From a virus: 34,668 nt of DNA. The first letter of the stretch is position 1. Each line of letters starts with the position of its first letter. Below are positions 1-34,668 of this stretch, piece after piece. The position numbers were made by a program, and so were the translations under genes. The stretch is taken from the IMG/VR virus record IMGVR_UViG_3300021957_000147, positions 1-34,668 of that record. One strand, 5' to 3'. Under the pieces are notes generated by a model that worked only from the letters and a program-made list of their open reading frames with translations, searched no databases and was not told the origin of the DNA.

Positions 1-1
1 C

Positions 2-127
2 AAGTCGTGGCTCAAGGCTCTCAAGGATGACCCCAAGCATATCGTCAAGGCGTCCAAGCAAGCGTCTAAGGCTGTTCACTACATAGAGGAGAACGGGACT
101 ACTGTCCTAATGGAGGAGGCGGCATAA
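2..127 (+). CDS. ArdC-like antirestriction protein, C-terminal end only
   Basis: This is the last 41 residues of a gene that begins beyond the left edge; the frame is open from base 2 to the TAA at 125-127. The peptide (SWLKALKDD, then ASKQASKAVHYI) resembles the C-terminal end of the zincin-like metallopeptidase domain found in ArdC-type antirestriction and polyvalent proteins, where a conserved SWL..LK.D segment is followed by an A...A..A..Y helix. In that family an N-terminal ssDNA-binding domain protects incoming DNA from restriction. None of the catalytic part is visible, so the call rests on about 30 residues. It is the first visible gene of the plus-strand train, and its stop lies 36 bases before the first ribozyme. 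Confidence 0.55.
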   Translation, partial: KSWLKALKDDPKHIVKASKQASKAVHYIEENGTTVLMEEAA

Positions 128-163
128 GGGTGAGGGTTTTATTTTTCCCCGCCCCAAAATTTT

Positions 164-218
164 CTAGCTGATGAGCACCGGATGGTAACCGGTCGAAACG
201 CCCAGCGGGGCGTCCTAG
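164..218 (+). ncRNA. Hammerhead ribozyme 1 (helix I open)
   Basis: All parts of a hammerhead can be read. Helix I is CTAG 164-167 with CTAG 215-218. The core CTGATGA is 168-174. Helix II is G175 plus 177-181 pairing with 189-194, with C176 bulged and a seven-base loop 182-188. The second core strand GAA is 195-197. Helix III is 198-203 with 208-213 (six pairs, loop AGCG). The cleavage site GTC ends at C214. The expected cut is between 214 and 215, leaving a 2',3'-cyclic phosphate on the upstream RNA and a 5'-hydroxyl on the RNA carrying the gene at 245. A seven-base loop on helix II could make the usual loop contact with helix I. Helix I may extend slightly with 160-163 and 219-222. Confidence 0.9.
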
Positions 219-225
219 ATAACCA

Positions 226-241
226 ATACCTGAGGAGGTAT
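226..241 (+). promoter_or_regulatory. Ribosome-binding-site hairpin before the gene at 245
   Basis: The Shine-Dalgarno sequence GAGGAGG (232-238) lies in a perfect six-pair hairpin: ATACCT 226-231, loop GAGG 232-235, AGGTAT 236-241. Nearly the same leader follows ribozyme 2, and a version with a compensatory base-pair change precedes the gene at 1232. The hairpin hides part of the site and exposes GAGG in the loop. Confidence 0.6.
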
Positions 242-244
242 CAC

Positions 245-523
245 ATGTCATTCGCACCTTGGGATGCTTTGTCCCGACTACTTGGAAGCTTTGAACTCAG
301 CAACGGCAATGCCTTTGAGTATGAGCCAAACGACCCCACCGACAGCTGGCTACCCGTAGTTAATTATCCCCATCGAGTCTGGGTTGCATCCTGCCCAATC
401 AACGAATCTGGGTGGCGATATGCCCACGTCAAAAAGACTGTCGCCCACATCGTTATCGATGAGGATGATTACGGACAGCCGGTAATAGAGAAGTGGTCAA
501 TCAAAAAGCACCGCACATTCTAG
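245..523 (+). CDS. Small phage protein of unknown function, 92 aa
   Basis: The ATG at 245 is chosen because GAGGAGG (232-238) precedes it at normal distance; an in-frame ATG at 182 lies inside ribozyme 1 and would be cut off the message. The product is soluble, with no signal peptide or membrane segment, rich in Trp and acidic residues, and ends in a basic stretch (KKHRTF). I do not recognise a family. It is the first gene behind a hammerhead ribozyme, and its stop codon TAG (521-523) forms part of helix I of ribozyme 2, so its translation and the next cleavage are physically linked. It is probably an accessory protein, like its neighbours. Confidence 0.7.
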   Translation: MSFAPWDALSRLLGSFELSNGNAFEYEPNDPTDSWLPVVNYPHRVWVASCPINESGWRYAHVKKTVAHIVIDEDDYGQPVIEKWSIKKHRTF

Positions 524-572
524 CTGATGAGACTTGAGTGGTACTCAGTCGAAACGCCGTGAGGCGTCCTAG
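520..572 (+). ncRNA. Hammerhead ribozyme 2 (helix I open)
   Basis: Helix I is CTAG 520-523 with CTAG 569-572; the core is CTGATGA 524-530. Helix II is 531-534 with 547-550 and 536-539 with 543-546, with T535 bulged and a three-base loop 540-542. The GAA core is 551-553. Helix III is 554-558 with 563-567, closed by a GTGA tetraloop of the GNRA class. The GTC cleavage triplet ends at C568. The stop codon of the upstream gene (521-523) is inside helix I. The leader after the cut is almost identical to that of ribozyme 1 for about 25 bases, which indicates duplication of a ribozyme-plus-RBS unit, whereas helices II and III differ in sequence but keep pairing. Confidence 0.92.
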
Positions 573-580
573 ATAACCGA

Positions 581-594
581 TACCTGAGGAGGTA
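581..594 (+). promoter_or_regulatory. Ribosome-binding-site hairpin before the gene at 598
   Basis: TACCT 581-585 pairs with AGGTA 590-594 around a GAGG loop (586-589). The Shine-Dalgarno GAGGAGG (586-592) is split between the loop and the 3' arm, as in the leader at 226-241. Confidence 0.55.
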
Positions 595-597
595 ACC

Positions 598-747
598 ATG
601 ACGATCTATCTCTGCGCGAGTTGCGACTATGAAGTCGAGGCTCACGAGATATCTGTAGTTGATCCAGTGGTGATTTGCCGAGAGTGCGTCACCGACTTTG
701 AGTGCAACGAAGCTGAGCTTAACGACCTGCGAAATGGAGATAACTGA
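598..747 (+). CDS. Small zinc-ribbon-like protein, 49 aa
   Basis: The ATG at 598 follows GAGGAGG by five bases. The product has two CxxC knuckles, Cys6-Cys9 and Cys27-Cys30, spaced as in a small zinc ribbon, and is otherwise acidic. Such minimal zinc proteins are common among phage accessory genes and often bind nucleic acid or host enzymes, but no specific function can be claimed. It sits directly behind ribozyme 2, so after self-cleavage it would be the first gene of a 5'-hydroxyl RNA. The next gene starts ten bases after its stop, suggesting they are translated together. Confidence 0.7.
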   Translation: MTIYLCASCDYEVEAHEISVVDPVVICRECVTDFECNEAELNDLRNGDN

Positions 748-757
748 GGAATTCATT

Positions 758-1156
758 ATGTTTAAGAAAAAATACCGAAACGAAATACTCGACGCGGCTT
801 GGACTGTACTCGCTGAGTGCAACCCATCAGCCGGTCAAAAGAGACGCCTGCGCCGCACCATCGACGACCGCCAGAGACCTGACGAGCTGGTGCATCGCGC
901 CGAGCTTAAAGTACTGCTGGCTAAGTACCAGAAAGACGGGCTGGTCGCTGTGTATCGCTGGGGTCGTGACTGTGATCAGTGCGAGTCCGACGACGCGGAG
1001 CTGGTCCCAGCCACCGTTATGGCGTTCACACGAGTGGAGCGCAGGGCGTATGAGTACGCCGAAGGTCCAACCACCGTGAGCCTCATGAGCTTTGAGGATT
1101 ACGACCAGTTTGTCCCGTCATTCAGGGACCGTCGAGCCGAGCAATACAACTATTGA
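758..1156 (+). CDS. Hypothetical phage protein, 132 aa
   Basis: The ATG at 758 is preceded by GAGGA (746-750); a TTG further upstream in frame would overlap the zinc-ribbon gene and lacks a ribosome site. The N-terminal third is basic and helical (KKKYRNEILDAAW, QKRRLRRTIDDR), the middle has a CDQC pair, and the C-terminal part is mixed and acidic. The basic start and the single CxxC suggest nucleic-acid contact, but I do not recognise the family. It follows the zinc-ribbon gene in the same transcript and ends at a 75-base structured spacer. Confidence 0.7.
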   Translation: MFKKKYRNEILDAAWTVLAECNPSAGQKRRLRRTIDDRQRPDELVHRAELKVLLAKYQKDGLVAVYRWGRDCDQCESDDAELVPATVMAFTRVERRAYEYAEGPTTVSLMSFEDYDQFVPSFRDRRAEQYNY

Positions 1157-1231
1157 GGTCTTAGCCAGTCGGGCATCTGCGGGTGCCCTTCTGAGTGGGA
1201 CTTCCACTGCAACTGCCTGAGGAGGCAAACC
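1157..1231 (+). other. Structured spacer with hairpins, no ribozyme core
   Basis: This gap holds a strong hairpin GGGCA...TGCCC (about 1173-1190), a second stem-loop GTGG...CCAC (about 1197-1208), and a third formed by TGCCT 1214-1218 and AGGCA 1223-1227 around the same GAGG loop seen at 232 and 586. The last contains the Shine-Dalgarno of the gene at 1232. No CTGANGA/GAAA hammerhead core is present, although position and size match the ribozyme spacers. It may be a degenerate or different processing element. Confidence 0.5.
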
Positions 1232-1462
1232 ATGAGCAATAACTTAAGACCAGAACATATCAGCGAGGAGGACTGGTACAGCCCCAAGCTTAATCCAAAT
1301 TTCTGGGACTGCGAGTGTGAGGGAGGTCCAGATAAATACATCAAACACAAAGCCACTCAGCTGTCTTGTGGTCTGTGTGGGGCAGACGAGGACGAGATGC
1401 CGGACAGTCACCAGCGCGAGGTCGACGAGCTTAACGCTTCAACAATGAGGAATGAGTCATGA
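1232..1462 (+). CDS. Small phage zinc-finger protein, 76 aa
   Basis: The ATG at 1232 follows GAGGAGG by six bases. Residues from about 24 hold FWDCECE, then a spacer, then CGLCG, then DEMPDSHQREV. The CxC...CxxC arrangement followed by a PDS..EV motif is one I associate with small uncharacterised phage and bacterial zinc proteins, which supports a four-cysteine zinc site. Function is unknown. It overlaps the next gene by four bases (ATGA), so the two are probably translationally coupled. Confidence 0.75.
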   Translation: MSNNLRPEHISEEDWYSPKLNPNFWDCECEGGPDKYIKHKATQLSCGLCGADEDEMPDSHQREVDELNASTMRNES

Positions 1463-1719
1463 GCACGAAAAACAATGTCGTGAAACTCACGGGTTTCAAA
1501 AAGCAACCGATCGGTGACCGCATATGCCGGTCCGTTTATCAAAATGACCGCGATTGGGCAGTCGTGCAGGGGATGGCGTTCGAGAGTGGAATCCTAGACC
1601 CCGATCACTGCTGGTTCGGTGAGATCGCAAAATTCAACGAGCAAGGTTCTGGTTTCGCCGGAACAGTCTCCGAGTTCCTGTCCATCCTGCGCAGTGGCAA
1701 AAGGAGGAGCCAGTCATGA
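1459..1719 (+). CDS. Hypothetical protein, 86 aa
   Basis: The ATG at 1459 overlaps the previous stop (ATGA) and has AGGAATGA upstream. The protein starts with a basic segment (KLTGFKKQPIGDR), continues with a mixed central part containing Trp and Cys, and ends basic (SGKRRSQS). No signal peptide or membrane segment is visible and I do not recognise a family. It overlaps the next gene by another ATGA, making it the second member of a tightly coupled four-gene block from 1232 to 1966. Confidence 0.65.
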   Translation: MSTKNNVVKLTGFKKQPIGDRICRSVYQNDRDWAVVQGMAFESGILDPDHCWFGEIAKFNEQGSGFAGTVSEFLSILRSGKRRSQS

Positions 1720-1889
1720 GCAAGAACAATCTGCCCGAAGGCATAGAGATGACCTTTGCTGACATCGGAAAAGAGATCGGTCTAAGCCGCATGGGCGCAC
1801 AGCATGTGTACAAGCAAGCCATCAAGAAGTTGGCGACCGACAACCGACTGCGTGAGTTCGCGGAAGTCCTTAAGGAGAAAAAATCATGA
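1716..1889 (+). CDS. Sigma-70 region 4-like HTH protein, 57 aa
   Basis: The ATG at 1716 has a strong AGGAGGA site and overlaps the previous stop. Almost the whole protein is one helix-turn-helix: MTFADIGKEIGLSRMGA, then HVYKQAIKKL, which closely follows region 4 of sigma factors (the -35 binding helices, pattern EIG.E.G.SR..V.Q....A...L). There are no other sigma regions, so it cannot be a complete sigma factor. It could bind DNA or the RNA polymerase flap and redirect transcription, as small phage sigma-like or anti-sigma proteins do. It is coupled on both sides by ATGA overlaps. Confidence 0.7.
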   Translation: MSKNNLPEGIEMTFADIGKEIGLSRMGAQHVYKQAIKKLATDNRLREFAEVLKEKKS

Positions 1890-1966
1890 GCGACCTTCAG
1901 AAGGTGTTCATCCTGCTATCGCTGAATTTCGTTTTCATCATGGCGCTTTATGCGCCGCTGTACTAA
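1886..1966 (+). CDS. Tiny membrane peptide, 26 aa
   Basis: The frame opens with an ATG overlapping the previous stop (ATGA) after AAGGAGAAAA, a good ribosome site. The product is 26 residues, with a short polar start (MSDLQK) and one hydrophobic stretch of about 18 residues to the end. It would span the inner membrane once. Nothing more can be said of function; the ribosome site and coupling argue that it is translated. Its stop (1964-1966) is three bases from helix I of ribozyme 3. Confidence 0.5.
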   Translation: MSDLQKVFILLSLNFVFIMALYAPLY

Positions 1967-1968
1967 CC

Positions 1969-2024
1969 CCACACTGACGAGCTGTCGGAGGAATACCGAC
2001 CGAAACGCCGTGAGGCGTCTGTGG
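1969..2024 (+). ncRNA. Hammerhead ribozyme 3 (helix I open)
   Basis: Helix I is CCACA 1969-1973 with TGTGG 2020-2024, all Watson-Crick and unrelated in sequence to helix I of ribozymes 1 and 2. The core is CTGACGA 1974-1980; position 7 is C instead of T, which hammerheads tolerate. Helix II is G1981 with C2001 and 1984-1988 with 1996-2000, with 1982-1983 bulged and loop 1989-1995. The GAA core is 2002-2004. Helix III is 2005-2009 with 2014-2018, GTGA tetraloop. The GTC triplet ends at C2019. Cleavage would free a message starting 33 bases before the ATG at 2053. Confidence 0.92.
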
Positions 2025-2052
2025 AATTCACCACTTCTGAGGAGGGTCTGGC

Positions 2053-2319
2053 ATGACCACACCAACTTATGCAAATCGGCACGCGATGATCGAGGCAGGT
2101 GAATTGCTTCCAGTCGTCAGCCTTGAGGGGAGGCACAAAGACATTCACGTCACTTGCACTCCGACGCTAGTCATCACGTTTCACCGCGAAGCCAATCATT
2201 CGGCTGGTGAGATGCACGACTGGTACATGATCCACGATCCCAGCCAACCGAAATTCGCAATGGCGGTATGCGGTCAATTGATCTCGGCTGACTATTACGA
2301 CTGGAATGAGGAGGTTTAA
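2053..2319 (+). CDS. Hypothetical protein, 88 aa
   Basis: The ATG at 2053 follows GAGGAGGG (2039-2046). The product is soluble, rich in His and acidic residues, with HVTCTPTLVITFHRE and HDWYMIHDP segments suggesting a small beta-rich domain. No family is recognised. It is the first gene after ribozyme 3 and heads a run of six tightly packed genes up to ribozyme 4. Only two bases separate it from the next gene, whose ribosome site GAGGAGG lies within its last codons. Confidence 0.65.
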   Translation: MTTPTYANRHAMIEAGELLPVVSLEGRHKDIHVTCTPTLVITFHREANHSAGEMHDWYMIHDPSQPKFAMAVCGQLISADYYDWNEEV

Positions 2320-2321
2320 TC

Positions 2322-2621
2322 ATGAGCACGTACTCAATCAATTTGGAAACCGCATCATGGAATGCAACCGTCGGGATTATGGACCTCGACAAAACCTTTA
2401 TCGGCACGGCTGATTACATGGGTGTCGCTTATTTCTGGTCGCACGAGTTCAAGCACTGGCTGAGGAGTTGCACGGTGGTAGAGCGCCGACGGGTACATTC
2501 AGCTTGGTTGCGAAACGGTCTCAGCTTTGACGCTGGCATCGATCCAACTATCGATTGCGCTCCGCACTGGGAAATCGTGAAGCGCGTTTGCAAATCAATC
2601 AGAAGGGACATGAAATCATGA
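2322..2621 (+). CDS. Hypothetical protein, 99 aa
   Basis: The ATG at 2322 follows GAGGAGG with eight bases between. The protein has a mixed N-terminal half with aromatic residues (MGVAYFWSHEFKHWL), an Arg-rich centre (VVERRRVHSAWLR) and a basic C-terminus (KRVCKSIRRDMKS). It has no export signal and no recognised domain. Its stop overlaps the next start (ATGA). The pattern resembles phage proteins of host takeover, but that is context only. Confidence 0.65.
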   Translation: MSTYSINLETASWNATVGIMDLDKTFIGTADYMGVAYFWSHEFKHWLRSCTVVERRRVHSAWLRNGLSFDAGIDPTIDCAPHWEIVKRVCKSIRRDMKS

Positions 2622-2995
2622 GACTAAACGGACTGCAGTACTCAGACCGTGCATGTGTTGCGCGGCTGATAATGGAAATCTTAGCACCGCAAGAGCTGAA
2701 GCGGTTTGCCATCTCGATCAATGACGGCGATGAGGATGTCGTCACCAACTCATACAGCATGCTACCCGTGCTGGACGCCATGGGCGCAACCGATGAGGAC
2801 TATGTCACAGTCAGCGAGCAATACAGCGACGGCGAGTGGCACGAGGTTGGAACCTTTCACCTGATATACAGCAACGGGTCGGAAAACGATCCGATGGTGT
2901 GCATCTCAAACTTCTTCAGTAGTTCCGAAACCCTGCCGATCATGGAAGGGATTTACGGTCGGGTAGAAGCTTTTTTTGAGAGGGAGGTTGCTTAA
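2618..2995 (+). CDS. Hypothetical acidic protein, 125 aa
   Basis: The ATG at 2618, overlapping the previous stop, is preferred over an in-frame codon at 2555 that lies deep in the upstream gene; AAGGGA is upstream. The protein is strongly acidic (NDGDEDVV, TDEDYVTVSEQYSDGEWHE) and ends EAFFEREVA. No family is recognised. Small acidic phage proteins often mimic DNA or bind basic host proteins, which fits here but is speculative. It joins the following gene by TAATG. Confidence 0.65.
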   Translation: MRLNGLQYSDRACVARLIMEILAPQELKRFAISINDGDEDVVTNSYSMLPVLDAMGATDEDYVTVSEQYSDGEWHEVGTFHLIYSNGSENDPMVCISNFFSSSETLPIMEGIYGRVEAFFEREVA

Positions 2996-3171
2996 TGAGA
3001 CTACCCAAAGAAGAGCTGATCAGAATCATCTCCGAGAATGCCGATAGGCTGTGTGTTTTTTATGTCACAGAGGAAGGCGCTCACTTAGAGTCCTTGGACC
3101 TTAGCAACCCTGCGTCGTTCAACGGCGATTGTATCCAGCTTAACTGCGAAACAACCTCGGAGGTGACTTAA
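2995..3171 (+). CDS. Small hypothetical protein, 58 aa
   Basis: The frame starts at the ATG of a TAATG overlap at 2993-2997 with GGAGG upstream and ends at a TAA that overlaps the next ATG in the same way. The product begins with a helix (RLPKEELIRIISENADRL), followed by what look like beta strands with CVFYV and a C-terminal acidic part. I do not recognise it. The double coupling and strong ribosome site support expression. Confidence 0.6.
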   Translation: MRLPKEELIRIISENADRLCVFYVTEEGAHLESLDLSNPASFNGDCIQLNCETTSEVT

Positions 3172-3368
3172 TGCTAAGCGCTGTTTACCGATACACCATC
3201 ACAGACAGAGCCACCGCACTGTTAGACGGGGGCTACTTCGAGCACGAAGTGGTCTCCAACTTGGCTGTCGAGTTTGAGATGGATGAATTTCAAATCGAGG
3301 ACTTGCCAAGGCTGGTCAGAACCTTAAACCGAAAGAGGGAGCAATCCAATGCATCACGAACTGCCTAG
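3171..3368 (+). CDS. Small hypothetical protein, 65 aa
   Basis: The ATG at 3171 overlaps the preceding stop (TAATG) and has GGAGG upstream. Residues about 12-50 (ATALLDGGYFEHEVVSN, then EMDEFQIEDLPRLVRTL) could form a compact helical domain of HTH type, where A..LL..G.....V...LA.EF is a common pattern, but DNA contact residues are not obvious. The gene overlaps the next one by 20 bases. Confidence 0.6.
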   Translation: MLSAVYRYTITDRATALLDGGYFEHEVVSNLAVEFEMDEFQIEDLPRLVRTLNRKREQSNASRTA

Positions 3369-3570
3369 CCATATGCTAGAAACAATAATTTCACCAACGG
3401 GGAGCTACAGCTCGCTAAATCCTCACCATCAAAGAACCATGGCGGTAGAGCTGCTGAAGCGCAGAAAAGTTATGGCGGCGCTTGAGACCAAAATTGGCGA
3501 GTTGGTCATCGACAAGGCTGAGCTGATCGCCCTCAAGACAATGCTCGCAGGTGAGCTTAATTCCAACTGA
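3349..3570 (+). CDS. Small hypothetical protein, 73 aa
   Basis: The ATG at 3349 lies inside the end of the previous gene with GGGAG upstream. The C-terminal half is a long, charged, probably coiled helix (AVELLKRRKVMAALETKIGELVIDKAELIALKTML), so the protein may form a dimer. No family is recognised. Its stop codon TGA (3568-3570) falls within the CTGATGA core of ribozyme 4, so terminating ribosomes would cover the catalytic core. Confidence 0.6.
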   Translation: MHHELPSHMLETIISPTGSYSSLNPHHQRTMAVELLKRRKVMAALETKIGELVIDKAELIALKTMLAGELNSN

Positions 3571-3618
3571 TGAGATCAGGTAGTCACTGATCGAAACGCA
3601 CTTCGGTGCGTCTTGGAA
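3561..3618 (+). ncRNA. Hammerhead ribozyme 4 (helix I open)
   Basis: This is the most regular of the four. Helix I is 3561-3566 with 3613-3618, six perfect pairs. The core CTGATGA is 3567-3573. Helix II is GATCAG 3574-3579 with CTGATC 3587-3592, perfect, loop 3580-3586. GAA is 3593-3595. Helix III is 3596-3601 with 3606-3611, six perfect pairs closed by a TTCG tetraloop. The GTC triplet ends at C3612. All three helices differ in sequence from the other copies while pairing is preserved, which is strong evidence for selection on the fold. It separates the gene ending at 3570 from the TTG-started gene at 3641. Confidence 0.95.
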
Positions 3619-3640
3619 AACTAATGTCAGGAGACAACAG

Positions 3641-3823
3641 TTGAGACTTAAAAAGCACCAAATGAAAGAGGCAGTAAAGATGCTAGAGGACGGGAAAAGC
3701 GTGGATCAAATTGCATATCACTTCTCGGTGCATTACGACACGATGAGGCGATACTTTCGCCATTACAAAATGTACGGGGAATCTCTTTGGAGTCCGTACC
3801 CAGTAGAGAGGATCGAAGAATGA
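3641..3823 (+). CDS. Small helix-turn-helix protein, 60 aa
   Basis: The start is taken as TTG 3641 because CAGGAG (3628-3633) sits seven bases before it, between ribozyme 4 and the gene; an ATG at 3662 would lack a site. The protein is a single helix-turn-helix: MKEAVKMLEDGKSVDQIAYHF, then SVHYDTMRRYFRHYKMYG, similar to the homeodomain-like fold of resolvase and transposase N-termini (A..ML..G.S...IA..F.V...T..R). It probably binds DNA. It is the first gene released by ribozyme 4 and overlaps the next by ATGA. Confidence 0.7.
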   Translation: MRLKKHQMKEAVKMLEDGKSVDQIAYHFSVHYDTMRRYFRHYKMYGESLWSPYPVERIEE

Positions 3824-3996
3824 CCATGTGGAAATGTTCTAACTGCGAGTTTTTCGGCGACTACGATGAGCTTCGCGTCGAGAAAGAGATTGATCGAGAA
3901 CCCTATGGCGATGGATACGTTGATCGCGAAACCTACTTTCTTTATTGCCCCGACTGCGGCAGTGAAGAGCTAACCGAATACGCGGAGGTCCGGTAA
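3820..3996 (+). CDS. Small zinc-ribbon protein, 58 aa
   Basis: The ATG at 3820 overlaps the previous stop; GAGAGGA lies upstream. The protein begins MTMWKCSNCEFFGDYDEL and ends with YCPDCGSEELTEYAE, giving a CxxC...CxxC zinc ribbon with about 33 residues between the knuckles. Proteins of this shape are frequent in phages, with unknown roles. It is followed by a TAATG overlap with the membrane-protein gene. Confidence 0.75.
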   Translation: MTMWKCSNCEFFGDYDELRVEKEIDREPYGDGYVDRETYFLYCPDCGSEELTEYAEVR

Positions 3997-4169
3997 TGGA
4001 CGGCTTAGAAGTGGCAGTGGTAAACATAATCACAATTGGCGGGGGCGTAGCCTTCATGTCCTTAATATTTATTGCGGCTTGCGGTGCCTACTTGCATGTG
4101 GAAGATAGGCAGAAAGCGTTTAAACAGAGACAAAAGGATAATCTCCGTGACAACAATCGAGGAATTTAA
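3996..4169 (+). CDS. Small single-pass membrane protein, 57 aa
   Basis: The ATG at 3996 overlaps the TAA of the zinc-ribbon gene and has GGAGG ahead. Residues about 5-32 are hydrophobic (VAVVNIITIGGGVAFMSL and IFIAACGAY), a single transmembrane helix with a short outside N-terminus and a strongly charged cytoplasmic tail rich in Lys, Arg, Asp and Asn. This is N-out, C-in topology by the positive-inside rule. A signalling or exclusion role is possible, but nothing identifies it. Confidence 0.6.
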   Translation: MDGLEVAVVNIITIGGGVAFMSLIFIAACGAYLHVEDRQKAFKQRQKDNLRDNNRGI

Positions 4170-4338
4170 GAAGCTAATGAGTGATCATGGACTGACACAG
4201 GCGGACGTATCGAAGATGCTCAAAATTCCGCTAGGCACTGTCAAAAACTACACTCGTAAAACCAATAGAAGTAAGCTTCCGCCGGTCGTACTCATAGCTC
4301 TACGTTTGAGTATCGCCGCAAGAGAACAAGCGGAATAA
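4147..4338 (+). CDS. Small Cro/XRE-like helix-turn-helix protein, 63 aa
   Basis: The start is taken as GTG 4147, preceded by AAGGA (4134-4138); an in-frame ATG at 4072 would put the start deep in the membrane-protein gene. Residues about 9-40 read EFKKLMSDHGLTQADVSKM and LKIPLGTVKNYTRKTN, a classic XRE/Cro helix-turn-helix with TQADVS..L.....TV.NY. The C-terminal helix (PPVVLIALRLSIAAREQ) would dimerise. It is the last gene of the rightward train and overlaps the opposing nuclease gene by 47 bases. Confidence 0.7.
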   Translation: MTTIEEFKKLMSDHGLTQADVSKMLKIPLGTVKNYTRKTNRSKLPPVVLIALRLSIAAREQAE

Positions 4339-4714
4339 GAAAGACCCACTTTGGATGCCGGTCTGACGGACCATGAATACGGACCGGCTCCATACCCTCA
4401 CTCAGGATACATTCAAGTATCCCCCGCCTCGTGTACCACACCTCCCCATCACCAGAATCAATCACCCAGTAGTCGGCAATGGATACGCTAAATGCCGATG
4501 GCTTGTTGTGGTAGTACTCAATCACGATGTTGCCGGTCTTCTGGCTCATCGGGTCGTACTTTACCTCAACGGTTTTACCCAGCTCCGGAATCTCTATGTC
4601 GAACTGCGGGTGCAGTCCCTCCGCACGTCGCGCGTTAGGGAACACCGTGCGCAATCGTCGAAGAAGCTCATCCTCGACAGCTACACCACGTTCAAGATCT
4701 TTTTGGAACGACAC
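4292..4714 (-). CDS. PD-(D/E)XK nuclease-like phage protein, 140 aa
   Basis: The GTG start at 4714 has GAAGGA upstream. The sequence has the core of a PD-(D/E)XK nuclease: an N-terminal helix with acidic residues (VEDELLRRL), then PQFDIEIP with Asp39, then VEVKYD with Glu50 and Lys52, followed by a strand NIVIEYY. The spacing fits a small restriction- or resolvase-like fold that cuts DNA with two metal ions. It is the last gene of the leftward replication operon and overlaps the gene upstream by 23 bases. It could process replication intermediates or degrade host DNA. Confidence 0.7.
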   Translation of the reverse strand: MSFQKDLERGVAVEDELLRRLRTVFPNARRAEGLHPQFDIEIPELGKTVEVKYDPMSQKTGNIVIEYYHNKPSAFSVSIADYWVIDSGDGEVWYTRRGILECILSEGMEPVRIHGPSDRHPKWVFLIPLVLLRRYSNVEL

Positions 4715-4988
4715 TGCGGTCCTTCTTCCATAACAGCTTAACGCCTATCATCACTATGTCTTTGGTGTGACTTGGCACTGCGTCATCGGGGATGCTGTCG
4801 ATCGCCTCTCGCCTTTCCTCCTTGCTGGGCAGGTCTAGTATGCTACTAGGCAAGTAATAAGGCAGGGTTGCCTTGGCTAGACCATGGAAGTCTGGGTCTA
4901 GGTTGTCCTCTATGTACTGAAGGCACTGGGGGTAGTATATTTTTTTCGCCGCCAATTTAATTTTGGCGTTAAAGTCTGCCGGTTTCAT
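4692..4988 (-). CDS. Hypothetical protein between two nuclease genes, 98 aa
   Basis: The ATG at 4988 is chosen because GAGGTG lies six bases upstream; a TTG at 5000 is also in frame. The protein is basic and mostly helical (NAKIKLAAKKIYYPQCLQYIEDNL) with a C-terminal KLLWKKDRSVVPKRS tail. No family is recognised. It overlaps both neighbours, which are nuclease genes, so it may work with them. Confidence 0.6.
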   Translation of the reverse strand: MKPADFNAKIKLAAKKIYYPQCLQYIEDNLDPDFHGLAKATLPYYLPSSILDLPSKEERREAIDSIPDDAVPSHTKDIVMIGVKLLWKKDRSVVPKRS

Positions 4989-5379
4989 CTGGCACCTCAA
5001 GCGTCTCTCGCATAAGCAATATCCCCGTATCCCAATCGACAGTGATCGTCTCTTCGGACTTCATTGAGTAATCGCTCATGATTTGCAGCGGAAACACCAT
5101 CCGTATCGGTTGGCGATCATACTTGTAGATCAGCACCGGAACGTGAGTATCACCGGCTGATGTCTTGGCTTGAGTCCACCACTCCGGCTTGTACCAATGA
5201 CCGTTTGCGTATCGCTTGGCTTCGATCATCAGGTTGTGAAACTCGATGTCAGCTTTGCCGACTGTCTGATACTGATCGAGATTACGCTTGAGGTGTGAGG
5301 CGCAGTCACCGAACTCATCATGAAATTTCTTGATAAGCTCACGCTCAAAGGCGTGACCCTTTGCCCTTCCGTTTATCAA
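4969..5379 (-). CDS. Holliday junction resolvase-like nuclease, 136 aa
   Basis: The start is TTG 5379, overlapping the upstream stop (TTGA). The sequence follows the PD-(D/E)XK resolvase pattern: GHAFERELIKKF with Glu12 and Glu14, then KADIEF with Asp44, then MIEAKRY with Glu53 and Lys55, then WWTQA and a VLIYKYDR strand. Archaeal Hjc-type and phage resolvases of this size resolve branched DNA after recombination or before packaging. The location in the replication operon, opposite an annealase-exonuclease pair, supports this role. A more general endonuclease remains possible. Confidence 0.75.
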   Translation of the reverse strand: MINGRAKGHAFERELIKKFHDEFGDCASHLKRNLDQYQTVGKADIEFHNLMIEAKRYANGHWYKPEWWTQAKTSAGDTHVPVLIYKYDRQPIRMVFPLQIMSDYSMKSEETITVDWDTGILLMRETLEVPDETGRL

Positions 5380-5627
5380 CTTTCCGCCTCAATCAGCCAC
5401 TCTAAATACACTTTGGCTTTCTCTAGGCTTTGAATCTTGCCATTGGGATGCTTCTCATATCGCCAAACATATTTCTGTACGTTGCCCTTGAGATACCCCT
5501 TCCACTGCTCGGTGCTCATAGAGTCTTCAATCGCAGTTATACACTCGACAGCTCCTTCTGACTTCTTGTAGTGCCTTGGCTGTCTGACTGCGTCCCACTC
5601 TTCAGGTGTTGCGTCGTTAATACTCAT
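5376..5627 (-). CDS. DUF3310-family phage protein, 83 aa
   Basis: The ATG is at 5627, within the end of the upstream HNH gene. The pattern PRHYK, then GAVECITAIEDSM, then GYLKGNVQKYVWRYEK, then LEKAKVYLEWLIE matches the DUF3310 family, which occurs in many phage replication and nucleotide modules and is sometimes linked to nucleotide kinase-like proteins. Its biochemical role is not established. It is coupled to the resolvase gene by a TTGA overlap. Confidence 0.85.
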   Translation of the reverse strand: MSINDATPEEWDAVRQPRHYKKSEGAVECITAIEDSMSTEQWKGYLKGNVQKYVWRYEKHPNGKIQSLEKAKVYLEWLIEAES

Positions 5628-5931
5628 CCTTCATCTCCATAACTTTCTTTTGGGTCCATTCAAGTAGCGACTTTTGTGATCCGTATCGATCCTCAAACCT
5701 CTTCTTGAATGGGTGTCGGCTTGTATAACTGGCGTTGTCTTCGCCACTTCTGTGATGCTTGTAACAGAGAGGGATCGAGTTGAGATGCGCCCCCTGTTTT
5801 GTCTTGCCGTCGATGTGATGCACCTCCGCTGGAGTGGTGACATTGAACTGCCGATGGCACACGCAACAGCCAAGCTGAGTGATGTCATCCATCCACTTCT
5901 TATCCACGGCATTTGCACTACGACCCTTCAA
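5617..5931 (-). CDS. HNH nuclease, Ref-like, 104 aa
   Basis: The start is TTG 5931, overlapping the upstream stop (TTGA). Residues Cys22-x-x-Cys25 (LGCCVCHR), the EVHHI motif with His38-His39, and the CYKHHR block (Cys56, His59, His60) give the zinc-bound HNH fold of the Ref (recombination enhancement function) family, first known from phage P1, where Ref is a RecA-dependent DNase. Here it lies among replication genes and could nick recombination intermediates. Length agrees with the short, domain-only members. Confidence 0.8.
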   Translation of the reverse strand: MKGRSANAVDKKWMDDITQLGCCVCHRQFNVTTPAEVHHIDGKTKQGAHLNSIPLCYKHHRSGEDNASYTSRHPFKKRFEDRYGSQKSLLEWTQKKVMEMKDEY

Positions 5932-6260
5932 GTACCGTAGACCCTGCGCTCAGCACGCTCACTTGCCAGCATCGATTGCCAAATCTTGAACTCGACTTCT
6001 GCCGCGAGCATTTCTGATTTTGCGGCGGCTAGCATGCCTTTTGATCTCCCTCGAGCAAGGCGAGCCTCAAAGACCTTTTCATCCAGATCAGAAGCCCTTA
6101 ACTGTGACGCATTGGTTTTGGCTCCGTTCGCTTCGGCGAAAACCATCACCTGAGCGACGATCTTTTTTTCTAAAGCGTCCGCTTTGGCAAGCTCAGCCTC
6201 TGCCTGACCGACAGTGATACCTGCCTCTCTTATTTTTGCTGCAAAATTTTCCTGATCCAT
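5928..6260 (-). CDS. Coiled-coil replication-module protein, 110 aa
   Basis: The ATG at 6260 overlaps the primase-helicase stop (TAATG). The protein is almost wholly helical and rich in Ala, Glu and Lys (GQAEAELAKADALEKKIVAQV, AAAKSEMLAAEVEFKIWQSML), as expected of a coiled coil. There is no catalytic motif. Position directly after the helicase suggests a small accessory of the replisome, but that is guilt by association. Confidence 0.6.
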   Translation of the reverse strand: MDQENFAAKIREAGITVGQAEAELAKADALEKKIVAQVMVFAEANGAKTNASQLRASDLDEKVFEARLARGRSKGMLAAAKSEMLAAEVEFKIWQSMLASERAERRVYGT

Positions 6261-8095
6261 TAGCTTTCCTTCGAGTAATTTATGTAATACCTAGTCTTCG
6301 CGTTCTTTCTGTCCCTGTACTGACAAGTTCTGCTATCAAACTCGAAGCCGACCTTGCCCTCGTACATCCCGTTGCGGTTTTTTAAGACCTCGAGATACAT
6401 GTCCCATTGTTTGGTGTATTGCTCATCGGGTTCCTCGCCCAGCATGTCTGCCTGCTCAATCTGCTCAGACTTGCGCTTGTTCTTCCAAACGCTAATGAAG
6501 CCGTCAGCAAGGTCTGTGATAGAGCCTGAACCCTTAACGTCGTACTTGTTCGGAGCCGCGTACTCTGACTCGCCCTTTCTGACGTGCGTCACGATGAATA
6601 TGGTCACAGGGAATGCCAGCTTGAAGTTCACCAGCTTTTCTATGAATCTTTGCTGACCCTCGTAATCATCCTGACGAACCATGTTGGTGAGCGAATCAAC
6701 GACGAACGTGTTGATGCCGTAACGCCTGTAGGCATACTCAAAACAAGACATGAGGTCTTCGGGCTTCGGGGTCAGCTTGTCAACAAACAGCCAGAGATTG
6801 GGACACATCCACTCCAAAAGCTTTTTACGGTAGGGTTGTGGCGGCGCCTCAGAACCTGCCGCCTGCCGAACCATGCGCCCAAGAGTAGCCTTGGGTGTCA
6901 TCTCCATAGACGCGATCAGAACCTTTTGATCCTGCTGCACTGCGTTAAGTGACAGCTGATTGAGCCACATCGACTTGCCGTGACCATTGATTCCGCACAC
7001 ACCCCATAGCTCGTTGGGTCTGAACTTGATGTCTTCCTCATCCAGCTTCGCCCATCCGGAACCGAATCCTTGAGCGTCGTCTATTTTGTTATCAAAGAAG
7101 TCATCGATGTCCGCCTCGAAGTCTAGGACTGAGCGCAAGGTCTCAGGATCTTTCCAGCGAGCCTCTTGATAGGCGCACTCCAGAATCCAGCGAGCCTCCT
7201 CATATCCCTCTTTCTGCAAAAGCTCGTTGATGTCTTTCGTTGGGAGGTTGACCCTGTAACAGCGATCGCCGAGACGCGACATGATTTCGGCTGCGGCTAG
7301 CTCACCCTGCTCATCCATATCAGTTGCGATCAGGATCTCTTCGAAGCGAGCGAGGTTATCGTACTCGTGTGCGATCCACTTGGTTTGCTTGGAGCCTTTA
7401 CCACCGCCCATTGGCACTGATAGGGCTGGAAATCCAAGTTCCCCGCACGCAATGGCATCCCACTCACCTTCTGTAATCCAGACCTTTCGAGCATCGTCAG
7501 GCATTGCCTGCCACCCAAACAAGATTGGCTTGAGATTTTTCTGGGTAGCTGGGTTGCCATCATGGTTAATGGGCTTGGTCTTAAGGAATGTCTCCTTGCC
7601 CGTCGCATCTAAAAAAGGGAACACGACATCCTGACCGCCTCGAGCATCAGTCTCGTAAATCTTCCAGCGGAAGCACACCTCGCCAACCTCTTTAAACCCA
7701 CGCTTCTCCATATACCCATGGAGTTGTGAGCTTTCGTTCTGTGGAGGAGGATTAGGTTTGGTGTAAATCTTTTTTTCCGCCGGAGCCACTTTTTTTGCAG
7801 GCGTATTGTCACGGATACCGTAACGCTGCTTAGCCCAAGCCATCGCATCGACAAGGGACATGTGATTCCGGTACATGATCAAGTCCAGAAGGTCGCCGCC
7901 ATCGCCGGTACTGAAGTCCTTCCACTTGCCAGACTGATCTCCGTTGAGATACACCGACATGCTTCTGCCCTTCTCACCCTCGATGCTGCCAATTTTGTAA
8001 CAGCCAGATTCAACCCGACCGTCTGGATAAAGCTCATTGCAAAGACCTGCTGCATGTGGTGCCAGCTGATGCACTAGCGTTTTTACATCCATCAT
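6260..8095 (-). CDS. T7 gp4-like primase-helicase, 611 aa
   Basis: The protein joins a TOPRIM primase-type half to a DnaB-type helicase. The TOPRIM glutamate is in ITEGEWDAIA (Glu209) and the paired acids in ATDMDEQG (Asp259, Asp261). The helicase half has Walker A GINGHGKS (368-375), an ASMEM strand, a Walker B-like NTFVVDSL with Asp467, and VTHVRKG. The N-terminal region (YPDGR through GDGGDLLDL) resembles the RNA-polymerase-like subdomain of phage primases, but the four-cysteine zinc finger of full T7 gp4 is absent. It may therefore prime without sequence specificity or act mainly as a helicase. The ATG at 8095 overlaps the initiator stop (ATGA). Confidence 0.9.
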   Translation of the reverse strand: MMDVKTLVHQLAPHAAGLCNELYPDGRVESGCYKIGSIEGEKGRSMSVYLNGDQSGKWKDFSTGDGGDLLDLIMYRNHMSLVDAMAWAKQRYGIRDNTPAKKVAPAEKKIYTKPNPPPQNESSQLHGYMEKRGFKEVGEVCFRWKIYETDARGGQDVVFPFLDATGKETFLKTKPINHDGNPATQKNLKPILFGWQAMPDDARKVWITEGEWDAIACGELGFPALSVPMGGGKGSKQTKWIAHEYDNLARFEEILIATDMDEQGELAAAEIMSRLGDRCYRVNLPTKDINELLQKEGYEEARWILECAYQEARWKDPETLRSVLDFEADIDDFFDNKIDDAQGFGSGWAKLDEEDIKFRPNELWGVCGINGHGKSMWLNQLSLNAVQQDQKVLIASMEMTPKATLGRMVRQAAGSEAPPQPYRKKLLEWMCPNLWLFVDKLTPKPEDLMSCFEYAYRRYGINTFVVDSLTNMVRQDDYEGQQRFIEKLVNFKLAFPVTIFIVTHVRKGESEYAAPNKYDVKGSGSITDLADGFISVWKNKRKSEQIEQADMLGEEPDEQYTKQWDMYLEVLKNRNGMYEGKVGFEFDSRTCQYRDRKNAKTRYYINYSKES

Positions 8096-8814
8096 TTGAC
8101 AGCCCCCAGTAGATCATTCTTTCGGTCATGACCCTTGAAGCTCTTAAGCGCATCCCAATCTGGTTTGCCGACCGAACGCCACTCTCTGCTGATAGCGAAA
8201 TCCACCACCCCGACAAGATCGAACCCGTGCTTTTTTAGCACTGAGAAGTCTTGAGTAATGACGGTGATCATTTTCTTTGCGGGCTTTCTGCCTTTACGCT
8301 CTTGCAGCTTGTACTCCCACCACTTGACCCACGCCTGCTTGGAAACACCATCCGGAGGACAGTTAAGGAGTTCCGTTCGCCAACATATTTGTTCTTTAGG
8401 ATGATCGTTAGTATTAATAGTTATTCTTTGGGTCTGATTAGCTTGATCTGGGTTAGCTTGATCTGGGTTTTGATGATCTGGTGGAAACTCTCCCCTGACA
8501 TCGGTCACCAGCCAGTCCCACCGAAGAACATGACCGCTTTCGTTGCGGACAATCGCTCTCCGAATGTATTCAGCTTGCTCTAGCTCAGCCGTAATGCGCG
8601 TCATCTTGGCGTTGCCGACGCCAAATACTGTGCACAGCTGATTGTTTGTGATCTGCCAGTTGTCTACGTGACTGAGCAGGTATACGAGGACGCCTAACGA
8701 CTCAGGCGATAAGCCATCATCACGGTACTGGCTAGCGCCAATGCCGCCGCGAAGCAAAAGGTTTGGTATTCGGGTGTAGTGGTCTAGCTTGAAATTTGCT
8801 GGACGAAAAATCAT
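8092..8814 (-). CDS. Winged-helix replication initiator-like protein, 240 aa
   Basis: The ATG at 8814 is preferred; a GTG at 8823 is too close to the GGAG site. Residues about 35-95 (SPESLGVLVYLLSHVDNW, NNQLCTVFGVGNAKMTRITAELEQAEYI) read as a winged helix of the type in phage replication initiators and DnaD-like proteins. A flexible linker with the repeated pentapeptide NPDQA follows, and a C-terminal domain (KQAWVKWWEYKLQERKGRK...) resembles helicase-loading regions. It heads the operon that continues with the primase-helicase. The linker-coding DNA has iteron-like repeats, recalling lambda O, whose origin lies inside the gene. Confidence 0.65.
   Translation of the reverse strand: MIFRPANFKLDHYTRIPNLLLRGGIGASQYRDDGLSPESLGVLVYLLSHVDNWQITNNQLCTVFGVGNAKMTRITAELEQAEYIRRAIVRNESGHVLRWDWLVTDVRGEFPPDHQNPDQANPDQANQTQRITINTNDHPKEQICWRTELLNCPPDGVSKQAWVKWWEYKLQERKGRKPAKKMITVITQDFSVLKKHGFDLVGVVDFAISREWRSVGKPDWDALKSFKGHDRKNDLLGAVK
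8438..8481 (-). repeat. Iteron-like 15-bp direct repeats inside the initiator gene
   Basis: TTAGCTTGATCTGGG occurs twice back to back (8438-8452 and 8453-8467). A third partial copy keeps GATCTGG at 8475-8481, so this heptamer recurs at exactly 15-bp steps (8445, 8460, 8475). An A/T-rich stretch (about 8408-8428) adjoins the array. Iterons beside A/T-rich DNA within an initiator gene are the layout of lambdoid origins. The repeats also encode NPDQA units in a linker, which is the simpler explanation. Confidence 0.45.
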
Positions 8815-9037
8815 ATCTCTCACATCTCCATGTATTAATTTTCATTTTGATACTAACCGACGCCACTGTACGAGCGTGAACAGCGAAATGCAAATCATCT
8901 GGGGTATGCACACCTGACGGCACCAAATTTCACTATGATGTAAATAATAATCTGAGGGTATTGTTATAGCAAACAAATTTTATGCCAAACCTTGTGAATG
9001 AAATTTATTTGTGGAAAATCCGCCCGAGGAGAACGCT
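8815..9037. promoter_or_regulatory. Divergent control region between replication and regulator genes
   Basis: About 220 A/T-rich bases with no gene separate the leftward initiator gene from the rightward regulator gene. I see an eight-base inverted repeat AAATTTCA 8925-8932 with TGAAATTT 8999-9006, a nested pair ACAAAT 8973-8978 with ATTTGT 9007-9012, and a motif starting GTAAATAAT at 8940 that recurs before the recombination operon at 9628. These are candidate operators for the regulator at 9038. No convincing -10/-35 pair can be fixed here, though the region must hold promoters for both directions. The regulator's Shine-Dalgarno GAGGAGA lies at its right end. Confidence 0.5.
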
Positions 9038-9451
9038 ATGGAAAACAAACACGACAAGAAGGCTGCTAGAGCAGTTATTTTTAACGATGCGCTTGATAAA
9101 GCGGGAGTGCCCACTTGGGGAAGAGGGGCAAGTATAGTCAGCTCAACGGGCTGCAGTCCCGCTTCGGCACAGGCTTGGATAAGAGGTAGTCTACCTAGTG
9201 ACGGAGAACGTATAGTCGAAGTATGCGATTTATATGGTATTGATATTTATTTATGGGTAACGTTAGAATCTAGAGAGGTAGCTAACCCAGTAAACGTCAT
9301 GCTTGAAGCCATTGTTTATGTGAAGGATTTTGAGGAAAAATCTAACTTCACGCTAACTCCTGCTCAGTTTGCGCACATGTGTGGAGCCTATCTAGATGAG
9401 AATAAACGCGCGCAGATTCACGAAATAATGGAAATACTAGCAAAGAAGTAG
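9038..9451 (+). CDS. Phage DNA-binding regulator, probable repressor or Cro-like, 137 aa
   Basis: The ATG at 9038 follows GAGGAGA; an in-frame GTG at 9011 falls in the operator-like inverted repeat. Residues about 15-65 (FNDALDKAGVPTWGRGASIV, TGCSPASAQAWIRG, DGERIVEVCDLYGIDIYLWV) have the layout of a lambda-repressor-like helix-turn-helix, with the recognition helix at about 43-52. The rest is a short helical tail without the S24/LexA autocleavage peptidase, so RecA-induced self-cleavage is not expected. Its place in the divergent region suggests control of lysogeny. Confidence 0.7.
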   Translation: MENKHDKKAARAVIFNDALDKAGVPTWGRGASIVSSTGCSPASAQAWIRGSLPSDGERIVEVCDLYGIDIYLWVTLESREVANPVNVMLEAIVYVKDFEEKSNFTLTPAQFAHMCGAYLDENKRAQIHEIMEILAKK

Positions 9452-9462
9452 GATTCAATTAA

Positions 9463-9612
9463 ATGCCCCCCAAATCAGAAGATCGCCTTAGTTGCGAAAA
9501 ATTAGAAGACTTAATAATTAACTCTCCCGAGCTAACTGCATTGTTCGGCAGCAAACACAGCAAGAGTTACATTGGGTTTTTAGAGCAGTCGAAAAACACA
9601 CTAGACGAATAA
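9463..9612 (+). CDS. Small hypothetical protein, 49 aa
   Basis: The frame opens at ATG 9463, eleven bases after the regulator stop, with AGGAT in front, and ends in tandem TAA codons. The product is polar and helical with a middle segment EKLEDLIINSPELTALFG. No family is recognised. It is probably co-transcribed with the regulator and may be a partner of it, but the evidence is only the ribosome site and the spacing. Confidence 0.45.
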   Translation: MPPKSEDRLSCEKLEDLIINSPELTALFGSKHSKSYIGFLEQSKNTLDE

Positions 9613-9625
9613 TAATCTAGAGGTG

Positions 9626-9653
9626 TTGTAAATAATCTGCAGGGTGATAATAT
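9626..9653 (+). promoter_or_regulatory. Sigma-70-like promoter of the recombination operon
   Basis: TTGTAA (9626-9631) and TAATAT (9648-9653) are separated by 16 bases and lie just before the gene at 9680, with expected transcript start near 9660. The spacer contains the GTAAATAAT-CTG-AGGGT motif shared with 8940-8959, so a regulator bound here would block RNA polymerase. Confidence 0.5.
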
Positions 9654-9679
9654 GTCCATTGAGTTAATGGAGATATTCA

Positions 9680-10324
9680 ATGGAAATGCTTACCCGCGCC
9701 CAAATCTGGGCAACCCTATCTGAGATAGATGTAAAAGAATTTTGCACCGAGACAGAGATCCTTGGCGATCAAGTACTGACGTATTTGCCTTGGATGAAAG
9801 CCCACGAGATTATGATGGGCACCTATCCCGAATACCTTTGGGAGTTCACCGAAGACCCAGACTCTAGAGAGTGTCATTACTTTGATGACGGCTCGGCTGA
9901 GGTCCGTTGTCGAATGACTATCGGTGGACAGACCAACATCACTTACCTGCCTGTTCATCGATCAGGCAAATCCATCACTTCTCCGAGCGCAACAGACATC
10001 AACACAGCAAAGCAGCGATGCCGAGTGAAGGCGATGGGTGAGTTTGGCTTGGGGTACACCATGTGGCTCAGCTCTCAAATTAGAGAGCAGTCTGTTTCTG
10101 ATGATGAGCAAGTCTCAGAACCGGAAGTAGATAAGGAAGGCGAAGAAGTAAACAAAGTCATCGCAATCTGGGATCACCTGAAGTTCAATGAAGCCAAGAC
10201 TCTTACCGAAGCACAGAAGCTGTACGACAAGTTTAAACGCGGTCTAACTAATCGCGGCTTGACGGACACTACTGGTAATTGGCAAGCGCTTTGTAAGGAG
10301 AAAGGTTGGAGGGCTAAGAAATGA
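9680..10324 (+). CDS. DUF1071/Sak-like single-strand annealing protein, 214 aa
   Basis: The ATG at 9680 follows ATGGAGAT by about seven bases. The core matches the DUF1071 (Sak-type) annealase family, related to the Rad52 fold: YLPWMKAHEIMM, then YFDDGSAEVRCRMTI, then YLPVHRSGKSI, then DINTAKQRCRVKAMGEFGLGY. These phage recombinases anneal complementary single strands made by a partner exonuclease. The C-terminal third is an acidic linker and a small helical domain. The gene overlaps the YqaJ exonuclease gene (ATGA), forming a two-component Red-like recombination system. Confidence 0.8.
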   Translation: MEMLTRAQIWATLSEIDVKEFCTETEILGDQVLTYLPWMKAHEIMMGTYPEYLWEFTEDPDSRECHYFDDGSAEVRCRMTIGGQTNITYLPVHRSGKSITSPSATDINTAKQRCRVKAMGEFGLGYTMWLSSQIREQSVSDDEQVSEPEVDKEGEEVNKVIAIWDHLKFNEAKTLTEAQKLYDKFKRGLTNRGLTDTTGNWQALCKEKGWRAKK

Positions 10325-11349
10325 GCTTAGCTGTCCAAGGTTCACCTGAATGGCACGCAGCTCGTGCCGGAAAAATCAAAGCTTCTGTTTGCGCCGCACT
10401 TGAGGGCAAGCACCCGTACATGAAGCCTGCTGACTTGGTTCGCCAAGAGGTAAGGGCATTGGCGGGCGCAGAGTCCGAGTTCAAGATGGTCCCAGCTGTA
10501 GCCCACGGACAAATGATGGAGGATCACGCGCGCATCTTTCTTGAGGGATTGCAGGGCTACACTGTCGAAGAGACCGGTCTAGTCGTACACCCTAAGTATG
10601 ACTTCATCGCCGCTTCACCTGACGGACTAGTCGGTCTCGATGGTTGCGTTGAGATCAAGTGTCCCTTTCCGCAATACACAAAGACTCCTTACTCGATCTT
10701 CGATAAGAAGCGCAGCATGTACTTGATGCAGGTGTATATGCAGATGGAAGTTCTGGACGCCGAGTGGTGTGACTTCATATGTTACCTAGCGCAGAACGAA
10801 ACGGCTGAGCCTCAATATAAGCTGGAGCGCGTTCACCGCAAGGAAGACTTCCTCACTGAACTGCTAAGCCGTAAGTACCTGCCTCAGCCGCAGAAAGGAA
10901 CCATATCGCGCCTCGATCTATATCGTTGCTGGTACAACTGGATTCAAGAGCAGCATCGTGACGAAGTTTCTCGCTCTGATTACGTCAAAAATATTGAAGC
11001 TGACGCGCCAGAGATCATCAAGACTGATGAGGAATTAAACCGCCTGACTGCAATGCAGAACAGAATCGCGGACATCACGTCACGAATCAGTGACGACCTT
11101 CAAACCTTGGACGTTCTGGGCAAGACCAGTGAGTCCCTGAAAAAAGATATCGCCGAGAGATACAAAGGTTCTGTCAGCAACGGCAAGACCACCGTCAAGG
11201 TGATTATGAAGAACCCACCCATCGATTACCGAAAGGCTTTTGAGTTCTTGGGTGGCGAGGATGAAGTTCTAAACAAAGATGAGTCCTTAGATTCTTTTCG
11301 GAGATCAACGGGCGCGATGCAAGTTCAAATTCAACACGGAGATGTGTGA
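10321..11349 (+). CDS. YqaJ/lambda-Exo-type exonuclease, 342 aa
   Basis: The ATG at 10321 overlaps the annealase stop and has GGAGG in the end of that gene. The N-terminal 200 residues have the YqaJ viral recombinase fold: GSPEWHAARAGKIKAS at the start, AHGQMMEDHAR, then ASPDGLVG with Asp101 and VEIKCPF with Glu111 and Lys113, the PD-(D/E)XK metal site. This class degrades one strand 5' to 3' to expose ssDNA for annealing. The C-terminal 130 residues are helical and coiled, as in larger phage members. The pairing with a DUF1071 annealase supports the role. Confidence 0.9.
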   Translation: MSLAVQGSPEWHAARAGKIKASVCAALEGKHPYMKPADLVRQEVRALAGAESEFKMVPAVAHGQMMEDHARIFLEGLQGYTVEETGLVVHPKYDFIAASPDGLVGLDGCVEIKCPFPQYTKTPYSIFDKKRSMYLMQVYMQMEVLDAEWCDFICYLAQNETAEPQYKLERVHRKEDFLTELLSRKYLPQPQKGTISRLDLYRCWYNWIQEQHRDEVSRSDYVKNIEADAPEIIKTDEELNRLTAMQNRIADITSRISDDLQTLDVLGKTSESLKKDIAERYKGSVSNGKTTVKVIMKNPPIDYRKAFEFLGGEDEVLNKDESLDSFRRSTGAMQVQIQHGDV

Positions 11350-11350
11350 G

Positions 11351-11731
11351 ATGCAAAACAGACCAACAGCGTTTGAAAGTTTAAAGGCAGGCAAGGGGCG
11401 GCTATATCCCATGCCTAAAGAGAAGCGCATTGAAGAGTGGAATCGCCTCAAGCAATACGATTGGGCTACCAAAGCAAACGTACCCAAGTACGACGGGTTT
11501 TTAAAAATCACTCGTGAGTTCATTGACCAGTTGGAAGCGGGTCTTGCAGCGCACAACGGAGCTGACTACCGCTGTAACCTCAAGGTCTGCGAGGAGAAGG
11601 GTGATGATGGCAATCTCAAGCAGTTTAACTTGGACTACTGGATCCCAAAGCCGAATCTTAATTTGCAAACTGCACCCGAACCTGCACCTGTACCCGTCGA
11701 TGATTTTGACGACGACGACATCCCATTTTAA
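11351..11731 (+). CDS. SSB-like single-stranded DNA-binding protein, 126 aa
   Basis: The ATG at 11351 is preferred to the one at 11342, since GGAG (11338-11341) gives normal spacing only for the former. The protein has a basic N-terminal domain and ends in VDDFDDDDIPF, an acidic tail with hydrophobic Pro-Phe end typical of SSB proteins, which recruits partner enzymes. A classical OB fold is not clear by eye, so this may be a divergent phage SSB. Position just after the annealase and exonuclease fits recombination. Confidence 0.65.
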   Translation: MQNRPTAFESLKAGKGRLYPMPKEKRIEEWNRLKQYDWATKANVPKYDGFLKITREFIDQLEAGLAAHNGADYRCNLKVCEEKGDDGNLKQFNLDYWIPKPNLNLQTAPEPAPVPVDDFDDDDIPF

Positions 11732-11740
11732 GGAGTCACA

Positions 11741-12139
11741 ATGCCATTAAGAATTGCCCGTGCAGCTGGCTCCGTGTTTTACGGCGGAGAAAGTTTAGAC
11801 AGAGACAATCTCGAGGGCACTTGTGAGCATCGCGTTTGGGTGCGCGGTGTCGTTGACTTGGAAGGCAGACACGAAGTTCACCTAAACGTCCATACCAGAC
11901 GTAAGGGTCACGAAGATCACGTCTTGGCTGGAGGGGAGACTCTCCGGCTCAATGACAAGGTTTTTGTTGAGATGACTGGCATTCATCCTTATTTCGTAAA
12001 GCCTCACATGCCATGTCCAGAGTGCGGTCGATCTGGAGGAACATCAGAAACAAGTTTTATGCTCCCTCAAGCAAGACTAATTGTGGGCGCCCCAAGAAGC
12101 TATCAAATAGTGCGTGATGACGCGAGGAAGAAAACATGA
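11741..12139 (+). CDS. Zinc protein with a split CsrA-like domain, 132 aa
   Basis: The ATG at 11741 follows AAGGAG. Residues 63-81 (AGGETLRLNDKVFVEMTGI) and 110-130 (QARLIVGAPRSYQIVRDDA) line up with the two halves of CsrA: the VGETL.I.D.V.V.V.G strand pair and the Q.R.G..AP....V.REE strand and helix, including the arginine that contacts RNA in CsrA. Between them, where CsrA has a short turn, are about 28 residues with a CPEC knuckle (Cys92, Cys95); Cys28 and His30 could complete a zinc site. CsrA binds GGA in mRNA leaders. The N-terminal 60 residues are extra. The relationship is by eye and needs a profile or structure test. Confidence 0.5.
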   Translation: MPLRIARAAGSVFYGGESLDRDNLEGTCEHRVWVRGVVDLEGRHEVHLNVHTRRKGHEDHVLAGGETLRLNDKVFVEMTGIHPYFVKPHMPCPECGRSGGTSETSFMLPQARLIVGAPRSYQIVRDDARKKT

Positions 12140-12375
12140 GTGAACAGCCACAAGTAGTATCAATTGATAACACCCCTTACCTAGTCTCAGATCTTAGTGA
12201 CTCGTGTAAGGAGCTTCTCAACGCAGCTCAGCAAGCCAATCAAGCTATTAGCCTGTTTGGTACGCTGATTCAGGCAGCGCAGAAAGGTGCTGACCTAAAC
12301 TTCAAAGAGGCTGTGAAGCTTTTGCCTGAGCCTTATCAGCCAGAAGATGCCGAAAAGACTAGCGAAACTCACTAA
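12136..12375 (+). CDS. Small phage protein, DUF6447-like, 79 aa
   Basis: The ATG at 12136 overlaps the previous stop (ATGA). The opening VVSIDNTPYLVSDLSDSCKELL resembles a family of small phage proteins with an I.G..Y...DLS...K.LL motif (DUF6447-like), followed by an amphipathic helix and a Pro-rich acidic tail. Function unknown. It closes the recombination operon before a hairpin-rich spacer. Confidence 0.55.
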   Translation: MSEQPQVVSIDNTPYLVSDLSDSCKELLNAAQQANQAISLFGTLIQAAQKGADLNFKEAVKLLPEPYQPEDAEKTSETH

Positions 12376-12390
12376 AGGCTAGTGTTTAGA

Positions 12391-12420
12391 GGGATGGGCG
12401 ATCCTCCTCACGCCCTTCCT
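12391..12420 (+). terminator. Hairpin after the recombination operon, weak terminator
   Basis: GGGCG 12396-12400 pairs with CGCCC 12411-12415, extended by 12391-12394 with 12417-12420 across one T-T mismatch. The following TTCCTTG is not a proper U-tract, so it may attenuate rather than terminate, and some transcription may continue into the integrase gene. Confidence 0.35.
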
Positions 12421-12442
12421 TGCAGGTTTGGTCTACCTGTCC

Positions 12443-12490
12443 CTCGCAACAGACCTTTAAATTCGAGACTGCGAGTGCTAAGCTAGCACT
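12443..12490 (+). promoter_or_regulatory. Nested inverted repeats in the integrase leader
   Basis: CTCGCA 12443-12448 with TGCGAG 12470-12475, and a tight perfect repeat AGTGCTA 12474-12480 / TAGCACT 12484-12490 with a three-base centre. The two share bases and cannot both form at once. They lie 29 bases or more before the integrase start and could be an operator or an RNA switch. Confidence 0.4.
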
Positions 12491-12518
12491 GCTGTTAGTC
12501 TCTTCATGGAGACGAAAG

Positions 12519-13436
12519 ATGAAACTAACGTTTAAAGAAGTAGCGGATCGTTATTTGGCGCAACCAACGGCACATAACGAGAAGAAGCAGAAGCTCACGG
12601 TTACTGTCGCCGGACACCTAGTTAAGGAGTTTGGAGCCAAGCCGGTTAAAGCTTTCGAAAAGATATCACTGATCGATAACTTTATTGAGGATCTGCGGAA
12701 GCAACCATCCAAGAGGAGGATTGGTCAAACCGTCAGCAACAGCTGGGTTAATAAGCACATCATAACTATGCGATCCATCCTGAACTATGCTTACAGCAAA
12801 GAGCATATTAACAGGGTTCCGAAGTTGTCTGTGTATCCAGAGAAGAAAAGTACTGTCTTCCTGAAGCCCGAGCAGGTTCTGAGGTTAATCGATTCGTTGG
12901 ACGGGTTGAGAGCTGACATGGTTAGGTTTGCAGTGGCGACAGGGCTGCGAGCATCTAACATTAGACTGCTCAAGTGGGATCAGATAGAGCCGGACTTTTC
13001 AGCTCTGACTGTCCATGGTGAAGACGCCAAGATGGGCGAGGATATCTTGATACCCCTGAACAGAGATGCTCAGAAGGTTCTTGAGAATCGTAAAGCTCTG
13101 AATGACGAGCTGGTAAAGAAGCATCGATATCTCAGTAACGGGATAGACCATGTCTTCGTGCAGCAAGTCGGTGGCGGTACAAAGGTGGGGAAAGTTCTAA
13201 GTGAGATTACGAACAAGACCTACAGGAAGGCATGTGACAAGGCTGGGGTTCCGGCAGGCACTACCTTCCACACGATGCGCCATACTTTTGCGAGTTGGCA
13301 CATTGAGAACGGGACGAGTGAGATGGTTCTCATGGAGTTAGGAGGATGGAAAGATCGCGCATCACTACAAAGATACGCTCATCTTAACCAAGCTCAGAGG
13401 AAAATCGCGTCGTCTAACATTGAAGGCATCTTGTAG
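12519..13436 (+). CDS. int: Tyrosine-family integrase, 305 aa
   Basis: The ATG at 12519 follows GGAG by seven bases; an upstream in-frame TTG at 12420 would run through the inverted-repeat leader. The catalytic set of tyrosine recombinases is complete: Arg144 in TGLRASN, Lys171 in the DAKMGED turn, His251 and Arg254 in HTMRHTFAS, Trp277 in GGWKD (a common substitute for His) and the nucleophile Tyr286 in RYAHL. Residues 1-100 form the core-binding SAM-like domain; a separate arm-binding domain is short or absent. It would join attP (13488-13534) to a host tRNA gene. No excisionase was recognised. Confidence 0.93.
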   Translation: MKLTFKEVADRYLAQPTAHNEKKQKLTVTVAGHLVKEFGAKPVKAFEKISLIDNFIEDLRKQPSKRRIGQTVSNSWVNKHIITMRSILNYAYSKEHINRVPKLSVYPEKKSTVFLKPEQVLRLIDSLDGLRADMVRFAVATGLRASNIRLLKWDQIEPDFSALTVHGEDAKMGEDILIPLNRDAQKVLENRKALNDELVKKHRYLSNGIDHVFVQQVGGGTKVGKVLSEITNKTYRKACDKAGVPAGTTFHTMRHTFASWHIENGTSEMVLMELGGWKDRASLQRYAHLNQAQRKIASSNIEGIL

Positions 13437-13487
13437 GCTGCCAAAAACTAAAACGCTTATAACCCTTTGATAAGTATAGAAAATAAT

Positions 13488-13534
13488 TGGTGCCGGAAAG
13501 AGGACTTGAACCTCCGACCAATTGCTTACGAAGC
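13488..13534 (-). other. Attachment site attP: 3' half of a tRNA-Thr(CGU) gene
   Basis: Read on the minus strand, this segment is the 3' half of a tRNA: anticodon loop TTCGTAA (anticodon CGU, Thr), stem GCAAT, variable TGGTC, T stem-loop around TTCAAGT, acceptor strand TTCCGGC, discriminator A and CCA at 13488-13490. The 5' half of the tRNA is absent, and pairing in the anticodon stem breaks at 13535. Phage attP sites commonly copy tRNA 3' ends so that the host tRNA is restored after integration. It lies 51 bases after the integrase stop, the usual arrangement. thrW-type tRNA-Thr genes are known integration targets. Confidence 0.85.
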
Positions 13535-13616
13535 TATCGCACTATGTTTTTTTCTATTCAAATCAACAACTTAGAGACTAGCAGCCAAGGGTTTTTGCGT
13601 TAAGAGGAGAACAGGA

Positions 13617-13805
13617 ATGGATATTAAAAAGATCATCAGGGATGCAAATGAGTATGCCGACGATGCAATCTTTGATGCTAAAGCTGGATCAAAGCGAACC
13701 AGAAAGAGCATTAAAAGCTGGCTGAATTCTGGCGCATACAACCTGACCAACAAGCACCTTGTTGTGTGGGGGTTAGTTACTGGGGCGATCTGTTTTCTGT
13801 TTTAA
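13617..13805 (+). CDS. Small tail-anchored membrane protein, 62 aa
   Basis: The ATG at 13617 follows AGAGGAGAA. Residues 1-42 are a charged helix (KKIIRDANEYADDAIFDAKA, then KRTRKSIKSW) and the last 16 (HLVVWGLVTGAICFLF) a membrane anchor at the C-terminus. The layout resembles ElaB/YqjD-type proteins that sit on the inner membrane with a soluble helix inside, but sequence identity is not evident. It lies just beyond attP, so in a prophage it would be at the edge, a place typical of lysogenic-conversion genes. Confidence 0.6.
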   Translation: MDIKKIIRDANEYADDAIFDAKAGSKRTRKSIKSWLNSGAYNLTNKHLVVWGLVTGAICFLF

Positions 13806-13873
13806 CATGACTGCAGGTCATATCGCTCATCGACATTAATCATTAGATGTTTTGCTTTAGCACCAATACAATG

Positions 13874-13909
13874 CGCCCTCATTTAAACTATCGATCTGAG
13901 GGCGTTTTT
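13874..13909 (+). terminator. Rho-independent terminator, rightward
   Basis: CGCCCTCA 13874-13881 pairs perfectly with TGAGGGCG 13897-13904 and is followed by TTTTT (13905-13909). It ends rightward transcription of the integrase side and faces the end of the leftward late operon, whose own transcript would form the hairpin without a U-tract. Confidence 0.85.
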
Positions 13910-13982
13910 GTATGTTGGCTGTTTATGTTTTTATTATTCTTGGACTGTGTCTGATTGCCAAGGATGATCTACTCCGGTAGTT

Positions 13983-16900
13983 CTACTCCTTCCCCCCCTT
14001 CGAGGCTTTTCTGAATGCCTTGTTGTAGATGTCAAAGATCATATTCTCTTTAGCTAGAAGCTCGTCGAGCAATACTCGGCGGCGCTCTTCTGGTATGTCC
14101 TGTCGCTCGATAATTTTTCTGGACTTGGAAATATTGCGAAGATCTCTAGACGCTGTTTTGTAGAGGCTGTTGCTTCCTCCGTCCAGCAAGGGGGCGAACG
14201 ATCGGTACTCAGACTGCAGCTCTGTTAGCTCTTCAGCATCAGCTACCTCTTTAAATCTAGCCTCGATCTTTCTTGTCTCCTCCCAGTTATCGTAGTACTC
14301 GAATCGATCTTCGTATTCAGATGGCGCCTCAAAGAATCCACCAACGAGCGGTAAGTCCTGACTCCTGTACTCTTCATCGGTCGCCATTCGCGTGACAATA
14401 TCCGCTGATTGGCTGGCAAACCTGCCTACACCTCCCAAGAAGTACTCATAGATGTACTCCATCTTATCGGGATTCCACGATATGTATCCGTCCTCGTACT
14501 TGTCACCACCAGTAGCGTCGTTTAAAAACTCTGCGGCAGCCTTGAACGGCTTCCTTGTGGATCTTCGCGAGTTGTAAGCGTTAGATTTTTCCACGATGAA
14601 CGGGTTTTGCTCTATGTAGATGTCGCTGCCAAAGAAGTTTTTATTAGCCAGCATATCTTGATGCACCTCTAAGAGGTCAGGATAAAATCCTCTAGCCATT
14701 TCCTCCCAGCTATCCCCAGCCGATGGGGCAATCGGAACGAAGTTAAGTAGTATATTCTCCCAAAGGTAAAGGGCTGACTCTTCTGGCGTATTAATTTCAA
14801 ACGCTGTCTCAGCGGATAAGCGACCAATGTTCGTGAAGAAGTTCCAGCCGTAGGCTGCGGGTAATGCGAACCCCTCGTCGGCTCCGTACATAAATAATAT
14901 TGCTCGGTTTTTAGCGTGTTCCGGCAGATCTGCGTAATCCTTCTCGTCATCGTCATCGTCTTCTGACATTATAATATTTAGAGCGGCTTGAGCTGCACCA
15001 AATGCAACTAGACCTGCCGCGACTCCCCTTGCAGCTGTGTACTTTCCTTTGTCGCTGCCAAGCGCTTGAGCCGTATTCACATTGCCCTGAACGGCTGCGT
15101 TAAAGAAAAGGAACCCTGCGTTTACCACCGCAGTGTTTTCTCCCTTACGGTTGAAGTTTACTGTCAGGTCTTTTGCTAAGGTCGCAGCGGTAGCCCTGTC
15201 TGTACCAACCTTTCGAGCCTCAACGTACGCAGCCAGACGAATAGAGTTCTCCATTGTAGTATTGAAGTCCTCGACACCTTTTGCCATGTACCTTAACGCT
15301 TCTCTGGTGTAACCCTTTTTCAGCTTGCTCTTAAGTATTCTAAGTTGCTCTTCTTGGTCTTTAACCAGCATCATCCCAGTAGAGGCACCATCTTCCATGA
15401 ACTCTACCGCGTACTGATCTAGTGTGCCTTCTCTTACTGGCTTGCCACGCAAGACGCGATACATAGATCGCATCGAGGGAAGGTAACTTGCCGCCATCTT
15501 ACCTACTAGGTTTTCGCCCTGTACCCTGCTTCCCTTCTTGTCCATTTCTGATAGGGCGTACATCAACCCCGTCTGAACATCTTTCATAGGGTTACTGATG
15601 CCCCAAGTGGGGTTGTAGTTGATCAACATGTTTCTACGGAAGGTCTGGAAGTGAGTAGCCCAAGTCAGAAGCTTGCTTACATCATCATTAGCCCTGCTAA
15701 GCATGGGCACGCTCATGTTCTGTAACGCGTGATTTAGGCTGTCACTCTTGAACTCGATAAAGAAGATCTGACCACCCTTCTTAACCTCAATGTACTTTGG
15801 AGTAGCATTGTCGGCTCTCTTAGCATTAGACATCTCTTTGAGGTCTTGCATTGTCAGCTCATCGCTGTCCCTCATTGGTCTAAAATTGTTGTTATATATA
15901 GTGTAAGACTTCTCCTCTACTGGACCACTTTCAAGCATGGTCTCTACTTTAGAGCTACCCAGCGCACTCAATAGGTCTAACAAAGTTTGGGCGGTTTCAT
16001 TTTTTCTCGCCCGAATAATTTTTCTCTGAACATCCTCTATCGCAGTGAACAGCGGGTTTAGGGGCAGAGTTTTCCGTCCTTTCGCCCTCATGCTTTCGCT
16101 GCCGACTACCGAGAACCCTCTAGACGCGTCGCCAGACTTGTATTCTCCATTTTTCTCTTCAACAGCAAAACCTTTGAGGGGGACGTAGAACTCATAGGTG
16201 TCTTCCCAGTCCGATCTAGAATCTTCATCTAGCAAGCCAGACTCAACCATGAGATCTCTCTGGAACTGAAGCATCTCGTAAACCTTATTGGCAATACGCT
16301 CCATGTCGGACTTGGTGCCCTCCCTTTCTGCCAAGCCGAGTACGCTGTCTGCTTCTGCGTAAGTCATGCCAGAGCCGGTGTCTTGGAAGGCGAGAGGTAT
16401 CTCGTCGTATTCCTTTATTTTCTTTTCTAGTGTTTCAATTTGTGTTGAGTGATCTACTCCCACATCTTCTTGGAGTGCTTCTATTTGCCTCTCTTTTTTT
16501 GCAATGTTTCGCTCACGCTGCGCCTTTACTTTCTCAGCGATCACGTCGTTACGCTCGGCAGCATGCTTCGCGATAAGGTACGTGCCCACGGCGTCGGGGC
16601 TTACGCCGATCTCAGCAATCAGATCACCTAATGGATCAACATAATTCTGGTGGAAGGCATCAAGATCCTGCTGGACCTTACCGTGGGAAAGGTTCTCTTG
16701 GTCTCTTGGAGACAGTCCGGCTGGGAGCCTTCCCATCCCAAGAAAGTCTGCCGCCTGATTTTCAAAGTCTTCGAGCTGGGCATACCGATCCACCAAAGAC
16801 TTGTAGATCTTTCTATCTTTGAGTCTTCTAGCTAGATCAGCCTGTGCATCGATCTCATCGTTGTAGCTGAATCGATTTGTTGAGGGGGTGCCGTCGTCGA

Positions 16901-19900
16901 GAGTGTTGTTCTTGGCGTTGTTGATCTTTTTCTGAATGAAGGAGACTTCTTCAGGGGTAGTATCTATCGACCCTTCATCAGTTTGGCTAGCTTGTCCGCC
17001 ATCACGTTGATCTGCGTCTTGGACAGCTGGCTGAAGGTCTGATTCCAGTCCTCCTGTTCCTGACTGCTGTGCAGTTCCGACTGGTCCAGATACGCCCTGT
17101 CCTCGCTCTTGACGCGATTGGACAATTTTTCCGAACTCTGTTTCGTAGTCTGTTGGCTCTGACTTCGCATTGCCTACTCCAAGTTGTTTGTACAAGTCCT
17201 TCTCTGGATACCAGATTATCGCTTGCAAGGCGCCCATATTAACAGGGTCTTGCCCTGAGGTCGCGTTGACTTTATCAAGAGCCTTACGCATTACGCTGCG
17301 TATGTACTCTCGCTCTTTACCATTTTGTGGTGCTTGCTTTTCACCCTGCGAATTCTTGAACGTATTCGACGCTTTATTGATGGCGTTTTTCTCTTTGAAT
17401 CCACCATTAGCGTAACCAGCCTGTACCTTAGTGGCGTAGTCTGTCGCGTACTGATCGTCCTTGGCGAGCTTGGACCTGTTGATTCCATCCTTCTTGAGCT
17501 TGGCTCTGTAATCATCTCCAAGAGCAACCTCTCTAAACTTCGCTAACTGAACGGGTAGCTTGCGCTCCGCATCAGCCATAAGCGTACCGCTTAATCTGCC
17601 CCAAGTTCTCATGAACCAGCGATCCATGGTAAGCGGGTCGAAGTTACCGTTTAGGTTTTGATAAAAACCTCCGCCGATCTTGGGTCCAATAATCGCTGAA
17701 CCCTTAAGCTTGGTGCCCATCAGCTCACCAGATACAGACAAATCGAATACGTCTTTCAGTTCTTTAACCGTAACGTCCCGATCCATGAACTCGCGAGTTG
17801 CGTCGATACCCTGCTTGTTAATGAGAGCGTTCAAAAGAGCAAACGCATTCTTCATCGCGCCAGCTTCCTTTCCTACACCAAAGTCAGGGAAAACTTTTGA
17901 CTGTCTGTATTCTTCATAGATATCGAATGTGTTTACAGAGTTCTCCGGAACAGATGCACCATTGGAGGTAATAGCCATGATAGATGTGAACGCAAACTTA
18001 GCGTTGGGGTCTGAGTTAAGCTCAGGGAACTCTGTCGCAGCCATGCTCATAGCATTTGCGACCTTCTCTTGATACCACTCACCAGCATTACCGTCAGTCT
18101 TCATTGCCTGAACTGCCTCATGGGCAATCAGGTCTGAGAGCACCTCTGCATTTTCGTCGTTCTGCTCTCCAAGGCTCTTTCCTTCGTTCGCATCTTTAAC
18201 TCTGGCGTCAAACGCCCTAGCCAAATCAACAACAACCGTCGCACCATTTCTGCTGGTGCCAACAACATCTAGAGACTCATCCCCATAAAGCACGTCCGAA
18301 GCTGTGATCTTTTGTGCTACCTCGGGAAGGTCTGACTTCTTAATGAAGTTAACCTCAATGCCATTCTTAAGGGCTTCAAGGTCTCTCTCTTCTACGTACC
18401 CGTAAGATACATACTTGCCGTCTTCGACAATGATCTGACTGTACTTATCATCTTGCTCTGCAGTGAGGTTTTCTTTAAGTCTCTCAAACTGATTGTCAGC
18501 TAACGACTTGAACTTCGCACGAAGCTGCTTCTCTGTTACCGGAGACTTCTCATCAATGAAGCTAAACGCTTTGAACTGAACCTCATCCCCTACCTCAGGA
18601 TTTAATGGGGGGTTGTATGAGCTTTCTCCCGCGTCAATTAATTTTCGGCGGTGCTCTTGCAGCGTATTAATCGCTTCTTGCTTGGTAACTCCAAGCATGT
18701 CGGGGAACTCAGTAATCTTTCCGTCAACCGACTCAAAGGAAACGTCGGAGTCTCCCGCCTCTGACGCGTTGTCATCAAAGTAAAGGGTGTATCGGTCACC
18801 GTCTTCAAAGGTTACGACGTACTCACCGGTCTCTTGCCAGTTAACGGCTTTCTTAAAGGTAGGCTTCTTGTCTGTTGCGCGTAACGCAACATCTTCTCGG
18901 GGCTGCTCTGCAGTTACTTCAGGTTCTTGTACCGCTGGTCGTTCACGTTGCCCAACTTCTTCTTGGACCTGTCCCGCCATTGGGGTATCGGCTGACCCGT
19001 CTCCAACGCTTGCTTCGCCATCTTGTCCAATTGGCTCAGGCTGTACGACCTCGACGCTTCCGGACTCTGGCGGTGCCCGAATCTCTCCTGATATTCCTTC
19101 AGGTTGGGAGGTATCTGGATCTGCTTGACTTGGACTCGGTTCATTTGTCGTCTCCTGCACTGGTGCAGTCTGTAAGTTGCTGTCTCTAATGCCCTTAATG
19201 TAAGTATACGCCTGAGGCGCCAACTCTTGTAGCTGCTTAGGGTTCGAGTGAAATAGAGCGCCTAACTGTGCAAATACTTCTTGCCGATAAGTGCTGTTTA
19301 GATCGCCGTTGCTTTGCTCTAGGTCTGCGATGTCCTGACTCAGATCATTAAAAGGATAATCGAATCTCTTTCCGAGTTCGGTCCCGTCAACCCAGTTTGT
19401 GTAGATCTCCTGCATGATGTCACCCATCACTACAGTAGGAACATCTGCCTCCTCATCAATCGTAATCGCAAAACGACTGTCTTTAGAGCTGAGATCGAAA
19501 GCGAAATCACCCGCATGATAAACCTCATGCGTCATCGTCCAAGCAAGCTCACTGAGCTGATCTTGATCTACTAACGATCCTGCGATTAGGTTGTGATTTA
19601 TTGATACGCCTCTGCCATTTCTGCCTGTCAGAGCGGGAGCATCTACCTCAGACTCCTTGTGAACATATATTCCTGTCACTGAATCGATGAATGACTTGGG
19701 CACACCATTAGCTGAAAGGTCAGCCATAACGCCTGCAACGCTGTCGGTAACTTCCTGCGCTCGATCACCATAGACCTCATCGATGGTAGGTAGACTCTTG
19801 CCCTTGGGCTTCTCTTTTGTCCCTACCGTCAGAGAGTCATTACGATCAAACACGCGATCGATATCGTCTTGATCTATAGCCTCAACAACTACGTCTGTGT

Positions 19901-21623
19901 TGTTAGGGTCCATTGCTTCAGGAGTCTTCGCTGCAACAGACAGATTGAGCAGCTGGTCTTGAACTGGCTGCTCTACAGGAGATAGTTCACCATCCCACCT
20001 ATGCGCTGGTCCTGAGTCTCTTACTCCTTCGGGAACCTTTACACCCTCGAATGCTGGTGCAGACGGGAAGTCCTCTGCTATGTCAGCCTGCTTAGGCTGA
20101 GGAGAGGGGGGTAATGTATTTTCCCCGAACGTTAAATTTTCTGGCTCGGCTGATACTACAGGCTCTTCTACTTCCTGCTCGGGAACTTCAATAGGCTCTT
20201 GAGAAACGTTGTAGTCCGTAAGCACCGCAAGATTTAACTCACTCTGCGTATAGGGTCTATTCGTCTCTGGATTTAGAGCGCCGTTCTCATTCCAAGATAC
20301 CGCAAGCTCTCCGGTTACAGGGTCAACAGGTCTTTCAGTCGGCGTCATATCGCCCAGATCAAGGCGCGTGTTTCCTCTTTCCGCTGTGGCTGCTGCATCC
20401 TCGTACATAAGCCTGATGCGGTTACCAAACTCAGGATCGTTAACTGATCTAGTTCGGACTTCTTTTGCGTCATCGCCTAAATTGACATTTGTGTCATAAC
20501 CGCCGGTGAACTTCTTGACCGCACCACCGGCAACCCCAGTAGCCCCACCAAACAAGAAGCCTGCGGTTGCAGATTCTATTAAGGCGCTGCGCTTTCTTTC
20601 GTTACTGAGGTAGTCGAAGTACTCTCTTTGCTCGTTCTCTGTGTAATTGTTGTTGACGTAAGAGATCACCTCTTCCTCAACAATTAACTGAAGCGCTTCT
20701 GTTCCGCCCTCAGCGCCCATTTGCATAGTGACATCTCTGACGAACTGACCTACCCATGGTGGCTTGTCATTCACTGAACCTGAAATAAACTCAACAGCTT
20801 CTGAGGCTTTTCCTTTGGGAAGGAACTTATTCAAAGCGGCGCCTGCAGGGACAGCATTCAGAGCGCCAATCGTCAAGCCTGCTCCGATCGCTGCTAACGG
20901 CGCTTCTTCTCCAGTTTCTTCCAGTGTTCGAGCAAAGGTACTTGAAGCGCCTTGCTGCGTTCCATAAAGAAATGCACCAGCGGTGGCTCCCCCTGTTGAA
21001 AGCTTTGCGACCTTGTCTTTCGCAAACTTCTCAGCCATCTCACGAGCAACTTTGTTTGCTGCCTGCTGCTCAAGCCCTTCCTTGACTAGCTCTGCAGATG
21101 CCTGCTGCGCAAGCGTCTCCGCCATTTCTCCAACACCTTGCTTGACGGCTTGCTTTGCTAGCAGACCTCCAACGCCTCCCGTGGCAACCATACCTGCAAG
21201 ATCGGGAACGACAGATCCCATAGTGTAAGCAGCCCAAGCCCCGAAATCGGTGGCGCTATCTATATCTTGAAAGGTTACCTCGGGAGCATTTTCTGCCGCT
21301 TCTGCAGTTTGCTCTTGATAATATTCCATGCCCTCTTGAACATATCTATCACCAGCATCTTTCAGGCTTTCAGAGTCAAAAAATTCTCCGGCGCCTCTCA
21401 CCGCAGTTCCTGATAAAGCCTTAAGCCCTCCACCGAGAGCCTGCATATTATCCGCGCCACTTTTTAACCCGCGAACAAAGTTCCCATCGCCTTCCGGTTC
21501 TGGTTCTGGGGGTGGAGGTGGAGGCGCATCCGCACCCGACTTTATGTTGTTGGGGTTATTCTCTCCGTACAGAGAATCCCAGTACTCATCTTCAGTCTTT
21601 TTGCGACCTGATGTTAAGGGCAT
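13983..21623 (-). CDS. Giant polyvalent internal virion protein, gp16-like, 2546 aa
   Basis: Visible parts in order are: a Pro-rich stretch near 34-43; a Gly/Ala-rich helical region with hydrophobic segments (about 50-370); an acidic linker; a zincin-like domain with HEVYH at 699-703 (MTHEVYHAGD); low-complexity linkers to about 950; a domain with GPKIGGGFYQNLNGNFD and LTMDRWFMRTWGRL near 1313-1345 (DUF7178-like); coiled coil around 1700-1740; and a C-terminal region from about 1990 (RRNMLINYNPTWGISNP; LPD38-like) with a hydrophobic helix near 2200 followed by an Asp run. This layout is that of large polyvalent proteins ejected with phage DNA, at the position of T7 gp16. No lytic transglycosylase motif was found. 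It is the last gene of the late operon. Confidence 0.8.
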   Translation of the reverse strand: MPLTSGRKKTEDEYWDSLYGENNPNNIKSGADAPPPPPPEPEPEGDGNFVRGLKSGADNMQALGGGLKALSGTAVRGAGEFFDSESLKDAGDRYVQEGMEYYQEQTAEAAENAPEVTFQDIDSATDFGAWAAYTMGSVVPDLAGMVATGGVGGLLAKQAVKQGVGEMAETLAQQASAELVKEGLEQQAANKVAREMAEKFAKDKVAKLSTGGATAGAFLYGTQQGASSTFARTLEETGEEAPLAAIGAGLTIGALNAVPAGAALNKFLPKGKASEAVEFISGSVNDKPPWVGQFVRDVTMQMGAEGGTEALQLIVEEEVISYVNNNYTENEQREYFDYLSNERKRSALIESATAGFLFGGATGVAGGAVKKFTGGYDTNVNLGDDAKEVRTRSVNDPEFGNRIRLMYEDAAATAERGNTRLDLGDMTPTERPVDPVTGELAVSWNENGALNPETNRPYTQSELNLAVLTDYNVSQEPIEVPEQEVEEPVVSAEPENLTFGENTLPPSPQPKQADIAEDFPSAPAFEGVKVPEGVRDSGPAHRWDGELSPVEQPVQDQLLNLSVAAKTPEAMDPNNTDVVVEAIDQDDIDRVFDRNDSLTVGTKEKPKGKSLPTIDEVYGDRAQEVTDSVAGVMADLSANGVPKSFIDSVTGIYVHKESEVDAPALTGRNGRGVSINHNLIAGSLVDQDQLSELAWTMTHEVYHAGDFAFDLSSKDSRFAITIDEEADVPTVVMGDIMQEIYTNWVDGTELGKRFDYPFNDLSQDIADLEQSNGDLNSTYRQEVFAQLGALFHSNPKQLQELAPQAYTYIKGIRDSNLQTAPVQETTNEPSPSQADPDTSQPEGISGEIRAPPESGSVEVVQPEPIGQDGEASVGDGSADTPMAGQVQEEVGQRERPAVQEPEVTAEQPREDVALRATDKKPTFKKAVNWQETGEYVVTFEDGDRYTLYFDDNASEAGDSDVSFESVDGKITEFPDMLGVTKQEAINTLQEHRRKLIDAGESSYNPPLNPEVGDEVQFKAFSFIDEKSPVTEKQLRAKFKSLADNQFERLKENLTAEQDDKYSQIIVEDGKYVSYGYVEERDLEALKNGIEVNFIKKSDLPEVAQKITASDVLYGDESLDVVGTSRNGATVVVDLARAFDARVKDANEGKSLGEQNDENAEVLSDLIAHEAVQAMKTDGNAGEWYQEKVANAMSMAATEFPELNSDPNAKFAFTSIMAITSNGASVPENSVNTFDIYEEYRQSKVFPDFGVGKEAGAMKNAFALLNALINKQGIDATREFMDRDVTVKELKDVFDLSVSGELMGTKLKGSAIIGPKIGGGFYQNLNGNFDPLTMDRWFMRTWGRLSGTLMADAERKLPVQLAKFREVALGDDYRAKLKKDGINRSKLAKDDQYATDYATKVQAGYANGGFKEKNAINKASNTFKNSQGEKQAPQNGKEREYIRSVMRKALDKVNATSGQDPVNMGALQAIIWYPEKDLYKQLGVGNAKSEPTDYETEFGKIVQSRQERGQGVSGPVGTAQQSGTGGLESDLQPAVQDADQRDGGQASQTDEGSIDTTPEEVSFIQKKINNAKNNTLDDGTPSTNRFSYNDEIDAQADLARRLKDRKIYKSLVDRYAQLEDFENQAADFLGMGRLPAGLSPRDQENLSHGKVQQDLDAFHQNYVDPLGDLIAEIGVSPDAVGTYLIAKHAAERNDVIAEKVKAQRERNIAKKERQIEALQEDVGVDHSTQIETLEKKIKEYDEIPLAFQDTGSGMTYAEADSVLGLAEREGTKSDMERIANKVYEMLQFQRDLMVESGLLDEDSRSDWEDTYEFYVPLKGFAVEEKNGEYKSGDASRGFSVVGSESMRAKGRKTLPLNPLFTAIEDVQRKIIRARKNETAQTLLDLLSALGSSKVETMLESGPVEEKSYTIYNNNFRPMRDSDELTMQDLKEMSNAKRADNATPKYIEVKKGGQIFFIEFKSDSLNHALQNMSVPMLSRANDDVSKLLTWATHFQTFRRNMLINYNPTWGISNPMKDVQTGLMYALSEMDKKGSRVQGENLVGKMAASYLPSMRSMYRVLRGKPVREGTLDQYAVEFMEDGASTGMMLVKDQEEQLRILKSKLKKGYTREALRYMAKGVEDFNTTMENSIRLAAYVEARKVGTDRATAATLAKDLTVNFNRKGENTAVVNAGFLFFNAAVQGNVNTAQALGSDKGKYTAARGVAAGLVAFGAAQAALNIIMSEDDDDDEKDYADLPEHAKNRAILFMYGADEGFALPAAYGWNFFTNIGRLSAETAFEINTPEESALYLWENILLNFVPIAPSAGDSWEEMARGFYPDLLEVHQDMLANKNFFGSDIYIEQNPFIVEKSNAYNSRRSTRKPFKAAAEFLNDATGGDKYEDGYISWNPDKMEYIYEYFLGGVGRFASQSADIVTRMATDEEYRSQDLPLVGGFFEAPSEYEDRFEYYDNWEETRKIEARFKEVADAEELTELQSEYRSFAPLLDGGSNSLYKTASRDLRNISKSRKIIERQDIPEERRRVLLDELLAKENMIFDIYNKAFRKASKGGKE

Positions 21624-21636
21624 CTAAGTTACCTTT

Positions 21637-23124
21637 TTATAAGTAGCCTTTTTTTACAAGCTCTGTAGTAAGAGCAAGTGGGTCTGTAATTACAACGTTG
21701 CCCTCGTCATCTTTATCGTAATAAGGCGCCAACGCAGAAATTAACTGAGGACTCCATTGATCGTCTTTTATTAAGGAGCCTAATGTTGCCTTGCCGTCAG
21801 GTGTTGGTGCGGATTCTAATAATGAATACGTTTCTGAAAGCCACTTTCGTGCGCGGGTTTGAGTTGGCTCCTCACGGGCGCCAAAGAGTATCTGCTCCTC
21901 AATGCGTCGTTTCATTTTAGCCATTTCAGGCTCTCTAAGCTGTTGCTCCCTTGTTAGATCAGCAAACTCAGCTCCACCTCCAATCAGGCTAGATGTGTTA
22001 CTGCCGTTCTGGATTGCCTTTCGGTTGCTTTCGAGAATTGCAGCAACGCGAGATTCAAATTTCTCAACACCATTGTCGCCCTTATCATCGCCGAACTTGG
22101 CTTTTATTCTTGCCTGCTTTACTGCTGGCTTAATTGAAGGACCGACCTGCTGAATGAGGTATGCGCTTCCAGCCAGAGGCTTATCTACGTCCTGCACCTT
22201 TATATTTAACGGCTTTGAGTCAACAAATGATCTGCTTGACGTTAGTGGAGGAAAGTAAAACTGAACGTCGTCTGGATCATTTTTATTTGCTATCTCAACA
22301 AATAACTCGCCATTCAAGTTTCCTTCAGTACCAGACATCCGCGCATCGAATAAACCCTGCGATTTAACTTGATAACCACGACCCTTCCAACCTTCAGGAG
22401 CGTTAACAAAGGTCTGGTCAACCTGACGACCTACTGCAGCGGACGAGTCTATTGCCAGCTGTGTTGTAAAAGCTCTTGCAACACTATCGCTCATGACAGG
22501 GTCGAGTCCCGCCGCAACATCAGCCATATAGGCGCTTATTTCTTGCGTGCCTCTCTGATGAACATCAGAAGCAAGGGTGCCTAAATTAAAAAACCCAGAG
22601 CCTTTGTTGTCTTGATACATTCTCTCAATCTGCTCTAGCTGCTTGCTGTCATACATGCCATCAGAGTTGAGCGACAGCTCGTACAGCTGGCTTACGTTTA
22701 AGGCTGAGTTAAATCTTTTTTGTTGATTTTTTAGCGTTTGAGCTTCTGCGCTGTACTTTTCTGTCTGAGCTTCGTTTTCAGCTATTTCAGACAATCCTTT
22801 CTTGTATTCAATTGACTCGGGATTGGTAAGATCTGCTTGCTTCTGTGCAGCCAGATTAGCGTTTACCAAAGCAGCATCTGCGTTTGTCGATGCTGTGTTT
22901 GCTTGAACAGCCGCAGTATCAGCTCTTCGCCCTGCAAGCAATGCGTCGGACGTCTGCCTATCTCTCTTTATGTCTAGATCTTTGGATCTATAATCAGCAG
23001 TTGCAGCGGCAGTATCTGTTCGATACTTCATATCCTCTTCTAGCCGATCTTCCTTAAACTCTCGGTCTTTGACGCCTTCCATTAAGCCAAAGCCAGTTTT
23101 AAATCCGCTTACAAAACCCGTCAT
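21637..23124 (-). CDS. Internal virion protein, gp15-like, 495 aa
   Basis: The N-terminal third is a long, charged and Ala-rich helix (FKEDRLEEDMKYRTDTAA, TASTNADAALVNANLAAQ), followed by a mostly helical body. Place and composition match the second of the three T7-type ejection proteins (gp14, gp15, gp16), which form the channel through the cell envelope. Direct sequence similarity to T7 gp15 is not evident, so the call rests on synteny. Start ATG 23124 has only a weak ribosome site; the giant gene follows after 13 bases. Confidence 0.6.
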   Translation of the reverse strand: MTGFVSGFKTGFGLMEGVKDREFKEDRLEEDMKYRTDTAAATADYRSKDLDIKRDRQTSDALLAGRRADTAAVQANTASTNADAALVNANLAAQKQADLTNPESIEYKKGLSEIAENEAQTEKYSAEAQTLKNQQKRFNSALNVSQLYELSLNSDGMYDSKQLEQIERMYQDNKGSGFFNLGTLASDVHQRGTQEISAYMADVAAGLDPVMSDSVARAFTTQLAIDSSAAVGRQVDQTFVNAPEGWKGRGYQVKSQGLFDARMSGTEGNLNGELFVEIANKNDPDDVQFYFPPLTSSRSFVDSKPLNIKVQDVDKPLAGSAYLIQQVGPSIKPAVKQARIKAKFGDDKGDNGVEKFESRVAAILESNRKAIQNGSNTSSLIGGGAEFADLTREQQLREPEMAKMKRRIEEQILFGAREEPTQTRARKWLSETYSLLESAPTPDGKATLGSLIKDDQWSPQLISALAPYYDKDDEGNVVITDPLALTTELVKKGYL

Positions 23125-23133
23125 GATAATTAC

Positions 23134-23727
23134 CTAGTCGAATAATTTGTTAATTAAATAGGCTACGCCAAGACCGATAGCCACGGGAGTTGCAAGAGCT
23201 GCAAGCTGTGCCATTGGTGCTGCTGCAGTACTGGCTGCTGCTGCACCCTCAACAGCAACCGCTGCTTCTCCGGCGACTGCCGCCCCCTCAACTGCTGCTG
23301 CACCCTCTGCCACAGTAGCTGCAGTCTGACCTGCTGCCGCAGCATCCGTAACGACCGCTGCATCTTTAAGAGCCGCTGCATCTTTAGCGGCGTTTAGCCC
23401 TTCAATACCTTTTATTGTTTCGCCACCGGTCGGTGTGAATTGAATGCCTCCTGAGAGCTTTCCTCTACTTAGAGTCCCCGCATCCCCAAGCAAGGTATTT
23501 GCGTTTTTTATTGCAGACCCTGCCTCGGACGATAATGCCCTTGCGCTTGTCGCCCCAGATATTCCTCCGATGCCCGCGCCAGTTCCTAGAACCTGAGATT
23601 CTGCCGCCTTTTCTTGCGCCCCTAAAGCAAGCCGCTGTTGGTCTTCAACGGACTCAGCTCTAGAAACCGCGCCAAAGCCACGCGTAGCGAGGTCACGCTG
23701 CCTTTGCCCTACTGCAATCATTGTCAT
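23134..23727 (-). CDS. Ala-rich virion or ejection protein, 197 aa
   Basis: The ATG at 23727 overlaps the upstream stop (ATGA) and has AAGGAG. About a third of residues are Ala; a long Ala/Val/Gly repeat (about 110-180) leads to a hydrophobic C-terminal end (ATPVAIGLGVAYLINKLF) that could insert into a membrane. Among ejection protein genes, it is probably a structural or ejected component. No named family is recognised. Confidence 0.55.
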   Translation of the reverse strand: MTMIAVGQRQRDLATRGFGAVSRAESVEDQQRLALGAQEKAAESQVLGTGAGIGGISGATSARALSSEAGSAIKNANTLLGDAGTLSRGKLSGGIQFTPTGGETIKGIEGLNAAKDAAALKDAAVVTDAAAAGQTAATVAEGAAAVEGAAVAGEAAVAVEGAAAASTAAAPMAQLAALATPVAIGLGVAYLINKLFD

Positions 23728-24353
23728 TGACCAGTACTCCTTGCTTTTTGCGCTATGCCGGACAGTGAACCAGACAAGATTGAAGTGCGACGGTCCGCAT
23801 CTCTTAGTCTTGTGTCATTAAGACCGCCAACCAAGCCGCCCACAGCCATTGTGCTGTTAGCAACATTGCTTGTTCCCTGAAGACCCATACGACCCATGTT
23901 TCTATTTGACTGTCCCTGAACGTTGGTTACGGCAGTCCCCATATTTGCTCGAGTTCTTTCTAGATCACCAGCTAAAGACTTCGTTCCGGTTGCAGTTATT
24001 TGTCCCGCCATAAAATCCTCAATGGGCGCAAACCTTGTGTTGTAGTCTTCTGTCTGCGCTCTAATCAGGTCCGCATACAGCTGATCTCCAGGATTGTCTT
24101 CAGGGTCCATGTAGCTGTATCTGTTTGGATTGATTCGGGCGTAAGGGTTGCTGCCGCTATAAGAAGTCATGCCGCCAAAATTAGGCGCGAATGGGTTAAT
24201 CCCTTGACTTCCCTGATACCGACCACGACCACCAACCTGCTGCTGCTGTGGGGGTAGCGCCATGGCGTCAGGTGTTCCAGATGACGAGTAGAAATTACTC
24301 ACCTGCTGCCTAACCTCAGGGTTTAACATTGCTAGGTATGAATCAAAGTCCAT
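23724..24353 (-). CDS. Virion or ejection protein with Gly/Asn/Gln-rich start, 209 aa
   Basis: The ATG at 24353 overlaps the upstream stop (TAATG) after GAGG. A low-complexity first half (PPQQQQVGGRGRYQG, INPFAPNFGGM) is followed by a helical second half with ERTRANMGTAV and NSTMAVGGLVGGL. It shares style with its gp14-like neighbour and is likely to be packed in the virion. No enzyme motif is seen. Confidence 0.55.
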   Translation of the reverse strand: MDFDSYLAMLNPEVRQQVSNFYSSSGTPDAMALPPQQQQVGGRGRYQGSQGINPFAPNFGGMTSYSGSNPYARINPNRYSYMDPEDNPGDQLYADLIRAQTEDYNTRFAPIEDFMAGQITATGTKSLAGDLERTRANMGTAVTNVQGQSNRNMGRMGLQGTSNVANSTMAVGGLVGGLNDTRLRDADRRTSILSGSLSGIAQKARSTGQ

Positions 24354-24922
24354 TAGCCTCTACCTCCCAAGCCATATCCAGAGGCAGCAACACCAACGCC
24401 AGTACCCGCGATACTCGCCAAGCTTTGAGATCGCGCAAAATCCCTTTGTGCAGCTGAGCCTGCTCTATCTAAACTGTTTTGCATCCGATCGATGTTTCCA
24501 GTAATAGCTTGAGTTTGCAGTCCCTGCCCCATAGCGATTACATTACCAAGACCTTGATAGGCTGCGTCTGTGTAGCCTAGACCTGCGTCAGAACCAGCAA
24601 GACCCATGCCCCTAGCCTGAGCTTCTCGCAGAGCGTTCGACTCCCCCTTGGCTCTTCCTGATGTGGGGTCTAAGCCCATGTTGAACTGAGCGCCGCGCAT
24701 ATCGTTGAAGCCTTGCTCATAGATAGCTGACGTTTGGTTTTGAGCGGACGCCATTGCGGCATCGGCTGCACCGTCAGCAAACATAGCTTTGGTGTCGTCA
24801 ATAAACATATTTTCAAGCGGGACAAAAACTTCCCCGTAGCGCTGTAAAGCATTAGCCGCTTGTTGTGCTAACGCCTCTTTGCTTTCTAGTTCTTTTGGAT
24901 CGCTTCCGCCACCACCACACAT
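24353..24922 (-). CDS. Internal virion protein, gp14-like, 189 aa
   Basis: The protein starts MCGGGGSDPKE, the Cys-Gly-run opening found in many gp14-like internal virion proteins of T7-like phages, followed by Ala-rich helices and small Gly-rich turns to the end (GTGVGVAASGYGLGGRG). In T7 gp14 is ejected first and forms the outer-membrane pore. Order here is GNAT protein, this protein, two short proteins, gp15-like, giant. GAGG precedes the ATG at 24922. Confidence 0.65.
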   Translation of the reverse strand: MCGGGGSDPKELESKEALAQQAANALQRYGEVFVPLENMFIDDTKAMFADGAADAAMASAQNQTSAIYEQGFNDMRGAQFNMGLDPTSGRAKGESNALREAQARGMGLAGSDAGLGYTDAAYQGLGNVIAMGQGLQTQAITGNIDRMQNSLDRAGSAAQRDFARSQSLASIAGTGVGVAASGYGLGGRG

Positions 24923-24925
24923 AGG

Positions 24926-25390
24926 CTAAACCTCGTTCTTTAATAAAACCCCGACCCTCTTGAAGCCGTGGCACTCTAGTAATCCCTGATAACCGTCCCC
25001 TGCTATGCCGGACGTTATTCCAACTGAAATTTCTACGACCTCTTTAGACTCAGCCCATAGGCAGAATGAAGAGATCATCTTGCTGATAGCGCTTCCTATT
25101 CCTTTTCTGCGATCTTCCCTAAACACCATCACCAACTCCTGAGCTATCTTTTTATCGGAGAAGAAGTACTCAACTACATTCCCCAAAAAGAAACCGATCA
25201 CCTCCCCGTCTTCTTCCGCCACTAGCATAAAAGTATCAGATGAAGGATTAGATCCTCCTCGGACAAAAGCAAATGCCTTGCCCTCTGACCAGCCACAGTT
25301 CTTATAGTTGCTGTTCTCTTGAAACCACCTGCCAAGACTGTTGATCTGCGGAAAGTCTTCTGGTGTAGGATCACGGACAACAATAGCCAC
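24926..25390 (-). CDS. GNAT-family acetyltransferase, 154 aa
   Basis: A GNAT fold is visible: strand MLVAEEDGEVIGFFLG (motif D), then ELVMVFREDRRKGIGSAI with the acetyl-CoA loop R-x-x-G-x-G, then ISVGITSG, then YQGLLECHGFKRVGVLL (motif B). The start is a GTG at 25390 with a weak upstream AAGG. Target unknown. In T7 the gene before gp14 (gp13) is also linked to an acetyltransferase-like domain, so this copy is probably its positional equivalent. Confidence 0.8.
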   Translation of the reverse strand: MAIVVRDPTPEDFPQINSLGRWFQENSNYKNCGWSEGKAFAFVRGGSNPSSDTFMLVAEEDGEVIGFFLGNVVEYFFSDKKIAQELVMVFREDRRKGIGSAISKMISSFCLWAESKEVVEISVGITSGIAGDGYQGLLECHGFKRVGVLLKNEV

Positions 25391-25536
25391 TAAAGACTGC
25401 CTTTAAGTTTTTTGATTTTTTAGCTATATTCGTGTGAGGACGAGTAGCTAGTTCGGGGTGAGATGTTCCGGAAGTCGGAGTCCCGCTCTACCAATATGAT
25501 ACTTTAAAATCAAGTAAAATACTAAAAATATGCCTA
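25391..25536. other. Non-coding gap with a tRNA-like fragment
   Basis: The gap holds no open frame of note. On the minus strand a segment around 25463-25498 reads TTGGTAGAGC, then a possible anticodon arm with loop CTCCGAC (anticodon CCG, Arg), but no matching D-stem 5' half, T arm or acceptor stem is found, so it cannot be a working tRNA. The surrounding A/T-rich bases (25500-25535) could hold a promoter for the ejection genes; none is convincing. Confidence 0.35.
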
Positions 25537-25884
25537 TTAACTCTTGGGGTTAGAATCTTTTACGCTTTTTATAAACGAGTAAAAAGTGCCAGATTTATCT
25601 AGGGTGCCTGCATCGATGTCATGCCATAACCTATCAAGCTGATCTTCTATACCCCCGTACTCGCTCTGCCTTGCTTGGCTCCAAGTCAGGTCAGGCGAAC
25701 CCTCAGCCACACCCATGACCATCTCAAGTTCTTCAACGTAAACGTACCTTCTGGTCTGAGTGCGGTGATTTACAATTTCCCCGCTGTCTGTATACGCGTA
25801 CCAATTGTCGCCTTCGCCCTTGAGTCCTTGAGGACCAAAAAGGACGGTCTCATTTTCGTGATCCCACTGGACGTACAGCTTCAT
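25537..25884 (-). CDS. Hypothetical late protein after the fibre gene, 115 aa
   Basis: The ATG at 25884 overlaps the fibre-gene stop (TAATG) with GGAG inside that gene. The sequence begins MKLYVQWDHENETVLFGPQGLKG, a beta-rich start reminiscent of short fibre-associated or fibre-assembly proteins, and ends with a Ser/Lys-rich tail. The family is not recognised; the position right after a fibre gene suggests a chaperone or fibre cap. Confidence 0.55.
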   Translation of the reverse strand: MKLYVQWDHENETVLFGPQGLKGEGDNWYAYTDSGEIVNHRTQTRRYVYVEELEMVMGVAEGSPDLTWSQARQSEYGGIEDQLDRLWHDIDAGTLDKSGTFYSFIKSVKDSNPKS

Positions 25885-28800
25885 TATCTTGCTCCCATAA
25901 TAAATCCGGAGACTTCATGGATGTAATCAGCCGACGTTGAGTTGTCACCGCTACCTATTCCGCTGCTGCCTGTCCGAGTAACCTCGAGCTTCATGTTGAC
26001 CGCACCAAGGGTCTTATTAGATAGCGAGCCGCTAAGAGCGAATTGCGCGTACAGGTTTGTGTTCGCCTTGAACCGTGTTTCACCGACTAGCTGATACGCG
26101 CTGCTAGAAGTTGCTGATACGGTGTTTCCTACCGCAAAAGCCGACCCTGAGCCTAGCGTGTACTGAACGTTTGTAAGATTGCTGGATGACTGATAATTGA
26201 CGCTTGTTACTGTGTGTGTTTTACCTGTCGCAGTCACTGTCTGACCCGCTGTAACCAAGTTGGTTTTGTTACCAGAAAAACTTGCAACGTAGACTCCGTA
26301 CTGAGTAAAGACGCTAGAAACCGACCCCAAGGATTGGTTCCCGCCAGCTAAGTCCTGCATGTACATTTTAAATGAATACGTCTTACTACTAGTCGAGTCA
26401 TACCAGCCGGTAATCGAAGCAAAAGGCTTATGCCCGTTTGTTGCGTGGGTTGTAGCGGGGAGCTGCTGAGTAACAACTACGATCGTACCGCCGCCTTGTG
26501 CCGTATTTCCTCTGAACAACTTCGTAGCAGTTGACCTAAACGGCTGGAGTACTGCAACGTCTCCAGTCATGTTGTCCGCGTAGACGGTTGTGCCGCTCAT
26601 TACTGTGGCGTTAATAGAGCCAGCTGTTATTTGACTAGCATTGATCGCGTTTACGACCAGCTCACCATTAGAGTTTGCACTCAGGGTTGCTCCGTCAATA
26701 TTTAACCTAGACGTGGATACTGTTCCTGCAGTTATCTTGTCTGCGGATAGACTGGATATTTTTGCATTATCGATAGCTGCGTTTGCTATCTTGGCGTTGA
26801 CGATTGCACCGTTCTTGATAAACGCATCCGCCATGTAAACACCTGCGGGGACTGCTACCCCATTCAGCGTTGTTGCGGTTGCCTGAACAATGAACGGTAC
26901 TGTTGCCGCCGTGGTGTCACTCCCGCCTCGCATGATTGCGAAACGGTCAGCGTTTACATAGAACTCACTAATATTGTTTCCCGAAGATGTAGTCGTGTTC
27001 GCTAAACCAAACCCAGCAACCGCTCCGTTAGCGTCAATTTTGACTGTGTACTGCCCTTCAAGCGTGCCTAGTGCAGATGCATTTGCAGTGAACTGCTGTT
27101 CAACGGTCACGCCGGTGCCGCCTGCATTGTCTAATCTGGCTGTCAGCCCGTTTACTGTGCTCGCTGCCGCTGTAGCCGAACCATCTGCTGCGGTAGCCGA
27201 GGTGGCTGCGTTAGAGGCAAAAGTAGATGCTTCTCCAGCCCTAGTGGTCGCCGTATTTGCTTGAGTAGTCGCAGTAGAAGCCGATTGCCCAGCAGCTGTT
27301 TCGCTTGCTGCTGCAGTGGTGGCGCTCGTAGAGGCAGCTCCAGCACTGTTCGCCGCGTTAGTCGCGCTGGTACTCGCAGCAGTCTGACTTGCAGATGCAG
27401 CGCTTGCCGATGTGCCCGCAGCACTTGCCTGAGTTGAGGCTGTCTGAGCGCTGGTATTCGCTGCGCTCGCACTGTTGCCCGCTGCCGTAGCTGAATTCGC
27501 AGCATTAGTTGCACTGGTCGAGGCAGAGGAGGCTGACCCTGACGCGTTCGTTTCGCTAGACGCAGCGTTGGTTTCTGCGGTTTCTGCACCACTTCTAGCT
27601 GTCTGGGCATCAATTCTGTCCGTGCTTGCTGCGCTTGCGCTTTGTCCTGCAGCAGTCTGACTTGCGCTTGCTGCGTTTGCGCTGGTAAGAGCTGCACTGG
27701 CAGAGCTTGCTGCATTAGTCTCTGCACTTTCCGCATTGGTCTCAGCTGTTTCAGCTGCGCTTTGTGCCGCAACAGCTGCGAGTCTAGAGTTCTGGCTGGC
27801 GGTAGATGATGTGCCTGCGGCAGTGGCTGAGGTAGCCGCGTTTGTTGCGCTAGTGGCGGCTGCGCCTGCACTGTTCCCTGCCGCTGTCGCAGAATTAGCT
27901 GCCGTTGTGGAAGATGTAGATGCAGTCGATGCCGATCCAGCCGCGCTTGTGGCACTGGCTACTGCGTTAGTCTCTGCAGTCTCAGCATTAGACTCGGCTG
28001 TCTCTGCGGCGAGCTGAGCAGCTTGGGAAGCAGATGCTCCTGTACCCGCCTGCGTAGCGTATGTGTTGGCGTCGGTGGCGCTCGTGGCTGCGGCTGTTGC
28101 TGAGTTCCCAGAAGCCGTGGCAGAGTTAGCTGCTGTCGTTGCAGATGTTGATGCGCTTGAGGCAGAACCCGCTGCGTTAGTCGCACTTGATGCGGCATTT
28201 GTTTCAGAAGTCTCAGCGTTGGATTCTGCTGTTTCGGCTGCCAACCTAGAGCTTTGGCTTGCACTAGCCGCGGTTCCAGCATTGGTAGCGAAAGTTGACG
28301 CGTTGCTTTCGCTGGTTGCTGCTGCACTGGCGCTATTCCCTGCAGCTGTAGCTGAGTTTGCCGCAGCTGTCTGAGAGTTTGTAGCTGAGGCTGCTGAACC
28401 TGCTGCGCCTGTAGCCGATGTAGATGCTGCCGTCTGAGCGGTCTCTGCAGCACTTTGAGCGGTTTCAGCGTTAGTCTCCGCTGTCTCGGCATTACTTTCA
28501 GCAGTTTCAGCATTAGATTGAGCTAAAAGAGCTGCGGCTTGTGCTGCTATTGCACTAGTAGAGGCACCTATCGCTGCTGTCTGCGCAGATACTGCAGCTG
28601 CAGACGCTCCCAACGCTGCCGCTTCTGCTGCTATCGCTGCACTTTCGCTGGCTGCTGCTGCCGCTGCACTTGTGGCTGCGGCTACAGTATTACCGAACGT
28701 TGTCTCTAGGGCAGCAATATCATCGTCATAGCCTTGCAGCTGCGTTGTTAGGTCTTGCGCTAACTGCGAGCTGGTAATCGCATCCTCTAAAGTCTCTAGA

Positions 28801-29342
28801 ATAAACTCTACGTCCGGAGCGGTTTGACCTCGAGTTCCGCTGGAGGAGTTAAACGGTCCTCTAATTCCGTTCTCGTTTACTGCCCTGACCCAATAGTAGT
28901 AGTCCGCACCTGAGCCTACAAAGTCTGAGTAGATCCCTGTCAGTCCACTGACTTGGGCAGCTAAATTCGCATCGGCGATAACATCTGACGTGTGCCTATA
29001 TACTTCAGTATAAGCGTGCCCACGATACGCCTCTAGATTCCATGTAAGCAGTATGTTCTCAAAGGCACCGCTGGCTGCTAAGGAGGTCGGTGCTGGTGGG
29101 GTATCGTAATCAGCAATATCAGATATCGGGGCTAGATCGGAAGAGCCACCAGAGAATATGCTCGAGCCTGCTGAAAGCTTAACTACCCCAATGTCCAGCA
29201 GATCTCTTGCTGTAATGGCGCGATCCAATGGGTTGCCCGAGTACCCGCAAAGCACATCAAGATTATTCTTGACGGTCTCTCCAAATCTTTTGTCTTGTCC
29301 CGACCACTTGGGTGGGACCGGCATGTTTGCTTTACTGGGCAC
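25884..29342 (-). CDS. J-like tail fibre with FN3 domain and Ala/Ser repeats, 1152 aa
   Basis: The GTG at 29342 follows GGAGGAG. Domains in order: a short N-terminal attachment part (1-80); a fibronectin type III domain (about 82-172: PPAPTSLAA, WNLEAYRGHAYTEVYR, YYYWVRAVNENG); an Ala/Ser/Thr/Asn shaft from about 210 to 730 like phage tail-fibre repeats; then a lambda J-like segment from about 745 (GQYTVKIDANGAVAGFGL, SEFYVNADRFAIM, YMADAFIKNGAI), as in DUF1983-type tips; then a beta-rich C-terminal receptor-binding part. It should be the host-recognition fibre. Confidence 0.85.
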   Translation of the reverse strand: MPSKANMPVPPKWSGQDKRFGETVKNNLDVLCGYSGNPLDRAITARDLLDIGVVKLSAGSSIFSGGSSDLAPISDIADYDTPPAPTSLAASGAFENILLTWNLEAYRGHAYTEVYRHTSDVIADANLAAQVSGLTGIYSDFVGSGADYYYWVRAVNENGIRGPFNSSSGTRGQTAPDVEFILETLEDAITSSQLAQDLTTQLQGYDDDIAALETTFGNTVAAATSAAAAAASESAAIAAEAAALGASAAAVSAQTAAIGASTSAIAAQAAALLAQSNAETAESNAETAETNAETAQSAAETAQTAASTSATGAAGSAASATNSQTAAANSATAAGNSASAAATSESNASTFATNAGTAASASQSSRLAAETAESNAETSETNAASSATNAAGSASSASTSATTAANSATASGNSATAAATSATDANTYATQAGTGASASQAAQLAAETAESNAETAETNAVASATSAAGSASTASTSSTTAANSATAAGNSAGAAATSATNAATSATAAGTSSTASQNSRLAAVAAQSAAETAETNAESAETNAASSASAALTSANAASASQTAAGQSASAASTDRIDAQTARSGAETAETNAASSETNASGSASSASTSATNAANSATAAGNSASAANTSAQTASTQASAAGTSASAASASQTAASTSATNAANSAGAASTSATTAAASETAAGQSASTATTQANTATTRAGEASTFASNAATSATAADGSATAAASTVNGLTARLDNAGGTGVTVEQQFTANASALGTLEGQYTVKIDANGAVAGFGLANTTTSSGNNISEFYVNADRFAIMRGGSDTTAATVPFIVQATATTLNGVAVPAGVYMADAFIKNGAIVNAKIANAAIDNAKISSLSADKITAGTVSTSRLNIDGATLSANSNGELVVNAINASQITAGSINATVMSGTTVYADNMTGDVAVLQPFRSTATKLFRGNTAQGGGTIVVVTQQLPATTHATNGHKPFASITGWYDSTSSKTYSFKMYMQDLAGGNQSLGSVSSVFTQYGVYVASFSGNKTNLVTAGQTVTATGKTHTVTSVNYQSSSNLTNVQYTLGSGSAFAVGNTVSATSSSAYQLVGETRFKANTNLYAQFALSGSLSNKTLGAVNMKLEVTRTGSSGIGSGDNSTSADYIHEVSGFIMGAR
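27783..28475 (-). repeat. 231-bp (77-residue) super-repeats in the fibre shaft
   Basis: The motif LAAETAES-type unit starts at residue 367 (base 28244), 444 (28013) and 521 (27782), giving exact 231-bp steps. A less exact copy precedes them. Each unit has the order LAAETAES, TNAA, AANSATA-GNS, then a SQ-containing end. Seventy-seven is eleven heptads, so insertion or loss of a unit keeps the coiled-fibre register. Confidence 0.8.
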
Positions 29343-30984
29343 CGATCTCCTCCGAACTTTCGTAAACGCATACCTCGTTAATTGGAACGGAGCCTGAAAG
29401 CTCTATCTCAAACTCGTTAGCTTTGTAGCCGCTAGGCAGCCGGAAAGAATTACTATCTGTCACAGTCTGTGTATGTTGCAGTACACCGTCAGCGTATAAC
29501 TTCATAGTGGGATTAGGGGAGTAGCTATCGCACTGTACTTTAGCTACTGCAGGGTTGATCGGTCTTGGGGTGTAAAATTTCTTTCCCCGCCAAACGAAAT
29601 TTGATGCGGCACTGTCTTCTGCAAACCTAACCAAACTCCCTGCCACGACAAGGTATAACTGATCCGCCTCGAGGTCGTTAAATCCTGCTGTAGCGTGAAA
29701 GTCTAGCTTGACGAATGAATTCTTGCCGCCTCTCGGGTCAAAGATGAACCCCTTGCTCTCGGTACTGTTACTGTAAAAGGCGACGTAGTGTCCCTCCCAC
29801 TGGAAAGCAACAATAGATGTGGGACTGTACTCTTGCCACTGATCTCGAGTAAGTGTCTGATCCGTAACAAGGTTCAATCCGTTGTCGTTAGCCATCACCA
29901 ATCCATCGGGAGATGAATACATAACGAACTCGCCCATATCTACTACCGATCGCTTGGCGACACAGGACAAAGAGCTATCGACCTCCATCATACTCATCGA
30001 CGACGGATCTAGACCTTGAATGATTGCTGGCTTTTCTTTTGTCAGGACAAGAAGACCCGTGTTTAGTGGCGCCAATGCAACGATGTCCGACTTCACTGTT
30101 AGCTTGTACTCGTCGGGGTAGGCATGAGGCTGAAACGCTTCACTGAATGACACTGTCTGACCGGAGAATCCAGCAAGAATACCGTTAGGCAAAGACACCA
30201 GCCCCAGAAGCGGACCCTCAGGGTGATCGGCGCTGTTGTCGTCAGCCGGTGCGTCGAACGTGGCTGTCGGTATCTCTTCCCCCAGATTCGCGTCCGTACC
30301 GGAATCTGTAAACGTATCTGTTGCAATCGCAACGTCTGCAACAAATCGATAAGTGCCTCCGGCGTCTGTTCGATATACTCGCTTCTTCAGCAGGTTGTAG
30401 TTGCCGGAAGGGTTTGGTGGAAAGTCTAGTGTCACCGCTTGATCTGTATGCACATCCACGACTTGAGCAGCTTCAGCATCACAGTTGACGCCCTCTTCTC
30501 CGTAGTAAGAAACGTACGTAAAAATGTACGACCTTGATTGCGGCACTTCTGTGTCTACGTTCGCCGATACCGAAGGTGTTAGCGTTACCGATGTAAGATC
30601 TTCTGGCTTAGGAATTCCTAGCCTGTAGTACTGACTGCTTCCTATTATCTGTGCAGTAGTCATCTGCGGGAAACCTGAAGATCCGCCAAACCCTGTGATA
30701 TAGATTCTCTCGTGAGGGTCTTCTGCTATCGGTGATCTCACGATATCCAGCTCTGCGTTACTCGCAATCCAGACGGAAGAGCTGTGCTTGAAGATGCTCT
30801 TTGTTGCGCCAGAGATCGTCCCTGTAGCAAACGAAACCGAGCTGGCAAGGTTGCCCTTCCAAGGCTCTAGCCGACCAGAATCAAGACGACAGTTAGTAGC
30901 AACCTGAGCCATATCTTCGGGTAATAATCGGGCGTAAACTTTCGGCGCCTGACCACTAAATGTTTGTAACTTAAATCCCGTCAT
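29332..30984 (-). CDS. Beta-propeller-like tail or neck protein, 550 aa
   Basis: The ATG at 30984 is preceded by GGGAGC. The protein is nearly all beta: repeated short strands with DGLVMAN, WEGHYVAFYS, GFIFDPRGG and LYLVVAGSLVRF segments, as in blade-type propeller proteins of podovirus tails (P22 gp10-like hub or T7 nozzle). The start GFKLQTFSGQAPKVYARLL resembles such proteins of marine podoviruses, which open with a line about tail or stabilisation. Position before the fibre fits a tail nozzle or hub that holds it. Confidence 0.6.
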   Translation of the reverse strand: MTGFKLQTFSGQAPKVYARLLPEDMAQVATNCRLDSGRLEPWKGNLASSVSFATGTISGATKSIFKHSSSVWIASNAELDIVRSPIAEDPHERIYITGFGGSSGFPQMTTAQIIGSSQYYRLGIPKPEDLTSVTLTPSVSANVDTEVPQSRSYIFTYVSYYGEEGVNCDAEAAQVVDVHTDQAVTLDFPPNPSGNYNLLKKRVYRTDAGGTYRFVADVAIATDTFTDSGTDANLGEEIPTATFDAPADDNSADHPEGPLLGLVSLPNGILAGFSGQTVSFSEAFQPHAYPDEYKLTVKSDIVALAPLNTGLLVLTKEKPAIIQGLDPSSMSMMEVDSSLSCVAKRSVVDMGEFVMYSSPDGLVMANDNGLNLVTDQTLTRDQWQEYSPTSIVAFQWEGHYVAFYSNSTESKGFIFDPRGGKNSFVKLDFHATAGFNDLEADQLYLVVAGSLVRFAEDSAASNFVWRGKKFYTPRPINPAVAKVQCDSYSPNPTMKLYADGVLQHTQTVTDSNSFRLPSGYKANEFEIELSGSVPINEVCVYESSEEIGAQ

Positions 30985-31001
30985 CTTGGTTTAGCTCCCG
31001 C

Positions 31002-31364
31002 CTATTTCTCTTTCTTTCGATTAATTACGCCTTCAAAAGCACCGCCACCAAAATAGAAGCCAATGATCGTCAGCATGATCCAGTCAATCTTAAAAGCTGC
31101 TATCAGGTCTTGAACTGGTCCGACCTCTTTGCCCGTGAAGAACAAAAGCAAAACCATCAGATAGGAGGCGACAAAAGTAAAACCAAAGATTAAAGCTAGG
31201 TATCTTTGCGCCACTTTAAAGGGAGCATAGCTAGTCAGTAGATCCGTCTTGGCTTTTGTCTTTGCTTCTATCGCTTCGGTTTCGGACGTGTGCATGTTGT
31301 CTATCAGGTCTAGACCCTTAGTTATCACATCTCCGCTGCCTAGCAGTTGACTAATAATCCCCAT
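31002..31364 (-). CDS. Holin of the GTA three-TM type, 120 aa
   Basis: A soluble helical start (1-50) is followed by transmembrane segments at about 56-76 (LALIFGFTFVASYLMVLLLFF) and 92-112 (IDWIMLTIIGFYFGGGAF), then a basic tail NRKKEK. The FGGGAFEGVI end is typical of the 'holin of 3TMs' family known from gene-transfer agents and proteobacterial phages. It would form holes in the inner membrane at lysis. Only two strong membrane helices are seen by eye. Confidence 0.8.
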   Translation of the reverse strand: MGIISQLLGSGDVITKGLDLIDNMHTSETEAIEAKTKAKTDLLTSYAPFKVAQRYLALIFGFTFVASYLMVLLLFFTGKEVGPVQDLIAAFKIDWIMLTIIGFYFGGGAFEGVINRKKEK

Positions 31365-31398
31365 GACTTTATCTCTAATCTCCTGTTGTTATGGCTGA

Positions 31399-31929
31399 CT
31401 AGCCCAGTGGGTTAACCACCGAATCTAGACCGTCCCAAAGGTCGTCTATTTCTTTCTTGATTCTTCTAAGCCGCTCATCAGTATTGCCAAGGGACTCGAC
31501 TCTGTTTTCTACCTTCAGTACCGTTTCTGCATTGGTCTTCTCTACCGTGGCTACACGATCCCGAAGATCTAATAACTCCTTTTGAGCTTCCATAATCGCT
31601 TCAAGATTTGTTCCAAGCTCAGCCAGCTTCCCCTGCAAGCCTTTAATGTCGTTGTCCTCTAGCGACTGCTGCATGTTGGATATTGTCACCTGATAACCTT
31701 GAAGCGCTTCTGTCTGAATCTCGCGCAAGTCTGAAAATCTAGCCTCTAGAGTAGACGCCGTTACACCTGCTGCGGCGACTGCTGCTTCTTGAGCGTCAAG
31801 GCGGCTAAAGAACTCTGAGGCGGTCCAGATACCACCGGCAATGGTCGAAGCAAAAGATATGACTACAGCAACGTAGACACCCTTAAAAGATTGCCCCCCA
31901 ATATTTACTTCCAGATCATCAAGCGCCAT
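31399..31929 (-). CDS. Membrane-anchored coiled-coil protein, spanin-like, 176 aa
   Basis: After a short cytoplasmic start, residues about 17-38 (GVYVAVVISFASTIAGGIW) cross the membrane once; the rest to about 165 is a long coiled coil (AQEAAVAAAG, LQGKLAELGTNLEAIMEAQKELLDLRDRV, RRIKKEIDDLWDGL). This is the shape of an inner-membrane spanin (Rz-like), and it lies directly beside the holin gene. A matching outer-membrane lipoprotein was not found, so the assignment is inference. It overlaps the previous gene by 11 bases. Confidence 0.5.
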   Translation of the reverse strand: MALDDLEVNIGGQSFKGVYVAVVISFASTIAGGIWTASEFFSRLDAQEAAVAAAGVTASTLEARFSDLREIQTEALQGYQVTISNMQQSLEDNDIKGLQGKLAELGTNLEAIMEAQKELLDLRDRVATVEKTNAETVLKVENRVESLGNTDERLRRIKKEIDDLWDGLDSVVNPLG

Positions 31930-32758
31930 TTATACAAGCCTCATAATCCACTGCGAACCAGCAACCGCCCTCAGGTGAGGTGCTAAAAAATTCTGTTTGC
32001 CCGCCTTCTTCAATGATCGATTCCACAGAAACAAAGTAACCACCGACAGACAAGGCTTGTATTGTTTGTCCGCCATCAAACGACACCCAAACTCCTTGTG
32101 TAGCCACGTCGAAAAATGAAGAGGCAGCTTCTTCATAAGTAACTCTAACGTCGTAAGCCATGTCGTCAGCAGCACTTATCAGTTGCTCATCATTCGCGAC
32201 TGCCATATAAGCTGCCGCTACTTGAGCTGCAGACTCAACGGTATCTAAGGCATCGTTGTACATATCCACTTGAGCGTCAGCCAGCATTACTTCATTAGCT
32301 TCTATGTATTCTTGCAGCGCCATCGCACCGCGCTCATCACCCGCATCTTGTGCGTCTTGAGCCATCTGATTAACGACGACCACTTCGATCACCGCCTGAC
32401 TTGCCTCAACAAAACTATCGACGGCTAAGTTAACCTCCGTCATTGCTGTCTCAGCTTGCTGATCAAAATAATCCTGAGCGTTGGGGTTGTAGGTGTACGT
32501 TGCCTCTTTTACTGCGTTGATCGCTTGGTTGTAAGCACTAGACTGGTCGTAAGAAATCTTGCCGCCTTGGACTGATCCGGTCGGACCTATCTTTCCTTGA
32601 GACGCAAAGGACTGAAGCCCGCCCACGGCTTGTATGCCGTACTTAAAACTATCGCGGATAGACTGTGACGCGTTTACTAGGGAATCTACTTCGTTACTGT
32701 ACGCTGGTACGGAAACGATCAGAAACACTAATAGTGCTTTCGACTTCAGTCGTATCAT
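31919..32758 (-). CDS. Secreted protein of unknown function, 279 aa
   Basis: The ATG at 32758 with GGGGG upstream is preferred over a TTG at 32767 that abuts it. It has a signal peptide (RLKSKALLVFLIVSVPAYS; cleavage likely after AYS) followed by an acidic, helical mature part with many Ala, Asp and Gln, and an aromatic/Cys C-terminal end (GGCWFAVDYEACINGA) where two cysteines may form a disulphide. No hydrolase motif was seen. It could be a periplasmic lysis factor or an envelope modifier. Confidence 0.65.
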   Translation of the reverse strand: MIRLKSKALLVFLIVSVPAYSNEVDSLVNASQSIRDSFKYGIQAVGGLQSFASQGKIGPTGSVQGGKISYDQSSAYNQAINAVKEATYTYNPNAQDYFDQQAETAMTEVNLAVDSFVEASQAVIEVVVVNQMAQDAQDAGDERGAMALQEYIEANEVMLADAQVDMYNDALDTVESAAQVAAAYMAVANDEQLISAADDMAYDVRVTYEEAASSFFDVATQGVWVSFDGGQTIQALSVGGYFVSVESIIEEGGQTEFFSTSPEGGCWFAVDYEACINGA

Positions 32759-33368
32759 CTGTGCCAACCCCCAATAAATTGTCGTATAGTTCCTTGTTCT
32801 CTGAGTAATCTGCGATGTGTAACTCAGGGTTTCGTTTGATCTCCAGTAAAGCGTTCTTTCCCACTATCAATTTCCCGCCTCTGGTAATCGGGCAGGGTGT
32901 AGCAGACATGAACATAGCCCTCCAGACACTAGGGTTTTGGCACATAAGACTCACCGCAGCTACCTTCATACCCATATTGCTTAAAGTGATGGCGTCTCTA
33001 CGGCGGTTACACTCATTATCCTGCGTGTACTTACCAGAAGAGACCCCAACACCTATAAGCTGAAGACCGCCCGTAATGCTTTGCAGGCACGACTCATTGC
33101 CATTGGACATCAAGCTTGGGCTGATCGCTGTTGACACAGGCATACCGCTAGAGCCTGCACCGTTGTACGTCTTGTTGCTGTTGTAGCTACCTGACGTATT
33201 GTCTCCATTGACTTGAGTATTAGTGTTCAAGTCGCCTTCTTGCGAATTATCTGGTAGCTCCGAAGGCGCTCCATCGAGAGGCACTTCACCTTCAGTCTGG
33301 CGCACGTTCTCTTGTGCGGAGACGGACATTGCCCAAGCCGCCAGAACAAGAGCCAAAAAATATCGCAC
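32694..33368 (-). CDS. Secreted protein with Cys-rich core, 224 aa
   Basis: A GTG start at 33368 directly follows the upstream stop. A clear signal peptide (FLALVLAAWAMSVSA) is followed by a low-complexity Asn/Ser/Gly linker (25-75) and a compact domain with five cysteines (ESCLQSI, DNECNRRRD, LMCQNPS, TPCPITR region). It overlaps the next secreted-protein gene by 65 bases, so the two are probably translated together and may work as a pair. No family is recognised. Confidence 0.65.
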   Translation of the reverse strand: MRYFLALVLAAWAMSVSAQENVRQTEGEVPLDGAPSELPDNSQEGDLNTNTQVNGDNTSGSYNSNKTYNGAGSSGMPVSTAISPSLMSNGNESCLQSITGGLQLIGVGVSSGKYTQDNECNRRRDAITLSNMGMKVAAVSLMCQNPSVWRAMFMSATPCPITRGGKLIVGKNALLEIKRNPELHIADYSENKELYDNLLGVGTDDTTEVESTISVSDRFRTSVQ

Positions 33369-33710
33369 TTATGCAACCCAAGGCATGCCTTGAGCTTGAG
33401 CAGTAGCACGATCGATCTGACCTTGTACCTTGCCGGTACGGTTAGCTTCGATACGAGCCTTAGCTTCGTCAGCGGTCTCTTCGCCTTCGATCAAGCTTGT
33501 GTAAACCCAGCCTAAAACGTCATCCTCGGTAAGAGCTGCGTAAGCTACAAAGCCTTCTGCATCTGCATCGGGTTCGCATCGCAGCTTGCCGCCTTCTGTT
33601 GCTGAGAAGGTGCCGTCTGACCCTACGCAAGACCAGTAAACGGTTACTACGCCGCCGTCAGCCTCGTTACGAGTCATGTTGCTTACGGACCAAGTTGTTG
33701 AAATTGCCAT
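33369..33710 (-). CDS. DUF7936-like small structural protein, 113 aa
   Basis: The ATG at 33710 follows AAAGGAG. The pattern WSVSNMTRNEADGGVVTVYWSC, then LTEDDVLGWVYTSL, and the final GMPWV matches a family of small phage proteins frequent near fibre genes of marine phages (DUF7936-like). It is probably a virion or tail component; nothing suggests an enzyme. Confidence 0.65.
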   Translation of the reverse strand: MAISTTWSVSNMTRNEADGGVVTVYWSCVGSDGTFSATEGGKLRCEPDADAEGFVAYAALTEDDVLGWVYTSLIEGEETADEAKARIEANRTGKVQGQIDRATAQAQGMPWVA

Positions 33711-33737
33711 TGTTAAGTCTCCTTTAAAGACTGGTGG

Positions 33738-34169
33738 TTAAGGTTTTTCTGGAAATACAGCATCTTCCAGCGAAGAGTATGTTTCTGTTATGTCTCGCAG
33801 TGCTTGCCTATAATCTATTTGGGCTTGCGTCATTGTTAAGTCTGAGTTTGCCCACCAATCAGTTTCTGCAAGTTTTTTATCTCTAAATTTCCGCACTTCA
33901 TTCAAACGAAACAATGCGAGATCAGCGGCGTTTGCATCGTCCAATTCAGTACCAGTTAGAATTCTTGCTACGCCGTCTTCTACAGTGACATGATGGGGAA
34001 AAACTACATTACTGTAGTCGTCGTTAGGTTCTGGAATATCAACAGTGTTGACAGAAAAAGAGTGACTAGGATTTTCTGACAAGATTTGTGTCTTAAAACC
34101 GTCTGACATGTCATCAGCGTAAAAACCTTTTGTAGTAGAAGCTTTGTGTAAAACATAAACTTGAGTCAT
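33738..34169 (-). CDS. Tail assembly chaperone-like protein, 143 aa
   Basis: Two adjacent ATGs (34172, 34169) are possible; the second has better spacing from GGAG. The C-terminal half RKFRDKKLAETDWWANSDLT, then MTQAQIDYRQALRDIT, is the conserved block of phage tail assembly chaperones (Phage_tail_APC type), which help fibre folding. The N-terminal half is variable and acidic. Genes for such chaperones normally follow a fibre gene, in agreement with the genes to its right. Confidence 0.8.
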   Translation of the reverse strand: MTQVYVLHKASTTKGFYADDMSDGFKTQILSENPSHSFSVNTVDIPEPNDDYSNVVFPHHVTVEDGVARILTGTELDDANAADLALFRLNEVRKFRDKKLAETDWWANSDLTMTQAQIDYRQALRDITETYSSLEDAVFPEKP

Positions 34170-34178
34170 CATTTTCTC

Positions 34179-34628
34179 CTACTGATATCTGTAAATTCTA
34201 ATTCTAAAAAACCGACCCGCCGCGTTAGTTAAGGTCATTGTATTTGCAAAATTAATTTGCAATTCTTGAACTGAGCCATTTACCCCGTATTCATGCAGAA
34301 TATGAAAACTAAACATGCCGTTAGGGTCAGTATAGGAGTTGGGCGCGTGCCCCATGAAAGAGGAGCCAAATGTGATTGTTGATCTTGAGTTCGAATTACT
34401 AGCTGTTCCACTCCACGCAAAAGGCTCGCTTGCCGCTGCAGTTGAATAATTAGAAACACCCGCCGAGTGAGTATCCGCCAAAACATGAATTATATAAATC
34501 CCTTCAGACAAATCACCTCGATCGACACCAACGTTGTAATATGTATTAGCAGTATATGTCCCGTTTAAGTCGACAGACGCGTAAGCAGCATGACTACTGA
34601 CGCCGTAAACATTTAATAAAGCCGACAT
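34179..34628 (-). CDS. Beta-rich fibre tip-like protein, 149 aa
   Basis: The ATG at 34628 overlaps the upstream stop (TAATG) and has GGAGG. The product is beta-rich, Ser/Thr/Asn-rich and without charges clustered, ending FFRIRIYRYQ. The layout (YTANTYYNVGVDRGDLSEGIYIIHVLAD) resembles small jelly-roll tips of phage fibres that bind receptors. It stands between a coiled-coil fibre fragment and a fibre chaperone, which fits a fibre head made as a separate chain. Confidence 0.55.
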   Translation of the reverse strand: MSALLNVYGVSSHAAYASVDLNGTYTANTYYNVGVDRGDLSEGIYIIHVLADTHSAGVSNYSTAAASEPFAWSGTASNSNSRSTITFGSSFMGHAPNSYTDPNGMFSFHILHEYGVNGSVQELQINFANTMTLTNAAGRFFRIRIYRYQ

Positions 34629-34668
34629 TATTTAGCCTCCAAATCATTAAGGCGGGTTTCTAGTTCCG
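34628..34668 (-). CDS. C-terminal end of an upstream gene, probable fibre coiled coil
   Basis: The last 12 complete codons of a minus-strand gene entering from the right edge read ELETRLNDLEAK and stop (TAA 34630-34628). The heptad pattern of Leu is that of a coiled coil, as at the end of tail fibre or fibre-linker proteins. It overlaps the next start (TAATG). Confidence 0.6.
   Translation of the reverse strand, partial: ELETRLNDLEAK

Follow-up and report, generated by a model that had tools for sequence, protein, structure and literature searches.

A phage family of CsrA-like proteins with a CxxC loop, and GGA hairpins at early-gene start sites of the same genomes as candidate targets

The window (the whole stretch of viral DNA that was analysed, 34,668 nucleotides) contains at 11741..12139 on the + strand a gene for a CsrA-like protein of 132 residues, P0001, which was defined by ORF calling and homologue searches and begins with the ATG at 11741. 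The reading frame proposed in an earlier note on this DNA thus proved to be a gene conserved in viral contigs. Sequence comparison identifies P0001 as a phage-specific homologue of CsrA/RsmA that has diverged strongly and whose C-terminal half (about residues 57–130) keeps the order of the CsrA strands. On balance, it appears to be a divergent CsrA-type protein of the phage that regulates the translation of early genes. Hairpins at the starts of early genes show a CsrA-type GGA, so this CsrA-like protein may be the means by which the phage controls its own early genes.

About 50 unique homologues (51 alignment rows) were found in viral contigs, with chain lengths of 129–134 residues; the carriers are uncultured marine phages. 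Close homologues are 64–75% identical, those found via the neighboring YqaJ gene and alignments are 34–51% identical to their respective queries, and the most distant protein, from G028, is 35% identical to P0001. One candidate, L042, was rejected because its CxxC match was by chance. No homologue was detected in isolate phages by tblastn with the P0001, L191 and L421 proteins. Among MAG contigs a single carrier was found (L284, DNBN01000194.1), which is called Porticoccaceae and which an earlier contig scan had not returned; this may be taken as a hint of the host group. The Sak-YqaJ-SSB-CsrA-like operon described below is also present on this contig.

The sequence relation to CsrA is weak for P0001 alone, and it is the wider family that makes it solid. 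P0001 itself matched Pfam CsrA (PF02599) with 12.9 bits (E=0.11, residues 110–130), which is below the 27-bit gathering cut-off, and searches of PHROGs, NCBIfam and PDB sequences with P0001 or A1 alone gave nothing significant. The earlier note had matched residues 63–81 and 110–130, in this order, to the first and the second half of CsrA, and an independently built CsrA profile regained this arrangement, with CsrA 9–29 on residues 65–85 and CsrA 29–46 on residues 110–127. The CsrA reference included six sequences, and a larger reference set of 60 was taken from viral contigs. The profile score of P0001 was equalled by 1 of 20,000 shuffles of P0001, a figure that is insufficient by itself because CsrA was chosen among many families; close homologues such as L010 scored at background against our own CsrA profile. 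When 43 family members were scanned with Pfam, CsrA was the dominant family (18/43), followed by a family with 3/43. No member reached the gathering score; the best one, L192, had 24.9 bits (E=2.1e-5) over two collinear stretches. NCBIfam CsrA models matched L192, L191 and L182 (best E=0.001).

It could be argued that the likeness reflects convergent short beta-strand motifs in an unrelated all-beta fold, since no member passes the Pfam cut-off and a fold search returned other proteins. The profile comparisons make this very unlikely. The hhalign signal against CsrA rose with the diversity of the family (P=0.035, then 0.0029, then 1.5e-5), and the profile search suggested in the earlier note favored CsrA most clearly for the C-terminal half, which matched CsrA strands 2–5 with P=3.4–5.5e-6 (Prob 86–88%). 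The alignment (P about 4e-6) is collinear over 39 columns, covering CsrA 4–27 and then 29–49, and none of 300 column shuffles was as good (maximum 18.2, compared with 31.0 for the real alignment). In addition, any family other than CsrA matched at most 3 of the 43 members. We refer to the protein as CsrA-like and homologous to CsrA, and not as a member of PF02599, because its scores lie under the family threshold and its size differs.

An AF2 model of L192 from 43 rows reached pLDDT 86.9 and has nine strands; a model from 18 close homologues had pLDDT 45. The strands of the L192 model at 55–62, 68–70, 74–86, 104–114 and 120–123 are those expected from the profiles for CsrA strands 1–5, and a further N-terminal strand lies at 2–7. 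Foldseek and VIA searches with this model, in which only single chains were compared, did not list CsrA. The best VIA match was CcsBA (Z 9.1), and the others were loose beta-barrel or sandwich matches. The sheet of CsrA is domain-swapped, with the order beta5-2-3-4-1 (PMC3791407), and thus spans two chains, so that the absence of CsrA from the single-chain lists is inconclusive. The CsrA-like sequence claimed in the earlier note is borne out by the family profiles; the modeled strands lie at positions compatible with a CsrA arrangement, which the fold searches did not return. In BFVD, five unnamed phage proteins of 96–201 residues (A0A6G5YD98, A0A6J7WXS8, A0A6G8R4L0, A0A7S5VUW4 and A0A7S5T677) matched the AF2 model with Foldseek probability 1.0. 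Three of them have only 96–113 residues and so may be relatives that lack the CxxC loop.

Profile alignments equate residues 65–81 (11933..11983, + strand) with CsrA positions 9–25, which form strands 2 and 3, and residues 110–129 (12068..12127, + strand) with CsrA positions 29–48, which form strands 4 and 5 and here include A117-P118 and R125, the equivalent of CsrA Arg44. The residues invariant in the 51 sequences include L3, R4, R7, G15, G16, H30, R35, C92, C95, P118, Y121 and R125 (P0001 numbering), with P118 aligned to CsrA Pro37. The AP motif (117–118) and Arg125 before Asp126-Asp127, both pointed out in the earlier note, are present and conserved. Its GETL motif did not hold as a conserved feature, being peculiar to P0001; the homologues read GDEGLQL, GEEGIWL and others. 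In RsmN, Arg62, which is equivalent to Arg44, is required for function in vivo (PMC3791407).

Between strands 3 and 4, every profile alignment leaves a gap at residues 82–109 (11984..12067, + strand), which contain C92 and C95 (CPECG). That a CPEC loop splits the CsrA-like sequence was thus correctly recognized in the earlier note. The insert has about 25 residues across the family, and CxxC is invariant in the 51 sequences. The term zinc knuckle, however, is too strong, because the loop has only two conserved Cys, that is, half a zinc site; its conserved metal ligands are C92 and C95, compared with four in a zinc knuckle or zinc ribbon. Zn_ribbon_3 matched 2 of 43 members, weakly. It is possible that the loop would bind metal only through a second subunit or other ligands.

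The N-terminal half (~56 residues) gave no significant hhalign match to CsrA (P=0.11), and hhalign detected no internal repeat between the N-terminal and C-terminal halves (P=0.49). Its first strand, L3-R4-I5-A6-R7 (11747..11761, + strand; L-R-[IL]-T-R at residues 3–7 in the family), resembles CsrA strand 1 (L-x-L-T-R; ML[IV]L[ST]R in CsrA). Scored against N-termini, this motif had a family mean of 4.0 versus -12.8 +/- 7.2 for 5,468 N-termini, with an empirical p of about 0.001 for the best members and 0.009 for P0001. The L272 protein has a GTG start and the N-terminal reading MLRITRAADTVLYGG. We infer that the N-terminal half might replace part of the second CsrA subunit.

The placement of the gene in a recombination operon, also noted earlier, was confirmed. 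In the loci that were examined in detail, a Sak SSAP is followed in turn by a YqaJ/RecE-like exonuclease, an SSB-like gene, the P0001 gene and usually a 79-aa gene, with an integrase further on. The SSB-like gene (129 aa; 11342..11731, + strand) adjoins the P0001 gene upstream and ends in an acidic DDDDIPF tail; its product had no Pfam or PHROG match, the label refers solely to this DDDIPF-like tail, and the protein is probably a ssDNA-binding protein. On the other side, the 79-aa gene (12136..12375, + strand), a conserved partner, overlaps the end of the P0001 gene by 4 bases (ATGA), in the window as in most homologous loci. The 79-aa protein has a weak phrog_21153/DUF6447 match. The slot between the SSB-like and 79-aa genes is kept in nearly all loci examined, which would suit a CsrA-derived fold reused as a ssDNA or recombination accessory together with Sak, YqaJ and the SSB-like protein, the hairpins being read by something else; in a study cited in PMC4005645, CsrA is reported to bind a DNA GGA hairpin. 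We consider such an accessory role unlikely: the Arg44 and AP positions are conserved, the family matches no known recombination family, and the same phages have CsrA-type GGA hairpins on early mRNAs.

These hairpins are the candidate targets of P0001 as a regulator of early genes. CsrA binds A(N)GGA, prefers loops and represses by covering the Shine-Dalgarno (SD) sequence (PMC4005645). The earlier note had seen GGA hairpins at the early ribosome sites, and its positions 226, 581 and 1214 are the exact 5' sides of three xxCC-TGAGGA-GGxx SD hairpins, identified in the leader sequences of the + strand: ATACC-TGAGGA-GGTAT (226..241, ATG at 245, also backed by covariation), TACC-TGAGGA-GGTA (581..594, ATG at 598) and TGCC-TGAGGA-GGCA (1214..1227, ATG at 1232), the last with a compensatory G-C for A-U. 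The element occurs far beyond the window. NNCC-UGAGGA-GGNN overlaps early-gene SD sites in related phages, and the 10-mer CCTGAGGAGG reaches up to 11 copies per record in a set of 20 related records, where it keeps to one strand of each record and the reversed pattern is absent; one further record has 13 hairpin copies, the highest count. Carriers include the window, L376, L379, L381 and L424.

Leaders with TGAGGA were picked by loop, ATG and ORF alone, and 77 of 87 unique ones have a stem of at least 3 bp. In 75 CC..GG hairpins the third pair is paired in 99%, compared with 44% after shuffling and 17–48% after sliding, and its types are diverse (GC 28, AT 20, TA 17, and others including CG and wobble); single genomes already contain compensatory stem types. 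This strong stem covariation indicates a genuine RNA element whose loop is fixed. MFE folds of the short window leaders do not place GGA wholly within the loop, because a closing U-A pair gives a GAGG tetraloop; the stem is settled by covariation and not by MFE folding. Some phages also have GAGGA or GGAGGA loops. A cluster of ANGGA of the sponge RNA kind was not found in the window, which has no excess of this motif.

Loop AGGA could also be bound by host CsrA, and part of the SD is covered by the stem alone. Thus, the hairpins might be targets of host CsrA/RsmA, or might simply mask the SD in concert with the ribozymes that lie directly upstream, leaving the phage protein uninvolved. This, too, seems improbable to us, since a fixed UGAGGA loop on a freely covarying stem argues that the loop is recognized and does not merely mask. 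A divergent clade points in the same direction. Its loops are A/UAAGGA in G025 and AACAGGA in G006, and its proteins (L377/G006 and L422/G025) read R-E-N or R-N-N versus R-[DHN]-[DE] elsewhere, so that the second residue after the key Arg is Asn and not Asp/Glu. It is possible that loop and protein co-evolve across clades, as would fit a phage-encoded partner; this is a single correlation in one clade and is suggestive.

The ribozymes are hammerheads with a complete type I core. One (162..220, + strand; 21.2 bits, E=0.045) stops 5 nt short of the first SD hairpin, and the other (518..574, + strand; 27.1 bits, E=5.1e-4) stops 6 nt short of the second; both are below the gathering score of Hammerhead_1 (RF00163), 34 bits. 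The core pattern CUGAUGA...GAAA...GUC of the window copies also occurs in 10 of the 20 related phage records, with up to four each, and SD hairpins often lie 3' of a hammerhead. Phage hammerheads located between genes have been described, and transcript processing was proposed as their role (PMC3088659). The window copies share with the type I/RAGATH-1 phage hammerheads (RF00163, RF03152; PMC3088659) the complete catalytic core, the occurrence of several copies per phage and the intergenic location, and differ in lying immediately 5' of early-gene SD hairpins and below the Rfam gathering score. In the literature searched, we found no description of a hammerhead placed before an SD hairpin.

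A scan for ribozyme plus hairpin that was blind to the protein matched 28 stretches. Of the new records, G025 and G028 are the two that extend into the recombination operon, and both encode the CsrA-like protein. No YqaJ or CsrA-like gene was detected in the other new records, and those that were fully read end before the operon or carry only other parts of the genome. Among records covering both regions, no case of hairpins without the CsrA-like protein was detected; this co-occurrence may reflect ancestry alone, because both belong to one phage lineage. If P0001 is an early-gene regulator, the protein, made together with the recombination genes, would bind the AGGA loops of the early-gene hairpins and cover the SD sequence, thereby reducing early-gene translation. 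Two observations speak against such a regulator, namely that the start site of P0001 itself lacks such a hairpin and that its gene lies among recombination genes. The start sites of the recombination genes are also without the UGAGGA hairpin, and therefore these genes could be expressed during early-gene shut-off.

Phage T4 encodes RegA, a repressor acting at early-mRNA start sites. The analogy is purely functional, with no sequence relation claimed, and the T4 targets are unlike the covarying hairpin. P0001 resembles CsrA/RsmA/RsmE (PF02599) in the order of the C-terminal strands, the AP motif, the position of Arg44 and the basic tail. Its family differs in having about 130 residues, compared with about 61 in CsrA, which is a homodimer, and in adding the loop and the N-terminal half. 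The loop best bound by RsmE is the ANGGAX hexaloop, from which the phage loop UGAGGA differs. RsmN/RsmF of Pseudomonas aeruginosa (PMC3791407) is, like P0001, a CsrA homologue with an insert and a retained RNA-binding surface, but there a helix of 16 residues is inserted between strands 2 and 3, whereas in P0001 the CxxC loop separates strands 3 and 4.

A bolder proposal, which we regard as doubtful when taken as a whole, is that P0001 would be a single-chain pseudo-dimeric CsrA, in which strand 1 of the N-terminal half (LR[IL]TR) and strand 5 with Arg125 of the C-terminal half would form one RNA site per chain, versus two per dimer. The CxxC would join chains or sense metal or redox state, the protein would govern a phage-wide early regulon of UGAGGA SD hairpins freed by the hammerheads, and protein and loop would co-evolve between clades.

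Phage-encoded copies of CsrA are known, and their role is unexplained (PMC7366521, PMC9144972). Here, a phage CsrA-type protein and its candidate targets, up to 13 covarying GGA hairpins at early start sites, are found in the same genome, and with such a target list the purpose of a phage CsrA becomes directly testable. With its CxxC loop and doubled size, the protein would represent a second rebuild of the CsrA fold after RsmN, and the combination of ribozyme, SD hairpin and regulator would amount to an unusual post-transcriptional switch for early genes.
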